Shown here: positions 1 to 64,000 of the stretch, one piece after another
Layout of the letters: the number at the start of each line of letters is the position of its first letter
Numbering within the stretch: position 1 is the stretch's first letter
Assembly: GCF_034424215.1 (NCBI RefSeq)
Contig: NZ_CP139960.1
Span: 3,472,001-3,536,000 of the forward strand
Length of the DNA: 64,000 nt
Direction: 5' to 3'
From: Niabella yanshanensis
GTDB taxonomy: Bacteria > Bacteroidota > Bacteroidia > Chitinophagales > Chitinophagaceae
Notes under the pieces: model-generated
The model's database searches: none
Seen by the model: only the letters and a program-made list of their open reading frames with translations
Told to the model about the DNA's origin: nothing
Made by a program: the position numbers and the translations under genes

Positions 1-63
1 GAACCTACGGTCGTGAGGTTTTCTTTTAGGCGTAAAAATTGCTTCACTCTACAAAAACATTGT

Positions 64-789
64 ATGCCCGAAGGTCCTTCCATTCTACTATTAAAAAAGC
101 AATTACAGCCTTTTGTAGGCAAAACGGTAAAGCGCGCCGGCGGATATGGGCCAATGCCCACTGATTGGATCAATGGCCGAAAGCTAAAGGAGGTACAAAC
201 CCATGGCAAGCACCTGTATTTTATTTTTACGAATGGCGTGGTGCAGCTCCACCTGGGACTTTTTGGCGACGTATTGATCAATGAACGCAAAAAGGTAAAC
301 CGGAAGTTTTTCCTGGAATTTGCCAAAGGAGAAATCAACGGCTATGTGGTGAGTGTCAAAAAAATAGAAAGCAAAGAGGATCTTTTTGATCCGCGCACCG
401 ATATTTTGAGTAGTGGTTTTGATGCGGCCTATGTTAAATCCCTGATCGGTAAAAAACCGGAAAAAGAGATAGCCGCGTTATTAATGGATCAACAGATCTT
501 TTCGGGCGCAGGTAATAAGATAAGGGTGGAGGCTTTGTACCGGGCAGGTATACATCCGTTGAGCAAAGCGGGCAAAATTCCTCCAAAGGCATTGAGTAAA
601 TTAATAACCGCAGTGCGTAACTATGCAAAAACCTTCTACCATAACCTGGAAAGAGCCGGGACTAACAAGGATTTTAAGGCCTATCAGCAGGAGCATGATC
701 AGCAGGGCAATGAAATCACCATGAAATATTTAGCTAAAGAGAAACGGAAAGTATACTTTAGTGAGCGCGTACAAAAATTATATAGCTGA
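64..789 (+). CDS. Nei/Fpg-family DNA glycosylase with zincless finger
   Basis: Predicted base-excision repair glycosylase/AP lyase of the Fpg/Nei family (241 aa). The ATG at 64 is chosen because it gives the N-terminus MPEGPS: Pro2 (nucleophile after Met removal) and Glu3 are the family catalytic residues. An in-frame upstream start at 13 would bury them behind 17 residues. The helix-two-turn-helix region follows, with the GAGNKI segment near residue 160. The C-terminal region, where most bacterial members carry a four-Cys zinc finger, contains no cysteines at all, yet keeps the beta-hairpin-like spacing (GNEITMKYLAKEKRKVYF) ending RVQKLYS. This resembles the zincless finger of NEIL1-type enzymes (inference). 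Substrate preference, oxidised pyrimidine or 8-oxoguanine, cannot be told from sequence. Confidence 0.88.
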   Translation: MPEGPSILLLKKQLQPFVGKTVKRAGGYGPMPTDWINGRKLKEVQTHGKHLYFIFTNGVVQLHLGLFGDVLINERKKVNRKFFLEFAKGEINGYVVSVKKIESKEDLFDPRTDILSSGFDAAYVKSLIGKKPEKEIAALLMDQQIFSGAGNKIRVEALYRAGIHPLSKAGKIPPKALSKLITAVRNYAKTFYHNLERAGTNKDFKAYQQEHDQQGNEITMKYLAKEKRKVYFSERVQKLYS

Positions 790-809
790 CTCTTAAGTAT
801 CTTACTATT

Positions 810-1697
810 ATGTCTCTCTTTAGATTAATACCCGACAAGCATGATGTGTTGCAGGACCAGAACGCACCGGAAGAAAAAAATACCTTCAGGCACTGGCTTT
901 ATGTAACTATTTTCCAGAGCAGCACTCCTGCCGGTAAAACCTTTGATATTGGGCTCTTTATTTTAATATTGGCCAATATAATCCTGCTTATCCTCGAAAG
1001 TGTAGAGTCAATTGCTATTGCATACGATAAGATCTTTAATATACTGGACTACTTTTTTATGTTGGTGTTTAGCGTAGAATACCTGCTTCGGCTGTATTGC
1101 GTGCGCGAGGCAAAACGCTATGCCAAAAGTTTTTATGGAGTGGTAGACCTGCTCGCGATCCTGCCATCTTACCTCGAGTTTGTGTTGCCCAACTGGCATA
1201 TGCTAATGATCATCCGTTCTTTCCGTTTGCTAAGGGTATTCAGGATTTTCCGGATGGTGCGGTTCCTGGATGAAAGCCGGTATATGATGTTTGCGCTGAT
1301 AAGAAGTTTCAATAAGATCATGGTATTCCTGTTTTTTATTGTTTTACTTACTGTTTTCCTCGGATCAGTAATGTATGTATTGGAATATGACCATAACCCT
1401 GGTTTCCATAGCATCCCCCAGAGTATTTACTGGGCTATCGTAACCATTACCACTGTTGGTTATGGCGATGTGGCGCCCGTAACAGCTATTGGAAAAATCA
1501 TCGCATCCTTTATTATGATACTGGGTTACGCCATCATTGCGGTTCCTACAGGCATTATGTCGGCATCACTGGTTTCTCAGTACCGGGATATGGATAACGA
1601 CGACAGGGTATGCAGCAAATGCCAAAATAGAAATCATGCTGCGGACGCCCGGTTTTGTAAGAAATGTGGCGCCGAACTTTCAAAACCAGAAAGCTAG
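810..1697 (+). CDS. Voltage-gated-type potassium channel with C-terminal zinc ribbon
   Basis: Inner-membrane ion channel of the six-transmembrane Kv superfamily (295 aa). Hydrophobic segments run from about residue 48 to 260. The S4 segment (about residues 136-152) has regularly spaced arginines (RSFRLLRVFRIFRMVR). The pore helix is followed by the potassium selectivity filter TVGYGD at residues 215-220. After the last helix the cytoplasmic tail ends in a small zinc-ribbon: Cys268/Cys271 and Cys283/Cys286 (CxxC spaced by 11 residues from CxxC). The gene starts 20 bp after the glycosylase stop, so co-transcription is possible, with no functional link known. Potassium selectivity follows from the filter; voltage gating is inferred from S4. 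Confidence 0.9.
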   Translation: MSLFRLIPDKHDVLQDQNAPEEKNTFRHWLYVTIFQSSTPAGKTFDIGLFILILANIILLILESVESIAIAYDKIFNILDYFFMLVFSVEYLLRLYCVREAKRYAKSFYGVVDLLAILPSYLEFVLPNWHMLMIIRSFRLLRVFRIFRMVRFLDESRYMMFALIRSFNKIMVFLFFIVLLTVFLGSVMYVLEYDHNPGFHSIPQSIYWAIVTITTVGYGDVAPVTAIGKIIASFIMILGYAIIAVPTGIMSASLVSQYRDMDNDDRVCSKCQNRNHAADARFCKKCGAELSKPES

Positions 1698-1739
1698 TAC
1701 ACCCATATGATGTTATGAATCTTTAACACTTCCGAAACA

Positions 1740-1779
1740 CTTCGTATTTGGAATTTTATTTTATCTTTGAAATACGAAG
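1740..1779. promoter_or_regulatory. Inverted repeat bracketing the PDZ-gene -7 element (candidate operator)
   Basis: CTTCGTATTT at 1740-1749 and AAATACGAAG at 1770-1779 are perfect 10-bp inverted arms separated by 20 bp. TATCTTTG, a match to the Bacteroidetes -7 element TAnnTTTG, lies at 1762-1769 directly against the right arm. Transcription would begin near the right arm, so the symmetry should act at DNA level as a repressor or activator site. No convincing -33 TTTG was seen. The regulator is unknown. Confidence 0.45.
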
Positions 1780-1823
1780 ATCGACGTAGATCTTTTAAAT
1801 TTATAAAAGGGAAAAAAATAGGC

Positions 1824-2846
1824 ATGAAAAAAATTTTATTGTTTACTGCAGTGGCTTTGCCGGGCATCCTACTGGCTCAGAAGGAGAATGCCGAACCTAA
1901 AGAGCAGGAGCGTATTATTATCACTAAAAAGGGTAATGCAGGTGAAAAATTGAATATTGTGGTGGACGGAGAAAATATTACCGTAAATGGAAAGCCGGTA
2001 GATAAAAATGACAACGGTGATATCACAGTAAAGCGGCTAAAAATTAAAGACGCTAACACTTTTAGCTGGTCGCCGGAGATAGGCTTTGATGACGAAACCG
2101 GCGATATGAATCGGCAGATCCGGGTTTTTCGTGCGCCTAATAAGGCTATGTTAGGCGTTACCACCGAAAAAAGCGATGAAGGGGTTAAAGTAATGAGTGT
2201 GAATGATGAAACAGGTGCCAAGAAGGCTGGTTTACAGAAGGGGGACATTATTACAAAAGTGGATGATAAAATAATAGAAGCGCCCGATCAGCTATCAGAA
2301 AGCCTGAAAGATAAAAAGCCTGGTGATAAGGTTACCATTTATTATAAAAGAGATGGAAAATCAGCTACAGCAGTAGCAGAATTAACTAAATGGAATGCTC
2401 CACAGGTAATGGCTTTCAATGGAAATGGTGCGAATTTTTCAGGTCCCGATATTAATTTTGATGAATTGATGGCGCGTATCCCCAGGAACGATGACAGTGG
2501 AAGCTGGAACAACCGGAACGGCAATTTCAGGATTTACGGAGCACCTGCGTTCGGTATCAATCCTTCAGGACCCAAATTAGGTGTTAAAATCCAGGATGTC
2601 GAAAAAGGAACCGGTGTGAAAATTATTGAACTGGAAAAAGGATCTGATGCAGATAAGGCTGGTTTAAAAGAGGGGGATGTGATTACAGAAGCTAACGGAG
2701 ATATTGTGGAAGGAACAGAGGACCTGTTGGTGCAAACCCGTAGAAGCAAAGCAGGTTCTACATTAAAGTTAAAGGTAGACCGTAGCGGGAAATCGCAGCA
2801 AATAGACGTTGTTTTTAGCAAAAAGCTAAAAACAGCCGATCTCTAA
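1824..2846 (+). CDS. Exported double-PDZ-domain protein
   Basis: Secreted or periplasmic protein of 340 aa. The ATG at 1824 gives a clean signal peptide (MKKILLFTAVALPGILLAQ); a TTG at 1767 lies inside the putative -7 box and is unlikely. Two PDZ domains are visible: one beginning LGVTTEKSDEG (about residues 125-195) and one beginning LGVKIQDVEKG (about 250-330). Both contain the typical AGL..GD.I strand-turn. The stretch between them is Asn/Gly rich. There is no protease domain, so it is not DegP/HtrA; PDZ domains suggest binding of C-termini or unfolded segments of envelope proteins. Two intrinsic terminators follow, so the gene is probably monocistronic. Precise function not recognised. 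Confidence 0.8.
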   Translation: MKKILLFTAVALPGILLAQKENAEPKEQERIIITKKGNAGEKLNIVVDGENITVNGKPVDKNDNGDITVKRLKIKDANTFSWSPEIGFDDETGDMNRQIRVFRAPNKAMLGVTTEKSDEGVKVMSVNDETGAKKAGLQKGDIITKVDDKIIEAPDQLSESLKDKKPGDKVTIYYKRDGKSATAVAELTKWNAPQVMAFNGNGANFSGPDINFDELMARIPRNDDSGSWNNRNGNFRIYGAPAFGINPSGPKLGVKIQDVEKGTGVKIIELEKGSDADKAGLKEGDVITEANGDIVEGTEDLLVQTRRSKAGSTLKLKVDRSGKSQQIDVVFSKKLKTADL

Positions 2847-2900
2847 GCAAACAAAAAGAGTTTTCTGATTGTTGTTTAAATATAGTTTTTGAAGGTAAAG

Positions 2901-2923
2901 TGCCTGAATTTTCAGGCATTTTT
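2901..2923 (+). terminator. Intrinsic terminator after the PDZ gene
   Basis: TGCCTGA / TCAGGCA form a 7-bp stem with a 4-nt loop, followed by five T. It lies about 55 bp past the stop and is the first of two tandem terminators. Confidence 0.7.
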
Positions 2924-2950
2924 AAAAAAGTTTGTGATTTAGGGTTTCGA

Positions 2951-2982
2951 AAGCCGGTAGTAAGATATACTGCCGGCTTTTT
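2951..2982 (+). terminator. Second intrinsic terminator before gatB
   Basis: A 12-bp stem (one G-U pair) between AAGCCGGTAGTA and TACTGCCGGCTT, 5-nt loop, then a T run. It separates the PDZ gene from gatB. Confidence 0.75.
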
Positions 2983-3059
2983 CTTAATACCGGGGTTAAA
3001 CCGGCTTTTTCAAATTTCAAACCCCAAATAAGAAATCCGTCTTATTTTTACAACCTTCC

Positions 3060-4508
3060 ATGAGTACAGTGAACGAACAATACGAAATAGTGATAGGGCT
3101 TGAAGTTCATGCCCAGTTGCTGACGCAAAGCAAATTGTTTTGCGGGGATAGCATTGCGTTTGGAGCAGAGCCTAACACACATGTCAGCCCCATTACCCTG
3201 GCGCACCCGGGTACTTTGCCCAAAATGAACCGCCAGGCTATCGGCCATGCCATTAAAATGGGACTGGCCTGTAACTGCGAAATAGAAAAGAAAAACTATT
3301 TTGCCCGTAAAAATTACTTCTATCCTGATTTGCCTAAGGGTTACCAGATATCCCAGCATACAACCCCCATTTGTAAAGAGGGCTTTGTACCTATTAAAAC
3401 GGAAGCCGGAGAAAAAAATATCCGGTTGAATCGTATCCATATGGAGGAAGATGCTGGTAAAAGCCTGCACGATGTGAATGAGTTTAACACCGCTGTAGAT
3501 TATAACCGGGCAGGTACGCCCCTGATAGAAATCGTAACAGAACCTGATCTGCGTAGCAGCGATGAGGCATTTGCCTATGTAAGCGAGCTGAGAAAACTGG
3601 TCCGCTACCTGGGCGTTTGTGATGGTAATATGGAAGAGGGCAGCATGCGCTGCGACGCCAATGTATCTGTAAGAAAGAAAGGGGATGAGCAGCTGGGCAC
3701 TAAAGTAGAGGTAAAGAACCTGAATTCTATCAGGAATGTAAAACGCGCGATTGATTTCGAAGCGCAACGCCTGATCGATATGCTGGAGGCCGGTGAAACT
3801 ATTAAACAGCAAACAAGAAGCTTTGATGCCGGCAACGGCACTACTTTCGCTATAAGGGATAAAGAGGATGCGGAAGATTATCGCTATTTTCCTGATCCGG
3901 ACCTGACTCCTTTCGATCTGAAAGATGACTTTATTAAGGAGATCAGGGCATCCATTCCTGCTTTACCAGCCGAGCGCGTGGCAATTTATTGTTCGGAATA
4001 CAAATTGCCCGAATACGATGCGTTGGTGCTTACCGAGGAAAAGGAAACAGCCGATTATTTTGAGGCAGCTATTCAGCATACAAAAAATTATAAGGCAGCA
4101 GCCAACTGGTTATTAGGGCCGGTAAAAAACTGGATGAACGAGCATTCAAAATCTATCAACGATTTTGAGTTAAAGCCTGAGCAGATTGCGGCCCTGGTTC
4201 AATGTGTGGACGATGGGAAACTGAGCTTTTCAACTGCATCCACCAAATTGTTCCATTTATTATTGCAAAATCCAACGGTAGCGCCTGCCATACTTGCCGA
4301 GCAAAATAACCTGATCCAACAGTCGGATTCTTCTGAACTGGAACCCGTAATAGATGCTGTATTAGAGCAGTTGGCAGATAAGGTCGCTGCGTATAAAAAA
4401 GGCAAAAAAGGACTGCTGGCTTTATTTGTAGGCGAAGTGATGAAACGTACAAAAGGTAAAGCCGATCCTAAAAAGACCAACGAAATCATATTAGAAAAAT
4501 TAAAGTAG
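3060..4508 (+). CDS. gatB: Asp-tRNA(Asn)/Glu-tRNA(Gln) amidotransferase subunit B
   Basis: Subunit B of the GatCAB complex, which converts misacylated Glu-tRNA(Gln) or Asp-tRNA(Asn) to the amidated form in the cytoplasm. The 482-aa length is typical. Hallmarks: IGLEVHAQL near the N-terminus, HPGTLPKMN, and FYPDLPKGYQISQ at about residues 87-99, part of the kinase-like catalytic cradle. The Lys-rich C-terminal quarter matches the GatB/Yqey tRNA-binding domain. The ATG at 3060 gives the standard N-terminus. gatA and gatC are not in the window, so the complex is encoded at scattered loci, as in many Bacteroidetes. Confidence 0.97.
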   Translation: MSTVNEQYEIVIGLEVHAQLLTQSKLFCGDSIAFGAEPNTHVSPITLAHPGTLPKMNRQAIGHAIKMGLACNCEIEKKNYFARKNYFYPDLPKGYQISQHTTPICKEGFVPIKTEAGEKNIRLNRIHMEEDAGKSLHDVNEFNTAVDYNRAGTPLIEIVTEPDLRSSDEAFAYVSELRKLVRYLGVCDGNMEEGSMRCDANVSVRKKGDEQLGTKVEVKNLNSIRNVKRAIDFEAQRLIDMLEAGETIKQQTRSFDAGNGTTFAIRDKEDAEDYRYFPDPDLTPFDLKDDFIKEIRASIPALPAERVAIYCSEYKLPEYDALVLTEEKETADYFEAAIQHTKNYKAAANWLLGPVKNWMNEHSKSINDFELKPEQIAALVQCVDDGKLSFSTASTKLFHLLLQNPTVAPAILAEQNNLIQQSDSSELEPVIDAVLEQLADKVAAYKKGKKGLLALFVGEVMKRTKGKADPKKTNEIILEKLK

Positions 4509-4572
4509 CATCAGTTCCCGGTCAGTGGTTCATGCGATTGGATGAGCTAGGAGCCGTCAACTTTCAAACAAC

Positions 4573-5745
4573 ATGAAAAAAATACTTTTTGTAGCATCGG
4601 CCCTTCTGGCATTGGTTGCCTGTAAGGAAGATAATGAAAACAGCTTTACCGTTTCTGGGAAAATTACCAACGGTAGCGGTAAAATAGTTTACCTCGAAGA
4701 AGTGCCTATTGGTACCATGAGGCCGGTTATTGTGGATTCTGCCGCGCTCAACAGCGACGGTACATTTAAAATTGAAACGGAAACAGGGGAGTCGGCTATC
4801 TATAATGTACGGCTGGACCAGGGTATGTATCCGGTTGCATCGGTTATTAATGATCAGCCGGCTGTGGAACTGGATGTAGTGATGAACAAGGAAAACAACC
4901 AGTTTTCGGAAAAATATGAAGTAAAAGGTTCTCCCGCCAGCGAAAAAATGAAGACATTCATGTTCGCTTTTAACGAAAAACTGCAAAACGTGTACGCCCA
5001 GGCGACTAAAATCGACAGTCTGCATCAATTGAACAAGCCCGATAGCGTAATTGCTCCATTACTGCAGGCAAGGGCAGAAGGCAGTTCTTACCTAAGAGAT
5101 CTTACATTAAGTGAAATAAAAAAATCGGATAACGCGGCGTTAACCATGTTTATACTGGGATATTACCAGTCTTCAGCCAGTAACCCTGCCGTAGGACTGG
5201 AACCTTTGAGTAACGATGAAGTGAATGCGACTGTTGCTGATATCGTCAAAAAAAATCCATCGCATTCCGGCCTCGCAAACTTGCAAAAAGACCTCAAGGC
5301 GCAAATGGATAATGCCGGTAAAGGAAATCTGGTGGGCAAGCCGGCCCCCGAGTTTACCATGCCTGATGTGAATGGCCGTCCCGTGGCATTGAGTTCCTTC
5401 AAAGGAAAATATGTATTGGTTGACTTTTGGGCCAGCTGGTGTAAGCCTTGCCGCATGGAGAACCCTAATGTAGTAGCAGCTTACAATAAATTTAAGGATA
5501 AGAATTTTACTGTATTGGGTGTTTCGCTGGATCAGTCGAAAGAGCCCTGGTTGAAAGCCATTAAAACCGATAAGCTGGACTGGCCTCAACTGAGTGATCT
5601 GAAATTCTGGGAATCTCCTGTGGTAGCTTTATATGGATTTGAAGGTATTCCTTTTAATGTATTGCTTGATCCCGAAGGCAAGATCATAGCACAGGGTTTA
5701 AGAGGTGCGGATCTCGAAGGCAAGCTGACTGAATTGCTGAAATAG
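4573..5745 (+). CDS. TlpA-like thioredoxin-fold lipoprotein (DUF4369 + AhpC/TSA)
   Basis: Envelope thiol-disulfide oxidoreductase of 390 aa. A lipoprotein signal ends at Cys17 (ALVAC-KED). The N-terminal part (about residues 23-130) matches the DUF4369 beta domain (VSGKITNGSGKIVYLEE). A helical linker follows, then a thioredoxin/TlpA domain from about residue 250 with the redox motif WCKPC (Cys290, Cys293) and a cis-Pro region (GIPFNVLLD). Bacteroidetes encode many such proteins; substrates are mostly unknown. The intergenic region upstream (about 64 bp) carries no strong promoter, and a terminator follows. Confidence 0.88.
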   Translation: MKKILFVASALLALVACKEDNENSFTVSGKITNGSGKIVYLEEVPIGTMRPVIVDSAALNSDGTFKIETETGESAIYNVRLDQGMYPVASVINDQPAVELDVVMNKENNQFSEKYEVKGSPASEKMKTFMFAFNEKLQNVYAQATKIDSLHQLNKPDSVIAPLLQARAEGSSYLRDLTLSEIKKSDNAALTMFILGYYQSSASNPAVGLEPLSNDEVNATVADIVKKNPSHSGLANLQKDLKAQMDNAGKGNLVGKPAPEFTMPDVNGRPVALSSFKGKYVLVDFWASWCKPCRMENPNVVAAYNKFKDKNFTVLGVSLDQSKEPWLKAIKTDKLDWPQLSDLKFWESPVVALYGFEGIPFNVLLDPEGKIIAQGLRGADLEGKLTELLK

Positions 5746-5769
5746 CTTTCGCTTATTTACATTACTGAT

Positions 5770-5814
5770 AACCAAAGTGCGAGGATTTAGAACCCCTTAT
5801 ACTTTGGTTTTTTT
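5770..5814 (+). terminator. Intrinsic terminator after the TlpA-like gene
   Basis: AACCAAAGT (5770-5778) pairs with ACTTTGGTT (5801-5809), and a T-rich tail follows. The 22-nt loop is long but can fold internally. Confidence 0.65.
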
Positions 5815-5922
5815 ATTTATAAGAAATTGCAACCTTTGGAACAACCTGAAAACCGTAATATAAGCAGTCGTAAATATTCATCGACTTAAGGTATATTAAT
5901 GCATCATTAAGAACTATTCTCG

Positions 5923-5930
5923 TAAATTTG
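5923..5930 (+). promoter_or_regulatory. Candidate -7 element for the PurF-type gene
   Basis: TAAATTTG followed by CG matches TAnnTTTG, 17 bp before the ATG at 5948. No good -33 TTTG was found at 18-21 bp, so support is partial. Confidence 0.4.
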
Positions 5931-5947
5931 CGTTTCTTTTCCAGTAT

Positions 5948-7795
5948 ATGAGTGATGCAATTAAACACGAATGCGGCTTAGCCTTCATCAGGCTTCGCAA
6001 AAGTTTCTCCCATTATTTAAAAGAGTACGGAACCGTTATGTGGGGGCTGAATAAGCTATACCTGCTGATGGAAAAACAGCATAACCGCGGACAGGACGGG
6101 GCAGGCATTGCAGCTATTAAGCTCAATGTGGAGCCTGGTCATCCCTTTATGCACCGTATCAGGAGCGCGCAGCCCCAGGCCATTGGTGCCTTGTTCCAGA
6201 ATATTGCCGAAGAAGTCAATGAGCTTACGAAGTATAATCCTGAGATCATTAACCACCCGGGCTTAATGAAAGGGCATGTGAAGTTCTTAGGCGAATTATT
6301 GCTGGGTCATTTGCGTTATGGAACCCAGGGGAAAAATAATGCAGAGTTTTGCCATCCGTTTCTAAAAAGACACACAATAACTACCCGTAACCTTGCGTTG
6401 GCGGGTAATTTTAATTTAGTGAATACCGAAGAGCTTTTTAACAAGCTGGGTATTGAACCCGGGCCCTTTCAAAAGCAAAGCGACCTGGCAGCTATGATGG
6501 AGATAGTGCATAAGCACCTGGTAGATGCGGACGAAGCGTCTCCGGCAAAGCCCGATATCAAAAACGTATTGAAAGAAGTTATTCCCCAGTTTGATGGTGG
6601 ATTTACGGTAGGCGGCGTTACCGGCGATGGTGTTGGATTCGTTTTCAGGGATCCGCATGGCATCAGGCCTTGTTATTATTATATCGATGATGATGTGATA
6701 GTGGCTGCTTCAGAGCGCGCTGCAATTCGAACTACTTTTAATGTAGGCGAAAACGAAGTAAAAGAGCTGATGCCGGGCAATGCTTTGATCGTTCATGAAG
6801 ATGGTAGCTACGAAATTGAAAGCGTAGTAGCGGCCAAAGAGCGCAAAGCCTGTAGTTTTGAGCGTATTTATTTCTCACGCGGAAGCGATGAGAAGATTTA
6901 TAAAGAGCGTAAAGCCCTGGGTTTCAATCTGAGCGAGCAGGTATTGAACGCGATCGATTTCGATTTAAAGAATACGATTTTCTCCTATATTCCGAATACA
7001 GCAGAAGTAGCCTTCCTGGGGTTACAGAAGGGAATGCAGATGTACCTCAATAAAATTAAAATTGAGCGCATCTTAAGCTGGGGAAAGGACTATGACGAAG
7101 AGAAGCTGGAAGAAATGATCAACCGCCGCATCCGGGTGGGCAAAATCGCCATTAAGGATGTAAAAATGCGTACGTTCATTACCGAAGACGCCAGCCGTAA
7201 CGAAATGGTGCAGCACGTGTACGACATCACTTATGGCACCGTAAGGCCGGGAATCGATACCATTGTCATTATCGACGACTCCATTGTACGCGGAACTACA
7301 TTAAAGCAGAGCATTATTAAAATGCTGGCCCGTTTACAACCTAAAAAAATTCTCATCTTATCATCGGCTCCCCAGATCCGTTACCCGGATTGCTACGGAA
7401 TTGACATGAGTAAAATGGGTGATTTTATAGCTTTCAATGCTGCTGTAGAAATTTTGAAAGACCGCGGTCAGGAGCAATTGCTTCATGATCTCTGGCAGCA
7501 ATGCAAAGATCTGAAAGCTCAGAACCTGCTGCATACCGAAAACCTGGTTCAAAAAATTTATAAAAGCAGCACCAGCACAGAAATTTCCAATAAGATCGCC
7601 GAAATGATCACACCCAAAGACCTGGGTCTGCCGGTACAAGTGATCTTCCAGAGCATTGAAGACCTCCATAAAGCGTGTCCTAATAACCTGGGCGACTGGT
7701 ATTTTACCGGTAACTATCCCACCCCGGGTGGTAACCGCGTGGTAAACCAGGCATTTATGAACTATATGGAAGGCAAGAACGAAAGAGGGTACTAG
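5948..7795 (+). CDS. Amidophosphoribosyltransferase, long Bacteroidetes form
   Basis: PurF-family enzyme making 5-phosphoribosylamine from PRPP and glutamine, the first step of de novo purine synthesis. The N-terminal class II glutamine amidotransferase domain has Cys9 as the predicted nucleophile after removal of an eight-residue propeptide (MSDAIKHE-CGLAF), and an RGQDGAG motif. The C-terminal phosphoribosyltransferase domain carries the PRPP loop VIIDDSIVRGTT near residue 440. At 615 aa it is about 100-150 residues longer than E. coli PurF. Long versions are common in Bacteroidetes, where a shorter PurF may coexist, so I leave the symbol blank. It appears monocistronic. Confidence 0.88.
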   Translation: MSDAIKHECGLAFIRLRKSFSHYLKEYGTVMWGLNKLYLLMEKQHNRGQDGAGIAAIKLNVEPGHPFMHRIRSAQPQAIGALFQNIAEEVNELTKYNPEIINHPGLMKGHVKFLGELLLGHLRYGTQGKNNAEFCHPFLKRHTITTRNLALAGNFNLVNTEELFNKLGIEPGPFQKQSDLAAMMEIVHKHLVDADEASPAKPDIKNVLKEVIPQFDGGFTVGGVTGDGVGFVFRDPHGIRPCYYYIDDDVIVAASERAAIRTTFNVGENEVKELMPGNALIVHEDGSYEIESVVAAKERKACSFERIYFSRGSDEKIYKERKALGFNLSEQVLNAIDFDLKNTIFSYIPNTAEVAFLGLQKGMQMYLNKIKIERILSWGKDYDEEKLEEMINRRIRVGKIAIKDVKMRTFITEDASRNEMVQHVYDITYGTVRPGIDTIVIIDDSIVRGTTLKQSIIKMLARLQPKKILILSSAPQIRYPDCYGIDMSKMGDFIAFNAAVEILKDRGQEQLLHDLWQQCKDLKAQNLLHTENLVQKIYKSSTSTEISNKIAEMITPKDLGLPVQVIFQSIEDLHKACPNNLGDWYFTGNYPTPGGNRVVNQAFMNYMEGKNERGY

Positions 7796-7957
7796 CAAAA
7801 CCTTATTCGACCATGTATGAATGAAGCCGGAGCAATCGCGATGGGTTAATACCAGATATAGATATAGTGGCGTTTTGCCAGGTACTGCTTTGTGGATGAA
7901 ATTCGTATAAACGCTAATACCCATCTCATGCAAAGCTTGCTTAATTGTGGAAATAAG

Positions 7958-9364
7958 ATGATCATTTTCGTGGTCGCTCTATTGCTGTGTTATGGTTCGC
8001 TATTTTCACAAATAGCCGTTTCTCCCTCAAAAACTTACCTGACAAAAAATAACCAGCCTTTTTTCTGGCTGGCAGATACCGGCTGGGAGCTCTTCCATCG
8101 CCTGAGCCGGGAAGAAGCCATATACTATTTAAACGTACGGCAACAACAGGGTTTTAATGTAATTATGGCGGTTGCTCTCGCTGAGCTCGACGGTATTCGC
8201 ACACCTAATTACTATGGAGATCTGCCTTTCTCCGATCTGAAAACCCTAACTTGGGCCGAAACTCGGGGAAATAACCCAAAGGACAGTATTGCTTATGATT
8301 ACTGGGATCACGTAGATTTTGTAATTCGGGAAGCCGCTAAAAGAAATATTTTTATTGGCTTGCTGCCCACATGGGGAGATAAAGTAGTGCCTGGCGCGGC
8401 CGGGCCGGTTATTTTTACTGATTCCCTAAGTTCCTGCAATTATGCCCGTAAACTGGCCAACCGTTACAAAAATCAAAAGAATATCATCTGGATATTGGGC
8501 GGGGACCGGCCTGCGGTTGATAACCGAAATGGAAAAGAAATAAGGGATTACCGGCCCATCTGGAGGGCCATGGCAAAAGCTATACAGGATGTTTACGGAA
8601 AAAGGGTATTTATTGCCTATCACCCCAACTGGTTTAGCGGTGAGTATTTTGGCAAAGACGACGATTGGCTGAGCATAACTGCGATGCAAAGCGGTCATGG
8701 CTCAAGAGAGATTAAAGTATGGGATTGGGTGAGATGGGGTTTGAAAATGACGCCAAAGCGCCCTTTTATGGATATGGAACCCTGCTATGAGGACCATCCG
8801 GTTTCGCCCTGGGACGGAAAATGGACCAGGAGCAGCAGAGGCTATTTTACCGATTACGATGTACGTGCAAGAATATACCGAGGCATCTTTGCAGGCGGCT
8901 GCGGCGCTGTGTATGGCCATCACCAGATATGGCAATTTGTAGATACGAACCGGAACAAACCGGTTTTTACAGGCGATACCCTGATAGGCTGGAAACAGGC
9001 AATGGTGGCAAAAGGTGCGGTTCAAATGGGACATCTTAAAAAACTGGTATCACTCCACGCTGATTTTGAAAGAGAGGAAGATAGTTTGCTCATTGCATCT
9101 GACAGGGGGCATGATTATAAAGATATCATTATTGCAACCCGTAGTAAAAACAGGTCGTATGCGATGGTTTATCTCCCCAGGGCAGAAAGTATCAAAATAA
9201 ACCTCGATCGCCTGAACGAAGGGCCCAAAAAGATAACATGGTTTAATCCTGTCAACGGAAGCAAGTCTATATTGCCCGGGCGATATCAAAACGGGATTGC
9301 AACCTTAAGGCCACCTGATGCTACGCAAAAAGACTGGGTTCTGATAGTAGATACATACAAGTGA
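7958..9364 (+). CDS. GH140-like (DUF4038) secreted glycoside hydrolase
   Basis: Predicted exported glycosidase of 468 aa. The ATG at 7958 begins a hydrophobic signal (MIIFVVALLLCYGSLFSQ); in-frame starts at 7892 and 7928 are possible but add a non-signal prefix. The N-terminal TIM-barrel region begins YLTKNNQPFFWLADTGWEL and continues with DUF4038 signatures (QQQGFNVIMAVALAELDG, WILGGDRPA). A C-terminal beta domain (about residues 370-468) resembles the putative collagen-binding domain that follows DUF4038. Characterised relatives include the GH140 apiosidase of rhamnogalacturonan-II breakdown. No SusCD partner is adjacent, so the substrate is uncertain. Confidence 0.82.
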   Translation: MIIFVVALLLCYGSLFSQIAVSPSKTYLTKNNQPFFWLADTGWELFHRLSREEAIYYLNVRQQQGFNVIMAVALAELDGIRTPNYYGDLPFSDLKTLTWAETRGNNPKDSIAYDYWDHVDFVIREAAKRNIFIGLLPTWGDKVVPGAAGPVIFTDSLSSCNYARKLANRYKNQKNIIWILGGDRPAVDNRNGKEIRDYRPIWRAMAKAIQDVYGKRVFIAYHPNWFSGEYFGKDDDWLSITAMQSGHGSREIKVWDWVRWGLKMTPKRPFMDMEPCYEDHPVSPWDGKWTRSSRGYFTDYDVRARIYRGIFAGGCGAVYGHHQIWQFVDTNRNKPVFTGDTLIGWKQAMVAKGAVQMGHLKKLVSLHADFEREEDSLLIASDRGHDYKDIIIATRSKNRSYAMVYLPRAESIKINLDRLNEGPKKITWFNPVNGSKSILPGRYQNGIATLRPPDATQKDWVLIVDTYK

Positions 9365-9379
9365 TCATTTTTAAATTTT

Positions 9380-9412
9380 TTTGAAGAACCCAAATGAAAA
9401 TAAATACATTTG
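9380..9412 (+). promoter_or_regulatory. Promoter for the SixA-like gene (-33/-7)
   Basis: TTTG at 9380-9383, a 21-bp spacer, then TACATTTG at 9405-9412. An ATG at 9410 overlaps this -7 element, which supports the downstream start at 9446. Confidence 0.55.
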
Positions 9413-9445
9413 ATGCCAAAAAACGGGGTTAAAGGAATTAATTGT

Positions 9446-9931
9446 ATGAAAACATTGATCATTATCAGGCATGCAAAAGCAGAGCAGGGTTACGGTGTAG
9501 ATAGCAAACGGAAGTTAGAAGAAAGAGGCCACCGCGATGCTGCCTTCACGGCTCAGCGTTTGCTGGACAAAGGCTACAAGATCGATAAGATCTTTAGCAG
9601 TCCTTCAGAAAGAACGAAGGAAACGCTGACTTATTTTGCACAGGTTCACCATGTTGAAAGTAAGGATATCAAATACTTCGATGAGTTATACCTGGGCGAC
9701 ACACTTCAGATCACAGAGGCCATTAACTGGCTGCAGGAGAATATAGATACCCTGGCGGTTATCGGTCATAATCCGGGTGTTACCAATTTTACAAACGATA
9801 TTACCGGCTCAGATATTGAATCATTACCAACTTCGGGTATTGCCATTATAAAAGTAGATTGCGACGACTGGCAGGATTTTAACGAAGCAACGAAAACACT
9901 GGTTGAGGTAGATGGCCCCAAAGGAGCTTAA
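9446..9931 (+). CDS. SixA-like histidine phosphatase
   Basis: Small histidine-phosphatase-superfamily protein (161 aa). The RHAK motif at residues 8-11 supplies the catalytic His9. A second conserved His lies in VIGHNPGVTNF (about residue 110), and SSPSERTKET contributes the phosphate-pocket Arg. The length and RHAK/GHNP pairing fit SixA-type phosphohistidine phosphatases rather than larger phosphoglycerate mutases. The start at 9446 is preferred: it lies 34 bp after a good -7 box and places the RHAK strand at the N-terminus. The physiological substrate in this phylum is not known. Confidence 0.85.
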   Translation: MKTLIIIRHAKAEQGYGVDSKRKLEERGHRDAAFTAQRLLDKGYKIDKIFSSPSERTKETLTYFAQVHHVESKDIKYFDELYLGDTLQITEAINWLQENIDTLAVIGHNPGVTNFTNDITGSDIESLPTSGIAIIKVDCDDWQDFNEATKTLVEVDGPKGA

Positions 9932-10030
9932 ATTGTGTACGGTGTAAGATGTTTGATGTACGTGTATCGTATACCGTTTATCGAACGTTACCTATCATCT
10001 GTCAACTGTAATCAGTCATCTAATAATATC

Positions 10031-10741
10031 ATGGGACAAAAAAAACTGATCCGCTTTGCGGAATTACTTACTTTCTCCAATGTGCTGCAGTACCCCGAAA
10101 ATATGGCGGGTAACTGGCATCAGCATTTCAATAATAACCATCCCCTGGTTTTAGAACTGGCTTGCGGAAAAGGCGAGTATGCTTTGGGCCTGGCACAAAT
10201 TCACCCCGGTAAAAACGCAATAGGTGTTGATATAAAAGGAAACCGCCTTTGGGTGGGTGCTAAAAAAGCCATCCAAAATAATATATCGAATGTGGCCTTT
10301 TTGCGTGCACAGATTGAACAGCTAACACAATATTTTGCAAAAGATGAGGTGGAGGAGATCTGGATTACCTTTCCAGATCCGCAATTAAGATTTTCGAAAG
10401 CAAAAAAGAGGCTGACCCATCCCAGGTTTTTAAGAACCTATCAACAGGTATTAAAGCCCGGAGGAAAAATACATTTAAAAACAGACAGCCCTGATTTGTA
10501 CCGGTTTACCAAAGAAGTGTTGACCATGTATAATTGCCCTGTTATTGCAGATACAGACGATTTATATGCACAGGAAGACCGGTCAGAAGAGTTGAAGCTG
10601 AAAACACACTACGAAGCGCTTGACATTGCGCAAAGCAGCCGCATTCATTATTTGTGCTTTACTTTGCCTCAACCCTTAGCTGGTCCTGAAAAGGATGAGC
10701 AGTTAAAAGAAGCCATCAGGTATGAGCTGGATAGAGGGTGA
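10031..10741 (+). CDS. trmB: tRNA (guanine-N7-)-methyltransferase
   Basis: SAM-dependent enzyme forming m7G46 in the tRNA variable loop. The 236-aa product starting MGQKKLIRF has the SAM site LELACGKGEYALGLA (about residues 38-53), the TrmB signature WITFPDPQLRFSKAKKR (about 115-131) and GGKIHLKTDSPDLY further on. An in-frame ATG at 9935 would add 32 residues encoded by word-like intergenic repeat sequence and is rejected. The 3' end overlaps the next gene by 20 bp, indicating translational coupling. Confidence 0.95.
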   Translation: MGQKKLIRFAELLTFSNVLQYPENMAGNWHQHFNNNHPLVLELACGKGEYALGLAQIHPGKNAIGVDIKGNRLWVGAKKAIQNNISNVAFLRAQIEQLTQYFAKDEVEEIWITFPDPQLRFSKAKKRLTHPRFLRTYQQVLKPGGKIHLKTDSPDLYRFTKEVLTMYNCPVIADTDDLYAQEDRSEELKLKTHYEALDIAQSSRIHYLCFTLPQPLAGPEKDEQLKEAIRYELDRG

Positions 10742-10925
10742 AGATTATTACCAGAATGAAGAAGGGCTGGTAACACTAACCGCAAAATATTTACGGGAAC
10801 GTGGATTTTGTTGTGGCAAAGGCTGTTTGCATTGTCCATACGATTATATCCGGGTTCCTGAACCGCTTAGAACCGAATTGCTCAATGAAAGAGCAGAAAA
10901 CCCCGATAGTACTACTTCCTCATAG
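10722..10925 (+). CDS. DUF5522-type small cysteine-rich protein
   Basis: 67-aa protein overlapping the end of trmB by 20 bp. It contains GFCCGKGCLHCPYDY (about residues 29-43), a CC...C..C cluster typical of DUF5522-like proteins that could bind a metal or Fe-S cluster. The upstream half has EDYYQNEEGLVTLTAKYL. No function is established. Its coupling to trmB hints at a tRNA- or RNA-related role, but that is inference only. Confidence 0.75.
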   Translation: MSWIEGEDYYQNEEGLVTLTAKYLRERGFCCGKGCLHCPYDYIRVPEPLRTELLNERAENPDSTTSS

Positions 10926-11012
10926 ATCTGTAATTATTTAGAGCTATAACCATGTAGTCATTATTGTGCAGGCACAGATTTTTTTATCAGTACTTTTAGC
11001 TTGCAAAAATTA

Positions 11013-11417
11013 ATGGTTATGCCTGCTAAAAAGAAAATAACAACAGACAATACCTCATTAAAAAGCGTTGTTCCTTCTGGTCAACGGGATCTTGATTTCT
11101 CTGAACAGGTATACCAGATAGCCCGGCAAATACCTAAAGGCAGAGTAACCTCTTATGGTGCTATCGCCAAATGTATCGGAACCGGAAAGTCTGCGCGCCT
11201 GGTGGGCTGGGCTATGAGTGCCTGTAGTAAAGTAAAACCAAAAGTTCCGGCGCATAGGGTAGTGAATAGTGCGGGTGTGTTAAGCGGGAAACTAGCCTTT
11301 AAAACGCCCACTTATATGGAAGAGCTTTTAGCCAAAGAAGGCGTTGCCGTAAAAAATGATAAAATAGTCGACTTTAAAAAACGCTTTTGGGACCCGCTAA
11401 ACGAACTGTCGCTTTAA
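11013..11417 (+). CDS. Alkyltransferase-like (ATL) MGMT-family protein
   Basis: Homologue of the DNA-binding domain of O6-alkylguanine-DNA alkyltransferase (about 134 aa). The fold is recognisable from IPKGRVTSYGAIAKCIG, ARLVGWAMS and VPAHRVVNSAGVLSGK. The active-site PCHR is PAHR here, so it cannot accept an alkyl group. Such ATL proteins are known to bind alkylated guanine and hand lesions to nucleotide excision repair. ATGs at 11013 and 11019 are both plausible. The gene is convergent with the MocR gene, overlapping it by 4 bp. Confidence 0.88.
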   Translation: MVMPAKKKITTDNTSLKSVVPSGQRDLDFSEQVYQIARQIPKGRVTSYGAIAKCIGTGKSARLVGWAMSACSKVKPKVPAHRVVNSAGVLSGKLAFKTPTYMEELLAKEGVAVKNDKIVDFKKRFWDPLNELSL

Positions 11418-12883
11418 ATGCGTTGCGCCGTAATAGCATTATGAAGCGTTTGAAGTGCAGCAATACTCTCCGCTTCGTTGAAAGCGGCAAATCCCAATCT
11501 TATTGCCGTCAGGTCCCTGGTTTGAAACAGCAATGTTGCGGGAAGATGCAAGCCACCGGCCCTACAGGTTTTGGCAACCGCTGAAAGATTGAGCCGGGTT
11601 CGAAATGGAAGCCATACAGCCAGCCCACCCTGAGGCAATTTAAAGTCAATTGTTGAGTGAAGGATTTTATTCAAATGATTGCAAAAATGATCGCGTCGAT
11701 CGCGATATATCTGGTGCGTTTTTTTCAGATGTCTCAATATTTCTCCTTCAGCAATCATCTCACCCAGCACTTGTTCCATCATCAGGTCTCCGTTGGCATC
11801 TACAACTGCCTTTAATTTATTGATCTCTTTAACCAGGTTTTCGGGGGCAACAATAAAGCCGGTTCGGAAACCGGGAGCCAGGGTTTTGCAGAAAGAGCCT
11901 ACAGATACAACCATGCCTTTATTATCTATGCTGCCTAAAGGCAGTTCTGCATTGCTGTTAAAACTGAAGTCATAATCATAATCATCTTCCAGTATAATGA
12001 AGCCAAAACGATAGGAAAGCTCTAATAATTGCAAACGTCTTTCTGTGCTTAAGGATACGGTAGTGGGATAATGATAATGTGGTGTGATGTACACCATTTT
12101 AACGGATTGCCGCTTACATATTCTTTTGATGGCATCTACATCAATTCCATTGTGATCAACGGGAACCGGTTTCAATATAGCGCCAGCCTGCTGAAACACC
12201 ATATTGGCTTTATGATAGCTGGGGTTACCCACAATTACCCAGTCGTTTGCAGACAGTAGTGTCTGGGCTGCGAGGTACAGGTTCATTTCGGTACCACGGG
12301 TGCTGACTATGTTTTTGGGAGCAGCCCTCAGTCCCCTGGTGCTATTCAGGAAATTGGTAAGCTGGTTTTTAAAGAAAATATTTTCTCCGCCAGGTTGGTA
12401 GCCCCATAACCTGCGGTTTATTTTTCGGCTAAGGGCTGCAGAGTACCTGGCTGCCAGCTGCTCAGCGTAAGCCAGCCGGATATCCGGTTGTCCGTCGTCA
12501 AAAGAAATCCTGGAAGAGACAGGATCTGGCGTGCTTTCAAGCAGGGTATTGGTAGCAATGGAAAAACCGGTAACCGCGGGAAAGGAAACCAGCTGGCCTG
12601 TAACCGCTTCCGCTCTTTTGTTTTTTATAAAACAACCTTTATTGGGTAGCACGATGATCCAACCCTGCATTTCCAGCTCATTAAAAGCTGCCACCACTGT
12701 TTTTCTATGCACACCCAGTAATTCACTCAATGTTCGGGTGCCTGGTAATTTATGGTTGGCGGGCAAGTGACCATTCCTTATTAAATGGCTCATCCTTTGT
12801 GCTATCTGGAGGTAAACAGGAGCATCCTCCTCCGGATCAATACTGATCAGTTTTTTATAGGGGAAAATAACCGGACTACTCAT
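11414..12883 (-). CDS. MocR-family (GntR-aminotransferase) transcriptional regulator
   Basis: 489-aa fusion regulator. The N-terminal winged helix of GntR type occupies about residues 20-85 (HLPANHKLPGTRTLSELLGV). The C-terminal domain is a fold-type I PLP-dependent aminotransferase. The PLP Lys appears to be in SVGSFCKTLAPGFRTGF (about residue 320), with LEDDYDYDF upstream. MocR proteins include PdxR and GabR and commonly bind direct repeats in promoters shared with a divergent gene. Here the divergent neighbour is a TonB receptor 82 bp away, and AACCGGACTAC occurs twice there. The effector is unknown; PLP, an amino acid or an amine are possibilities from family knowledge. Confidence 0.9.
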   Translation of the reverse strand: MSSPVIFPYKKLISIDPEEDAPVYLQIAQRMSHLIRNGHLPANHKLPGTRTLSELLGVHRKTVVAAFNELEMQGWIIVLPNKGCFIKNKRAEAVTGQLVSFPAVTGFSIATNTLLESTPDPVSSRISFDDGQPDIRLAYAEQLAARYSAALSRKINRRLWGYQPGGENIFFKNQLTNFLNSTRGLRAAPKNIVSTRGTEMNLYLAAQTLLSANDWVIVGNPSYHKANMVFQQAGAILKPVPVDHNGIDVDAIKRICKRQSVKMVYITPHYHYPTTVSLSTERRLQLLELSYRFGFIILEDDYDYDFSFNSNAELPLGSIDNKGMVVSVGSFCKTLAPGFRTGFIVAPENLVKEINKLKAVVDANGDLMMEQVLGEMIAEGEILRHLKKTHQIYRDRRDHFCNHLNKILHSTIDFKLPQGGLAVWLPFRTRLNLSAVAKTCRAGGLHLPATLLFQTRDLTAIRLGFAAFNEAESIAALQTLHNAITAQRI

Positions 12884-12902
12884 TTTATTGAAACCGGACT
12901 AC
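12869..12902. promoter_or_regulatory. Direct repeats in the MocR/TonB divergent promoter
   Basis: AACCGGACTAC occurs exactly at 12869-12879 and 12892-12902, a 23-bp period (about two helical turns). The first copy overlaps the MocR start region; the second lies 21 bp before the candidate -7 of the TonB receptor gene. Family knowledge says MocR regulators bind direct repeats, so this is a candidate operator. Confidence 0.5.
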
Positions 12903-12923
12903 CTCCGGGCATCTGCAAGGTAA

Positions 12924-12931
12924 TAGTTTTG
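12924..12931 (+). promoter_or_regulatory. Candidate -7 element for the TonB receptor gene
   Basis: TAGTTTTG followed by CG matches TAnnTTTG, 34 bp before the ATG at 12966. The -33 position is occupied by the second direct repeat instead of TTTG, which fits an activator-dependent promoter. Confidence 0.4.
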
Positions 12932-12965
12932 CGCAGATTTTATTAAAACTGAAACCAATAAGTGA

Positions 12966-14891
12966 ATGAAGAAGTTGAACCGTTTATCAGCAGTTGTTAT
13001 TTTAATGATTATTAGCGTAGGGCTGATGGCCCAGGAGCAAACCCTTGATCCTATAACGATTACTTCGTCGCTATCAGAAAAAAGAAGCTCAGAAACCGGC
13101 CGGAACATTACGATCGTTAGGGGAGAAGATATTGCTAAATTACCCGTGCACTCCCTGGATGAGCTGCTAAAGTATATACCTGGCGTCGAAGTGCAGTCCC
13201 GCGGTCCGCAAGGCGCACAAAGCGATATCAGTATGCGCGGGGGAACTTACCAGCAGGTACTGGTCATATTAGATGGTTTAAGGCTAAACGACCCCAACAC
13301 CGGCCATTTTTCCGCATACATTCCTGTAACTCCTGCTCAAATAGACCGGATTGAAGTACTGAAAGGCGCTTCTGCCGCTATATACGGCTCAGACGCTGTG
13401 GGTGGGGTAATCAATATTATTACCCGGTCTTTTAATGCCGGTGCACAAAAAAGCAACACCGTTGTTCAGGCACAGGTGGCTGCTGGGGAATATAACCTGG
13501 TAAATACGAATATAGGAGGCTATCTCAGCCGGGGAAAGCTAAGCGCAGATGCGGGTTTTTTATCTAATCATTCCACAGGTGTACAACAGCGGGGTATCAG
13601 GGGTTATTTTCATAATACTGCAGCATCAGTAGGGTTGAATTATAAGTTGAATGATTATTGGAATATATCTGCCCGAACCACTTATGACAACCGCGACTTT
13701 GCTGCCCAGAACTTTTATACCACATCTGCTTTTGATACTGCTTCAGAAGTTGTAAGCAGCTGGTGGCATCAGCTTCAGGTGAGTTTCGAAAAAAATAAGT
13801 CTAGCCTAAGTCTCAACGCAGGATATAAAACCCTGGACGACGAGTATTCTTTTAGTCGGTCGTCAATTGCCAACCAAAATACTTCGAAGCTTTTTCAATC
13901 CTTATTGTTGTATCAGCAAGAGCTCAGTAATACCACCTCATTAATCAGCGGGCTTAATTACCAGCACCGGGTTATACAATCTAACGACAGGGGTAATCAT
14001 TCACTCAATATTGCAGCGCCGTTTGTAAGCCTGTCGCAACAACTGGGTGCCTATTTTAACCTGCTGCCTTCGGTAAGGGTAGAGTTTATCGGTAATAATC
14101 ATCCGGAGCTGTTGCCACAACTCAATGCCTCTTTACATATCAATAGCTGGCAGCTGAGAGCCAGTGGTGGTAGAACCATACGCGATGCCGATTTTACAGA
14201 ACGTTATAACAATTATGGAAAGAAAATGGTGCCCAAAGGGCAAAGTGTAGGCAATCCGGGCCTGGTACCTGAAGTTTCGTGGAGCTATGAGGCCGGGTTC
14301 GACTGGTTTTATCAATCTGCTTTACGGGTGTCGTCTACTTTCTTCCAACGCTTTCATTCCAGGTTGATCGACTGGGTGAGCACGCCTTATGCGAACATGC
14401 CAAGGCAGGAAAACCTGGATGCTACCGGCTCTTATGCTCTCGCAAAAAACATAGCAGAAGTAAACACCACCGGCCTGGAAACTGACCTGCAATACATAGG
14501 TATAATAGGCGACCAACAAAAGCTGGTGGTTAATACAGGCCTGGTTTGGTTGTATAGTAAGAGCAGCGAAGCCAATCCGTCGTTTTACATTTCTTCTCAC
14601 GCCCGGTTTTTAAGCAATTTTAATATACAGTACGAACTGGGCAATGCTGCATTAAGCTTTACGGGTATTTATAAGTCCCGCCGGCCACAGCAGGCTCCAG
14701 GTATTAATGCCTTTGTCAGCAAAGATTATTTCCTGTTAAATGGCAGGGCTTCTTACGGCTTTGTAAAGCAAAGGCTTTCCGTATTTGCGCAGGTAGATAA
14801 TATTTTTGACAGAAGCTACAGCGATTTGCTGGGGGCAATAATGCCAGGCAGATGGCTGCAGGGCGGGGTCAGCTTTCGTCTAAGCAAGTAA
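12966..14891 (+). CDS. TonB-dependent outer-membrane receptor (BtuB/FepA-like size)
   Basis: 641-aa outer-membrane active transporter with a cleavable signal (MKKLNRLSAVVILMIISVGLMAQ). The plug domain (about residues 40-155) carries RNITIVRGEDI, LLKYIPGVEV, SDISMRGGTYQQVLVILDG and IEVLKGASAAIYGSDAVGGVINI. The remaining sequence is a beta barrel ending in a terminal aromatic-rich strand (WLQGGVSFRL). It has no N-terminal carboxypeptidase-like domain, so it is not SusC type; the compact form resembles cobalamin or siderophore receptors. No riboswitch or Fur-like box was seen, and the divergent MocR gene is the likely regulator. The ligand is undetermined. Confidence 0.9.
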   Translation: MKKLNRLSAVVILMIISVGLMAQEQTLDPITITSSLSEKRSSETGRNITIVRGEDIAKLPVHSLDELLKYIPGVEVQSRGPQGAQSDISMRGGTYQQVLVILDGLRLNDPNTGHFSAYIPVTPAQIDRIEVLKGASAAIYGSDAVGGVINIITRSFNAGAQKSNTVVQAQVAAGEYNLVNTNIGGYLSRGKLSADAGFLSNHSTGVQQRGIRGYFHNTAASVGLNYKLNDYWNISARTTYDNRDFAAQNFYTTSAFDTASEVVSSWWHQLQVSFEKNKSSLSLNAGYKTLDDEYSFSRSSIANQNTSKLFQSLLLYQQELSNTTSLISGLNYQHRVIQSNDRGNHSLNIAAPFVSLSQQLGAYFNLLPSVRVEFIGNNHPELLPQLNASLHINSWQLRASGGRTIRDADFTERYNNYGKKMVPKGQSVGNPGLVPEVSWSYEAGFDWFYQSALRVSSTFFQRFHSRLIDWVSTPYANMPRQENLDATGSYALAKNIAEVNTTGLETDLQYIGIIGDQQKLVVNTGLVWLYSKSSEANPSFYISSHARFLSNFNIQYELGNAALSFTGIYKSRRPQQAPGINAFVSKDYFLLNGRASYGFVKQRLSVFAQVDNIFDRSYSDLLGAIMPGRWLQGGVSFRLSK

Positions 14892-14893
14892 AA

Positions 14894-14933
14894 AAAGAAC
14901 GAGCCCGCAGTTTAAACCGCGGGCTCGTTCTTT
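14894..14933. terminator. Bidirectional terminator between convergent genes
   Basis: A perfect 15-bp stem (14894-14908 with 14919-14933), GC-rich in the middle with A-run and T-run ends, 10-nt loop. It serves both the TonB receptor and the DUF4290 gene. Confidence 0.9.
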
Positions 14934-14951
14934 ATCATTGAAGGGGGGCAT

Positions 14952-15647
14952 TTAAAACCGCTTCTTTTTAAAGTTGCTGTTGTTATTGCCGTTGCCGTTG
15001 CGGCGGTTGCCGTTATTATTGTTGTTGTTATTGTTATTGCGTTGCTGCTGGAACTTATTCCGTTTCCCAAAATTATTATTCTTGGACAGCGCCAGGTCCT
15101 GCTTCATACTATACGCTTTAACATAAGGAGTATTGGTAAACTCCAACTGCCCGTTGGTGATCGAATTAAGTTCGCTCTGTATCGCATCATCATGCACCAC
15201 TTCCTTATGCCAGTTATTATACGCCAGCTTCATATAATAAGCTATTGCATTGGCAAATCCCTGTTTTTTCTCAGGGTCCTGTTCCACCAAAGCCTTATCA
15301 ATTACATCTTCCAGGTTTTTACCTAAATGAGAAAACCTGGAAGAGCGTTTAGGGTAGGGTATTGGCTGCGGCTTTGCTTTATAGGTTTCCTTGGTTGGGA
15401 TGGGATAGGGAGAGTCCACTTGCAGGCTAAAATCGGAAATTAAAAATAAATGATCCCAAAGCTTGTGTTTGAAATCTTCCACGTTTTTAAGATGGGGATT
15501 TAAAAAGCCCATTAATTCAATCACCGCTTCTGCATTACGTTGTCTTCTTTCAGGATCTTCGATAGCCTGTATATGTTCCACCATTTTCTGTACATGTCGC
15601 CCATACTCGCGCATTGCCAGGTGGTTTCTAGTAGTATTATATTCCAT
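14952..15647 (-). CDS. DUF4290 protein with Asn-rich tail
   Basis: 231-aa Bacteroidetes-specific protein of unknown function. The start at 15647 gives MEYNTTRNHLAMREYGRH, the usual DUF4290 N-terminus; an upstream ATG would add 10 residues. The conserved body runs through LMGFLNPHLKN, HKLWDHLFLISDF and VDSPYPIPTKE. After about residue 195 the protein becomes low-complexity, with a run of Asn, Gly and Arg ending FKKKRF. That tail is probably disordered and may bind nucleic acid (inference). The repeat-like DNA there (GTTATT units) may be prone to slippage. Confidence 0.85.
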   Translation of the reverse strand: MEYNTTRNHLAMREYGRHVQKMVEHIQAIEDPERRQRNAEAVIELMGFLNPHLKNVEDFKHKLWDHLFLISDFSLQVDSPYPIPTKETYKAKPQPIPYPKRSSRFSHLGKNLEDVIDKALVEQDPEKKQGFANAIAYYMKLAYNNWHKEVVHDDAIQSELNSITNGQLEFTNTPYVKAYSMKQDLALSKNNNFGKRNKFQQQRNNNNNNNNNGNRRNGNGNNNSNFKKKRF

Positions 15648-15699
15648 AAAAACTTTTGGTAAAAAATGTATCTGCAAGCAAACTTTTGTGTGGTGTTAT

Positions 15700-15707
15700 A
15701 CCTTTGC
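15700..15707 (+). promoter_or_regulatory. Candidate -7 element for the GT4-like gene
   Basis: TACCTTTG followed by CA, 42 bp upstream of the ATG at 15750. No convincing -33 at proper spacing. Confidence 0.35.
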
Positions 15708-15749
15708 AGCTATTTAGCAAAGATATAGGAAAAACGGTTATTTATAATA

Positions 15750-16772
15750 ATGGCAATAATTTTAGATACGGAAGGGATTTCAGCGGCAACCTACCGGGGT
15801 TATTTAGCAAGATCCTTGTTCGACGGTATAGCTGCTCAATTGCCGGATCAACGGTTGGTAGTGACTGCACCTACTGATATTCAGGGATTAGCGTATGATA
15901 AAGACGCCGGAGATTTACCCCCGCAAAAGGGACTGTTTCATCAAAAAAAAACAGCTAAATGGCTTCAACTGCACCAGGTCAGGGCCTTCATCAGCTTCAA
16001 AAGAATGTTAAAAACAGATCATTTGATCAGGCAGGTATTAATAATTGCCGGCGAAGAACAACTGGATGATGAAAAATTGATCCGCTCAGCGCCGCATATC
16101 TGCATTGTTTCGGAGGGACTCAATCAGCTTTTTAATGAAAAATATCCGGGCTTTAGATCCAGGATCATCCTGATCGATAGCATTATGGACCAGGACGCCC
16201 CGGATTACGTCACAGCTGATGATACCAGGGAAACCATTGCTTCCGGGCGCGAGTATTTTGTTCTCGCAGATTTTAATTTGACGCAGGAAAGCCTGACTGT
16301 TCTTCTGAAGGGTTTTTCTGCCTTTAAAAGGATGTTACACAGCAGCTGGAAATTCATGGTAGTACTGCGTTCGGAAGAAACGATCAGGAGGGCAGGTATA
16401 GATCAGCTTTTATCCAATTATAAATATCGCGACGATGTTATCGTAACGAACGGAGAACTATTAAATGAAAAGCTACGGGATGCTTATGCCTTAGTGAGTA
16501 TGGATGATTCTGAAAGGCTTCCCATACCAGTTATCGAAGCTGCACGGGTACATACGCCGGCCATTGTCCAGGATACGCGGTCAGCCAGGGCTCTTCTAGG
16601 AACCTCAGTTATTTATACTTCGGAAAAAACCAGTGAAGCCATTGGCGAGATGCTGATGAAAATGTATAAGGATGAAAATTTCAGGCAAACACTGATCAAA
16701 GAGTTGAAAGGCCTTTCATTGCCAACTGGTTCGGAGACTGCGATGCGCACATTATCAAGCTTGCTTACATAG
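15750..16772 (+). CDS. Glycosyltransferase-like protein (GT4-type C-terminal fold)
   Basis: 340-aa protein recognised by its C-terminal half. There YRDDVIVTNGELLNEKLRDAY and RLPIPVIEAARVHTPAIVQD correspond to the nucleotide-sugar-binding region of GT4 enzymes (the E of IPVIEA aligns with the EX7E motif). The N-terminal half begins MAIILDTEGISAATYRGYLA and is more divergent, with no obvious signal or membrane segment. No partner genes for a polysaccharide pathway are adjacent; it sits alone between DUF4290 (divergent) and gldC. Donor and acceptor are unknown. Confidence 0.65.
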   Translation: MAIILDTEGISAATYRGYLARSLFDGIAAQLPDQRLVVTAPTDIQGLAYDKDAGDLPPQKGLFHQKKTAKWLQLHQVRAFISFKRMLKTDHLIRQVLIIAGEEQLDDEKLIRSAPHICIVSEGLNQLFNEKYPGFRSRIILIDSIMDQDAPDYVTADDTRETIASGREYFVLADFNLTQESLTVLLKGFSAFKRMLHSSWKFMVVLRSEETIRRAGIDQLLSNYKYRDDVIVTNGELLNEKLRDAYALVSMDDSERLPIPVIEAARVHTPAIVQDTRSARALLGTSVIYTSEKTSEAIGEMLMKMYKDENFRQTLIKELKGLSLPTGSETAMRTLSSLLT

Positions 16773-16791
16773 CAGCAGAGCTATAAATGCT

Positions 16792-16799
16792 TACTTTTG
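16792..16799 (+). promoter_or_regulatory. Candidate -7 element for gldC
   Basis: TACTTTTG followed by CG, 99 bp before the gldC ATG and 20 bp after the preceding stop. No -33 match. Confidence 0.35.
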
Positions 16800-16898
16800 C
16801 GGCTTAATATTTGGAAAATGAAGCAGCATTTTATAAAACTTTATGATAGGCAATCGTAAAGAAGCATGCTTTATGGGACTATAAAATCTAAAAGACTG

Positions 16899-17249
16899 AT
16901 GAAGAAATCTACAATTACTATTGATGTGCAGATGGATGAGAGCCGTGTGCCCGATTCGATCCAATGGAGTGCTACAGAAAGCTCGGCAGATAATGCGCAA
17001 AAAGCCAAAGCCATGATGATATCTTTTTGGGATAGCGCTGATAAGGCGGCTTTACGGATTGACCTGTGGACAAAAGATATGATGGTAGATGAAATGGCCG
17101 ATTTTTTCTACCAGACGCTGATGACTATGGCAGATACCTATGGCAGGGCCACCAAATACCAGGACCAGGTGGCGGATATGAAAAACTTTGCGAAGGACTT
17201 TTATAAAAAATTCCAGACCAAACAGGTAGAGGAGAATAAAGCCGGGTAG
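16899..17249 (+). CDS. gldC: Gliding motility-associated protein GldC
   Basis: 116-aa homologue of GldC. The ATG at 16899 (MKKSTITIDVQMDE) is preferred over an in-frame start at 16866. Conserved features are VPDSIQWSATES, AKAMMISFWDSADK and the hallmark LRIDLWTKDMMVDEMADFFYQ-type stretch at about residues 50-70. In Flavobacterium, GldC is part of the gliding gene set but peripheral to the motor and type IX secretion core. Many non-gliding Bacteroidetes keep it. No other gld genes lie in the window. Confidence 0.93.
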   Translation: MKKSTITIDVQMDESRVPDSIQWSATESSADNAQKAKAMMISFWDSADKAALRIDLWTKDMMVDEMADFFYQTLMTMADTYGRATKYQDQVADMKNFAKDFYKKFQTKQVEENKAG

Positions 17250-17337
17250 GTTGGTTGAATCCATAATTGGTTGAAAAGTTGAAAGGTCAATAGTCGATGG
17301 TACAACATCCAGCATCCAACATCTAACACACAATCCA

Positions 17338-18060
17338 TTGAAACTAAAAGAACTCATCATTTTCGAAAACGACAGCATTATTGCGTTGAATAAGCCGTCG
17401 GGCATGCTTTCCATTCCCGACAGGGAAGCTTCGGAGCCCAGTTTAAAGGATTTGCTGCAGCAGCAGTACCCGGACATCTTTACAGTGCACCGGCTGGATA
17501 AAGACACCAGCGGCCTGATCATTTTTGCTAAAACAGCTGCTGCCCATAAACATTTCAGCCGCCAGTTTGAAGAAAGGAAGACGGTAAAGATCTATGTGGG
17601 ACTGCTGATTGGATCTGTTTTACCAGCAGAAGGCACTATTGATCAGCCCATTGCTGAAAGTACTACTAAACGGGGTACCATGCTCATCCACAAACGTGGA
17701 AAGGCGGCCATTACGGATTACCAGGTACTGAAGGATTTTAAACTATACAGCTGGGTGCAGTTTCGCATTCATACCGGCCGAACGCACCAGATCCGTGTGC
17801 ATGCCAAATTTTTGGGCAATCCTTTGGTAGGAGATCCTGTTTATGGGGATGGCCGAACTATATTACTGTCTTCGTTCAAAAATAAATTTAAGCTGAATAA
17901 GGATACGCTGGAGGAAAGACCTTTATTAAATAGATTAGCATTGCATGCTTTTCAGTTAAGTATAACCGATGAAAATGGAAAGCTGCTGGAGCTGGAAGCG
18001 CCACTGTACAAGGACATGAAAGTGACATTGATGCAGATGGAGAAGTTTTTGAAGAAATAG
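17338..18060 (+). CDS. RluA-family pseudouridine synthase
   Basis: 240-aa RNA pseudouridine synthase. HRLDKDTSGL at residues 51-60 holds the catalytic Asp54. FRIHTGRTHQIRVHAKFLGNPLVGDPVYG is split across the usual RluA motifs II and III near residues 140-170. The only start that keeps the N-terminal strand (KELIIFENDSIIALNKPSG) is TTG at 17338; the first ATG is inside the domain. It lacks an S4 domain, so it is the short RluA/RluC/TruC-like type. The rRNA or tRNA target is not predictable. The upstream 88 bp is word-like intergenic repeat. Confidence 0.9.
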   Translation: MKLKELIIFENDSIIALNKPSGMLSIPDREASEPSLKDLLQQQYPDIFTVHRLDKDTSGLIIFAKTAAAHKHFSRQFEERKTVKIYVGLLIGSVLPAEGTIDQPIAESTTKRGTMLIHKRGKAAITDYQVLKDFKLYSWVQFRIHTGRTHQIRVHAKFLGNPLVGDPVYGDGRTILLSSFKNKFKLNKDTLEERPLLNRLALHAFQLSITDENGKLLELEAPLYKDMKVTLMQMEKFLKK

Positions 18061-18308
18061 TTGGCGAGCAACCTTTGGATCGTTAGTTTTGCGAGGAATT
18101 TAATCTATGAATAACTTTAAACAAAAGCTGAATTAGCTACCCAATTCAGGAGTCAGTGTTTTTAAAAGAACGTCTTCTGAAATTTTAAATAAACATCCAA
18201 AAATATCCCATTTGAAAAAGCTTTTATAGTTTGAAAACACCTTTTGACTCAGATTAATCTCCAACTAATATTAAATATCTAAATATTTAAATCACCAAAT
18301 AAATCACC

Positions 18309-19913
18309 ATGAAAAAGCAGTTAATTTATGTTTTAATGGGGCTAATACTAACTATTAGCGCCTGTAAGAAATCAGAAACCCTTTCCGACCAAAATCCTCA
18401 ACTCCAAAAATCAACAGAAAGCGAGCTCGTAACGCTTAAATCGGGTGTTGTTGTTGAAAAGCGGGGGAATAACTATATTTTTCTTGGGGATATATTATTA
18501 TCTGAAAGTCAATACAAATTACTGGGCGAAACTGGAACTATTTTTACTACAAATAATTATGATACGTCAAATAGAATGTCCTTAAACAGCATTCCGGTGA
18601 GCTCAAGAAGCGGCATTCATTATTTTCAGACTACAAGCCCAAGATCCGTCGGTTGGAACCCAGCTCAAAACATGTTTTGGAGTATGGTGAGGTATATTCG
18701 CAATAATAATTTAAGCTATACATCACGTTATTATATCGACGAAGCAATTGCTCATTGGGAAGCGACCACTAACGTCCGTTTTTATGATGCAACAGGAGAA
18801 CCGACCGTGGATCCAACGTATGGATTTGCTTATCCTTATGTGGAATTTGTGGAGGTTGTTGGGAACGTTAGTTCTTCTCAAGTTGGAAGACTGGGAGGGA
18901 AACAAATTTTAGAAGTAGGACAAATAAGTTCTATAGGTACAGTTATTCACGAAATTGGACATGCTATAGGGCTTTTTCACGAACAAAATAAGCCAGGTCG
19001 AAATAATTACATTAATGTGGATTTAAATAATGTTATCGATAGCTTTAAGCATAATTTTCAAGAAATATCGGATAATTATTATGCAATAGGAGCTGGCATT
19101 GATTTTGGCTCTATTATGATGTATCATCCTAAGGCGTTCGCAATAAATACTAGTACAGAAGTAATTACTAAAAAGGATGGTAGTAGCTATTTGCCTCAGT
19201 ATCAAAGGGATGGATTGTCTTCTTTAGACAGGGCCTTTGCTAACACATTTTATTTGCCCTTTAAGCCCAGATTTGACACTTACCGAGAGTTGGATAATGT
19301 AGTATATAAACCTGATAATACAATAATGACATCGCAAGAGCGACTGAATTTACAAGCATCATTAAACAATGGTAATCCGAATCCTCCACCTAACCATCTT
19401 TTTAAGCAAACTGGCATTGTTAACATGAATGTATTGGGATTGCCGATAAGGGAAATTGTAACATGGTGGGATGTTGCTAGCTCGGTTGTAATATCTCCCT
19501 CGAACAGTCCGTTCTTAACAAAAGGCCAGTTTATTAATACAGTTAATGGGTTATATAGGCTCGAATTTCAACACGATGGTAACCTAGTAATCTATAATAA
19601 TTCAAATAGCCAGGCGCTTTGGTCAATTTTATCCGTTGGCACGAACCGCGCTGGGGTTTGGTTCCAACCAGATGCTAATTTAGTTGTATATTCTAATTTA
19701 GATGGAACTGGTCCAATATGGGCATCACATAAACAATCTAGTAATTTGGGCAGTTATTATGGACTCAAAGTTTCGGATGTGCGATTAGTATTCCAGCATG
19801 ATGGAAATTTAGTTCTGGTGCTTCCGGAGCCGGCTTCTGGTCTGATGGGAGTAATAGCAGCAACAAGAAATCACAATGGAGTTCCAAGCTCTAATTTTGG
19901 ATCCCTTCAATAA
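18309..19913 (+). CDS. Astacin-like metalloprotease lipoprotein with B-lectin repeats
   Basis: 534-aa predicted surface or periplasmic lipoprotein (signal ending ISAC-KKS, Cys19). The protease domain (about residues 100-315) has the astacin zinc signature HEIGHAIGLFHE starting at His214 and a Met-turn-like SIMMYHP, so it belongs to M12A. The C-terminal third contains bulb-lectin (D-mannose-binding) repeats: QHDGNLVIY, QPDANLVVY and QHDGNLVLV, each near the QxDxNxVxY consensus. The design suggests a glycan-targeted protease. The gene is visibly more A+T-rich than its left neighbours, consistent with horizontal acquisition together with the island to its right. Confidence 0.88.
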   Translation: MKKQLIYVLMGLILTISACKKSETLSDQNPQLQKSTESELVTLKSGVVVEKRGNNYIFLGDILLSESQYKLLGETGTIFTTNNYDTSNRMSLNSIPVSSRSGIHYFQTTSPRSVGWNPAQNMFWSMVRYIRNNNLSYTSRYYIDEAIAHWEATTNVRFYDATGEPTVDPTYGFAYPYVEFVEVVGNVSSSQVGRLGGKQILEVGQISSIGTVIHEIGHAIGLFHEQNKPGRNNYINVDLNNVIDSFKHNFQEISDNYYAIGAGIDFGSIMMYHPKAFAINTSTEVITKKDGSSYLPQYQRDGLSSLDRAFANTFYLPFKPRFDTYRELDNVVYKPDNTIMTSQERLNLQASLNNGNPNPPPNHLFKQTGIVNMNVLGLPIREIVTWWDVASSVVISPSNSPFLTKGQFINTVNGLYRLEFQHDGNLVIYNNSNSQALWSILSVGTNRAGVWFQPDANLVVYSNLDGTGPIWASHKQSSNLGSYYGLKVSDVRLVFQHDGNLVLVLPEPASGLMGVIAATRNHNGVPSSNFGSLQ

Positions 19914-19943
19914 CTGCGACGATTGTTGCTCGCTGGCGCAGTT
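19912..19943 (+). terminator. Possible terminator after the astacin gene
   Basis: AACTGCG / CGCAGTT form a 7-bp stem with an 18-nt loop overlapping the stop codon; only a weak T tract follows. Confidence 0.35.
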
Positions 19944-20054
19944 TCTTGCTTTCAATGGGTAGTAATAAATTGTATTAAATTTTAAGGATTTGCCGGCAAA
20001 TTTATATTACTATTTATAAAAAGGCCGAGCATCTACCATACTCAACACAGACAA

Positions 20055-21377
20055 GGGACTATCTCATAAAGTGTGTAAACTTTTAATCGGGGTTGTCTTT
20101 TTACAACGTTATTCTCTTATCAAAAATAGTTAAAAACTGATTTAGGATCATGCCCAATTTCTAATGGGCATGGTCCATTTTTTTGATGCTTCACGTAATG
20201 CCAGGTAAACAGACTTGATTACAGCATCATCATTAGGGAAAGAAAGTTTGTTTTTAGTATACTTCCTTATTTTCCCATTCAAATTTTCAATTAGGTTGGT
20301 CGTATAAATAATTTGCCTGATCTCTATAGGGAAGTCAAAAAATACGGTCAATTCATCCCAGTTTTCCCGCCAGCTTTTGATAGCATATGAGTATTTATTG
20401 TTCCATTTAAGTTCCATAGCATCCAGAGCCGCAAGTGCAGCTTGCCGTGTGGGAGCAGCATAAATATCTTTCATATCGCGGCTAAACTCCTTTTTATCCT
20501 TCCAAACTACATACCGGCAGCTGTTCCTTATCTGATGAACTACACAGATCTGAGTGGCTGATTCAGGGAATACAGTGCGGATTGTTTGGGTAAAGCCGTT
20601 GAGATTGTCGGTGGCAGTGATCAGTATATCCTGCAGGCCACGGGCATTCATATCTGTGAGAACACTCATCCAATATGCTGCTGATTCATTCTTACCCAGC
20701 CACATCCCTAATACTTCTTTGTAACCGTCTCTTCTGAGCCCTACAGCGATATAAACCGTTTTATTAACTACTTTACTATTCTCTCTTACTTTAAAAACGA
20801 TACCGTCCAGCCAAACGATGAGGTACACCGGCTCAAGCGGTCGGTTCTGCCAGGCAATGATATCCTCAGCTATCCGGGAGGTAATACGGCTGATAGTAGA
20901 AGGTGATACTTCAAAGCTATAAACATCTTTGATCTGCTCTTCGATATCTGCTACACTCATCCCTTTTGCATATAGGGATACGATAACTTCTTCAATACCA
21001 TCCACCATATTTTCCCGTTTCGGTACAATCATGGGGTTGAAGCTGGCATCGCGGTCGCGTGGTACATGGATCTCAGACTCTCCAAAGCTTGTCCTGATTT
21101 TTTTCCTTCCATAACCATTCCGGGCATTACTATTAGCCGATTGGCCATGCTTCTCATAGCCAAGATGACCGTCCAGTTCTCCTTCCAACATCTTTTCAAT
21201 GCCCCGCTTTTGAAGCTGGCCAAGAAAACTATTGAGCTCGTCGCGGCTCTTGAATTGTTTTAAAAAATCCTCTGTTAAAAAATCTTCTGGTCGCATAAAA
21301 CTGTATGTATTTAAAAATAAAAAAATCGGAGTACTAATCCCCGATTTTTATCACTTACACAGTTTTTGAAATGGTGT
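20055..21377 (-). mobile_element. IS256-family insertion sequence, apparently complete
   Basis: About 1.3 kb. Imperfect terminal inverted repeats are seen: the left end GGGACTATCTCATAAAG (20055 on) aligns to the complement of the right end with 11 of 17 matches, and both ends continue into a shared TGTGTAA and AATCGGGG. CAGACAA occurs immediately outside both ends (20048-20054 and 21378-21384), consistent with a target duplication of 7-8 bp. One full-length transposase gene lies on the minus strand. The element sits at the left edge of the polysaccharide cluster. Confidence 0.85.
20148..21296 (-). CDS. IS256-family transposase
   Basis: 382-aa mutator-type DDE transposase. The N-terminal region has [25 protein letters not shown], typical of IS256. 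The catalytic core shows Asp in [12 protein letters not shown], Asp in [10 protein letters not shown] and Glu in [14 protein letters not shown]. The CVVHQIRNS motif (C..H) lies between the second Asp and the Glu. There are no internal stops, so the element may be active. Transposition is by double-strand DNA excision with circular intermediates in characterised relatives. Confidence 0.95.
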
Positions 21378-21488
21378 CAGACAAAAAATGATAACGCCTC
21401 ACTTTTAGCTAAATGCCGTTAAGTGGGGCTTATTATTTTCCTCGCTTACAATACTTCATAGGGCATCGTAAATTTCCGATAGCATAAT

Positions 21489-22499
21489 TTAAAGTTTTTC
21501 ATAACGCCTTTTTACCAATTCCTCAAATTGAGGCTGATAGCAAAACTCGAACCCGGTGTCTCCTTCGATAATCACATTAGGACAATCGAAATAAGTTTCC
21601 AGCAACCGGTTAACTTTTAAGCCTTCGGCCATTGCAAACGGAGCAGATTGGTTGCCGATAAATAATTTAGCGCCGGCAATAATTGAAGCCATCTGGAGAA
21701 AATCTTTTACAGGTAAATAGGTTAGGTTAGGAATGGATTGTTTTAATAGTCGGTATTCGTTTTCTACACCTAAAAAGTATACCTCCGGGTACTTTTTCAG
21801 AAAAGAGTAATCAATACCCGGTGCATTATAACGCTGACTACGGCAAATAACTATGCCATTTTTTGCTGTTGGGTCAATAGCAGGAACGTACAGCCACTGC
21901 TTACTCAAATCACTTCCTCCGGGATAATATAAGAAATGCCAACGTGATATATGACCTTTATGATGGTTCCACGGAAGCTTTCTAAAGATGTCAAGATCTA
22001 TGTCAATATGTTGTTGTTGATAAGTATCGCAAGAATGAATAATCGGCTGTACGGTTAACAGTGGCTCAGCCATTTTATATATGCTGCTGTTAAGCATCAC
22101 ATTTCCTAACGGATGGGACCAATAAGATTCCTGCGTTATAGGCTGATCTAATGGTAAATAAAGACGTATTCCCTGCTCTCCGGATAAAGCTTTCATTGCT
22201 GGAATCGAATAGATCAGATCGCCGAGTTGACCGCTATGTTTTACATTAACAATTTTGCTAACGGGAAATTCCAAAAGCGGAGGAAGAACCTCTTTCGATC
22301 TTTTTACAAACTCTTCCCGACGATGATCATAGTCTTTAATAGCTCTATAGTTCCTGATAAATTGTTGTTTTTTTTGCTCGAATTCATTTCTTAATTCTTC
22401 ATGGTATGCCAGTAACTCCTTATACTCTTTTTTCAGCTCTTTGTATTGTGCTTTTGACTTTGCCTTAAGTCTTAACTGTAGCTTTTTAAAAACATTCAT
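21489..22499 (-). CDS. GT9-like glycosyltransferase-fold protein with N-terminal coiled coil
   Basis: 336-aa cytoplasmic protein. Residues 1-75 are very rich in Lys, Glu and Gln in heptad-like order (QYKELKKEYKELLAYHEELR), predicting a coiled coil. The rest looks like a GT-B fold related to heptosyltransferases: VNVKHSGQLGDLIYSIPAMKAL near the first strand and LFIGNQSAPFAMAEGL near the C-terminus (the GNxS/G...A motif of GT9). No donor assignment is possible. It is the last gene of a minus-strand run with the WbsX-like gene 17 bp upstream, so the two are probably co-transcribed. Confidence 0.65.
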   Translation of the reverse strand: MNVFKKLQLRLKAKSKAQYKELKKEYKELLAYHEELRNEFEQKKQQFIRNYRAIKDYDHRREEFVKRSKEVLPPLLEFPVSKIVNVKHSGQLGDLIYSIPAMKALSGEQGIRLYLPLDQPITQESYWSHPLGNVMLNSSIYKMAEPLLTVQPIIHSCDTYQQQHIDIDLDIFRKLPWNHHKGHISRWHFLYYPGGSDLSKQWLYVPAIDPTAKNGIVICRSQRYNAPGIDYSFLKKYPEVYFLGVENEYRLLKQSIPNLTYLPVKDFLQMASIIAGAKLFIGNQSAPFAMAEGLKVNRLLETYFDCPNVIIEGDTGFEFCYQPQFEELVKRRYEKL

Positions 22500-22516
22500 A
22501 AATAGCAGTTAAAATA

Positions 22517-23587
22517 TTAATGTTTTCTAAGAAGCTCTTCTTTAAACACCTCAAGATATTGCTTTCCATATTTTAAGTCTGGCTCTATGTAATTGCCTTC
22601 AGCCCATTCATTCCAGGATTTTATAAAGACAATTCTATGCCCGGGGCTTTTGTGTAATACCGAGTCAAAGACACTCCTGACATGTGTTCTGAAAAGCTCA
22701 GGGGTAGAGTTATGAAGTATCAGCCGCTTATTACCTGTACGTGGTGAATGATCCCAGTTTGGAATAAGAGATGGAAATACGTTCTCCTTTCGATCTTCTT
22801 CACCCGAAAAATATCTGGCTGCTTCAGCATAATCGTAAACATTTTTAAGCTTTAAACCTAATTTAACAGGAAGCTTTTTTAAAAAACTTCTTTTCATTTG
22901 TTGTAATGCAAACAAGCGAAGAATATTAACGCTATCATATCCTTTATTAAGTACATCCTGGATCTCTGGTGGATAAGCAGAGTGTGCAACAAAATGAAGC
23001 CCTTTAAGTCCGTTTTTGACCGCCATGTTTTGCCAAATATCTATAAACATAGCTGGATCTGGAATAGCCAACGGCTGAAAGATAAATACCAGGGGTTTAC
23101 CATCTATCAAAATATAGCGTGGATCTTGAAAAGCTTCTAATAAAGTGTGAAAATGTTGTTCATAGTCCTGCACCCCCGGGTATGTTTGTTCCATTAAGGT
23201 GCCTTGCACGCCATGCCACACTCCGCTCCATGAGTCATTAGCCCATGCAAGGCAAAAAGGGAAATCAGGCTTTTTTGATTTCAATACACTGTTGAAGACG
23301 CCCTCCAGTAATTGTTTACCATTGCCAAACCAGTAATGCCAATAACAAAACCCTTCTATTCCATATTCACGAGCCATATCAGCTTGTGCCTCACGCGCTT
23401 CTGGTAGCCGTAGGTCATAATATCCTAAATCTGAAGGCACCCTGGGTTGGTAATGTCCGCGAAATAATGGTTTAGCTTTACCCACGTTGGTCCATTCTGT
23501 AAATCCGGTTCCCCACCATTTATTATTTTCCGGAATCGGATGAAATTGAGGAAGATAGTGTGCTATTGCGCGGATTGGTCTTATCAT
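22517..23587 (-). CDS. WbsX-like (GH99-like) polysaccharide biosynthesis protein
   Basis: 356-aa protein of the WbsX family, found in O-antigen and rhamnan clusters with a GH99-like barrel. Hallmarks: AHYLPQFHPIPENNKWWG, GFTEWTNVGKA, GIEGFCYWHYWF and, near the C-terminus, IKSWNEWAEGNYIEPD. The start at 23587 (MIRPIRAIAHYLPQF) is chosen over 23614 because it begins directly at the first strand and lies 24 bp from a -7 element. These proteins act in the cytoplasm next to glycosyltransferases; the exact reaction is not settled. Neighbours support surface-glycan assembly. Confidence 0.88.
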   Translation of the reverse strand: MIRPIRAIAHYLPQFHPIPENNKWWGTGFTEWTNVGKAKPLFRGHYQPRVPSDLGYYDLRLPEAREAQADMAREYGIEGFCYWHYWFGNGKQLLEGVFNSVLKSKKPDFPFCLAWANDSWSGVWHGVQGTLMEQTYPGVQDYEQHFHTLLEAFQDPRYILIDGKPLVFIFQPLAIPDPAMFIDIWQNMAVKNGLKGLHFVAHSAYPPEIQDVLNKGYDSVNILRLFALQQMKRSFLKKLPVKLGLKLKNVYDYAEAARYFSGEEDRKENVFPSLIPNWDHSPRTGNKRLILHNSTPELFRTHVRSVFDSVLHKSPGHRIVFIKSWNEWAEGNYIEPDLKYGKQYLEVFKEELLRKH

Positions 23588-23611
23588 AATTAAAATAAAC
23601 TGTAATAAATG

Positions 23612-23639
23612 CAAAGATATTTGCTGATTACAAATACAA
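23612..23639 (-). promoter_or_regulatory. Candidate promoter for the WbsX/GT9-like pair
   Basis: On the minus strand, TTG (23639-23637), a 17-bp spacer and TATCTTTG (23619-23612) followed by CA. Confidence 0.45.
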
Positions 23640-23791
23640 TAGTAAGTAATTGAAAATAATAGGAAAATAAGCTGTATCGAAGGCTTATTGGAGAATAATA
23701 CTCCCTCATAGTACCTGTTAGGAAAAAATGGACCGGAGGTTTTTCTGATAACCTTTCTTTCTTAGACCTGGCAGATTCTGCCTAACCTTAT

Positions 23792-25063
23792 TTAAGCCGT
23801 TATTGCTAGTGCTTTTTTTTCAACAACATGGTCCTTCCCATTTAAAGCAGTATTGAGGTCAAATATATGGTCCAACTGTTTGTAAACTTTCTTTTTTTCA
23901 AAATATGTTGTAAATGTTTTTCTGGATAATGTTCTAATACTGTCATAGTAACTGGGATTACTAAGAAGTTTCTTGATATGAATGGAGAATTCCTCAGGGG
24001 TGTCGCTTCTTAAACACCCGTTATCTGTTTTTATCGGTAATCCATCCAAGCCTCGCAAATTGCAAACAATGGGCAATCCATAAGACATAGCTTCTACCAC
24101 TTTTACTTTTACTCCGGTACCCTCCAGCATTGGGCAGATAGATATTCTCGACCTCAGATAGTATTCCGACAAATCATTAATAAAAAGATGCTTTTCTACA
24201 TTGGGAAACGAAGGGAAATGATTACAGATTAAGCCAACAACGCATATGGTAATAGCATCAGGAAGTAGTGGATATACATATTCAAAAAACCAAGAAATGG
24301 ATTTTTTATTATTTTCGTTATCACTTCCAACATAAATGATATCGTATTTACTATCATTAAATTGATGCGAAAACTCGGTCATATTATCCTCATACAAAAT
24401 GGGCACAAATTGATGGTTGCCTGGGACAAACTGACTAAAAAGATATTGCTCATCTGCAGATTGAGACCAAACTTCGTCAAAAAGAGACAAAAGCTCTATC
24501 TCTTTTTCAAATGTTTTTCCCAGTAAAAAATTCTTTCGGCTTTTATATTGGGCTGTCATAAAATCATGTGTATCATTTATGAGTTTTGCACCGTTTAAAT
24601 GAGGGTTATTATCTATCAACCTTGCCCAAATAACATAACTGATAATAACAATGTCATATTTTTTACGTTGCAACTGATTATTAAAATCTCTTTCAATCTG
24701 TATTGTTGTGTAATCGGTTATAAGGTTTTTGCGATATTTTTTCTTAAATGATCGTAATTTGTTCGGCAATTTATAGCGTAAAAGATACTTCAGTTTGTTG
24801 CTTTTTGACATTTTTTTGTGCGCTAGCACCAAGCCGATATCTGGAAAATTAATCTTGAACTCCCTTGTATCCTGTTCATTCCAGGCTGCCCATTCTTTTA
24901 CTGCCATGTAATCTACTTCCATAAAATGAGACCTGCTCTGAAAGTATTCTAGCATTTGATTTACATGTATTCTATTGCCCTGATCTTTTCTTGTTGGAGG
25001 GTCAGGCATGAAATAAAGAATTCGTTTTTTTACTGTCATTCGTCTAATTTTTTTATAGGTCAA
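23792..25063 (-). CDS. GT4-family glycosyltransferase (paralogue A)
   Basis: 423-aa predicted cytoplasmic glycosyltransferase of GT-B fold. The C-terminal domain contains ISICPMLEGTGVKVKVVEAMSYGLPIVCN split across the GT4 EX7E region (about residues 315-345), preceded by YDIIYVGSDN. The N-terminus ILYFMPDPPTRKDQGNRIHV is the acceptor-domain first strand. Starts at 25063 and 25039 are both possible. It is clearly paralogous to the GT4 gene at 27066: LINDTHDFMTAQ vs IIDTHDFFTSQ and the CPML.GTG.KVKVVEA block. It belongs to the surface-glycan island. Confidence 0.85.
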   Translation of the reverse strand: MTYKKIRRMTVKKRILYFMPDPPTRKDQGNRIHVNQMLEYFQSRSHFMEVDYMAVKEWAAWNEQDTREFKINFPDIGLVLAHKKMSKSNKLKYLLRYKLPNKLRSFKKKYRKNLITDYTTIQIERDFNNQLQRKKYDIVIISYVIWARLIDNNPHLNGAKLINDTHDFMTAQYKSRKNFLLGKTFEKEIELLSLFDEVWSQSADEQYLFSQFVPGNHQFVPILYEDNMTEFSHQFNDSKYDIIYVGSDNENNKKSISWFFEYVYPLLPDAITICVVGLICNHFPSFPNVEKHLFINDLSEYYLRSRISICPMLEGTGVKVKVVEAMSYGLPIVCNLRGLDGLPIKTDNGCLRSDTPEEFSIHIKKLLSNPSYYDSIRTLSRKTFTTYFEKKKVYKQLDHIFDLNTALNGKDHVVEKKALAITA

Positions 25064-25442
25064 TTGGTTTTCAGACTTCTTGAAAAAGGTAACGGATGTT
25101 CGAACCTTTTATAAAACGCATAAATATTCCATTTCGCAACTTATCCCTGGAATAATTTTGTTAAAATTTATCTAGGGGCTGAGTTAATACGGAATTATGA
25201 GGAAGTAAACAGAATTTCCCCGGTTTAAGTCTGATTCTCACAAAACTGCATTGAGTTGTGTTCAATGAAGTGTTGCATTTGATAAAGTTTTTACGTTCAA
25301 AAAATACGTTTGTATGCAGACTTCAAAAAGCATGGAGAACGGCAATATTATCCTCTATTAATTTATTAATTGTGTATGTGGCAAAAAATTTGATTAGTAA
25401 AGGCTTAACTTTATGGTATTAAACTAAAACAAGGATTTTTGC
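25064..25442. other. Divergent A+T-rich intergenic region in the glycan cluster
   Basis: 379 bp between the divergent GT4 and GT2 genes. No ORF of credible coding character and no RNA gene seen. TACGTTTG at 25305-25312 matches a -7 element for rightward transcription, but the nearest TTTG upstream is 23 bp away, longer than usual. It probably holds both promoters. Confidence 0.4.
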
Positions 25443-26249
25443 ATGATGACTGGCAAAAGAAGGAAAACTCGCGTATCTCTCATTATCTCTACTTACAATT
25501 GGCCGGACGCACTGATGCTTTGCCTGCAAAGTGTTCTTAGTCAATCTGTGTTGCCCGATGAGGTGATCATTGCTGATGATGGTTCAGGTATGTCTACTAG
25601 TTCGGTTATAAAAGCATTTGAGCAGGATTTCGAAAGAACTGTTAAGCATGTATGGCAGGAAGATAAGGGCTTCAGAAAATCACTTATTTTAAATAAAGCC
25701 ATAAAGGAAGCAACTGGCGAATATATTGTACAAATAGATGGTGACGTGATATTGGATAGAAATTTTATAGCAGACCATCTGTTTGTGGCCGAAGAGGGCT
25801 GTTTCGTAAGAGGATCAAGAGGAATGTTGACGCCGGAAAAGACAAGGCAAATCCTCTTGGCAAAAAGCATTGATATTCATTGTTGGTCGCCTGGTATTCG
25901 TAATCGCAATAATGTTTTGCGTAGTCAGTTTTTTGCTAGGCTTATTGCTCGTAAAAGTCTTTCCTCGAAATCTGTTAGAGGAAGTAATCTGGCTTTTAGA
26001 AAAAAGGATTTTGAACTAGTGAACGGATATGATAATGATTTAACGGGTTGGGGCCACGAGGACGAAGAGCTTGCTACCCGCTTTGTTAACAGCGGAATTT
26101 ATAAAAAGGTAGTTAAACTGGCGGCAGTACAATATCACCTACATCATAAGGAGGCCTCTAAGAATAACGAGCCGATACATGCAGATGCGGTACTGAAAAA
26201 AAGAATGGAATGTGCTGTGTTTTGTATTAATGGGTTTCAGCAAATTTAA
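25443..26249 (+). CDS. GT2-family glycosyltransferase (paralogue 1)
   Basis: 268-aa GT-A fold transferase. VSLIISTYNWPDALMLCLQS is the N-terminal nucleotide-binding strand (about residues 11-30), IIADDGSG follows, and QIDGDVIL (about 98-105) is the metal-binding DxD. A C-terminal galactosyltransferase-like block has RGSNLAFRKKDF and GWGHEDEELATR (about 181-215), where ED is the likely catalytic base region. It resembles chondroitin-polymerase-type GT2 enzymes. No membrane anchor. The ATG at 25443 is followed immediately by another ATG; either may be used. It runs into paralogue 2. Confidence 0.88.
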   Translation: MMTGKRRKTRVSLIISTYNWPDALMLCLQSVLSQSVLPDEVIIADDGSGMSTSSVIKAFEQDFERTVKHVWQEDKGFRKSLILNKAIKEATGEYIVQIDGDVILDRNFIADHLFVAEEGCFVRGSRGMLTPEKTRQILLAKSIDIHCWSPGIRNRNNVLRSQFFARLIARKSLSSKSVRGSNLAFRKKDFELVNGYDNDLTGWGHEDEELATRFVNSGIYKKVVKLAAVQYHLHHKEASKNNEPIHADAVLKKRMECAVFCINGFQQI

Positions 26250-26259
26250 CGGCTTACAA

Positions 26260-27069
26260 ATGACTTCAAAGAAAAAAAAAATAGATATATCGCTTGTTGT
26301 ATCTACCTATAATTGGCCTTCAGCGCTGCGATTGTGTTTAATGAGTATTCTTGAGCAAACAATGATGCCTCGTGAGGTTATTATAGCTGATGATGGTTCA
26401 GAGCTCGAAACTACAGTCCTGCTTGAAGAATTTAAAAATAAATTTCCTATTCCTTTAGTGCATGTTTGGCAGAAGGATAATGGTTTTCAACTAGCTCGCA
26501 TACGTAACAAAGCTATGGCAAAAGCAAAAGGAGAGTACATCGTACAGATTGATGGGGACCTTATTCTTCACAAAAGCTTTGTTAGGGATCATTTTAAATT
26601 TAGAAAAGAAAAAAGTTTTGTTACGGGTAGCAGAGTAATGCTTTCCAAGGAGTTGTCGGAGCGCTTACTTGCAAATCAAATCATAAAAGTGTCATTGTTT
26701 TCAAAAGGAGTATCAAATTTTTTTAATGGAGTGAGGATGCCTTTTATAGCCAGGCGAATGGAGCGATATAGAAACAGAGATGTAATGTATGTGAGGGGAT
26801 GTAACATGGCATTCTGGAAAAGGGATATTTTTGCTGTAAATGGATACAACGAATCCTTCGTAGGATGGGGACGAGAAGACAATGATATTGCTGTGAGATT
26901 GAATAATGCCGGGTTGAAAAAAAGGGCTATGAAGCACGCCGGTATAGTTTTTCATATTTTTCATACGATAAAATCCAGGGCCGATTTAGAAGAGAACGAT
27001 ATTTTGTTAAAGCAAGCAATTGAAAATGGTATTATCCTCTCTCCAAAAGGTTTAGATCAATATCTTTAA
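26260..27069 (+). CDS. GT2-family glycosyltransferase (paralogue 2)
   Basis: 269-aa paralogue of the preceding gene, starting 10 bp after its stop. The ATG at 26260 (MTSKKKKIDISLVVSTYNWP) fits the family; an in-frame start at 26212 overlaps the previous gene and adds 16 residues. Motifs match: IIADDGSE, QIDGDLIL, MYVRGCNMAFWKRDIF and GWGREDNDIAVRL. It is closer to the third copy at 28388 (both have GCNMAFWK and GWGREDNDIA) than to paralogue 1. Its stop overlaps the convergent GT4 gene by 4 bp. Confidence 0.88.
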   Translation: MTSKKKKIDISLVVSTYNWPSALRLCLMSILEQTMMPREVIIADDGSELETTVLLEEFKNKFPIPLVHVWQKDNGFQLARIRNKAMAKAKGEYIVQIDGDLILHKSFVRDHFKFRKEKSFVTGSRVMLSKELSERLLANQIIKVSLFSKGVSNFFNGVRMPFIARRMERYRNRDVMYVRGCNMAFWKRDIFAVNGYNESFVGWGREDNDIAVRLNNAGLKKRAMKHAGIVFHIFHTIKSRADLEENDILLKQAIENGIILSPKGLDQYL

Positions 27070-28256
27070 TCGATATGGCTCTTGGCGAAAATTGCATCTA
27101 GTTTTTTATAGGCAGATTTTGTACTGAAAAACAAGTCAAAACTTGATTCTGCTTGTTTGCTCTGCCGGGAATAGAGTTCTCTGTCCGTCAGGAGGGCGGT
27201 AATAGCGATAGCAAATTGCATTCCGTTTTCAACCACTGTACAGCCGTTGTTTACTTTGTTTAAAAGGCCGTCTACTCCTCTCGGATTGCAAACAACAGGT
27301 AATCCAAACGATAAAGCCTCCACTACTTTTACTTTGATTCCCGTGCCCGAAAGCATTGGACAAATCGCTATTCTAGTCTTTGCATAAAAAGCGCCCAAAT
27401 CATCAACAAAACGTATTTTATGCACATTGGGGTATTCCGATAAATGGTCGGTTATTTTACCAATAACACATATTTTTAAGCTTGAGGGTAATGAAGGGTA
27501 TACTTCACTGAAAAACCAGCTTGCAGAAACCTTGTTATGGATGATGTCACTCGCCACATAGATGATATCGTACTCTTTCTCGTCAAAAGGCACCATCGAA
27601 TCGAGAGATGGCTTGTCAAGCATAGTTTGTACAAGACTTACCTTTTTATCACAAAACTGGCTGAATATATAATGTTCTTCTACAGAAACTGTCCAAATGT
27701 TATCGAATAAAGAAAGACGCTTTATTTCCTCCCTGAAGGCTTTTCCTATATCAAAATTCTTTTTTCTTTGAAATTGTGATGTAAAAAAGTCATGTGTGTC
27801 TATAATTTTTATAGCACTTCCAAGGTAGGGGTTGTTTTTTATAAGGCTGTAGCAGGTAACATAATTGATGTAAATAAAATCATACTCGTTATTCTTTAAA
27901 ATTTTGTCGAACTGTCTTTGATAAAAGAGAGTAATATGATCGCTTATGGCTGGGGCATAAAAGCCCGCTTTTCTTTTTATAAAGAAATGTGGAAGTTTGT
28001 GTTGAAAAAAATAACGAAGGATATTTTTTTTTGAAGGTTTACGATCAAGAATATGAACTGATTTGACCAGGCCTGTTTTGTGTATTGCTTCTACATCAGC
28101 AGCAGACCACATGCCCCATTCCTTGTCGCTAATAAAGTCAACTTCAAATCCCCGAATTTTAAAATATTTCAATAACTGCAAACTCCAAGTCTTATTACCA
28201 TGATTTTTCCCCAGCGGATTATCAAGCATTTGATATAAAATCCTTTTACCAATCAT
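27066..28256 (-). CDS. GT4-family glycosyltransferase (paralogue B)
   Basis: 396-aa GT-B glycosyltransferase, paralogue of the gene at 23792. Shared blocks include ILYQMLDNPLGKNHGNK at the N-terminus, IKIIDTHDFFTSQF, YDIIYVASD, and CPMLSGTGIKVKVVEALSFG with VVCNPRGVDGL. The order GT4-GT2 on this strand mirrors GT4/GT2 on the left half, suggesting duplication with inversion of a module. Donor and acceptor are unknown. It begins 131 bp downstream of the GT2 gene on the same strand. Confidence 0.85.
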   Translation of the reverse strand: MIGKRILYQMLDNPLGKNHGNKTWSLQLLKYFKIRGFEVDFISDKEWGMWSAADVEAIHKTGLVKSVHILDRKPSKKNILRYFFQHKLPHFFIKRKAGFYAPAISDHITLFYQRQFDKILKNNEYDFIYINYVTCYSLIKNNPYLGSAIKIIDTHDFFTSQFQRKKNFDIGKAFREEIKRLSLFDNIWTVSVEEHYIFSQFCDKKVSLVQTMLDKPSLDSMVPFDEKEYDIIYVASDIIHNKVSASWFFSEVYPSLPSSLKICVIGKITDHLSEYPNVHKIRFVDDLGAFYAKTRIAICPMLSGTGIKVKVVEALSFGLPVVCNPRGVDGLLNKVNNGCTVVENGMQFAIAITALLTDRELYSRQSKQAESSFDLFFSTKSAYKKLDAIFAKSHID

Positions 28257-28387
28257 TATTCAAAAATAAATTATTCTAGGGAGTTCGTCGGTTGAAAAAC
28301 AGCAAACCATATCAACCTTTACCTTACAGGCCTGGAAATAACCTTCGGAATGAGAAAAAACGCAAACTAGCGGCATTGCGCTGGGTA

Positions 28388-29188
28388 TTATAAATACTGG
28401 CTTAATCCCTTTTCCACAAAAGTTAGCTTTTGTGAAATTGCCTGTGTCATTTTTTTTATGTTCTCCGCATCAAGATCACGACTAAAAATTGGATGATGAA
28501 AGTGGTAACAGACGGCGCCAAATTTTAGAAACCTCTTTTTTATACCACTATTAATAAGCCTAATTGCTATATCATTGTCTTCGCGTCCCCAGCCTATAAA
28601 AGATTCATCATAGCCGTTCACCAAAAGCAGATCTTTCTTCCAGAATGCCATATTGCAGCCTTTGACATAATATTGATATCTTCCCCGGTTTTTGTAAAAA
28701 CCCGCAAACATTTCTTGTAAAAATGGCAATCTTATTTCATTTAGCTTATTTCTGCTTTTGAATAAAAGACTCCCATTTAAATGCAATCCGCTTATCAAAA
28801 GCTGGTCTGTTACTCTTTTTGAAAATAATACTCTGCTTCCTGTTGCAAAATATTTGTGCTTTGCAAACCGGATATGATCTCTTACAAAATCTCTTTGAAG
28901 AATAATGTCGCCGTCAATCTGAATGATGTAATCCCCCTTGGCAGCTGCAATACCTTTATTTCTTATCTGTGCTACCCGAAATCCCTGGTCCTCCTGCCAT
29001 ATATGGATGATTGGAATGGGGCTTGATTTAGCCAAATCGTTTACTACCAGCCTTGTTGAATCGGCCGATCCATCGTCACATATTACAATTTCCATTGGCA
29101 GAATGCTTTGAAGTAAAACGCTCTGTATACTCAGCGTTAATGCCTCCGGCCAATTATAGGTAGTTATTAATACGGATACAGTAAACAT
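28388..29188 (-). CDS. GT2-family glycosyltransferase (paralogue 3)
   Basis: 266-aa GT-A transferase. VSVLITTYNWPEALTLSIQS near the N-terminus, VICDDGSAD, QIDGDIILQ (DxD), KGCNMAFWKKDLL and GWGREDNDIAIRL. The three GT2 copies share this architecture and the unusual TYNWP tetrad, indicating recent in-cluster amplification with possible divergence in acceptor use. Likely first gene of the minus-strand unit that includes GT4 paralogue B. Confidence 0.88.
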   Translation of the reverse strand: MFTVSVLITTYNWPEALTLSIQSVLLQSILPMEIVICDDGSADSTRLVVNDLAKSSPIPIIHIWQEDQGFRVAQIRNKGIAAAKGDYIIQIDGDIILQRDFVRDHIRFAKHKYFATGSRVLFSKRVTDQLLISGLHLNGSLLFKSRNKLNEIRLPFLQEMFAGFYKNRGRYQYYVKGCNMAFWKKDLLLVNGYDESFIGWGREDNDIAIRLINSGIKKRFLKFGAVCYHFHHPIFSRDLDAENIKKMTQAISQKLTFVEKGLSQYL

Positions 29189-29252
29189 AGCTTCGGAGAT
29201 GCAATTTAATGATTTTTAGGTAGTAATTTCATTGGATTTACAAAGATGGCCG

Positions 29253-29260
29253 CAAAATTA
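29253..29260 (-). promoter_or_regulatory. Candidate -7 element for GT2 paralogue 3
   Basis: Minus strand reads TAATTTTG followed by CGG, 64 bp upstream of the start codon. No -33 match. Confidence 0.35.
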
Positions 29261-29369
29261 TCAAAATACCAAAGCACCGGAATAAGTATCGTTACCTGCG
29301 TTTATTAAAAAAAGAAGCGATTATGGCATTGTAAAGTTGTATTGGCATCTTTTTCGCAAATTTGCACCT

Positions 29370-30008
29370 ATGACCAATTTTATTCCCATATTTCCGCTCC
29401 AGGTAGTCGTATTCCCGGGAGAAGATCTGAATCTGCATATTTTTGAACCGCGGTATAAACAATTGATAAGCGAATGTTTTGAACAAAAAAAGCCATTTGG
29501 CATACCAGCTGTAATTGGGAGTGAGCTAAAAGATTATGGCTCGTTGATCTACATCGAAGAAATTGCGGCAACCTACGCCAATGGTGAAATGGATATTAAG
29601 ACCAAAGGAGATAAGGTTTTCAGGATACTCGAAGTAATCAAAACGATTCCCGATAAGTTGTATTCAGGGGCTATTGTTAACTATCCCAATAACGAGTTGG
29701 AGGGGGATCAGCAGGTAATGAAGATGCTGGTGACAAAAATGAAAGACCTGCATGCCGGTTTACAGGTTAAAAAGAATTTTCATAAAGAAGATCATGAATT
29801 GAATTCCTACGACATCGCTCACCATTCGGGCCTTACCCTGGAGCAGGAATATGAGTTTTTGCAATTAACCATGGAGCGCCAGCGGCAGGAGTACTTAAAA
29901 AGACATTTCGAGGCTGCCCTGCCTGCTTTTGACGAAATGAAACAATTAAGAGAAAAAATACAGATGAACGGTCATTTTAAAAACCTGTCTGGATTTGATC
30001 TGAAGTAG
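29370..30008 (+). CDS. LON substrate-binding-domain protein
   Basis: 212-aa protein consisting of a LON N-terminal (substrate-recognition) domain without ATPase or protease domains. The start MTNFIPIFPLQVVVFPGE is typical: the IPIFPL..VVFPG strand and HIFEPRYKQLI are the family signature. The C-terminal part (about residues 130-200) is helical and charged (LEQEYEFLQLTMERQRQEYL). Such stand-alone proteins are common in Bacteroidetes; a role as adaptor or chaperone-like factor is inferred, not shown. A TTG at 29337 in frame is rejected in favour of the ATG. Confidence 0.88.
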   Translation: MTNFIPIFPLQVVVFPGEDLNLHIFEPRYKQLISECFEQKKPFGIPAVIGSELKDYGSLIYIEEIAATYANGEMDIKTKGDKVFRILEVIKTIPDKLYSGAIVNYPNNELEGDQQVMKMLVTKMKDLHAGLQVKKNFHKEDHELNSYDIAHHSGLTLEQEYEFLQLTMERQRQEYLKRHFEAALPAFDEMKQLREKIQMNGHFKNLSGFDLK

Positions 30009-30072
30009 CCATACCCGGCCAACTTATCAACTACTTAACCAGTCAACCAAATTTTTACCTACTTTCACATCC

Positions 30073-30801
30073 ATGTCCACTACTCTTTGTTTTGACTTTG
30101 GTAATACCAGGAAGAAAGTCGCCGTGTTTACAAATGGCGAAATTGCGAAAGTGCTGACGTTGGAAGATGACGCCACAGCTACCATTAATTCAATAATAAG
30201 TACTTACCGGCCTAACAGGTCAATACTTTCTTCCGTTATTAATCACAACCCGGAGCTGGAGGATGTGCTGAAAAAGAATACCCGCTTCCATTTGTTGAAT
30301 CATGCGTCAAAGTTGCCTGTAACAACGCCGGTAGGCAAGCCTGAAACAATTGGTGCAGACCGGTTAGCGATAGCTGCGGGAGGAGTTCATCTTTTTCCCG
30401 GGAAAAACCTGTTACTTATAGGCCTGGGTACCTGCATTACTATCAATTTTGTAAATAAGTATAAAGAGTTCCTGGGCGGATCTATTTCCCCCGGCCTGGA
30501 AATGAGGTTAAAATCCCTGCAATACTACACGGCAAAACTCCCATATACCCCTGCGAAGGCCGATGTTCCTTTAATTGGATATGATACTGATACGAACATA
30601 TTATCAGGCGTTATTTTGGGAATGTCCTATGAATTAGATGGATTTATAGATGCATATAGTGCTAAATTTGACAACTTTAACGTGGTATTAACCGGCGGTG
30701 ATACACAACATTTGGCATCACACGTTAAAAACAGGATATTTGCCGACCCTGATTTAATATTTAAAGGTCTTTATGCGATTAGTGAAATTAACAATGCTTA
30801 G
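30073..30801 (+). CDS. coaX: Type III pantothenate kinase
   Basis: 242-aa CoaX, phosphorylating pantothenate in the first step of CoA biosynthesis. The ASKHA-fold phosphate-1 motif is DFGNTRKK (Asp8 on), followed by TIGADRLAIAAG near residue 93 and the GTCITINFV strand. GGSISPGLEMRLKSL near residue 137 is the CoaX signature. The reading frame overlaps the downstream outer-membrane gene by 8 bp (ATG at 30794 within the coaX end), suggesting translational coupling of coaX, the OMP and lptC. Confidence 0.95.
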   Translation: MSTTLCFDFGNTRKKVAVFTNGEIAKVLTLEDDATATINSIISTYRPNRSILSSVINHNPELEDVLKKNTRFHLLNHASKLPVTTPVGKPETIGADRLAIAAGGVHLFPGKNLLLIGLGTCITINFVNKYKEFLGGSISPGLEMRLKSLQYYTAKLPYTPAKADVPLIGYDTDTNILSGVILGMSYELDGFIDAYSAKFDNFNVVLTGGDTQHLASHVKNRIFADPDLIFKGLYAISEINNA

Positions 30802-32200
30802 GAAATTCGAACTGAGGGCACCCCTGGCATTAACGATACCTTCAATTTTTTTATTTATTGGAGCTTCAGCGCAGGATAATTCTCCCTACTCCAGGTATGG
30901 TTTGGGAAATCAGGCGCCCACTACTAATGTGGCCAACAGGGGAATGGGGGGAGTCGCCGCTGCATACAACGACCCTTACACAGTTAACTACGCTAACCCC
31001 GCCTCTTACTCATTTTTTCAGTCTTTACAGGAGCCTAATTCGAAAAAGCTGAACTCAGGGCGAATTGTTTTTAATATAGGTGCAGATGGACAGGGACGTA
31101 CTATTAGTGATCAGTCGGAAACCAACAAATTTACTTCTCCTAACTTGTTGTTCAGCCATGTAATGATTGGTTTACCGGTGCGAAAAAATTGGGGTATTGC
31201 TTTTGGCGTGCGGCCGATAACCAATATCAACTATAAAATTCAGAGCAATGGCAATCTTTACAATCCCAATAGTGGTGCGTTAATCGACACAGCCTCCACT
31301 CTTTATGAAGGACAGGGAGGCGCTTACCTGGGCTCATTGGGAACCGCCGTTAAATTCAAGACAGGCAAATCGCAGTATTTAAGTTTAGGCGCCACTGCCG
31401 GATATATGTTTGGAAGCCGCGATTATAACAGCCGCTTGTCATTGGGTGATCCCAACTCTACAGCAACTCAATATGCAAGAGCACACTATGAGAATAAAAC
31501 CAACATCGGAGACTTTTATTTTGATGCCGGTTTACAATACCATTTTAAAGCCAGCGAAAAAATATATATGAGCCTGGGCGCTTTTGGAAACTGGAAGCAG
31601 GATATCAGGACGAATAATAGCACCGTGGTGCAAACCTTTAACTATAGCACGGAAACGGGTTATATACCTATTGACACCGTTACATTTACGAAGGACAATC
31701 CCGGTAGCTTCATATATCCTTCCAGTATTACCGGAGGGTTTATTATTCAAAAAATAGGAGGCGGACAGGAGAGAGAAGCGGGTTGGTTAATTGGAGCCGA
31801 CTTCACCAGCAATAACTGGAATCAATATCGTGTAAACGGAATACCTGACCCGGAAGTAAAAAGCAACTGGCAAGCCAAAGTGGGTGCAGAGTTTCATCCC
31901 GCTCCTAAAAATAATTTGTTTAGCAGAACTTCGTACAGGATAGGCGCCTTTACCGGCCCGGATTATATTTATACCCGGCAAACAAAAATACCTGTATTGG
32001 GTATTACAGCCGGGTTGGGATTGCCTATTTTAAATTATAGCCAAATGAGTCGCCAGGCCAGCATGATCAACCTGAGCTTCGAGTATATCAAGCGGGGTAA
32101 TAGTAGTAACATTCTCCGTGAAAATCTCTACCGGCTTTCTGTTGGATTCTCGCTTACCGACCTCTGGTTTGGTGGAAAAACCAAGTACTACGAAGATTAA
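30794..32200 (+). CDS. Outer-membrane beta-barrel protein, unknown function
   Basis: 468-aa exported protein. The ATG at 30794 gives a signal peptide (MLRKFELRAPLALTIPSIFLFIGASAQ-type, cleaved after ASA-Q). The mature part starts DNSPYSRYGLGNQAPTTNVANRGMGGVAAAYNDP and is rich in alternating, aromatic-ended strands (LSLGATAGYMFG, YMSLGAFGNW), as in FadL/PorV-like barrels. Similar proteins often precede lptC in Chitinophagaceae genomes (recollection, not checked). Envelope biogenesis is a fair guess from context; no specific function is assigned. Confidence 0.7.
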   Translation: MLRKFELRAPLALTIPSIFLFIGASAQDNSPYSRYGLGNQAPTTNVANRGMGGVAAAYNDPYTVNYANPASYSFFQSLQEPNSKKLNSGRIVFNIGADGQGRTISDQSETNKFTSPNLLFSHVMIGLPVRKNWGIAFGVRPITNINYKIQSNGNLYNPNSGALIDTASTLYEGQGGAYLGSLGTAVKFKTGKSQYLSLGATAGYMFGSRDYNSRLSLGDPNSTATQYARAHYENKTNIGDFYFDAGLQYHFKASEKIYMSLGAFGNWKQDIRTNNSTVVQTFNYSTETGYIPIDTVTFTKDNPGSFIYPSSITGGFIIQKIGGGQEREAGWLIGADFTSNNWNQYRVNGIPDPEVKSNWQAKVGAEFHPAPKNNLFSRTSYRIGAFTGPDYIYTRQTKIPVLGITAGLGLPILNYSQMSRQASMINLSFEYIKRGNSSNILRENLYRLSVGFSLTDLWFGGKTKYYED

Positions 32201-32241
32201 TAAGCATCTTGCCCTATCTTAGTTTTATTCAAGCATCCATT

Positions 32242-32808
32242 TTGAAAAGGTTTTTGATCTTTATAGCAGCTCTGGGTTGGTTCTCCTGCGAGAACAGCGA
32301 GAGCGATATCAAAGCCCTGTCCGGCAAAAAGATTCAAAAAGATGAGTCCATTAAGGTGGAAAGTTTTCTCTCCCAGGGTGGTGTTGTAAAAGCCCGGCTA
32401 ACAGCCCCCGTAATGCTGCGCGTAATGGCGCAAATGGGAGTGGATACCCCTTACGTGGAATTTCCTAAAAAATTGCATGTAGACTTTTACAATGAGCAGA
32501 AAATGGTAGAGAGCCGCCTGGATAGCAAGTACGGGCGCTATTTTGAATCTCTAAACAAAGTATACCTGCGGGACAGTGTAAAAGTGATTAGCATTAAAGG
32601 AGATACGCTCACCTGTGATGATCTTTGGTGGGACCAGAGTCAGCAAAAATTTTATACCGATAAACCTGCCAAGCTCAGGTCGCCCGATAACTTTATTGAC
32701 GCGAAATTTGGCCTGGAAGCTACTCAGGATTTTAAAGATATTAAGTTTAAAGAGGTAAAAGATAGCCGTATTCTTACCGAAGAAGGCGCTGTTCCCAGCG
32801 GCCAGTAA
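32242..32808 (+). CDS. lptC: LPS export protein LptC-like lipoprotein
   Basis: 188-aa predicted lipoprotein in the LptC/OstA family, linking the inner-membrane LPS exporter to LptA. There is no ATG near the 5' end. TTG at 32242 gives an ideal lipoprotein signal (MKRFLIFIAALGWFSC, Cys16); TTG at 32209 is a weaker alternative. The body includes VVKARLTAPVMLRV, KLHVDFYNEQKMVESRLDSKYG and YLRDSVKVISIKGDTLTCDDLWWDQ, typical of Bacteroidetes LptC beta-jellyroll repeats. Its ATPase partner lptB is encoded 1.4 kb further on, on the other strand. Confidence 0.85.
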   Translation: MKRFLIFIAALGWFSCENSESDIKALSGKKIQKDESIKVESFLSQGGVVKARLTAPVMLRVMAQMGVDTPYVEFPKKLHVDFYNEQKMVESRLDSKYGRYFESLNKVYLRDSVKVISIKGDTLTCDDLWWDQSQQKFYTDKPAKLRSPDNFIDAKFGLEATQDFKDIKFKEVKDSRILTEEGAVPSGQ

Positions 32809-32845
32809 ATTGCAATCTCAAATTTTGAAGGTTTAATTTAACAGT

Positions 32846-32866
32846 AAGCTGAATACTGCGGCTTTT
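32846..32866 (+). terminator. Probable terminator after lptC
   Basis: AAGCTG / CGGCTT stem of 6 bp with one G-U, 7-nt loop and a short T run, 37 bp past the stop. Confidence 0.5.
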
Positions 32867-32918
32867 TAGTATCTTAACCTGAGCAAACACTTTAATCTTC
32901 CACGTTAACCCGCCAAAC

Positions 32919-33740
32919 ATGTCATTAAGAAATAAAACCGCATTTATTACAGGAGCCAGCCGCGGCATCGGTAAAGCTATCGCGTTGCGCCTGGCTAAAG
33001 AAGGTGTCAATATCGTTGTTGCTGCGAAATCTGTAAGGGAAAATGAGAAGCTCGGCGGCACTATATTTACAGCTGCCGCAGAAATAGAGGGCGCAGGAGG
33101 AAGGGCGCTTGCCGTACCCTGTGATATAAGAGACGAGGCTATGATACAGGATGCCGTGGCTAAAACAGCAGCAGCGTTTGGGGGTATTGATATAGTGATT
33201 AATAATGCTTCTGCTATTGCCCTTACTAAAACGGGGGAAACGAAAACCAACCGGTTCGACCTGATGCACGATATCAATGTAAGGGGCACTTTCCTGGTAG
33301 TAAAAAACTGTCTTCCTTATTTAACCCGATCTCCGCATGCACATATTCTTACTTTATCACCCCCCGTTAACCTGAACCCAAAATGGCTGGGCAACCATAT
33401 TGCTTATACGATGAGCAAGTACAACATGACCATGATGGCCCAGGGTTGGGCGGAAGAGTTGAAGCAGGTTCCGGTGGCTTCTAACGCTTTGTGGCCTAAA
33501 ACCACAATCGACACCGCAGCAGTGAGAAACCTCCTGGGCGGTGAGACTTTGGCAAACATGAGCCGTACCACTGATATAGTGGCCGACGCTGCTTATTATA
33601 TCCTGAAGGAATCTCCGGCTGAATGTACCGGCCATAGCTTTATTGATGAAGATGTTTTAAGAAAAAATGGCATCACCAACTTTGATCATTATGCTGTAAA
33701 AAAGGACGTATCATTATATACCGACTTGTTTCTGGACTAG
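32919..33740 (+). CDS. SDR-family oxidoreductase (HSDL2-like)
   Basis: 273-aa classical short-chain dehydrogenase/reductase. TGASRGIG (residues 11-18) binds NAD(P), NNAS at 95-98 stabilises the fold, and Ser147 with Tyr163 and Lys167 (YTMSK) form the active site. The extended sequence (AAKSVRENEKLGGTIFTAAAEIE, TLSPPVNLNPKW, HAILxL-like strand) follows the hydroxysteroid-dehydrogenase-like-2 branch rather than FabG. The physiological substrate is unknown. It stands alone between lptC and a small coiled protein. Confidence 0.88.
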   Translation: MSLRNKTAFITGASRGIGKAIALRLAKEGVNIVVAAKSVRENEKLGGTIFTAAAEIEGAGGRALAVPCDIRDEAMIQDAVAKTAAAFGGIDIVINNASAIALTKTGETKTNRFDLMHDINVRGTFLVVKNCLPYLTRSPHAHILTLSPPVNLNPKWLGNHIAYTMSKYNMTMMAQGWAEELKQVPVASNALWPKTTIDTAAVRNLLGGETLANMSRTTDIVADAAYYILKESPAECTGHSFIDEDVLRKNGITNFDHYAVKKDVSLYTDLFLD

Positions 33741-33881
33741 ATCTTTGCAGTTTTTTAAGAATAAACCAGCTATTTTCTCAACAAATAGCTAAAACAGTTG
33801 ACTGTTTACCTGATTTGTACAGTATTTGATTTTAGATGGATGAGCGCACTGCTCTATTAATCTTTAACCAAATTGAATATT

Positions 33882-34160
33882 ATGGACAAAATGGAAAAAC
33901 TGGAAGCAATGAATAAGGTATTACGTGAGCTGGAAGACGTAAAGAATAGTGAAACATCCGTTCTGAAAAAAGTAGCGCAAATAGAAGCAGAAAATATTAA
34001 TTTGGGTATAAATCTGTTAGATAAAACATTGCCCGATATTCACGAGTACTCGGACAAATCAATAGAAACGATAGAAAGCCTGCTCAATGAATTTACAGCG
34101 TATCGCGACAAATTTGTAAAAGATAATAACCTGGCTCCAAACGAAGAAGTTATTTCATAA
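33882..34160 (+). CDS. Small acidic helical protein, unknown function
   Basis: 92 aa from the ATG at 33882 (MDKMEKLEAMNKVLREL). The sequence is almost entirely predicted helix with heptad-like Leu/Ile spacing and many Glu and Lys (VLKKVAQIEAENINLGINLLDK). No signal peptide, cysteine or known motif. A strong terminator follows. I do not recognise the family. The coding pattern and the intact frame from ATG to terminator support a real gene. Confidence 0.6.
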   Translation: MDKMEKLEAMNKVLRELEDVKNSETSVLKKVAQIEAENINLGINLLDKTLPDIHEYSDKSIETIESLLNEFTAYRDKFVKDNNLAPNEEVIS

Positions 34161-34184
34161 TTGGTTTTTTACTAGGGGTTTAGC

Positions 34185-34217
34185 AAACTGCCCGCAATTT
34201 TTGGTTGCGGGCAGTTT
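34185..34217. terminator. Bidirectional terminator between convergent genes
   Basis: A perfect 13-bp stem (AAACTGCCCGCAA with TTGCGGGCAGTTT), 7-nt loop, T-rich on both strands. It serves the small helical-protein gene and lptB. Confidence 0.9.
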
Positions 34218-35015
34218 TTATTCTGTAGGTTCAACAGGCGCCGATTGCTGATTTTCAGAACTCCTGATCGCTTCCTCCAGTATATAATCTTTCCGTTTGA
34301 GCTCAAAGTTCCGGCCCAGGTATAACTTACGTACCTGCTCATTAGCCGCCAATGCTTCTGCTGTCCCCTGTTCAAAGATCTTCCCGTCGATCAGCAAATA
34401 AGCGCGATCGCAAATGGAAAGGGTTTCGTTTACGTTGTGGTCGGTAATAAGAATACCGATATTTTTAAACTTCAGCTTTGCAACGATGCTTTGGATGTCT
34501 TCTACTGCTATCGGGTCGATACCGGCAAAGGGCTCATCCAGCAATATGAATTTGGGGTTTACCGCCAGTGCACGGGCAATTTCGGTTCTGCGGCGTTCAC
34601 CTCCACTCAATACATCACCATTGCTTTTACGTACATGGCCTAGCCTGAATTCTGCCAGCAGTGATTCCAGCTTCTCTTTTTGTTCTGTTTTGCTGAGCTT
34701 GGTCATTTCCAGCACCGCCGAAATATTGTCTTCCACACTTAGCTTTCTGAATACAGAAGCCTCCTGTGGCAGGTAGCCGATGCCCATCTGTGCCCGCTTA
34801 TACATGGGCAGTTTGGTAATGTTCTCATCGTTCAGGAAAACATTGCCTTCATCTGGTTTGATCAAACCCACCACCTGGTAAAACGAGGTCGTTTTACCGG
34901 CTCCGTTGGGTCCCAGCAGCCCCACAATTTCGCCCTGGTTTACTTCAAAAGAAACATTATTTACAACGGTACGTTGGCCGTAACGCTTCACCAGGTTTTT
35001 TGTACGTATGGTCAT
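34218..35015 (-). CDS. lptB: LPS export ABC transporter ATP-binding protein
   Basis: 265-aa ATPase of the LptB2FG(C) complex that extracts LPS from the inner membrane. Walker A GPNGAGKT (residues 35-42), Q-loop region [19 protein letters not shown] (LptB-typical), signature [16 protein letters not shown], Walker [17 protein letters not shown] and the switch His in [10 protein letters not shown]. The C-terminal extension after about residue 245 is hydrophilic and poorly conserved. The start at 35015 is selected because a -7 box lies 12 bp upstream; ATGs at 35021 and 35039 fall in or before it. lptF/G are not in the window. Confidence 0.95.
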
Positions 35016-35027
35016 CTCCATAAGGCA

Positions 35028-35035
35028 CAAAAGTA
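35028..35035 (-). promoter_or_regulatory. Candidate -7 element for lptB
   Basis: Minus strand TACTTTTG followed by TG, 12 bp from the ATG at 35015. It implies a very short leader and decides between the nested start codons. Confidence 0.4.
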
Positions 35036-35151
35036 ACATGGTAATTTGATAATAACAGAATCTTGAACTGTTAAAAGTGAACTTGAGGCATACACGGATT
35101 AATTTAATGACTTTTTTATGGGAGGTTTGTGTTTATAGGGTCTTATCAGAA

Positions 35152-35544
35152 ATGAAACGAATTATTCTGGCAACTTTTTGGTTTTGTTTTGGTGTGAATG
35201 GATTAGCGCAGAACCCGGATCCAGAAACAGCTATATTTCCCCTGAGGCTTCGTTTCGGGGAGGGCATAGGTCATTTGTTGATTTTGTCAAAAGAAAAAGT
35301 GTTATCCTGGCAGTGCAAAAAAGGACGGGGTCGAAGGCGTGGTTATAGTAAAGTTTCTTGTAGATACAAGTGGTATATTGTCTCAAATTGTAAAATCTTA
35401 AAAACTGTCAGACGTGATATTGATGCTGAGGCGATCCGTATTTTTTTATTCAGTAAGTGGATACCTAAAATGATAGGAGAACGTAAAGTAGACGCTTACA
35501 GGAGGACTCCTGTGTATTTAGCTTACAGTAGCATTTGCCGCTAA
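35152..35544 (+). pseudogene. TonB C-terminal-domain protein broken by three frameshifts
   Basis: Pieces of a TonB-C/energy-transducer-like protein appear in three frames in the correct order. Frame 1 from the ATG: MKRIILATFWFCFGVNGLAQ (signal) to TAIFP. Next, PEASFRGGHRSFVDFVKRK lies in another frame from about 35241. Then YPGSAKKDGVEGVVIVKF and LVDTSGILSQIVKS lie in the third frame from about 35303. Then DIDAEAIRI...KWIPKMIGERKVDAYRRTPVYL is back in frame 1. Each join needs one missing base at or near a homopolymer (C4 at 35239-35242, A runs near 35291-35300, A runs near 35392-35405). Either the gene is decaying or the assembly has homopolymer errors. The 3' end overlaps the convergent GH3 gene by 27 bp. 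Confidence 0.75.
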
Positions 35545-37035
35545 AATCTCTTCCACATATTTTCTCTCATTACAAAGCCGGGGTACTTTATGTTGACCGC
35601 CCAATTTGCCCTTCAATTGCAGCCATTTATTGAAGCTCCCTTTGGACATATTGTGTACTTTGGGCAAGCTCAGCGCAATATTCTTGTACCGTTTGGCTTC
35701 GTAGTCGCTGTTGATGCTTTGCAGGGCAGTATCCAGTTCGGTAATAAAAATTTCCAGGCTGGCTGGTTCTTTCTCAAATTCTATCAGCCATTCATGTGCG
35801 CCATTGCTGTTATCAGAGAAATAAACGGGCGCAGCTGTGTAATCATTTACAACGGCGCCGGTTTTCTTACAGGCGATATCAATAGCCTGGTCGCTGTTGT
35901 CTACAATTACTTCTTCCCCGAAAGCATTGATATAATGTTTTACCCGGCCGCTGACAATTATTTTGTAGGGGTCTTTAGAAACAAATTTAATGGTGTCGCC
36001 CAGTAAGTACCGCCACAGGCCTCCGTTAGTGCTGATCACCAGGGCATAGTTGGTGTTGAGTTCCACATCTTTTAAACCAATTGTTTGAGGATTGACCGTG
36101 CCATACTCTCCCATAGGCATAAATTCCAGGAAAATGCCATGGTCGGTAAATAACACCATACCATTGTCGCCAGGCAGTGCGTTGGCCGCGAAAAAGCCCT
36201 CACTGGCATTATAAGTCTCCAGGTAGTGAATAGGTTTACCAATAATGCTTTTAAACTGCTCGCGGTAGGGCGTAAACGAAACGCCGCCATGCATGTATAA
36301 TTCCAGGTCGGGCCATATTTCTGAAATTGTTTGTTTGCCCGTCATTTCCAGTAACCGTTTAAACAGTATTAATGTCCAGGTAGGAACACCGCTGATCGAG
36401 GTTACATTTTCATTGACTGTCTGAAGCGCCATTTTTTCCAGCTTATCCTCCCATTTATCCATCAACGCAATTTCGAGATCGGGTGTACGAAGCCAGTGAC
36501 CCCAGAACGGGCTGTTTTGTAAGAGTACGGCACTCAGGTCGCCATATTGGGCTTCGTTATTCACGGGATTAATGGTGTGACTACCTCCTAATACCAGCCC
36601 TTTGCCGGTAAGCATGGCGCTATCGGGGTTGTAGCTGTAGTACATCGTCAGTACATCTTTGGCGGCTTTAAAATGACAATCTTCCAGGCTTTCTTCACTA
36701 ATCGGGATAAACTTGCTTTTATCACTGGTGGTGCCGCTGCTTTTGGCAAACCAAAATATAGGACTGTTCCAAAGCAGGTTTTGCTCTCCTTTCATCATTC
36801 TTTCTATATACGGCTTCAGGTCATCGTACCCGCAAATAGGAACAGCTTTCTTAAAATCCCTGATATTATAAATATCGTGGAAGTTGTGTTTGCGGCCGAA
36901 CTCGGTGTATTGAGCCGAGGTGACGAGATTCTGAATCACTTCCCGCTGCGAATCCACAGGATGGCTACGCCATGCATCAATGCGCCATTGACGCATGCGG
37001 GCAAGAGATGATATGGCAGGACTTAACAGAGCCAT
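35518..37035 (-). CDS. GH3-family (auxin-responsive-type) acyl-adenylate synthetase homologue
   Basis: 505-aa protein of the GH3 auxin-responsive promoter family, ANL-like enzymes that adenylate a carboxylate and, in plants, conjugate it to an amino acid. Signatures: FWFAKSSGTTSDKSKFIPIS (phosphate-binding loop, about residues 90-109), YMHGGVSFTPYREQF, and YNASEGFFAANAL, with LGDTIKFVS and the C-terminal hinge region following. Bacterial members are common in Bacteroidetes but their substrates are unknown. No pathway partner is adjacent. Confidence 0.88.
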   Translation of the reverse strand: MALLSPAISSLARMRQWRIDAWRSHPVDSQREVIQNLVTSAQYTEFGRKHNFHDIYNIRDFKKAVPICGYDDLKPYIERMMKGEQNLLWNSPIFWFAKSSGTTSDKSKFIPISEESLEDCHFKAAKDVLTMYYSYNPDSAMLTGKGLVLGGSHTINPVNNEAQYGDLSAVLLQNSPFWGHWLRTPDLEIALMDKWEDKLEKMALQTVNENVTSISGVPTWTLILFKRLLEMTGKQTISEIWPDLELYMHGGVSFTPYREQFKSIIGKPIHYLETYNASEGFFAANALPGDNGMVLFTDHGIFLEFMPMGEYGTVNPQTIGLKDVELNTNYALVISTNGGLWRYLLGDTIKFVSKDPYKIIVSGRVKHYINAFGEEVIVDNSDQAIDIACKKTGAVVNDYTAAPVYFSDNSNGAHEWLIEFEKEPASLEIFITELDTALQSINSDYEAKRYKNIALSLPKVHNMSKGSFNKWLQLKGKLGGQHKVPRLCNERKYVEEILAANATVS

Positions 37036-37225
37036 AGTGACTTGCGCAATATTAACACAAAAGCTTAATAAATGAGCAGGTCAAGGATGGGAATCATTCG
37101 AAACCTTAAATCCGATTATGAAAGTTAATAAAAGTAAAGCAACCCGGAAGGGAACCATATTTGAATAAAAAGAATTAATAAAAATAAAACATAATAATAT
37201 GAAGTTTTTTAAAAATTATATTTTG

Positions 37226-37256
37226 TTTTGATTTTTGAAAACTTTCATTATATTTG
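37226..37256 (+). promoter_or_regulatory. Promoter for glpD (-33/-7)
   Basis: TTTTG at 37226-37230, an 18-bp spacer, then TATATTTG at 37249-37256, close to the Bacteroidetes consensus. The start codon follows 39 bp later. The surrounding sequence is very A+T-rich. Confidence 0.65.
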
Positions 37257-37295
37257 GTTTCATTGATTTTCGTTTTAAATAAATCGAAACTTTTT

Positions 37296-38864
37296 ATGCA
37301 GCATATTTTTAACCGCGATTACGTCTTGCAGCAACTGGGTTCCAGGGAAATCTGGGATGTAGTAGTTATTGGCGGTGGTGCTACAGGCTTAGGTGTAGCT
37401 TTAGATGCTGTATCCCGCGGTTATACCACCCTTTTAGTGGAGCAGGCTGATTTTGCCAAAGGCACTTCCAGCAGAAGCACGAAACTGGTTCACGGCGGAG
37501 TCCGTTACCTGGCCCAGGGTGATGTAAAGCTGGTACGGGAAGCCTGCATAGAAAGAGGACTGCTTCAGAAAAATGCGCCTCACCTGGTAAAGAACCAAAC
37601 TTTTATAATTCCTGTTTACAATGTATGGGACAGAATAAAATATACCCTGGGTTTGAAGGTTTATGACTGGATTGCGGGGAAGTTGTCTTTAGGAAAATCT
37701 GTGTTTGTACCCAGAAGCGAAACCTTGAAGCAATTACCCGGCATTAAAGAAAAGGGGTTGCTGGGTGGTGTTTTATACCACGACGGACAATTTGATGATT
37801 CGAGGTTAGCCCTCAACCTGGCACAAAGCATTGCAGAGAACGGGGGATTGGTGCTGAATTATGCTGAAGTCACCGGACTCCTGAAAAATAAAGACGGTAA
37901 GCTCAATGGAGCAACTATTGTTGATACAGAAAAATCCAGATCTTACCAGGTAAAAGCCAAAGCCATTGTAAATGCAACAGGTGTTTTTGTAGATGATATC
38001 TTGAAAATGGATGATGCTGAGGCAGGCCAGACAGTAGTGGCCAGCCAGGGCATTCACCTGGTGGTTGATAAGAAGTTTTATCCCTCGGCTCATGCACTGA
38101 TGATTCCCGAAACGAGTGACGGCCGTGTATTGTTTGCCGTTCCCTGGCATAATGAAGTAGTGCTGGGCACCACCGATACACCTGTAGGCCAGCCCAGCAT
38201 AGAGCCCCGGGCATTAGAAAAGGAAATCAACTTCATATTGCAGACCGCATCGGCTTACCTGGATCAGCCCCCCACACGTAAGGATGTTTTAAGTGTATTT
38301 GCCGGTTTACGTCCGCTGGCAGCTCCTCAGAGTGGTTCCCAAAAAACCAAGGAAATTTCAAGGAGTCACAAGATCATCACCTCGTCATCTGATCTGTTTA
38401 CGATCATTGGCGGCAAATGGACCACTTTCAGGAAAATGGGTGAGGACATGATTGATACCATTGAAAATCAGCTGCAATGGCCTTCCCAAAAAACTACTAC
38501 CGAAACTAAAAGGATTCATGGCTTTAGTGAAACGGTGAACTGGAATGATCCTTTTTACTTTTATGGCGCAGACGCTGTGGCCTTAAAGAAAAATATCAAT
38601 GGAGCCCATAACACCTGGTTGAGTGAAAGCCTTAAAATACACGCCGAGCAGGTGCGCTGGGCCGTGCAGCATGAAATGGCCCGGACCGTAGAAGATTTTT
38701 TAGCTCGAAGGACCAGGGCCCTCTTACTGGATGCAAAAGAGAGCATTAGAATATGTACTAATGTGGCGCATATTATGGCTATTGAATTAGGTCGTGATAA
38801 CGATTGGATTCAGGCACAAATTGAAGGTTATACAAAGCTTGCAACACAGTATCAATTGGCGTAA
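37296..38864 (+). CDS. glpD: Aerobic-type glycerol-3-phosphate dehydrogenase/oxidase
   Basis: 522-aa FAD-dependent enzyme oxidising sn-glycerol-3-phosphate to dihydroxyacetone phosphate at the membrane. The N-terminal dinucleotide-binding motif VVIGGGATGLGVALDAVSRG (about residues 20-39) is followed by KGTSSRSTKLVHGGVRYL (GlpD signature). The catalytic-domain C-terminus has GGKWTTFRKMGEDMID, and a GlpD C-terminal cap domain covers about residues 390-510. The ATG at 37296 is preferred; an in-frame start at 37254 lies inside the -7 box. First gene of a glycerol-related region that also holds glpK and glpF. Confidence 0.95.
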   Translation: MQHIFNRDYVLQQLGSREIWDVVVIGGGATGLGVALDAVSRGYTTLLVEQADFAKGTSSRSTKLVHGGVRYLAQGDVKLVREACIERGLLQKNAPHLVKNQTFIIPVYNVWDRIKYTLGLKVYDWIAGKLSLGKSVFVPRSETLKQLPGIKEKGLLGGVLYHDGQFDDSRLALNLAQSIAENGGLVLNYAEVTGLLKNKDGKLNGATIVDTEKSRSYQVKAKAIVNATGVFVDDILKMDDAEAGQTVVASQGIHLVVDKKFYPSAHALMIPETSDGRVLFAVPWHNEVVLGTTDTPVGQPSIEPRALEKEINFILQTASAYLDQPPTRKDVLSVFAGLRPLAAPQSGSQKTKEISRSHKIITSSSDLFTIIGGKWTTFRKMGEDMIDTIENQLQWPSQKTTTETKRIHGFSETVNWNDPFYFYGADAVALKKNINGAHNTWLSESLKIHAEQVRWAVQHEMARTVEDFLARRTRALLLDAKESIRICTNVAHIMAIELGRDNDWIQAQIEGYTKLATQYQLA

Positions 38865-39013
38865 AACCCGCTACAGTACTGTATTTGAAATGATGTGCCC
38901 GAGATGGTATTATTTAATTATTATCAATATTTAAAAAAATTGTTACCATTTTTTTTCGTGTGATTTGGAACGGTTATTCACACTTCTTTTGCAAACCAAA
39001 AAATAAGCTTCAT

Positions 39014-42000
39014 ATGTTTCCAGGAACAAAAATTTATCAACAACTGACGCAAAGTAAGTTGCTTTTAGTTGCGCTGTTTTCCTTTCTTGGGTTTACTGCC
39101 CTGGGCCAGCGAATCATAACAGGAACTGTTAGAAACGCTAAAGACAAACAGCCGCTCGCGCAGATAAGTGTGCTCGTGGAAAGAAGTTCAAGGGGTACTA
39201 CTACCAATGAAAATGGTGGATTCTCCATTCAGGCAAATACTGGAGAGACCATTACTTTTTCGGGAGTAGGATATATTACAAAACAGTTGATAATAGACGC
39301 TAAAACCAACCTTGATATTGAGCTAGAGCCGGGCGAGGGTCAACTGGAAAACGTGGTGGTAACTACGGCTTTAGGTATTAAGAGAGAATCTAAATCCCTG
39401 GGTTATTCTGCTACGGTACTGGATAACCAGGATTTAACAGACGCGGTTTCAGGAAACTGGACGGACGCTTTGTCGGGGAAGGTTGCGGGATTGAACCTGA
39501 TCCGTTCCGGCGCGGGGCCTACCGGGTCTAACAAAATTATTTTGCGTGGCGAAAACAACCTTACCGGCGAAAATGAAGCGTTGATAGTGGTAGATGGCGT
39601 GGTCATTAATAACGGTAGCGCGCGCCGTACCGCTAATGGCAGCGAAGCTATTTATGGTACCGGCGCCGACAATATGCCTGCCGATTATGGCAGCGGGCTT
39701 AACGACCTGAACCCTGAGGATATTGAAAGCGTAACCGTGCTGAAAGGCCCCGGTGCAGCAGCTCTATACGGGCAGCGCGGCGCCAACGGAGCCATTATCA
39801 TCACCACCAAAACCTCGAAAGCCAAGAAGAAGCAATGGGCGTTCTCTTTTAACTCCAATTACGGCGTTGAAGAGATTAACCGCTGGCCCGATATGCAGTT
39901 CGAATATGGACAGGGCCTGGGTGGCGCCGCACATTACTCGTTTGATGCAGGGCCTGATGGAGGCAGCACGTCAGGTACCAGCTCGGCTTATGGCCCCCGC
40001 TTCAACGGGCAGATGTTTTATCAGTTTAACCCGGTTACAATGACGCAGGACTCAGTGCGTACGCCCTGGGTACCCTATACCAATAAGATCAGGAAATATT
40101 TTGATAAAGGCCGTACATTCACCAACAGCATTACTGCCGATAAAAATTTTGGCAATACCAATCTAAGGCTTTCCTATACCAATGTGAACAATAAATGGAT
40201 CATGCCCAACACGGGTTACCAGCGCAACTCTGCGGCGCTTTCGGTTAATACCAAACTGTTTGAAAAACTTCAGCTGTCAGCAAGGTTAAACTATACCAAC
40301 AAGCAAAGCGATAACCTGCCCGGCGCCGGCTATGGCAACCAGTCCGTAATGTACTGGTTCATTTTCTGGCAGCCCAATGCCGACCTGGACTGGCTCAAAA
40401 ACTATTGGCATATACGCGACGGAGATGGAAACCCTATACCGCCGGGCCGGAGAATCATGTACCCTTACAGCTCTTTTCCCGAGAACCCTTATGCCGTTGC
40501 TTATGAATTCCTGAACGGGTCGAACAGGAATACTGTAGTAGGGAATGTTTCAGCTACCTATAATTTTACAAAGGACCTGAGCCTGATGGTGCGTACCGCA
40601 GGCGACTGGGGACAGGAGGACCGCTCACAGAAAAGGCCTTATGATGCCGGCACAAAATTCCCTAAAGGAAGCTATCGTACACAGGATATCGCTTCCAAAG
40701 AATGGACTACGGACTTTCTTTTAAAATACAATAAAGATTTTTCGGAGGACTTTAAAGTAACTTTCACCGGCGGCGGAAGTACCCTGAGAAATTATTATGA
40801 CAGGATCGAAATGAGGGCAGATTCTCTCAAAACGCCTTTTGCTTATTCGCTTGAAGGAGCCGCCGGCCGGCCGGTATACATTCCCTATAAAAGCAAGTAT
40901 GCTATTAATAGTTTTTATGGTTTAATAGCCGCATCGTTTAAAGACTATTTGTTTGTAGACCTTTCGGGAAGACAGGACTGGAACAGCGTGCTGGCAACAC
41001 CTACCCGTACCACGAACAGCGGGTTCTTCTACCCCGCGCTTAATATGAGCTATATTGTTTCGGATGCGCATAAGGTGCCTCAAGCAATCAATTTTGCAAA
41101 ACTCCGCTTCTCGTTATCCAGCGTGGGCAGCGGGACCACTATTCCTTACCGCACTTCTTATAATTATGTTCCCGATTTTTTGTTTGACAGCGCTTATTAT
41201 CAAAACCCTAAGGTACTTGCCAATCCTGACCTGAAACCATTGCGCACCATTACAGCAGAGCTAGGCGCCAATGTAAGATTGTTTGACAACCGCCTTACTA
41301 TTGATGTAGCAGGATATGTAGGCAATACAAAAAACCAGATACTTGAAAGGATCATCGATTATTCCAGCGGGTATCAAAGGGAAGTGATCAATGCAGGTAA
41401 GGTGCGCAACACCGGCTTCGAGCTGGCAGTCAACGTTAATACTATAAAATCAAAAACAAGAGAGGGTTTTAACTGGAACACCAATATTATATTTTCTACC
41501 AACAAAAACGAGATCATTAGTATGCCCGACTCAAGCCTAGTGCTCGCAAGGGGCCCAATCGGCGGCGGACAGGTTGTTGCAAAAGTAGGGGGAAGTATGG
41601 GCGATTTGTATGGCCGGGGTTATGTACGTGCCCCGGACGGGCAGATCGTATACGACGCACAAACCGGGTATGCCCTGATATCGGAAGAGGTGGTTTATGT
41701 TGGGAACACCATTCCGAAAGGTAAACTGGCTGTAGGCAATGAGTTTAGCTACAAACGGTTTCGCTTAAACCTTCTGTTCGATGGCCAATGGGGGGCAAAA
41801 GCTCACTCCCTGATGAATCATAAAATGTCAGAACAGGGTAAGCTAACTACAACCCTGCCGGGCAGGTACCAGGGCATCATTGGCAACGGCGTAATAAAGA
41901 ATGCAGATGGGAGTTACCGCCCTAATGATGTGTTGGCAACTAATATAGACAACTATTACCGTTCGCATTTCGGGATTGATAACGCGGAGGGCAACACTTT

Positions 42001-42250
42001 CAGCACAGACTTTATTAAGTTCAGGGAAGCAAGGTTAGATTACAGTCTGCCCGAACCGCTGCTTCGTAAAATCGGATTGAGTCGCGTATCGCTGGGCGTT
42101 TACGGAAGGGACCTTTTTATATGGTCGCCCTGGCCTATGTTCGATCCGGAATTTGGGACCCTTACGGGAACCGACATTGTACGGGGCTTTGAAGTGGCGC
42201 AGTTCCCTTCCACACGAACAATTGGAGCTAATTTAGTAATAGGGTTATAA
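39014..42250 (+). CDS. SusC/RagA-type TonB-linked outer-membrane transporter
   Basis: 1078-aa outer-membrane importer. Signal peptide (start MFPGTKIYQQ, cleaved after GFTALGQ), then a carboxypeptidase-D-like domain (ITGTVRNAKDKQPLAQISVLV, about residues 35-110). The plug has LENVVVTTALGIKRESKSLG, LSGKVAGLNLIRSGAG and IESVTVLKGPGAAALYGQRG, followed by a 22-strand-type barrel. The ATG at 39014 is the one placing the signal at the N-terminus. Downstream, the SusD and DUF5689 genes follow at under 30 bp, so they form an operon. Substrate is unknown; glycerol genes on both sides suggest glycerol-bearing molecules. Confidence 0.95.
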   Translation: MFPGTKIYQQLTQSKLLLVALFSFLGFTALGQRIITGTVRNAKDKQPLAQISVLVERSSRGTTTNENGGFSIQANTGETITFSGVGYITKQLIIDAKTNLDIELEPGEGQLENVVVTTALGIKRESKSLGYSATVLDNQDLTDAVSGNWTDALSGKVAGLNLIRSGAGPTGSNKIILRGENNLTGENEALIVVDGVVINNGSARRTANGSEAIYGTGADNMPADYGSGLNDLNPEDIESVTVLKGPGAAALYGQRGANGAIIITTKTSKAKKKQWAFSFNSNYGVEEINRWPDMQFEYGQGLGGAAHYSFDAGPDGGSTSGTSSAYGPRFNGQMFYQFNPVTMTQDSVRTPWVPYTNKIRKYFDKGRTFTNSITADKNFGNTNLRLSYTNVNNKWIMPNTGYQRNSAALSVNTKLFEKLQLSARLNYTNKQSDNLPGAGYGNQSVMYWFIFWQPNADLDWLKNYWHIRDGDGNPIPPGRRIMYPYSSFPENPYAVAYEFLNGSNRNTVVGNVSATYNFTKDLSLMVRTAGDWGQEDRSQKRPYDAGTKFPKGSYRTQDIASKEWTTDFLLKYNKDFSEDFKVTFTGGGSTLRNYYDRIEMRADSLKTPFAYSLEGAAGRPVYIPYKSKYAINSFYGLIAASFKDYLFVDLSGRQDWNSVLATPTRTTNSGFFYPALNMSYIVSDAHKVPQAINFAKLRFSLSSVGSGTTIPYRTSYNYVPDFLFDSAYYQNPKVLANPDLKPLRTITAELGANVRLFDNRLTIDVAGYVGNTKNQILERIIDYSSGYQREVINAGKVRNTGFELAVNVNTIKSKTREGFNWNTNIIFSTNKNEIISMPDSSLVLARGPIGGGQVVAKVGGSMGDLYGRGYVRAPDGQIVYDAQTGYALISEEVVYVGNTIPKGKLAVGNEFSYKRFRLNLLFDGQWGAKAHSLMNHKMSEQGKLTTTLPGRYQGIIGNGVIKNADGSYRPNDVLATNIDNYYRSHFGIDNAEGNTFSTDFIKFREARLDYSLPEPLLRKIGLSRVSLGVYGRDLFIWSPWPMFDPEFGTLTGTDIVRGFEVAQFPSTRTIGANLVIGL

Positions 42251-42276
42251 GAAAACCAAAAGATAAAATAGATATA

Positions 42277-43815
42277 ATGAAAACAAATTTTTTTATACCT
42301 GCTATGATCTTCAGTATCATTTTGTTGATGCTCTCCTGCACAAAAGATTTTGAAAAAATAAATACGGATCCTAATAATGTGCTTTCAGTAGCGCCTCAGC
42401 AGTTATTGGCTCCGGCCTTGCGCGCTTCGCTCAATTATAACATGATACGAAATCGCAATTTCAACAACGAGTTAATGCAGGTAACGGTTGACATGAGCGA
42501 TGGCGACAGCCGTGTATTCAGGTATGATTACCGTTCTACCTGGTCTGATTATTTATGGAACGGCATTTATATCGAGCTTACCAATTTTAAGGATATGTAT
42601 CATATAGCCAAAGGAGATTCTACTCAGCCGCAGACAAGCTATATGGGCATTTCGCTCATTCTTCAATCCTGGCTGTACTCCATACTTACCGATACTTATG
42701 GTGATGTGCCTTTTTTACAGGCCAATAGCGCCAGAAAAGAGTACGGGGATGTAAAAGAACCGGCTTTCGATAGTCAAAAAGATATTTATCTGGGTTTATT
42801 TCACAACCTTGAGCAGGCCAACCAGCTTTTAAAGGCAGGCCAGCCTGTAGATACAAAATCAGATCCCATTTACCATGGAGACGTAGCTAAATGGCGCAGG
42901 TTTGGTAATTCGCTTTATTTACGGTTACTGCTTCGTGTATCCGCTAAAGCAGAACTGGCTTCTGCAATAACCGGTAAAATAAAGGAAATAGTGGAGACCA
43001 GTTCTTCCGAATACCCAGTGTTTACGAATAATAATGAATCAGCCATTTTAAAATGGACAGGAACGGGCGCTTATATTTCTCCTTATGTGAACGGGGTACG
43101 CGCCCAGGACTTCCGGTCGCCGGGTATAGCAGAATTTTTTATTGACAACCTGAAATATTGGAATGATCCCAGGCTAGACGGAGATAATTATGGAATTGAT
43201 GGAATCAGCCGCTGGGGCATCGCAAAATCGGGAGGCGAATATGCAGGAACGGAAAGCGGTTACCCTGTTGGTGCTGATATAACCAGAGGCTCTTACTTTT
43301 ATGCAACAGATCAGGCTGCAGCTATAACCATGCAAAGCGAGCCGCTTTCGGGGATGATGATGAATTATGCAGAATTGCAGTTTATCCTGGCCGAGGCGGC
43401 TGTAAAAGGCTGGATCAGTGGCCAGGCCGAATCTTATTATAAAGAAGGCGTAAAAAACAGTATCACACTTTGGCTGCCGGAATGGAATGTGGATATTGAC
43501 ACTTACCTCGCTACGCCGGCGTCTTCGGGAAAGCAATGGACAGAGACCGCCTCGGTGAATGATAAAATGGAAAAAATACATGTGCAAAAATACTACGCCT
43601 TATTTTTTGCCGACCTGCAGCAGTGGTTTGAACACCGGCGTACGGGGCACCCCGTTTTACCTAAAGGCAGCGGACTCGAAAACAATGGCGTAATGCCCGC
43701 CCGCATGGTTTACCCTGTTTACGTGCAATCTACCAACCCTACCAACTATAAGCGGGCGGTACAGCAGCAGGGCCCCGATCAGATATACACTCAGGTATGG
43801 TGGCAGAAACCTTAA
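42277..43815 (+). CDS. SusD/RagB-type nutrient-binding outer-membrane lipoprotein
   Basis: 512-aa surface lipoprotein partner of the preceding SusC. The lipoprotein signal ends LLMLSC-TKD (about Cys21). The motif FEKINTDPNNVLSVAPQQLLAPAL and later YSILTDTYGDVPFLQ and MMNYAELQFILAEAAVKG are typical of SusD-like group 2 helical TPR-rich proteins. It caps the SusC barrel and binds ligand outside the cell. It lies 26 bp after the SusC stop. No glycan-active enzyme accompanies it. Confidence 0.93.
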   Translation: MKTNFFIPAMIFSIILLMLSCTKDFEKINTDPNNVLSVAPQQLLAPALRASLNYNMIRNRNFNNELMQVTVDMSDGDSRVFRYDYRSTWSDYLWNGIYIELTNFKDMYHIAKGDSTQPQTSYMGISLILQSWLYSILTDTYGDVPFLQANSARKEYGDVKEPAFDSQKDIYLGLFHNLEQANQLLKAGQPVDTKSDPIYHGDVAKWRRFGNSLYLRLLLRVSAKAELASAITGKIKEIVETSSSEYPVFTNNNESAILKWTGTGAYISPYVNGVRAQDFRSPGIAEFFIDNLKYWNDPRLDGDNYGIDGISRWGIAKSGGEYAGTESGYPVGADITRGSYFYATDQAAAITMQSEPLSGMMMNYAELQFILAEAAVKGWISGQAESYYKEGVKNSITLWLPEWNVDIDTYLATPASSGKQWTETASVNDKMEKIHVQKYYALFFADLQQWFEHRRTGHPVLPKGSGLENNGVMPARMVYPVYVQSTNPTNYKRAVQQQGPDQIYTQVWWQKP

Positions 43816-43843
43816 TACGACTATTTAAAAACTATAGAGTAAA

Positions 43844-45367
43844 ATGAAAAAAGCTTTATCATACTGCATCTTATTTTTTGCCGCAGTTTTAATCGCGGGA
43901 TGCAAAAAAGATGGTTATGGCAATTACCCGGGCGGCACTGTAAACCCGCTGATCTCTGTTTACGACCTGAAGTCCATATTCAAAGAAAGCCCGGTAAAAT
44001 TATCGCAGTCTACCATGTTTGGCTCTTCTAAAATCACGGGTATTGTTATTTCCGATCACTCGGAGAATAACCTTCCCGAGGGACTACTGATATTACAGAA
44101 TGCCGGCCGCCTCAATCAGAACAGGGGCATCGCCATTAATATCGGGGCTGCAGCGGCAGGTTATGTGCCGGGCGACTCCGTAGTAGTTACTATTGAAGGA
44201 GGGACAATGGAAAGGGTAGACGGGATCCTGCAAATAACCGGCCTTGCCAGCACTACTGTTGAAAAAAAGGGCTCTGGAAAAAATATCTATACACCTGTAG
44301 TTGGCGATGTAACTGCCATAGCGCAAAACCCTGATGTGTATGAAAATACCCTTGTCGCTATCACCAATTCGGAGTTTAATCCACCGGCAACTACAGGAGA
44401 AACTTTTGCCGGCGACAAATCTATAGATAACGGTTCGGGTAGCTTTTCTGTACACACAGAAAACGATGCTGCGTTTGCTTCAAAGACCCTGCCGTTCCTC
44501 GCTTCTTATATTGGGGTGGTCCTGAGGCAGCAGGACGTTTTCAAGCTCTGGCCCAGGAAAGGAAGTGATATCATAGTGCTCTCCGATAAGCCGCCGGTAA
44601 TAGCCCCGGTTGTCATTACGGGCTTTTTGAACAATGCCATCGGGGGAGATGCCAACTATGAGTATATACAATTGATGGCTACAAAGGACATTGATTTTTC
44701 TGTTACCAATATGTCTGTTGTAACCTGTAATAATGCAGGAAGCACAGGCGCCCCTGTAATGGGCTGGGCTATTGGTGGTGTAAGGTCTTATAAGTTTAAC
44801 CTTACTTCCGGAACGGTAACCAAAGGTTCTTATTTTTATGTTGGCGGCAACAAAGTAATTAATGGAGCAGCATCTACTGATATTAGTGTCGGCAACTGGA
44901 TCGTGAGCAGGACCTACTCAACCGTTGAAGGCGACGGTTTTGGAAGGACTATTACCAATTTGTTGGCCAATAGCGGCAACCCAGCAGGTATCGCCGTATT
45001 CAATACGATTGATGTTGATTCTTCCACCGTTCCGGTTGATGTCATCTTTTTCGGTGGAACATCGACTAGCAACACTTTCGCGCCCGGAGATCCTCCCGCT
45101 GGTTACAAGATCACTAATACGGAATATTATGAAGCGCAAAATACAGCTGTACCTACTTTAGACGCTCAGCCATTATTCCTGATGGGAACGAATACCTTTA
45201 TGTTTCCTTTGATAAATGATGAGGCCTTTAGAAAGCTGGGAGGCGTTTACAATATCCGGTCGGGAAAATGGCAGACCAAAAGAACGATGACAAACCTGGA
45301 GCTTCCTGCTACTTCGGTGCTGTCTGATATTGAAACCGGCGGCACAACGTTAAGTGAGGATAGGTAG
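43844..45367 (+). CDS. DUF5689-domain surface lipoprotein
   Basis: 507-aa lipoprotein (signal ending LIAGC-KKD, about Cys20). DUF5689 occupies about residues 35-245: ISVYDLKSIFKESPVKL, ITGIVISDHSENNLPEGLLILQN and GRGIAINIG-like strands. The C-terminal half is beta-rich, resembling a lamin-tail or Ig-like module (VVITGFLNNAIGGDANYEYIQL), which is unclassified by me. DUF5689 proteins typically accompany SusCD pairs, including ones linked to nuclease or phosphoesterase genes. It is 28 bp after the SusD gene, the last member of this operon. Confidence 0.85.
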   Translation: MKKALSYCILFFAAVLIAGCKKDGYGNYPGGTVNPLISVYDLKSIFKESPVKLSQSTMFGSSKITGIVISDHSENNLPEGLLILQNAGRLNQNRGIAINIGAAAAGYVPGDSVVVTIEGGTMERVDGILQITGLASTTVEKKGSGKNIYTPVVGDVTAIAQNPDVYENTLVAITNSEFNPPATTGETFAGDKSIDNGSGSFSVHTENDAAFASKTLPFLASYIGVVLRQQDVFKLWPRKGSDIIVLSDKPPVIAPVVITGFLNNAIGGDANYEYIQLMATKDIDFSVTNMSVVTCNNAGSTGAPVMGWAIGGVRSYKFNLTSGTVTKGSYFYVGGNKVINGAASTDISVGNWIVSRTYSTVEGDGFGRTITNLLANSGNPAGIAVFNTIDVDSSTVPVDVIFFGGTSTSNTFAPGDPPAGYKITNTEYYEAQNTAVPTLDAQPLFLMGTNTFMFPLINDEAFRKLGGVYNIRSGKWQTKRTMTNLELPATSVLSDIETGGTTLSEDR

Positions 45368-45453
45368 ACTATGGGACAGAAAAATAGATTTAAATATAAG
45401 TATGACCTTATTTTTAAGAGTTAATAGTGTAAGAATATAAGATTGGCCAGAAC

Positions 45454-45481
45454 GGGAATAGCAATGAAAAGCGCTATTCCC
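45454..45481 (+). other. Hairpin between the SusCD operon and glpK
   Basis: GGGAATAGC pairs perfectly with GCTATTCCC (9 bp, 10-nt loop). Only TTAATATTG follows, with no U tract, so it may be a weak terminator or an mRNA-stabilising 3' hairpin for the SusCD-DUF5689 transcript. Confidence 0.45.
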
Positions 45482-45533
45482 TTAATATTGTATATATTTT
45501 GCCAGTTGTTATGGCATTTTAAAACGATTGTAT

Positions 45534-47027
45534 ATGTCAAAATACATCCTGTCATTTGATGCGGGTACTACGAGTTCGCGCGCTATTGTTTTCGACAAAA
45601 AAGGCAGCATTATCGCGGTTGCCCAGAAAGAGTTTCAACAGATATTTCCGAAGCCGGGTTGGGTAGAGCACGATGCTAATGAGATCTGGAGCACCCAGAT
45701 AGGCGTAGCTGCGGAAGCCATTGTAAAAGCCGGGATTACGGCTGCTGACATTGCTGCAATAGGTATCACCAATCAACGGGAAACCGCTGTTGTATGGGAT
45801 CGTGCTACTTCGCAGCCCGTTTACAACGCCATTGTATGGCAGGATCGCCGCACCAGTGATTATTGTGATGAATTAAAGAAAGACGGTACCGCTCAAATAA
45901 TCAAAGAAAAAACGGGCCTGGTAACCGATGCTTATTTTTCAGGAACCAAACTGAAGTGGATATTAGATAATGTAGCGGGGGCCAGGGAGAAGGCGCAGAA
46001 GGGTGAATTATGCTTTGGTACAGTGGATACCTGGTTGCTCTGGAAGCTAACCAACGGCAAATCCTATGTAACAGATGTAAGCAATGCTTCGCGTACCATG
46101 ATCTTTAATATCCATACCCTGCAATGGGATGAGGAATTGCTGCAGAAAATGGATATACCGGAAGCTATTTTACCTGAAGTACGCTCCAGCAGCGAAGTGT
46201 ATGGCTATACGCAGCATCTGCTTACTTCAGCAGAAATACCGGTTGCGGGCATTGCAGGCGATCAGCAGGCTGCTTTGTTTGGGCAGATGTGTACCCAGGA
46301 GGGGATGGTAAAAAATACATACGGAACGGGTTGCTTTATGCTGATGAATACCGGTACGCAACCGGTTGCTTCAAAGAACAACCTGTTAACCACTATTGCC
46401 TGGAAGATCAATGGTAAAGTGCACTATGCTTTGGAAGGCAGTGTGTTTATAGCCGGTGCCGTAGTACAATGGCTGCGGGATGGATTAAAAGTAATTAACA
46501 AGTCATCAGATGTAGAAGCATTGACAGCAACCGAACCGGATAATGGCGGCGTGTATATGGTGCCTGCATTTACAGGTTTGGGTGCACCTTACTGGAACCA
46601 GCATGCAAGGGGAATTATTGTGGGCCTTACCAGGGGATCCAGCGATGGCCATATTGCAAGGGCTGCTGTAGAAAGCATTGCTTATCAAACAATGGATGTG
46701 CTGAAAGCTATGGAGGCCGATGCCGGCATCACTATTAAAGAAGTACGGGTAGATGGAGGTGCTACCATCAATGACTACCTGATGCAATTCCAGGCCAATC
46801 TGCTCAACACTGCGGTAGTAAGGCCCACCATTACCGAAACCACTGCACTCGGCGCCGCTTATTTAGCAGGACTGGCAGTAGGTTTCTGGGAAAGCATCGA
46901 GGACGTGCAGGCTTACTGGAAAAAAGAAAAGTTTTTCGAACCTTATATGAAGGAAGACGTTCGGGGCATGCTTCAAAAAGAATGGAAACGGGCGATAAAA
47001 GCAGCGCAGGTATGGTCGGAGGAATGA
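45534..47027 (+). CDS. glpK: Glycerol kinase
   Basis: 497-aa FGGY-family kinase phosphorylating glycerol to glycerol-3-phosphate, the substrate of GlpD. The ATG at 45534 ([21 protein letters not shown]) gives the family N-terminus with the DAGTTSSR phosphate loop (residues 9-16). [31 protein letters not shown] and [15 protein letters not shown] are further GlpK signatures. The FGGY-like C-terminal motif is [22 protein letters not shown] (split). The downstream glpF starts 75 bp later. A FIS/FBP-type allosteric control as in E. coli cannot be judged. Confidence 0.97.
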
Positions 47028-47102
47028 TTCGATCTTGACAGTTCAATTGTTGATGCATGCATAGAACCTTGAACTATAACCTTAAACTTTAAACAAATTT
47101 CA

Positions 47103-47813
47103 ATGAACATATTTACAAGTGAGCTCGTTGGTACCGCCATTCTCATTTTGCTGGGTAATGGTGTAGTGGCAAATGTAGTGCTCAATAAAACCAAGGGTAA
47201 TAATAGCGGCTGGATTGTCATCACATTTGGCTGGGCCATGGCTGTTTTTATTGGCGTATTTATCTCCTCCAAAACCAGCGGCGGACATATTAACCCGGCC
47301 ATAACAATAGCGTTAGCCTACCTGGGTAAGGTAGACCTTTCTTTAGTCCCTGCTTACATAGGAGGACAATTGTCGGGAGCTATGCTGGGATCTTTATTAG
47401 TATGGCTTGCGTACAAACAACACTATACAGCCACTGATGATACAGCCGCCAAGCTTGCTACGTTTAGTACCGGCCCTGCAATAAGAAATACATTTCATAA
47501 TTTAATTACTGAGGCAATAGGGACTTTCGTACTTGTATTTGCAGTTTTATTTATTATAGCGCCAGCCAGTAGTTTAGGAGCCCTTGACGCGCTGCCCGCA
47601 GCTTTCATTGTGTTGGCTATCGGCTTGAGTTTAGGCGGAGCCACAGGGTATGCGATTAATCCCGCCCGGGACCTGGGACCCCGCATCATGCACGCCTTAT
47701 TACCCATCGGTAAAAAAGGCCATAGCGACTGGGCCTATAGCTGGATACCCGTTGTGGGTCCTATCATAGGTGCATTATTAGCTGCAATTATTTTCAAATA
47801 TTATATGATATAG
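47103..47813 (+). CDS. glpF: Glycerol facilitator (MIP/aquaglyceroporin family)
   Basis: 236-aa inner-membrane channel with six transmembrane helices and two re-entrant NPA loops. The first is GGHINPAITIALAY (about residues 60-73) and the second GYAINPARDLGPRI (about 181-194). Asp after NPAR is the residue distinguishing aquaglyceroporins from water-only aquaporins. Directly downstream of glpK, so glycerol uptake and phosphorylation are linked. The upstream 75 bp holds word-like repeats with no clear promoter. Confidence 0.95.
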   Translation: MNIFTSELVGTAILILLGNGVVANVVLNKTKGNNSGWIVITFGWAMAVFIGVFISSKTSGGHINPAITIALAYLGKVDLSLVPAYIGGQLSGAMLGSLLVWLAYKQHYTATDDTAAKLATFSTGPAIRNTFHNLITEAIGTFVLVFAVLFIIAPASSLGALDALPAAFIVLAIGLSLGGATGYAINPARDLGPRIMHALLPIGKKGHSDWAYSWIPVVGPIIGALLAAIIFKYYMI

Positions 47814-47832
47814 TGAGATCCTGGTCAATTTA

Positions 47833-48342
47833 TTACCTCATTTTGTCAATGATGATTTTAAACCATGGAGTGTAGTTTTCAGGATGCTTTGTCATGTCTA
47901 TTTGAAGTGCTTCCCGTGATAGGTACTTCCAGTCGGCCACTTCATGTAAATTAATAACCGGCGCTCCCGAAAACGTCCCGGTGAATACATGATCATACTC
48001 ATGTTCGGTGAGTCCGTTATCAAACTCTGCTCTATAGATAAATTCAAAGGATTTTTTCAGGTCGCATTCAATGCCCATTTCTTCCCTCAGGCGTCGCAGC
48101 GCTGCATCTTTTACGTCTTCCCCCGGGTGAGGGTGACTGCAGCAGGTGTTCGTCCACAGGCCGCCGCAGTGATACTTATCAAATGCTCTTTGCTGTAAAA
48201 GCAATTCCTTTTGATTGTTGAACAGGAGTACCGAAAAGGCACGGTGAAGCAGGCCTTTTTCATGCGCTTCCAATTTCTCCATTAATCCAATACGGTTGTC
48301 ATTTCTATCAACGAGTACTACCTGTTCATTTAATGAATTCAT
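47833..48342 (-). CDS. idi: Isopentenyl-diphosphate delta-isomerase, type I
   Basis: 169-aa Nudix-fold isomerase interconverting IPP and DMAPP. The start at 48342 (MNSLNEQVVLVDRNDNRIG) is standard; a start at 48384 adds 14 residues. GLWTNTCCSHPHPGED (about residues 61-76) holds the catalytic Cys and metal-binding His residues, and ALRRLREEMGIECDL is the Nudix helix with the catalytic Glu cluster. It is convergent with glpF and downstream of carB behind a terminator. Confidence 0.95.
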   Translation of the reverse strand: MNSLNEQVVLVDRNDNRIGLMEKLEAHEKGLLHRAFSVLLFNNQKELLLQQRAFDKYHCGGLWTNTCCSHPHPGEDVKDAALRRLREEMGIECDLKKSFEFIYRAEFDNGLTEHEYDHVFTGTFSGAPVINLHEVADWKYLSREALQIDMTKHPENYTPWFKIIIDKMR

Positions 48343-48385
48343 ACGGCGAAGATAATGCTTAGTTGATGGGCTACGCGGTATCAAT

Positions 48386-48419
48386 CAAAAAGAAAAGTCC
48401 CTGCGTTTGCAAGGACTTT
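48386..48419 (-). terminator. Intrinsic terminator after carB
   Basis: On the minus strand an 11-bp stem (48409-48419 with 48394-48404, one G-U), 4-nt loop, then a U-rich TCTTTTTGA tail. Confidence 0.75.
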
Positions 48420-48438
48420 GGAATAAGTAGCATGATGA

Positions 48439-51288
48439 TTATTTACTCAGGAACATGCTCCTGTCTTTATAAAGCTGTCTGAAATAAGGATCTTTCAGAT
48501 CTTTAATAAAGCGGATGGCTTCACCCGTACTTTTCATTTCAGGGCCTAACTCTTTATTCACGCCGGGGAATTTGTTAAAGCTGAATACAGGTTCTTTGAT
48601 CGCAAACCCGTTCAATTTCTTTTCAAATTTGAAGTCGGTCAGTTTATTGGCGCCCAGCATTACTTTAGTGGCAATGTTCAAATAAGGAATCTGGTAGGCT
48701 TTGGCAATAAATGGTGTGGTACGTGAAGCACGTGGATTCGCCTCGATCACGTAAACATTACCATCTTTAATTGCAAACTGTATATTGATCAGACCTTTAA
48801 TGTTCAAGGCCCTTGCAATCTTTTCCGCGTAGTGCTCCATGGTGGTTACTTCCATCGGGGAAAGGTTGAAGGCCGGTAACATGGCGTGGCTGTCGCCACT
48901 ATGGATACCTGCGGGCTCAATATGCTCCATTACGCCCATTACGTGGAAGTTTTCACCATCGAAAATGGCATCTACTTCTGCCTCCTGGCAACGATCCAGG
49001 AAATGGTCGATCAGGATCTTATTGCCCGGAATATGTTTCAGCAGGCTGATTACTGCTTTCTCAACTTCTTCATCATTAATTACGATCCGCATGCGCTGAC
49101 CACCCAGTACGTACGAAGGGCGGACCAATACAGGGTAGCCCACACGGTTGGCTACTTCCACTGCTTCATCTACGGTCCATGCAGTTCCATAATCCGGGTA
49201 AGGTATTTTAAGCTCTTTCAGCATATCGCTAAAACGGCCACGATCTTCAGCAATATCCATGTTATCAAAAGAAGTACCGATGATCTCCACGCCCATTTCT
49301 TTGATCTTTTCAGCCAGCTTCAGGGCGGTTTGTCCACCCAGCTGAACAATAACACCAGCTGGTTTTTCATATTCGATCAGTTCTCGGACATGCTCCCAGT
49401 ATACCGGCTCGAAGTATAGTTTATCGGCCATATCGAAGTCTGTACTTACTGTTTCAGGGTTACAGTTCATCATGATCGCTTCGTATCCGGCTTCTTTAAT
49501 TGCCAGCAAACCGTGTACACAGCAGTAGTCAAATTCAATACCCTGCCCGATGCGGTTGGGACCGCTACCCAATACAATGACCTTTTTCTTATCAGTAAGT
49601 TTTGATTCGTTATGTGTTAATCCATCGGTGCCAAAAGATATGCTGGGACTGTCAAAAGTACTGTAGAAATAAGGTGTCTTTGCCTCAAACTCGGCGCTAC
49701 AGGTGTCCACCATTTTATATACACGATTGATACCTAGGGTTTTGCGTTTTGCATATACGTCGTCCTCTTCAGCACCTACTAAAGCCGCAATTTGCGCATC
49801 ACTAAAGCCATTTACTTTCGCTTCGCGGATGATATCGGTATTCAGATCGTCTAACCCTAATTCAGTTAGTTTTTTCTCAATTACGCACAATTTCTGTATT
49901 TCAGACAAGAACCAGCGATCAATACCATTGGTAGCTTTAGAAATAGTACCTACAGATACACCCGCCATCAGGGCGTCTTTGATCCGGAAGATCCGGTCCC
50001 ATTTCGGAGTCTTGATATATTCCAGTAACTCCTCGCCATGCATGAGACTTTTACCATAATAGCCTAAGCCAATCGCGTTATTCTCCAGGCTCTGGCAGGC
50101 TTTCTGTACGGCTTCATTAAAGCTGCGGCCGATAGCCATCACCTCACCCACACTTTTCATTTGAAGGCCTAAAGTATCATTAGCGCCTTTAAACTTATCA
50201 AAGTTCCAGCGGGGAATCTTTACAATTACATAGTCGAGTGCGGGTTCAAAATAAGCCGAAGTGGTTTTGGTGATCTGGTTTTCCAGCTCATCCAGGTTAT
50301 AACCAATAGCTAGTTTTGCAGCAATTTTTGCAATGGGATAACCGGTAGCTTTAGATGCCAGAGCCGACGAACGGCTTACGCGAGGGTTAATCTCAATCGC
50401 AATGATTTCCTCAGTAGTCGGGCTCATGGAGAACTGTACGTTACAACCACCCGCAAAGTTACCCAGGTCGCGCATCATCATGATGGCAGTATTACGCATC
50501 AGCTGCATACCGGTATCACTTAAGGTCATGGCCGGCGCTACCGTGATGGAGTCCCCTGTATGAACACCCATCGGGTCAAAGTTCTCTACCGTACATATAA
50601 TACATACATTATCCGCATTATCACGTAATAGCTCTAATTCAAATTCTTTCCATCCTAATACTGCCTGCTCCACTAATACTTCGTGGATGGGTGATGCCTG
50701 TAAACCCCGGTTGAGGGCTTCGTCCAGCTCGTCTTTGTCGTGTACAAATCCACCACCGGTACCACCCAGGGTAAATGAAGGACGAATGACCAGCGGGAAC
50801 CCTATTTCCTGCGCAAATTCTTTTCCTTCCAGGAAAGAGTTGGCCGTTTTGGCAGTTGCTACCGGCACTCCTAATTGAATCATCCACTGGCGGAACTTTT
50901 CGCGATCTTCTGCTTTATCAATAGCTTTAATATCCACACCAATCAGGCGTACATTGTATTGCTGCCAGATGCCCAGCTCCTCGGCTTCTTTAGCCAGGTT
51001 TAACGCTGTTTGCCCGCCCATGGTCGGCAATACGGCGTCGATGTCATTTTCCTGAAGTATCTGCTCAATGCTTTCAACGGTAAGCGGTAACAGGTATACT
51101 TTATCCGCCATCATAGGGTCTGTCATGATGGTGGCGGGGTTACTGTTGATCAGTATTACTTTAATACCTTCTTCGCGTAAACTGCGGGCGGCTTGTGTAC
51201 CAGAGTAGTCAAATTCACAAGCTTGTCCGATAATAATGGGGCCGGAGCCGATAATCAAAACTGATTTTATGGATGTATCCTTGGGCAT
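48439..51288 (-). CDS. carB: Carbamoyl-phosphate synthase large subunit lacking the allosteric domain
   Basis: 949-aa CarB, making carbamoyl phosphate for pyrimidine and arginine synthesis with CarA (not in window). Two ATP-grasp halves are visible: the N-terminal half with IGSGPIIIGQACEFDYSGTQ and PSFTLGGTGGG, the C-terminal half with LGSGPNRIGQGIEFDYCCVH and RPSYVLGGQRM. The protein stops at about 20 residues after LGPEMKSTGEAIRF, i.e. it lacks the roughly 130-residue C-terminal MGS-like regulatory domain of 1070-aa enzymes. Classical UMP/ornithine control should be absent. The frame is intact and a terminator follows, so this is a genuine short form. Confidence 0.95.
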   Translation of the reverse strand: MPKDTSIKSVLIIGSGPIIIGQACEFDYSGTQAARSLREEGIKVILINSNPATIMTDPMMADKVYLLPLTVESIEQILQENDIDAVLPTMGGQTALNLAKEAEELGIWQQYNVRLIGVDIKAIDKAEDREKFRQWMIQLGVPVATAKTANSFLEGKEFAQEIGFPLVIRPSFTLGGTGGGFVHDKDELDEALNRGLQASPIHEVLVEQAVLGWKEFELELLRDNADNVCIICTVENFDPMGVHTGDSITVAPAMTLSDTGMQLMRNTAIMMMRDLGNFAGGCNVQFSMSPTTEEIIAIEINPRVSRSSALASKATGYPIAKIAAKLAIGYNLDELENQITKTTSAYFEPALDYVIVKIPRWNFDKFKGANDTLGLQMKSVGEVMAIGRSFNEAVQKACQSLENNAIGLGYYGKSLMHGEELLEYIKTPKWDRIFRIKDALMAGVSVGTISKATNGIDRWFLSEIQKLCVIEKKLTELGLDDLNTDIIREAKVNGFSDAQIAALVGAEEDDVYAKRKTLGINRVYKMVDTCSAEFEAKTPYFYSTFDSPSISFGTDGLTHNESKLTDKKKVIVLGSGPNRIGQGIEFDYCCVHGLLAIKEAGYEAIMMNCNPETVSTDFDMADKLYFEPVYWEHVRELIEYEKPAGVIVQLGGQTALKLAEKIKEMGVEIIGTSFDNMDIAEDRGRFSDMLKELKIPYPDYGTAWTVDEAVEVANRVGYPVLVRPSYVLGGQRMRIVINDEEVEKAVISLLKHIPGNKILIDHFLDRCQEAEVDAIFDGENFHVMGVMEHIEPAGIHSGDSHAMLPAFNLSPMEVTTMEHYAEKIARALNIKGLINIQFAIKDGNVYVIEANPRASRTTPFIAKAYQIPYLNIATKVMLGANKLTDFKFEKKLNGFAIKEPVFSFNKFPGVNKELGPEMKSTGEAIRFIKDLKDPYFRQLYKDRSMFLSK

Positions 51289-51326
51289 TTTTTTATTTTC
51301 CTTTTTACCTAAAAAAACAAATTGCG

Positions 51327-51334
51327 CAAAAGTA
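51327..51334 (-). promoter_or_regulatory. Candidate -7 element for carB
   Basis: Minus strand TACTTTTG followed by CG, 38 bp from the start. No -33 TTTG at proper distance. Confidence 0.4.
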
Positions 51335-51478
51335 CGGGTTTGGTAGGAAAGAGGGGATAAAAAATGACTGAAATGACCAATTTTTTAGAAATTTAATACC
51401 AGCGCCAAGCAAGTGGCGTCAATATTGCGTCGCAAGCACTTTCACTGCGGTACAGGTGGCAGCAGGCCCGCTACCTTA

Positions 51479-53068
51479 TTAATTCTCTATTGCCAGCTTT
51501 ACCGCATTCGCCGCATTCACAATTTTTCCGGTTGAGCAGAGCTCGCTAAGTGCGACCAGCTTCTTATCATCGCCCGGCATCAATACTTTTTCAGAGGGAA
51601 TGGTTCCCGACTCTTTTATAATATTTACCACCTCTGTGGCGGTTAAATGGGGGAAATAGGATCGCAGTAAAGCCGCTATTCCCGCTACAATGGGACTTGA
51701 TAAGCTGGTACCGCTCGAAATTTCGGTGCCCTTGCCTGCAATAGCACAGCGAATTTGCACACCGGGTGCAAATACATCTACCGTTTTTTTACCATAATTA
51801 CTAAATGAAGCTACAAGCCGGCCCAGGCTTTCGTCGCCGCTGGCGCCTACCTGTATTACATTGGGCAGCAGTTTGCCTCCAATAGTATACGAACTGGGAT
51901 AGTTAGCAGTTACATCGTTATCCGATGCATCGTTCCCCGACCCGTGTACTAACACCACATCCTTTGATAATGCATATGCAATGGCCTCGTCTACCCAGCG
52001 CTTGTCCGGGGAAATGTATTTTCCGAAACTCATATTAATCACCTTAGCGCCATGGTCAACTGCATATCTAATTGACAAAGCTACATCCTTATCAAATTCG
52101 TCTTTACCAAGGATTCCCCGTATCATCATAATTTTTACGTTATCGGCAATGCCGTCTATGCCTTCCTTATTATTACGTACCGCGCCAATAATGCTGCTAA
52201 CGCTGGTACCATGATAACCGCTATGGGTAGTTAAATTATGATTGCCATAATGAATAGCGTTGATATCATAGCCGTTGTCTTTTAATAAATTATTTCGGGC
52301 TTCGTCCGGTGGTGTGGTCAATTTGATCAAATCGTCTTCCAAACTCTGTTTATAATTACCAAAATCCTTCATTAGCGCCTGGTTATTGCCAGATGGTTGC
52401 TCGCTCAAAAGATTCCGCCACAAGCTGACAAGATCTTTGACTGAAGGATTGGATTCCAGGCTATCCAGGTCTTTTATAAAAAAAACTTCTTTTCCGGTAA
52501 CCTGCTGCATGGCGGTATTGGCATCGGATATCAGGCTGAAATTCTTGCGGACGGCGCCAATTACCTTTTGAGCATCATTAAAACCCTCCTCCAGCCTCGC
52601 TTTGGCGCTTATCCATTGTTGGTATTGCCAGCTTAGCGAATCGGGGATCTGTTTTTGCGTTTTGTTTTCAAATACAGCCTTAAACCGGTAAAAAGTGCGG
52701 TATTCATCACTAATACTCATGGCCAGGTTTTCACCATCCGGTGCGCCTAAAAAATTCCAGCCATAATAATCATCTACCAGGCCATTGCCGTCATCATCTG
52801 ATTTATTATTAGGAATTTCTTTCGGGTTGGTCCAGAGGACAGGTTTTAGGTCGGGTTGTAAAGTATCTATGCCGCTATCTATAACGGCAACAATTACGGG
52901 TGTGCTTTTTTTGTTTTTGAGTAAATCATAAGCTTGTTGCAGGCTAATGCCCAGGTACCCGTCGGTTTTATAATCCAGGTAATGCCAGTCTGGTGTTACC
53001 GGTTTGACCGATTGGCCATTAACCCCCAAAGCACATAACACCAACAGGCCGAGAACGAAACAACGCAT
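51479..53068 (-). CDS. Secreted S8 (subtilisin-type) serine protease
   Basis: 529-aa exported protease with signal MRCFVLGLLVLCALGVNGQS. The catalytic triad is Asp64 (VIDSGID), His286 (YHGTSVSSIIG) and Ser455 (SGTSLSSPIVAG). The 220-residue gap between Asp and His is much longer than the about 30 of subtilisin, containing a helical insertion (about residues 120-265) common to a Bacteroidetes S8 subgroup. No C-terminal secretion-sorting domain is evident, so it is probably periplasmic. Divergent from the M23 peptidase gene, 106 bp apart. Confidence 0.92.
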   Translation of the reverse strand: MRCFVLGLLVLCALGVNGQSVKPVTPDWHYLDYKTDGYLGISLQQAYDLLKNKKSTPVIVAVIDSGIDTLQPDLKPVLWTNPKEIPNNKSDDDGNGLVDDYYGWNFLGAPDGENLAMSISDEYRTFYRFKAVFENKTQKQIPDSLSWQYQQWISAKARLEEGFNDAQKVIGAVRKNFSLISDANTAMQQVTGKEVFFIKDLDSLESNPSVKDLVSLWRNLLSEQPSGNNQALMKDFGNYKQSLEDDLIKLTTPPDEARNNLLKDNGYDINAIHYGNHNLTTHSGYHGTSVSSIIGAVRNNKEGIDGIADNVKIMMIRGILGKDEFDKDVALSIRYAVDHGAKVINMSFGKYISPDKRWVDEAIAYALSKDVVLVHGSGNDASDNDVTANYPSSYTIGGKLLPNVIQVGASGDESLGRLVASFSNYGKKTVDVFAPGVQIRCAIAGKGTEISSGTSLSSPIVAGIAALLRSYFPHLTATEVVNIIKESGTIPSEKVLMPGDDKKLVALSELCSTGKIVNAANAVKLAIEN

Positions 53069-53174
53069 AGTACCGGAATTTTAGTTTGGCAAAACTATTC
53101 GTAAAGATGTAAACATAAAGTTATTACACAGTGACACCAGGAAGCTATTTAAACGGTTTCGTTATTTTTGGCGC

Positions 53175-55244
53175 ATGTCGAAGAAAAATTTCATGCTGTT
53201 AGGGATTTTATTGACCGGATTTGCATCTTTTGGCCAATTATACAAGAAGCCTGTGTACCCACAGGGATACTTCAGGTGGGTAACCAATTTGAAGCCTGAT
53301 ATCGTAGCTAATATGGGTGAACTAAGATCCAATCACTGGCATATGGGGCTGGATGTGCGTACCAACCAGGTGGTGAATCAGAATGTTTATGCAGCGGCAG
53401 ATGGTTATATCTCCTTTGTTGGAATTGAGCCGCTGAGCTGGGGCCGGTGGATTATCATCACACATCCCAACGGTACTTCAACTTTGTATGGCCATCTCAA
53501 TGATTTCAGAGACGATCTTGAAAGATATGTTACGGAGCATCAATATAAAACCGAGTCCTGGCCAACGGCTTTGACGATTCCGCCGGGCCAATTCCCGGTA
53601 AAGAAGGGTGATTTTATTTCTTTCAGCGGTACAACCGGAGGCTCTGGCGGGCCGCATGTGCACTGGGAAGTAATAGATACCCGCTCGGCACGGAGGTTGA
53701 ATCCCACTTTATTCGGCACTCCTATTGTTGATAATATTGCACCAACTGTTATTAAGCTGGCCATGTACGACCGCAATAATTCAGTATATGATCAAACGCC
53801 GTCCCAGTATAAATTAACAAAAACAGGCGGCGCATATTCAGTAGCCGGAGGCGTCATCAACACCAGTTTAAATAAATTGAGCTTTTCCATACAGGCTTAT
53901 GATACCCGTAATGGTACCGGCAACCAGGATGGCATTTACAGCGCGAGGCTTTTTGTAGATGGTGTAGAAAAAAGCAGTTTTTATATTGATAGCATCGATT
54001 ATCCGGATAGCCGTTATATGAACTGCCAGGTAGATTATAAAATGGTGAGCACCGGCGGCAGCTGGATGCAGCATACCTCTAAATTACCGGGCGATTTAAG
54101 TGGCGTATATTATGACCTGGGGCCGAACAACCTGGTATCTCTCAATGATACCCTAACGCATACCGTACAAATAGATGTGGCCGACGCTAATGGCAATCAA
54201 TCAACAATTCATTTCAACATCAGGAATAATGGTGCTGCTGCTCCGCCGGTAAAGCCGTACGAGTGGCAGGCCGGAAGACCTAATCGCTTGAGCCGGGCTT
54301 CATTTGAAGCCAATATGCCATTGAATGCTATTTACGATAAAATGAATACGGGGTATTCAAGCGCACCCTCTGCCGCCTTAAACAGCGTATCGGCGAGGCA
54401 CAAATTAGGCGAGACCTATATTCCGGTTCATAGTAACTATGAAGTAAGAATAAAGCCAGATAAATACATTAGCCCCGAAAATAGAAACAAGATTGTTATT
54501 AAGCGGGTAGGTAAAAACACAACAGTGCGCAAAGCCGTATGGAATGGCGAGTGGCTGACAGCGCAATTCCGGGATTTCGGAACTTTTGAGGCTTTTATTG
54601 ATAACGCACCCCCGTCTGTTAATGCATTAGGGAGCGGTGAGGTAGTCAATCTGAATAAGGCAACCAGAATTACTTTTACTCCAACCGATAATTATGGCAT
54701 TGCAGATTTCAGGGCAGAAGTGGATGGCAAGTGGCTGCGATTCACCAACGATAAAGGCCGTACCTGGATCTATCATTTTTCTGATGGACGAATTACAGCA
54801 GGTCAGCATGAGTTGACGGTAATAGTAACCGATGTTGCCGGAAATGTAACACGCAGGAGTTGGCAGTTTGTGAGGGGCATCAATCCTCCGGCCGCAACAA
54901 AGGCTTCTAACTCTAATCTTTTAGAAGAAAAGCCTGAACCGGTTGTTAACAGAACGGCTGTAACCGCTAAAAAGACAAGTGCAAAAACTACAGCTGCAAA
55001 GAAAACAGATTCGAAAAAGCTTGCAACGTCGGCTTATAAAACATCGAAAACAACGGCCAAAACATCTGGAAAGTCTTCGGCCAAAAAAACATCAACAGCT
55101 ACCAAAAGCAGTTCGGCAAAAAAAGAAAGCACGACTAAGCAGGTAACAACGAAAAAGACAGCTACTGCTTCTAAAACAACTGTCAGGAAGGCTGCAACAA
55201 AAAGCAGTGCCTCTAAAACCAGCAGCACAACGAAGAAGAAATAA
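53175..55244 (+). CDS. M23 peptidase with long Lys/Thr/Ser/Ala-rich tail
   Basis: 689-aa exported zinc metallopeptidase, probably a peptidoglycan endopeptidase or LytM factor. Signal peptide ends FASFGQ. The LytM domain (about residues 45-175) has HMGLD (His56, Asp60), GHLND and HVHWEV (about residue 160), the standard zinc ligands. The middle section (about 190-570) is beta-rich. From about residue 580 to the end the chain is almost only Lys, Thr, Ser and Ala, histone-H1-like, probably disordered and cationic. A binding role to anionic cell-wall or nucleic-acid polymers is inference. bcp follows 38 bp later. Confidence 0.9.
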   Translation: MSKKNFMLLGILLTGFASFGQLYKKPVYPQGYFRWVTNLKPDIVANMGELRSNHWHMGLDVRTNQVVNQNVYAAADGYISFVGIEPLSWGRWIIITHPNGTSTLYGHLNDFRDDLERYVTEHQYKTESWPTALTIPPGQFPVKKGDFISFSGTTGGSGGPHVHWEVIDTRSARRLNPTLFGTPIVDNIAPTVIKLAMYDRNNSVYDQTPSQYKLTKTGGAYSVAGGVINTSLNKLSFSIQAYDTRNGTGNQDGIYSARLFVDGVEKSSFYIDSIDYPDSRYMNCQVDYKMVSTGGSWMQHTSKLPGDLSGVYYDLGPNNLVSLNDTLTHTVQIDVADANGNQSTIHFNIRNNGAAAPPVKPYEWQAGRPNRLSRASFEANMPLNAIYDKMNTGYSSAPSAALNSVSARHKLGETYIPVHSNYEVRIKPDKYISPENRNKIVIKRVGKNTTVRKAVWNGEWLTAQFRDFGTFEAFIDNAPPSVNALGSGEVVNLNKATRITFTPTDNYGIADFRAEVDGKWLRFTNDKGRTWIYHFSDGRITAGQHELTVIVTDVAGNVTRRSWQFVRGINPPAATKASNSNLLEEKPEPVVNRTAVTAKKTSAKTTAAKKTDSKKLATSAYKTSKTTAKTSGKSSAKKTSTATKSSSAKKESTTKQVTTKKTATASKTTVRKAATKSSASKTSSTTKKK

Positions 55245-55282
55245 AATCGTCAATCAGCAATAAACAAATCAGCAATCGCTTC

Positions 55283-55750
55283 ATGGCTACACATTTAAAA
55301 GAAGGGCAGAAGGCACCGGCATTTACAGGCAAAGATCAGGATGGCAACAAAATATCTTTATCAGAATACAAAGGAAGAAAGCTTGCCTTATACTTTTACC
55401 CCCAGGATCTGACCCCAACCTGTACTATACAGGCCTGTAATCTTAGGGATAATTTTGCATTGCTCCGGCAACATGGTATTGAAATAGTTGGGGTTAGTCC
55501 TGACGATGCGGCCAAACACAAACGATTTGAACAACGTAATTCACTGCCATTTCCATTGATTGCGGATACTGGTCATAAAATATTAGAGAAATATGGTGTG
55601 TGGGGGGAGAAGCAAATGTTTGGTCATAAGTATATGGGTGTATATCGCACTACTTTTTTAATTGATGAAAAAAGTGTTATCAAAAAAATCATCCTGAAGC
55701 CTAAAAGCAAGCAGCACGCAGAAGAGATCATTGCTGGGTTCAATGATTGA
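55283..55750 (+). CDS. bcp: Thioredoxin-dependent thiol peroxidase (Bcp/PrxQ)
   Basis: 155-aa peroxiredoxin reducing H2O2 and alkyl hydroperoxides. PTCTIQACNLRD carries the peroxidatic Cys47 and resolving Cys52 five residues later, the PrxQ arrangement. The chain begins LKEGQKAPAFTGKDQDG and has GVSPDDAAKHKRF. The usual GCT before the peroxidatic Cys is PTCT here, a common variant. No OxyR-like site was recognisable. Confidence 0.93.
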   Translation: MATHLKEGQKAPAFTGKDQDGNKISLSEYKGRKLALYFYPQDLTPTCTIQACNLRDNFALLRQHGIEIVGVSPDDAAKHKRFEQRNSLPFPLIADTGHKILEKYGVWGEKQMFGHKYMGVYRTTFLIDEKSVIKKIILKPKSKQHAEEIIAGFND

Positions 55751-55770
55751 GGTAATCATTTATAAAATTT

Positions 55771-56370
55771 TTAAGCAGGCATCTGGGTGCCGTTATAAAT
55801 ATCCCTGATGTTGATAGACACGTTTAGTGATTCAATCGTTAACGTGTTCTCAGGTGTTTTGTACTCTTCCAGTTCCCAATGCCCGCCGGCATTCAACCTG
55901 AAGCATTCTATATTTATTGATTCACTATCTATAAGTATATATTCTTTTAATGTTGGAATATCCCTGTATAATTTAAATTTTCCGCCGCGGTCGTAGTTTT
56001 TTGTGGATGGAGACAGGATCTCAATAAGAACTGTAGGAAGCACTGCGGTGTCTTCATCTTCTTTCGAAGCAGTAATCTCTCCACAGATAACCGAGATATC
56101 GGGATAAGTAAATAATGTATTTTCCGGGATATGGATACGCAGATCGCTGCCATAAGGTTGGCAGGACTTGCCTTTCAGCGCTGTATATAACTCGCCAGAC
56201 ATATTCTTAGAAATCACATTGTGCCGTCTTCCGGCTCCGGCCAAAGCAAACACTCCTCCCTGGAAAAACTCATGCTTGGTATCAGAAGCCTTTTCCATTT
56301 CCAGGTATTCGGACATTGTATAAAAGGCTTTTTGATAGGCTGGCGCTGGTTCATTTAAAATGTTGTCCAT
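55771..56370 (-). CDS. Uma2-family (DUF820) restriction-endonuclease-fold protein
   Basis: 199-aa protein of the Uma2/DUF820 family, PD-(D/E)XK nuclease fold. YPDISVIC (Asp) and [22 protein letters not shown] (Glu...Lys) provide the predicted active-site residues (about residues 90-140). [24 protein letters not shown] is the family N-terminal signature. Uma2 genes are frequently mobile and amplified; function is unproven. The gene is not in an operon here. Confidence 0.85.
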
Positions 56371-56456
56371 ATATGCAATTTACTTCATTTTTAGGATGCG
56401 CTTAACCTTAAAAAGTTAAATCCATATTATAAGGGTTCGTTATCGCCTGAGAAAAT

Positions 56457-56487
56457 AAAAGCCGGCGGTTGATAACCTCCGGCTTTT
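56457..56487. terminator. Terminator after asd
   Basis: AAAAGCCGG / CCGGCTTTT with an inner GGTT / AACC pairing and GATA loop. The symmetrical A/T tails make it usable in both directions, for asd and possibly the Uma2 gene's upstream side. Confidence 0.8.
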
Positions 56488-56509
56488 ATAAGACTGTTAT
56501 AAATAAAAC

Positions 56510-57502
56510 TTATATCAGGTTGTTAGCTACCAGGTACTCAGCTACCTGAACGGCATTAGTAGCCGCACCCTTACGCAGGTTGTCACTCACGATCCACATA
56601 TTTAATGTTTTAGGCTGTGTTTCATCGCGGCGGATGCGGCCTACAAAAACCTCGTCTTTTTCATGTGCGTCCTTTGGCATCGGGTATTGCTGGTTGGGCA
56701 GGTCGTCTACTACTACTACACCAGGAGCTGATTCTAACAGGTTTCTTACTTCTGCCAGTTCAAATTCATTTTCAAATTCAACATTCACGCTTTCGCTATG
56801 ACCCCCCATTACAGGTATCCGAACAGTAGTCGCTGTCACTTTAATATTATCGTCGCGCATGATCTTTTTGGTTTCATTCACCATTTTCATTTCTTCTTTG
56901 GTATACCCATTGTCGGTGAACACATCAATTTGCGGAATAACATTTAAATCGATAGGGTATTTATAAGCCATCGGATATTCGCTGGCATTGTTTCTTTCAC
57001 CCATCAGTTGATCTACCGCTTTAACACCGGTACCCGTTACGCTCTGGTAGGTGGAAACTACCACGCGTTTAATTTTGTACGCTTTGTGTAAAGGCTGCAG
57101 TGCAACGACCATCTGGATCGTAGAGCAGTTGGGGTTGGCGATAATTTTGTCATTGGTGGTCAGGATATCTGCATTGATCTCAGGTACGATCAATGGTTTA
57201 GACGGATCCATTCTCCAGGCAGATGAGTTATCAACCACGGTAATACCCGCAGCAGCAAATTGGGGCGCCCATTCTGTAGAAGTACCTCCACCGGCAGAAA
57301 ATAATGCCACAGCAGGTTTTGCTGCGATACCGTCCGCCATGCTCACTATTTTATATTTTTTTCCTTTAAACTCTACTTCTTTACCTACGCTTCTTTCAGA
57401 CGCTACCGGAACGAGTTCCGTAACCGGAAAGTTTCTTTCGGCCAATACCTGCAACATTTTGGTGCCCACAAGGCCGGTGGCGCCCACTACTGCAACTTTC
57501 AT
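56510..57502 (-). CDS. asd: Aspartate-semialdehyde dehydrogenase
   Basis: 330-aa NADPH-dependent enzyme reducing aspartyl phosphate, the branch-point step to Lys/diaminopimelate, Thr, Met and Ile. VAVVGATGLVGTKML binds NADP at the N-terminus. NPNCSTIQMV has the catalytic Cys126, and RIPVMGGHSESV carries the conserved His (about residue 233). Length is normal. The 140-bp leader contains a promoter, a 13-codon Thr/Ile/Lys-rich ORF and an intrinsic terminator 25 bp before the ATG, so the gene is likely under transcription attenuation by aminoacyl-tRNA supply. Confidence 0.96.
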   Translation of the reverse strand: MKVAVVGATGLVGTKMLQVLAERNFPVTELVPVASERSVGKEVEFKGKKYKIVSMADGIAAKPAVALFSAGGGTSTEWAPQFAAAGITVVDNSSAWRMDPSKPLIVPEINADILTTNDKIIANPNCSTIQMVVALQPLHKAYKIKRVVVSTYQSVTGTGVKAVDQLMGERNNASEYPMAYKYPIDLNVIPQIDVFTDNGYTKEEMKMVNETKKIMRDDNIKVTATTVRIPVMGGHSESVNVEFENEFELAEVRNLLESAPGVVVVDDLPNQQYPMPKDAHEKDEVFVGRIRRDETQPKTLNMWIVSDNLRKGAATNAVQVAEYLVANNLI

Positions 57503-57527
57503 TTTTTTATTTTTTGGTTTTAGATAT

Positions 57528-57556
57528 AAAAAAAGCCTTCCGTATTTACGGAAGGC
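57528..57556 (-). terminator. Attenuator terminator in the asd leader
   Basis: On the minus strand GCCTTCCGTA pairs with TACGGAAGGC (2-nt loop if fully closed; opening the last pairs gives 8 bp with a 6-nt loop), followed by seven T (plus-strand A run 57528-57534). It ends 25 bp before asd. Its 5' arm can instead pair with 57593-57602. Confidence 0.85.
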
Positions 57557-57592
57557 CTGTTAAAAAATTTATGTTACACACACAAAAACTAC

Positions 57593-57602
57593 AACCTTCC
57601 AT
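57593..57602 (-). promoter_or_regulatory. Antiterminator strand in the asd leader
   Basis: Minus-strand RNA AUGGAAGGUU, beginning at the last base of the leader-peptide stop codon, can pair with GGCCUUCCGU at 57557-57548 (10 bp including three G-U). That disrupts the terminator hairpin. A ribosome at the stop codon would cover this strand; one stalled earlier would leave it free. Confidence 0.65.
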
Positions 57603-57643
57603 TACGGATGTTTCTTAATCTTTGTATGTTTCTTTATTGTCAT
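57602..57643 (-). CDS. asd leader peptide rich in Thr, Ile and Lys
   Basis: Thirteen codons encode MTIKKHTKIKKHP, then TAA. Two Thr, two Ile and five Lys make up nine of the 12 residues after Met; these are three end products of the aspartate pathway that passes through Asd. The ATG is only 7 bp after the -7 element, so the mRNA would be leaderless or nearly so. The ORF ends exactly where the antiterminator begins. The arrangement matches leader peptides of amino-acid attenuators (thr, trp, his in other bacteria). Peptide itself probably has no function. Confidence 0.75.
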   Translation of the reverse strand: MTIKKHTKIKKHP

Positions 57644-57650
57644 TGGGTTG

Positions 57651-57682
57651 CAAAGGTAGATCGATGACTGAAATCAACAAAA
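57651..57682 (-). promoter_or_regulatory. Promoter for the asd leader transcript
   Basis: On the minus strand TTTTG (57682-57678), a 19-bp spacer and TACCTTTG (57658-57651) followed by CA: the best -33/-7 match in the window. Confidence 0.75.
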
Positions 57683-57749
57683 TATTTTTTAAAAACCTCG
57701 TTTCTTTAACGTTGATTTAGCGAATGCTTTTAATACCAGGTTATTAAAT

Positions 57750-57762
57750 ACAGGTAACCTGT
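57750..57762. repeat. Short perfect palindrome
   Basis: ACAGGT-A-ACCTGT, about 145 bp before the antitoxin gene and upstream of the asd promoter. Possible protein-binding site; no other support. Confidence 0.25.
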
Positions 57763-57869
57763 TACAACAGGCATATAATTACGGTGGAGATTAAAGAATG
57801 CAACGATTGGGAATCGGGAATAAAACCGGGTTATATTATCTCCCCAGGCTAATGACTGACGAAGTGGGT

Positions 57870-57896
57870 ATGCGCATAAAATTTAAAAATGCGCAT
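57870..57896. promoter_or_regulatory. Twin palindromes before the antitoxin gene (candidate operator)
   Basis: ATGCGCAT occurs at 57870-57877 and 57889-57896, each a perfect 8-bp palindrome, 19 bp apart centre to centre, separated by AAAATTTAAAA. The second ends 9 bp before the GTG start and touches CATCTTTG, a near match to a -7 element. Ribbon-helix-helix antitoxins commonly autoregulate through such repeated palindromes. Confidence 0.55.
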
Positions 57897-57905
57897 CTTT
57901 GATGT

Positions 57906-58136
57906 GTGAAAACACGCTTAAACATCACGATTGAGGAAGGCATTCTGGAAGAAATAAAGAAGTATTCCAACCGGAACAATATTTCGATCTCTGAACTAGT
58001 AGAAAAATATTTTAAGAGAATTGTCGATAAGCCTAAAAAGAAAAGTCTTTTGGATAAAATCAAGACTTTACCAGAGCCTTCTATTTCACTTGATATCGAG
58101 TACAAAAAGGGATACTACGAAGAAAAATACAAGTAA
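57906..58136 (+). CDS. Ribbon-helix-helix antitoxin (DUF6364-like)
   Basis: 76-aa protein starting at GTG. The N-terminus KTRLNITIEEGILEEIKKYSNRNNISISELVEKYFK has the ribbon-helix-helix pattern: a short basic beta strand, then two helices with SISELVEKY as the second. The C-terminal half (about residues 45-76) is the presumed toxin-neutralising extension. The stop overlaps the ATG of the PIN-domain gene (TAATG), standard toxin-antitoxin coupling. The frame is intact although its toxin is broken. Confidence 0.8.
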   Translation: MKTRLNITIEEGILEEIKKYSNRNNISISELVEKYFKRIVDKPKKKSLLDKIKTLPEPSISLDIEYKKGYYEEKYK

Positions 58137-58555
58137 TGGCCAGCAAAGTTTTTCTGGACGCTAACGTGATACTTGACCTGCTTCTGAAAAGAAATAATCA
58201 TAATGATTGCGAAGCAATTTTTAAAATGGTTCTTGATTAGAAAATTACAGGATATATAACCCCTTCTGTTTTCCAGGTCGTTGCACACTGGCTTATTAAA
58301 GCATACGGGGCGAAAGTTGCTAAAGAACTACTTCCGGATATTCTGGAAGAGCTGGAGATTATTGAGGTGATACGGCCGATACTGATAAAGGCGCTTAAAA
58401 TGTCTTACGATGATTTGGAGGACAATATTCAATATTGTACAGTACAGTATCATCATTTAGACTATTTTGTTACAAGCGATTTGGGAATGTTCAACCATAA
58501 ATGGGAAGGAATAGCCGTTATTTCTCCCCGTAAGCTACTTGAAACATTGGCTTAA
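58136..58555 (+). pseudogene. PIN-domain toxin interrupted by an in-frame TAG
   Basis: A 139-codon PIN-like ribonuclease frame begins MASKVFLDANVILDLLLKR, where FLDANV gives the first catalytic Asp. It runs to codon 35, which is TAG (58238-58240), and then continues in the same frame with KITGYITPSVF, ELEIIEVIRPILIKAL and HHLDYFVTSDLGMF (PIN C-terminal Asp motif) to a TAA at 58553. One base change (for example CAG, AAG or TGG) would restore it. So the toxin is probably inactive, unless the stop is suppressed or the sequence is wrong. Confidence 0.85.
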
Positions 58556-58620
58556 GCAAACACCAAAACTCCCGCATGTATTGCTGCTGCCTGGAGTTGG
58601 TGGTACCCATCAACGACCCT

Positions 58621-58923
58621 TTATTTTGCCTTTACGGGTATAATTTCAGACCTTTTGTTAGCGCCTGCTTTGTTGGTTAAAAACCACATAATTGTAAACG
58701 ATGGAATAATGTCCATGCCGGGCATGATCTCTTCAATAAAGTTGAACATACCGCCAAATACGCCTTTGGCTCCGCCGAATGTTTTTGCAAAAATGATGGC
58801 CGAAATGGGCGCCCAGATCACATCCAAAAATTCCCCCACACCTGGAATGGCAAAAGACAGGTAGCCAATAGCGTCCATAATAATGCAAAACAGCAGGGAC
58901 GGCGATTTTTGAATATTTGTCAT
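58621..58923 (-). CDS. Small membrane protein, unknown function
   Basis: 100-aa protein with two hydrophobic segments: LLFCIIMDAIGYLSFAIPGV (about residues 10-29) and a C-terminal stretch around IIPSFTIMWFLT. The middle is Gly/Phe rich (GGAKGVFGGMFNFIEEIMPG). Similar small proteins are seen in Bacteroidetes, but I do not recognise a named family. The short lysine-rich tail would be cytoplasmic or periplasmic. Start ATG at 58923. Confidence 0.6.
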   Translation of the reverse strand: MTNIQKSPSLLFCIIMDAIGYLSFAIPGVGEFLDVIWAPISAIIFAKTFGGAKGVFGGMFNFIEEIMPGMDIIPSFTIMWFLTNKAGANKRSEIIPVKAK

Positions 58924-59018
58924 TTTTTAAAGTTTGTTTTAAATAAGATATCAAATATGGGGCAAAGGTTGTATCGTTTGTCGTCACTCGCCGACCGTTC
59001 GGGTGTATATACCGACAA

Positions 59019-59044
59019 TAAAAAAGCGAGCCCTGAGCCCGCTT
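59019..59044 (-). terminator. Terminator after the PfkB kinase gene
   Basis: Minus-strand AAGCGGGC / GCTCGCTT, 8 bp with one G-U pair and a 5-nt loop, followed by a T run. Confidence 0.75.
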
Positions 59045-59067
59045 GTAAAATAGGATTGTATGTGATA

Positions 59068-59991
59068 TCAGGATAATTCTGCCTGGTAGTTGGTTAACTC
59101 CCTGAATTGCTGAACTCTTTGATGAATATCTTCTTTGCTAATCTCTTTGAGGCGTGTAGTACCGAATTTTTCCACGCAGAAGCTGGCTAAAGCGCTTCCC
59201 ACAATAATTGCCGTTTTCATGCTTTCAAAAGAAATATCACCGGTTTTGGCCAGGTGACCAATAAACCCGCCGGCAAAAGTATCTCCTGCGCCGGTAGGGT
59301 CAAATACTTCTTCTAATGGAAGCGCCGGTGCAACAAATACCTGGTTTTCATGGAACAATAAAGCGCCGTGCTCTCCTTTTTTAATGATCAGGTATTTAGG
59401 GCCCATGGTAAGGATCTTTTTAGCCGCTTTTACCAGCGAGAATTCTGCAGTCAACTGGCGTGCTTCGCTGTCATTTACCAGTAAAACATCGATCTTGCTG
59501 ATCACATCTTCCAGTTCCGGCAATGCTATATCCATCCAGAAGTTCATAGTGTCCAGTACGATCAGCTTAGGTCTTTTAGTCAATTGATTAATAACACTCA
59601 ATTGAACGGAAGGTGCCAGGTTGCCCAGCATGAGAAAATCTGCACCCTGGTAACTTTCAGGAATAACGGGTTTAAAATCGCCTAATACATTCAGTTCAGT
59701 AACCAGCGTATCACGGGTATTCATATCCAGGTGGTATTTACCCGCCCAAAAAAAAGATTTTCTATCCGGCACTATTTCAACTGCTTCTGTTTCAACCCCA
59801 CGGCGGCGTAATTCTTCCAATTCTTCCGCAGGAAAATCGTAACCCACTACAGAAACCTGCTGTACCGGTTGTACGAAATTGGCGGCGGCATAAGCAATAT
59901 AAGTGCCGGCGCCACCAATTATTTTATTTGATTTCCCAAAAGGCGTTTCAATATCATCAAAGGCCATAGAGCCTACTACTATAACAGACAT
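59068..59991 (-). CDS. PfkB-family sugar/nucleoside kinase
   Basis: 307-aa ribokinase-fold kinase. The N-terminal GSMAFDDIETPFGKSNKIIGGAGTYIAYAAANF contains the GG-x-glycine loop of the PfkB signature 1. DPTGAGDTFAGGFIGHLA (residues 231-248) is signature 2, with catalytic Asp237. Sequence between (LLVNDSEARQLT, YLIIKKGEHGALLF) is typical. Substrate may be a nucleoside or sugar (adenosine, ribose, fructose phosphate); the residues alone do not settle it. Next upstream on the strand is rpoN, separated by word-like intergenic repeats. Confidence 0.88.
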   Translation of the reverse strand: MSVIVVGSMAFDDIETPFGKSNKIIGGAGTYIAYAAANFVQPVQQVSVVGYDFPAEELEELRRRGVETEAVEIVPDRKSFFWAGKYHLDMNTRDTLVTELNVLGDFKPVIPESYQGADFLMLGNLAPSVQLSVINQLTKRPKLIVLDTMNFWMDIALPELEDVISKIDVLLVNDSEARQLTAEFSLVKAAKKILTMGPKYLIIKKGEHGALLFHENQVFVAPALPLEEVFDPTGAGDTFAGGFIGHLAKTGDISFESMKTAIIVGSALASFCVEKFGTTRLKEISKEDIHQRVQQFRELTNYQAELS

Positions 59992-60011
59992 GTTTAATTT
60001 ATGATTTGTGA

Positions 60012-60026
60012 CCTGTCTCCGACAGG
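60012..60026. repeat. REP-like hairpin in an intergenic word-repeat region
   Basis: CCTGTC-TCC-GACAGG, immediately followed by CAGG. It lies within a stretch of degenerate words (60001-60170) between rpoN and the PfkB gene. Confidence 0.4.
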
Positions 60027-60052
60027 CAGGTTTACGATTGTAATAACGGCCG

Positions 60053-60060
60053 CAAAAGTA
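60053..60060 (-). promoter_or_regulatory. Candidate -7 element for the PfkB kinase gene
   Basis: Minus strand TACTTTTG followed by CGG, 61 bp from the start. No -33 match. Confidence 0.35.
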
Positions 60061-60172
60061 AGATTAATGTATAATGTTTAAGGTTTAAAGTTCTGATGTT
60101 CAATATTACAGGGTATCTTAAATATTTTGACCTCAAACCTCAAACTTTAAACCTCAAACCTTGAATGATGGA

Positions 60173-61669
60173 TTACACCAATTCCTTCCTCAATCTTGCA
60201 ACAGGAATATTCAGCTGTTCCCTGTATTTAGCCACTGTTCTGCGGGCAATATTATAGCCTTTATCCTGGAGCAGCTCGGTCAGCTTTTCATCGCTTAAGG
60301 GGTGCTTTTTGCTTTCAGATTCGATCATATCACTCAGGATTTTCTTAACCTCGCGTGTAGAAACCTCTTCTCCGCTGTCGGTGCTTAATGATTCGCTAAA
60401 GAAGAATTTTAACCGGTACGTACCAAATTCGGTTTGTACAAACTTACTGTTGGCAACACGGCTTACGGTTGAGATATCGAGGTGCGTTTTCTCTGCAATA
60501 TCTTTTAATATCATTGGCCTGAGCGAAGTTTCATCACCGGTAAGAAAAAAGTCTTCCTGGTGATTCATGATCGCACCCATCGTATCGAGTAAAGTATGCT
60601 GGCGCTGTTTGATGGCGTCGATAAACCACTTGGCCGCATCTATTTTTTGTTTGATAAAGAGTACCGCTTCTTTTTGCTGCTTATCTTTTTTAGTGCCGCG
60701 GCTGTACTCCTTCATCATGTCCCTGTAGCCTTCGCTGATACGCAGTTCAGGTGCATTGCGGCTATTCAGCGTCAGCTCCAGTTTCCCGTTGTTGTTAAGA
60801 ATAAAGAAGTCGGGTACCACATAGCTTTCTGCTTTGTTTACAGAACCGATATTACCTCCCGGTTTGGGATTTAAGCGAATGATCTGCTGCATTACCTCCT
60901 TCAGTTCGCCGTCTTCCAGGCCCAGGCCGCGCTGTATTTTTTCGTAATGCTTCTTGGTAAATTCGTCGAAATATTTTTCAATAGCAGTAATGGCAATATC
61001 AACGTCTTTTCCTTCGGCTTTTTGCCTTTTTAATTGCAATAACAGGCACTCGGGCAGGTCTCTTGCTCCTACGCCCGGGGGGTCAAACTGTTGAATTTTA
61101 GCAATAATATCATCCACTTCTTCAACGCTTGTCTCAATATTTTGCCTGAATGCGAGATCATCCACCAGGGCAGGCGTATCTCTCCTCAGGTACCCGTCTT
61201 CATCAATACTACCTATAATATGTTCTGCAATTCTTTTTTGCTGGTCGGTTAATGCAAGAAGTCCTAACTGACTTACCATGAGGTCGTAAAAAGAGGCTTC
61301 ATTTTTAATGGGCAGCTGGCGGTTGTCATCATCGTCTGAATAGTTGTCTTCGCGGGTTTTGTATTCTGCTATTTCGCCATCGTCATCGTGCAGGTATTCC
61401 GTTACATCTATATTGTCATAGTCATCCACACTTCCGTCCTGCTCTTCGTAATTATCTGCTTCTTCTGTATTGTCGCTAAATTCATCTGCGTAGGGGTCTT
61501 CATCCTTATGTGCGTCCTCATCTACTTCCAGGGCAGGGTTTGCTTCCAGTTCTTCTTTGATTCTTTCTTCCAGGTTGGCAGTGGGTACCTGCAATAACTT
61601 CATTAATTGAATTTGCTGGGGAGAAAGTTTTTGTAAGAGTTTTTGTTGTAGGGATTGTCCTAGAGCCAC
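60173..61669 (-). CDS. rpoN: RNA polymerase sigma-54 factor
   Basis: 498-aa sigma-54. Region I is the Gln/Leu-rich N-terminus (MALGQSLQQKLLQKLSPQQI). It is followed by a strongly acidic region II (about residues 45-125, many Asp and Glu). The core-binding domain runs from about 125 to 290, and the C-terminal DNA-binding part ends with the RpoN box ARRTVAKYR (about 475-483). All domains are intact, so enhancer-dependent promoters should exist elsewhere in the genome; no -24/-12 site was found here by eye. Rest of the operon is not visible. Confidence 0.97.
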   Translation of the reverse strand: MALGQSLQQKLLQKLSPQQIQLMKLLQVPTANLEERIKEELEANPALEVDEDAHKDEDPYADEFSDNTEEADNYEEQDGSVDDYDNIDVTEYLHDDDGEIAEYKTREDNYSDDDDNRQLPIKNEASFYDLMVSQLGLLALTDQQKRIAEHIIGSIDEDGYLRRDTPALVDDLAFRQNIETSVEEVDDIIAKIQQFDPPGVGARDLPECLLLQLKRQKAEGKDVDIAITAIEKYFDEFTKKHYEKIQRGLGLEDGELKEVMQQIIRLNPKPGGNIGSVNKAESYVVPDFFILNNNGKLELTLNSRNAPELRISEGYRDMMKEYSRGTKKDKQQKEAVLFIKQKIDAAKWFIDAIKQRQHTLLDTMGAIMNHQEDFFLTGDETSLRPMILKDIAEKTHLDISTVSRVANSKFVQTEFGTYRLKFFFSESLSTDSGEEVSTREVKKILSDMIESESKKHPLSDEKLTELLQDKGYNIARRTVAKYREQLNIPVARLRKELV

Positions 61670-61709
61670 CGTTCAAAAATTTTGTTATCAAAAATCGAGC
61701 CTAACTTTA

Positions 61710-61717
61710 CAAAGATA
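61710..61717 (-). promoter_or_regulatory. Candidate -7 element for rpoN
   Basis: Minus strand TATCTTTG followed by TA, 40 bp from the start codon. No -33 match. Confidence 0.35.
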
Positions 61718-62081
61718 GTTATCCGAACCACCTAAAATATTTTTTATTCTGATTTTATTGGTGTATATTTTTGGATCCCTGTCAATTATAAGTACGGGCG
61801 GAAGGCTCGGTTTTTCTTTTCAAAGATTTATAAGCCAGGTGCTGTTCCTGTTTAGTGGTGCTAATATACCTGGTCTCTTCTATCGATTGATGGAATAAAA
61901 GTCGCTTCAGGAGCGGGTTCTATCGTTTTAGTGTCTGAAGCATAATTTCTGTTATCCGGATGATTAACTTCAAAATTGTTATTCAAAATTCTTAGAGCAT
62001 GCCTTTTTCGGCGATAAATAGGCATTACAGGACGATGAAAAATATTTTAACGTTATTTTTAATAATGTACTCAAAACACAT

Positions 62082-62089
62082 TAGCTTTG
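62082..62089 (+). promoter_or_regulatory. Candidate -7 element for the partial SusC gene
   Basis: TAGCTTTG followed by TG, 83 bp from the ATG. The -33 site is T-rich but not TTTG. Confidence 0.35.
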
Positions 62090-62172
62090 TGTTAACTAAC
62101 GGTCGTTGGCATTGTTGCTTTGCAATAACCGTATTTGTGAAAACTGATTCTTTATTAATTAAACCATCTTAA

Positions 62173-64000
62173 ATGAAAGGCTTGCAAATCATGAGGGAAG
62201 AACCTCGGCGCATCCGTACCCGTAACTGGGCCGGGATGTTTTTGTTTTTTTTAGCAATCTTTTTTAGCAGCACCGGTTTTTCTCAAACTATTACGGTAAA
62301 GGGTAATGTTATAAGTGATGCCGGCTCGGCCTTGCCCAATGTTTCGGTGCAGGTGAAAGGCGCTACCATTGGTACTGCAACCGACTCTTCAGGAAATTTT
62401 TCAATCACAGTGCCGGGTGCCAATTCAGTTCTTGTTTTTAGTTCGATAGGTTATACCGAAAAAGAAGAGGCAGTTAACGGGCGTACCGAATTGGCAGTTG
62501 TGCTGACAGCATCATCACAAAGCCTGGAGCAGGTGGTGGTGATTGGGTATGGTACGGCCGCTAAAAGGGATTTGACGGGATCTATCGTTAAAATAAGTGG
62601 TGCCGAGGTTGCTGATAAACCGAACTCAAATCCTGTTGCTTCTTTACAAGGTAAAGTAGCTGGCCTGAGTGTGGTGAATAATGGAACTCCCGGTAGCGCT
62701 CCTGATATCAGAATAAGAGGTACTGGAAGTATTGGACAGGTGAAACCTCTTTATGTGGTTGATGGAATATTTCAGGATAACATTGATTATCTGAATCCCA
62801 ATGATATTGAGTCTTTAGAAATTTTAAAAGACCCTTCGTCATTGGCCATTTTTGGAGTTAAGGGTGCTACAGGTGTAATTGCTATCACTACTAAGAAAGC
62901 GAAGTCTGGGCAGGTGGTTGTAAATTTTAATACCTCTTTGGGTTTTAAAAATCTGGTAGACAAAATTCAAATGGCCAATGCGTCGCAGTTTGCAGAAATG
63001 TATACAGAAGAAATGATTGCTGCAGGTAATGCAGCTCCCACTATAAACGGCAATAGTAATACGGATTGGATTGATGCAGTAACGCGCGTAGGAAAGGTAA
63101 GCATTAATAATCTAAGTATATCCAGCGCTACTGAGAGAAATAAAGTGAATTTTGGCATTGGTTATTTGTATGATGAAGGCATTATCAAACATCAACAATT
63201 AAGCCGGTTCAATATTAATTTTAGCGATGAGTTTAAAGTAAGCAAGAATATTAAAGCCGGCGTTAATTTAATTGCCTCCAGGCAAAATAATCCATATGAT
63301 GTAGGAAGTGTTTTGGACGATGCAAGAAAAGTAGTGCCACAGATATCAGACGGTACCAAACGATTTCGTGTAAGAGATTTATATGGGAACCCTACTGACT
63401 CAATAGATGTAGATTTATATTCTGGTTTGGATGTAGGACTGCAAAACTCAGGTGTAGTTAACCCTTTGGTTAGGTTAGAAAACGAGTGGGACAGAGTCAA
63501 AAATATTGAGTTCCGAACAGTAGGTAGTGTTTTTTTAGACATTAACCTAAGTAAGAGCCTGAATTGGCGTTCGACAGTTTACGCAGATATTAGCAATGTA
63601 AATAAGCGCCAGTATACCCCAACCTATTATGCTTACGATCCTGTAACCAATACTCCTTATGTATATAGCCTTACAACCAAAATAAAAGAAAATGACGACT
63701 CCTATAAAAAGTACCAGCAGGATCATATTTTAACTTATAAAAAGAAGCTTGGTGATCACAACCTAACTGCAACAGCAGGCTTCACTACCTATTACTTTGG
63801 ATATTTTGGAAGAGAGGGCAATGCCAGTCAGAGTATAGCCGTTGGGGGCAAACCTATTCCAAACGATGAAAGGTTTTGGTATATCAACAATGGTTTTCAA
63901 GATCCACTAAGCACAACGGCTACGTCAACCCAAAACGAGTATACTACGGTTTCTGGTTTGGCCAGGGCTTTGTATAACTATAAAAATCGTTATTTTTTGA
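62173..64000 (+). CDS. SusC/RagA-type TonB-linked transporter, cut by the window edge
   Basis: Open from ATG 62173 to the last base with no stop: 609 codons of an expected 1000 or more. Signal peptide (after basic MKGLQIMREEPRRIRTRNW, core FLFFLAIFFSSTGFSQ), carboxypeptidase-D-like domain (ITVKGNVISDAGSALPNVSV), then the plug with LEQVVVIGYGTAAKRDLTGS, LQGKVAGLSVVNNGTPGS, VDGIFQDNIDYLNPNDIES and LKDPSSLAIFGVKGATGVIAI, then barrel strands. An ATG at 62191 is an alternative start. The partner SusD should lie to the right of the window. It is not closely similar to the SusC at 39014; ligand unknown. Confidence 0.93.
   Translation, partial: MKGLQIMREEPRRIRTRNWAGMFLFFLAIFFSSTGFSQTITVKGNVISDAGSALPNVSVQVKGATIGTATDSSGNFSITVPGANSVLVFSSIGYTEKEEAVNGRTELAVVLTASSQSLEQVVVIGYGTAAKRDLTGSIVKISGAEVADKPNSNPVASLQGKVAGLSVVNNGTPGSAPDIRIRGTGSIGQVKPLYVVDGIFQDNIDYLNPNDIESLEILKDPSSLAIFGVKGATGVIAITTKKAKSGQVVVNFNTSLGFKNLVDKIQMANASQFAEMYTEEMIAAGNAAPTINGNSNTDWIDAVTRVGKVSINNLSISSATERNKVNFGIGYLYDEGIIKHQQLSRFNINFSDEFKVSKNIKAGVNLIASRQNNPYDVGSVLDDARKVVPQISDGTKRFRVRDLYGNPTDSIDVDLYSGLDVGLQNSGVVNPLVRLENEWDRVKNIEFRTVGSVFLDINLSKSLNWRSTVYADISNVNKRQYTPTYYAYDPVTNTPYVYSLTTKIKENDDSYKKYQQDHILTYKKKLGDHNLTATAGFTTYYFGYFGREGNASQSIAVGGKPIPNDERFWYINNGFQDPLSTTATSTQNEYTTVSGLARALYNYKNRYFL

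Follow-up and report, generated by a model that had tools for sequence, protein, structure and literature searches.

Comparative analysis of the DNA upstream of asd, the gene for aspartate-semialdehyde dehydrogenase, makes it very probable that in Niabella yanshanensis this gene is preceded by a ribosome-mediated leader-peptide transcription attenuator, which would sense charged tRNA-Lys and perhaps also tRNA-Thr. The gene lies in a window of 64,000 nucleotides (the whole stretch of DNA analysed here) belonging to a 5.54-Mb genome in a single contig. The evidence comes from the conservation of a short lysine-rich reading frame, from the covariation of three alternative RNA stems, and from elements of like layout in front of other amino-acid genes.

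The asd locus of Niabella yanshanensis

The asd product scored 439 bits against TIGR01296 (cut-off 324) and 461 bits against NF011456 (cut-off 223), and its nearest named relative in our search was the Asd of Niabella ginsengisoli, with 93% identity. By eye, a terminator-like inverted repeat follows the 3' end of asd, so that the gene looks monocistronic. Directly downstream of it lies a gene for a Uma2-type putative endonuclease (PF05685; 55771-56370, minus strand). On the other side, a DUF6364/ribbon-helix-helix antitoxin-like gene (57906-58555, plus strand) is divergent from asd. Beyond that gene, a PIN-toxin-like reading frame is broken by a stop (by eye), and Pfam returned nothing for the last piece of this frame. 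Since the frame is interrupted, the toxin-antitoxin pair has probably decayed.

Upstream of asd on the minus strand, TTTG, a spacer of 19 nt, TACCTTTG and 7 further nt lead to an ATG at 57643 (Table 1). The terminator stem has 11 pairs, six of them GC, and the run of seven T behind it ends at 57528, which is 25 nt before the asd start at 57502. A terminator scan of 57300-57900 on both strands returned two sites where 0.5 were expected. Folding of the asd leader yields -36 kcal/mol, whereas 200 dinucleotide shuffles of it average -19.7 (sd 3.0), so that z is -5.4. These parts agree with the initial annotation, which had described a -33/-7 promoter with a 19-nt spacer, a near-leaderless ORF of 13 codons, nine T, I or K among the 12 residues after Met, a stop codon abutting a strand complementary to the 5' arm of the terminator, and a terminator with seven T at 25 nt from asd. 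The promoter, ORF and strand are present in the sequence, the residue count is correct, and the terminator was recovered by the scan. We found in addition a conserved stem, absent from that annotation, in which the ORF bases 57629-57616 form a 14-bp helix with 57591-57578 (strands 1a and 2), enclosing the antiterminator strand.

Table 1. Features of the asd leader region, in positions of the window.
Feature	Position	Strand	Basis or remark
asd, aspartate-semialdehyde dehydrogenase, proposed regulated gene	56510-57502	-	NCBIfam TIGR01296 and NF011456
-33 promoter element TTTG	57678-57681	-	Sequence; kept in selected leaders
-7 promoter element TACCTTTG	57651-57658	-	Fits TAnnTTTG, the Bacteroidetes primary sigma factor consensus
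Predicted transcription start (+1)	57646	-	3 nt before leader ATG; from box position in Flavobacterium psychrophilum
Leader ORF MTIKKHTKIKKHP plus TAA, 13 codons	57602-57643	-	Frame, Lys codons and stop position conserved; Lys codons proposed as sensor
Strand 1a, inside leader ORF	57616-57629	-	Pairs with strand 2
Strand A TGGAAGGTT, antiterminator 5' strand, abutting stop codon	57593-57601	-	Complementary to strand 3
Strand 2	57578-57591	-	Pairs with strand 1a
Intrinsic terminator hairpin	57533-57558	-	Terminator scan; 3:4 covariation
Strand 3, arm of terminator	57548-57558	-
Strand 4, arm of terminator	57533-57543	-

The leader ORF is conserved as a coding sequence

We picked 108 leaders by eye from 223 upstream stretches, a terminator and a plausible ORF being the criteria, so the presence of an ORF and its uniform frame are partly selected in this set. 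The set includes near-duplicates between the named and unnamed collections and holds 103 distinct peptides. Three tests are less affected by the selection. The first ATG after the -7 box was in frame with the peptide core in 95 of 97 selected leaders. At the four core Lys positions of the 108 leaders, 366 codons were AAA or AAG and 6 were AAT or AAC. The mean entropy of the eight core codons was 0.55, 0.88 and 1.27 bits at codon positions 1, 2 and 3, respectively. As judged from these patterns, the leader ORF is under coding constraint.

The residue most consistently kept is lysine. Lys occurred at core positions 0, 3, 6 and 7 in 85, 100, 96 and 85 of the 108 leaders, and made up 26% of leader residues compared with 14% in shuffled nucleotides; every one of the 103 distinct selected peptides contained three to six. 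Thr occupied core position 2 in 88 of the 108 leaders and position 5 in 56 of them, and accounted for 13.3% of residues (9.1% shuffled), with six of the 103 distinct peptides lacking it. Ile reached at most 19 of the 108 leaders at any one core position, and 25 of the 103 distinct peptides lack it altogether, which rules it out as a conserved sensor. Therefore, among the three amino acids whose sensing the initial annotation had proposed, Lys stands, with at least three residues in all 103 distinct peptides, and Thr is common, while Ile is incidental.

Promoter and predicted near-leaderless start

In 92 of the 108 selected leaders the ATG follows a TAnnTTYG box by 5-10 nt. There are 96 leaders whose -7 box is within 14 nt of the ATG, and 84 of these also carry TTTG or TTTC at a distance of 19-20 nt upstream of the box. 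By comparison, none of 40 large ORFs in the window had such a box at 5-10 nt; two had one at 4 nt, and 17 had one anywhere within 150 nt. TAnnTTTG is given as the -7 consensus of the Bacteroidetes primary sigma factor in passages of PMC7366714 and PMC9723704, the latter placing the box at -12 to -5 in F. psychrophilum. From this position, the 5' untranslated region of the leaders is predicted to be about 1-6 nt long, and 3 nt in the window. Passages of these two papers put the share of 5' UTRs shorter than 10 nt at about 3.7% in Bacteroides thetaiotaomicron (PMC7366714), and that of leaderless mRNAs at 5.5% in F. psychrophilum (PMC9723704). A leaderless leader peptide had been regarded as an oddity when the element was first noted. 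That view needs correcting, as the near-leaderless start is common to the relatives and a leaderless attenuator, trpL of Sinorhizobium meliloti, is known.

Three alternative stems covary

To quantify the pairing, we compared the pairing energy of strands from the same species (matched) with that of strands from different species (mismatched) across the 108 sequences. The energies were -12.3 matched versus -8.9 mismatched for 1a:2 (z -16), -12.6 versus -11.5 for A:3 (z -9.4) and -16.2 versus -13.8 for 3:4 (z -16). The control pairs 1:3 and 2:3 showed nothing in this test (z -1.3 and +1.0); the strand permutations, and both controls likewise, ignore the relatedness of the sequences. Without Niabella the three z values were still -15.1, -7.4 and -15.7. 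Strand A also covaried weakly with the end of the ORF (1b:A, z -3.1). Since the terminator (3:4) and the antiterminator (A:3) share strand 3 and both covary, they are mutually exclusive.

In the model-fitted alignment A2, 91.4% of cells were paired compared with 78.5% after shuffling and 34-59% after sliding, both sides changed at 17 of 19 pairs, and the terminator helix covaried; this alignment leans towards the covariance model, and one of its rows (L023) is a spurious match on the opposite strand. In the MAFFT alignment A1 the values were 88.3% against 83.2% shuffled and 31-61% slid, with both-side changes at 14 of 19 pairs. RNAalifold on the MAFFT seed alignment found the terminator as the sole structure, a limitation that comes from the varying segment lengths among leaders, and it was replaced by the matched/mismatched strand tests and the covariance model. 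Thus relatives keep an in-frame short ORF, an amino-acid bias and a covarying antiterminator and terminator. The alignment of relatives by which the attenuator proposal was to be judged was favourable in ORF, residue bias and stems alike, and on this comparative ground the interpretation is supported.

Few parts of the element are as well conserved as a further stretch, AACATAAA at 57575-57568 (minus strand), in the gap that separates strand 2 from strand 3; the ATA within it is invariant or nearly so in alignment A1, relatives included. This stretch has no role in the attenuation model and is possibly a pause or protein site.

Proposed mechanism and masking model

Sequence and comparison show the promoter motif with its spacing, the coding constraint on the ORF, the three covarying stems and their geometry. 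We infer where transcription starts, that the leader is translated, that ribosomes stall, which amino acid the cell senses and in which direction regulation runs, as follows. RNA polymerase would start at the primary-sigma promoter and transcribe the leader AUG almost immediately, so that the leader would be translated from a leaderless or near-leaderless start. With plentiful Lys, the ribosome would get to the stop codon and cover strand A; strands 3 and 4 would then pair and transcription would stop before asd. With Lys in short supply, the ribosome would stall at the Lys codons, breaking hairpin 1a:2 and leaving strand A free to pair with strand 3, and asd would be transcribed.

We utilized a masking model to follow this geometry. 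For each leader, the transcript up to the terminator loop was folded with a mask reaching up to 10 nt past the A-site codon; the model consists of geometry and folding and has no kinetics, and the 10-nt downstream footprint is assumed from general knowledge. When the mask extended as far as 10 nt beyond the last Lys codon, A:3 formed in 107 of 108 leaders. With masking from the stop codon it formed in 0 of 108, a result that largely follows from the position of the stop. The antiterminator was obtained in 99-100% of the 108 leaders with core codons 0-7 in the A site, and in 82%, 39% and 5% (of 103) with positions 8, 9 and 10. This series suggests that position 7, the last conserved Lys codon, is the last stall that frees strand A in nearly every leader. 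In the model without a ribosome, the transcript up to the terminator loop favoured A:3 in 81 of 108 leaders, including that of the window (L001), so default termination must rest on the order of folding or is leaky. When the window leader is folded at full length, both 1a:2 and the terminator form, and termination without translation would depend on 1a:2 forming first.

Distribution among relatives

A covariance model, with rough E-values, was built from 47 leaders. It matched the region before asd in every Niabella genome searched (17 of 17) and in 96 of 130 asd upstream stretches of Chitinophagaceae. The family sample comprised 147 genomes, 144 of them with asd, from which 130 upstream stretches were taken and 14 left out. 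Model seeds account for 38 of the 130, and among the non-seeds 58 of 92 matched. By batch, there were 93 matches among 100 stretches at E<=0.001 and three among the other 30 at E<=0.01, these three below 2e-9. Three of the 96 matches are uncertain, with scores below 45 bits (L131, L189 and L195). Of the 34 upstream stretches of the family without a model match, 27 come from the group of 28 loci with the more divergent Asd (L199-L226), and seven are others. In the N. yanshanensis genome, the second and third matches of the model (E 0.003 and 0.026) read as plain terminators, and 23 weaker ones rank below them. Twelve stretches taken from an order-level search comprised eight without a plausible leader, three leaders in other families and one asd element of the same family. 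Judged by these comparisons, the occurrence of the element upstream of asd is not due to chance.

Elements of like layout at other amino-acid genes

The asd model also found second sites in other genomes, and the counts given here are those among the matches listed. Twenty second-site stretches comprised seven at dapA, six at hisG, two at an aminotransferase gene, one at an aspartate kinase gene, one at lysA, one at an acyl-CoA-thioesterase-like ORF (named by eye) and two without leader or gene. A further 19 stretches from the family added seven at hisG, one His leader before another ORF, one at an aspartate kinase gene and one at an aminotransferase gene, and in the remaining nine there was no plausible leader. 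NCBIfam cut-offs were passed by DapA, aspartate kinase, LysA and HisG, with one example of each examined. The one aminotransferase tested matched many families and passed no cut-off among the 25 families listed. The other gene copies were named by eye from likeness.

Elements of like layout carry Lys codons before dapA, lysC, lysA and the aminotransferase gene, and His codons before hisG. Seven hisG leaders contained 31% His and 7% Lys, compared with 26% Lys and 6% His in the asd leaders. The dapA leaders had three to five Lys in seven of seven cases and no Thr in two of the seven. At the hisG of N. yanshanensis itself (L373, G000:C1, upstream of 5420687), a His-codon leader MTLSNIHIHHHFTNLQQ begins 7 nt after TATATTTG in a like layout, and a scan found a near-leaderless His-codon attenuator at 12 of 15 Niabella hisG loci. 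Elsewhere in the order, outside the family, a lysA-like gene was preceded by a Lys leader MMIYKHKSSKRFLPKW, an ilvD-like gene (L425) by an Ile leader MKNMIQIIVIISIIILMNG and a Met-pathway-like gene (L429) by a Met/Cys leader MKKTMNCQMCMMYIQDV, all three genes named by eye. The Ile and Met/Cys leaders suggest a broader repertoire of attenuators within the order. Overall, the leader codons tend to follow the product of the downstream gene, as attenuation predicts.

The targets differ between genomes. Only a minority of dapA genes carry the element, which was present at 5 of the 30 DapA loci closest to the query, and the dapA of N. yanshanensis shows no attenuator. In Niabella, the scan found a leader at 0 of 15 lysA and 0 of 29 aspartate kinase upstream regions, a few of which have misplaced starts. 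Separately, at 13 of the 15 Niabella lysA loci (L315-L329) the start codon is preceded at 14-19 nt by a hairpin that resembles a terminator, in most cases GCAGTA..TACTGC; it may be the end of the upstream gene or another control. Lys-rich leaders at aspartate kinase (lysC), lysA or aminotransferase genes occurred in six genomes (G111, G113, G134, G063, G106 and G144; loci L273, L279, L281, L284, L389 and L390), and none of the five asd upstream regions covered among these genomes had a model match (L211, L215, L214, L220 and L217). It looks, from their sequences, as if the element had changed target between lysine-pathway genes.

Alternative explanations

What the leader senses allows another version of the attenuator reading, which we regard as the less probable one: joint sensing of Thr and Lys, or sensing chiefly of Thr. 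Joint sensing would be fitting for asd, as the gene contributes to the synthesis of Lys, Thr, Met and Ile, and a Thr/Lys cluster is known from the SEP5 sORF of Sinorhizobium in the part of PMC10117765 that deals with it. The Thr frequencies given above point the same way, and the conservation of Thr at core position 2 makes Lys-only sensing less certain. The conserved ACA codon, however, sits in strand 1a, so RNA pairing may be what keeps it. Against a need for Thr, the six distinct asd peptides without Thr all have at least three Lys, and Thr is missing from the two dapA leaders mentioned, with Lys present in all seven. The preference for Lys over Lys plus Thr sensing draws on codon conservation and on the dapA leaders.

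Readings that dispense with the sensing of charged tRNA are far less probable. It is very unlikely that the element is a metabolite-binding riboswitch or a protein-bound RNA whose ORF is fortuitous. RNA-level conservation is indeed good in strand 1a and in AACATAA, the stretch that separates strand 2 from strand 3, but the restriction of the Lys codons to AAR variation, the in-frame start and the His codons in elements of like layout before hisG argue against it. Rfam gave no match in the window at the gathering threshold or in six loci at E<=1. This covers the lysine riboswitch (RF00168), for which there was no covariance match, and the T-box leader, both rejected on this ground, as well as the families Thr_leader and His_leader. 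Since the His-codon leader L373 is also without a His_leader match, the absence of matches to these two leader families says little. Arrest by the nascent peptide, in which a basic KHTKRTKK peptide stalls in the exit tunnel irrespective of charged tRNA, is highly improbable. Many leaders do share a recognisable core, but core position 4 and the C-terminal part vary, and the His, Ile and Met/Cys leaders have the layout in common and differ in peptide. Moreover, peptides of 13-20 residues are short for exit-tunnel arrest. We give practically no weight to a plain terminator with a chance ORF, for instance the terminator of an upstream unit: the 34 of 130 relatives without a match and the weak matches elsewhere that are plain terminators could be cited for it, but three covarying alternative stems, a promoter and a reading frame speak against it. 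A chance terminator is ruled out by the matched/mismatched strand covariation.

Comparison with known systems

Ribosome-mediated attenuators are known for the trp, his, thr, leu, ilv and phe leaders of Proteobacteria. Like these, the asd element has a short ORF with codons for pathway products, mutually exclusive antiterminator and terminator, and a stop codon at which the antiterminator strand is masked. It differs from them in its proposed Lys sensor codons and its predicted near-leaderless ORF, in a protective stem 1a:2 that encloses the antiterminator strand and does not share it, and in lying before a single asd, in the phylum Bacteroidota, without matching an Rfam leader family. Ribosome-mediated attenuation of amino-acid operons is outlined in passages of PMC2659441 and PMC12925634. 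The same passages describe the lysine riboswitch (L box, RF00168) as Lys-responsive control of lysine-pathway genes such as lysC. The riboswitch is like the asd element in the latter's proposed role, as a Lys-responsive control of the lysine pathway; unlike the asd element, it binds its ligand directly and has no ORF.

The nearest precedent is SEP5 of S. meliloti. According to passages of PMC10117765, this sORF carries six codons for Thr and three for Lys towards its 3' end. By the same account it is part of the 5' UTR of what the authors name an aspartate dehydrogenase gene, is a suggested leader peptide, and is conserved solely in Sinorhizobium. Unlike the asd leader, SEP5 is alphaproteobacterial and Thr-dominated, with no terminator or antiterminator described in those passages. 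The trpL (rnTrpL) of S. meliloti is there given as a leaderless attenuator ORF starting with the transcript; its start is like that predicted for the asd leader, whereas it senses Trp and belongs to another phylum. For F. psychrophilum, of the same phylum as our element, parts of PMC9723704 report strong clues for leader-peptide attenuation upstream of amino-acid biosynthesis operons, and a word search of its main text found no mention of asd, lysine or threonine. Among the literature matches listed, which are openly licensed texts, there was no lysine leader-peptide attenuator and no attenuator of this kind in Chitinophagaceae. The mechanism is a known one; apparently new are the sensor amino acid, the host group, the near-leaderless start common to relatives and the enclosing protective stem.

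Implications for lysine biosynthesis in Chitinophagaceae

RNA control of lysine genes is best known from the lysine riboswitch. From the distribution described here, we consider it probable that near-leaderless lysine-codon attenuators govern how lysine is made in Chitinophagaceae and in certain further families of its order. One type of element would stand before asd in most of the family genomes covered, before dapA in some, and before lysC, lysA or the aminotransferase gene in several genomes without the asd element, in a layout also found in His, Ile and Met/Cys leaders. If this is true, the family has a regulon of lysine-sensing peptide attenuation where other bacteria use the lysine riboswitch. 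A codon-reading lysine attenuator that occurs throughout a bacterial family, on different pathway genes in different genomes, would also provide a ready set for studying how attenuators originate and change targets. Given the near-leaderless start, the sensor would have to be read by ribosomes initiating on an almost bare 5' AUG, in a group for which a passage of PMC9723704 reports, from flavobacteria, that Shine-Dalgarno sequences are lacking.
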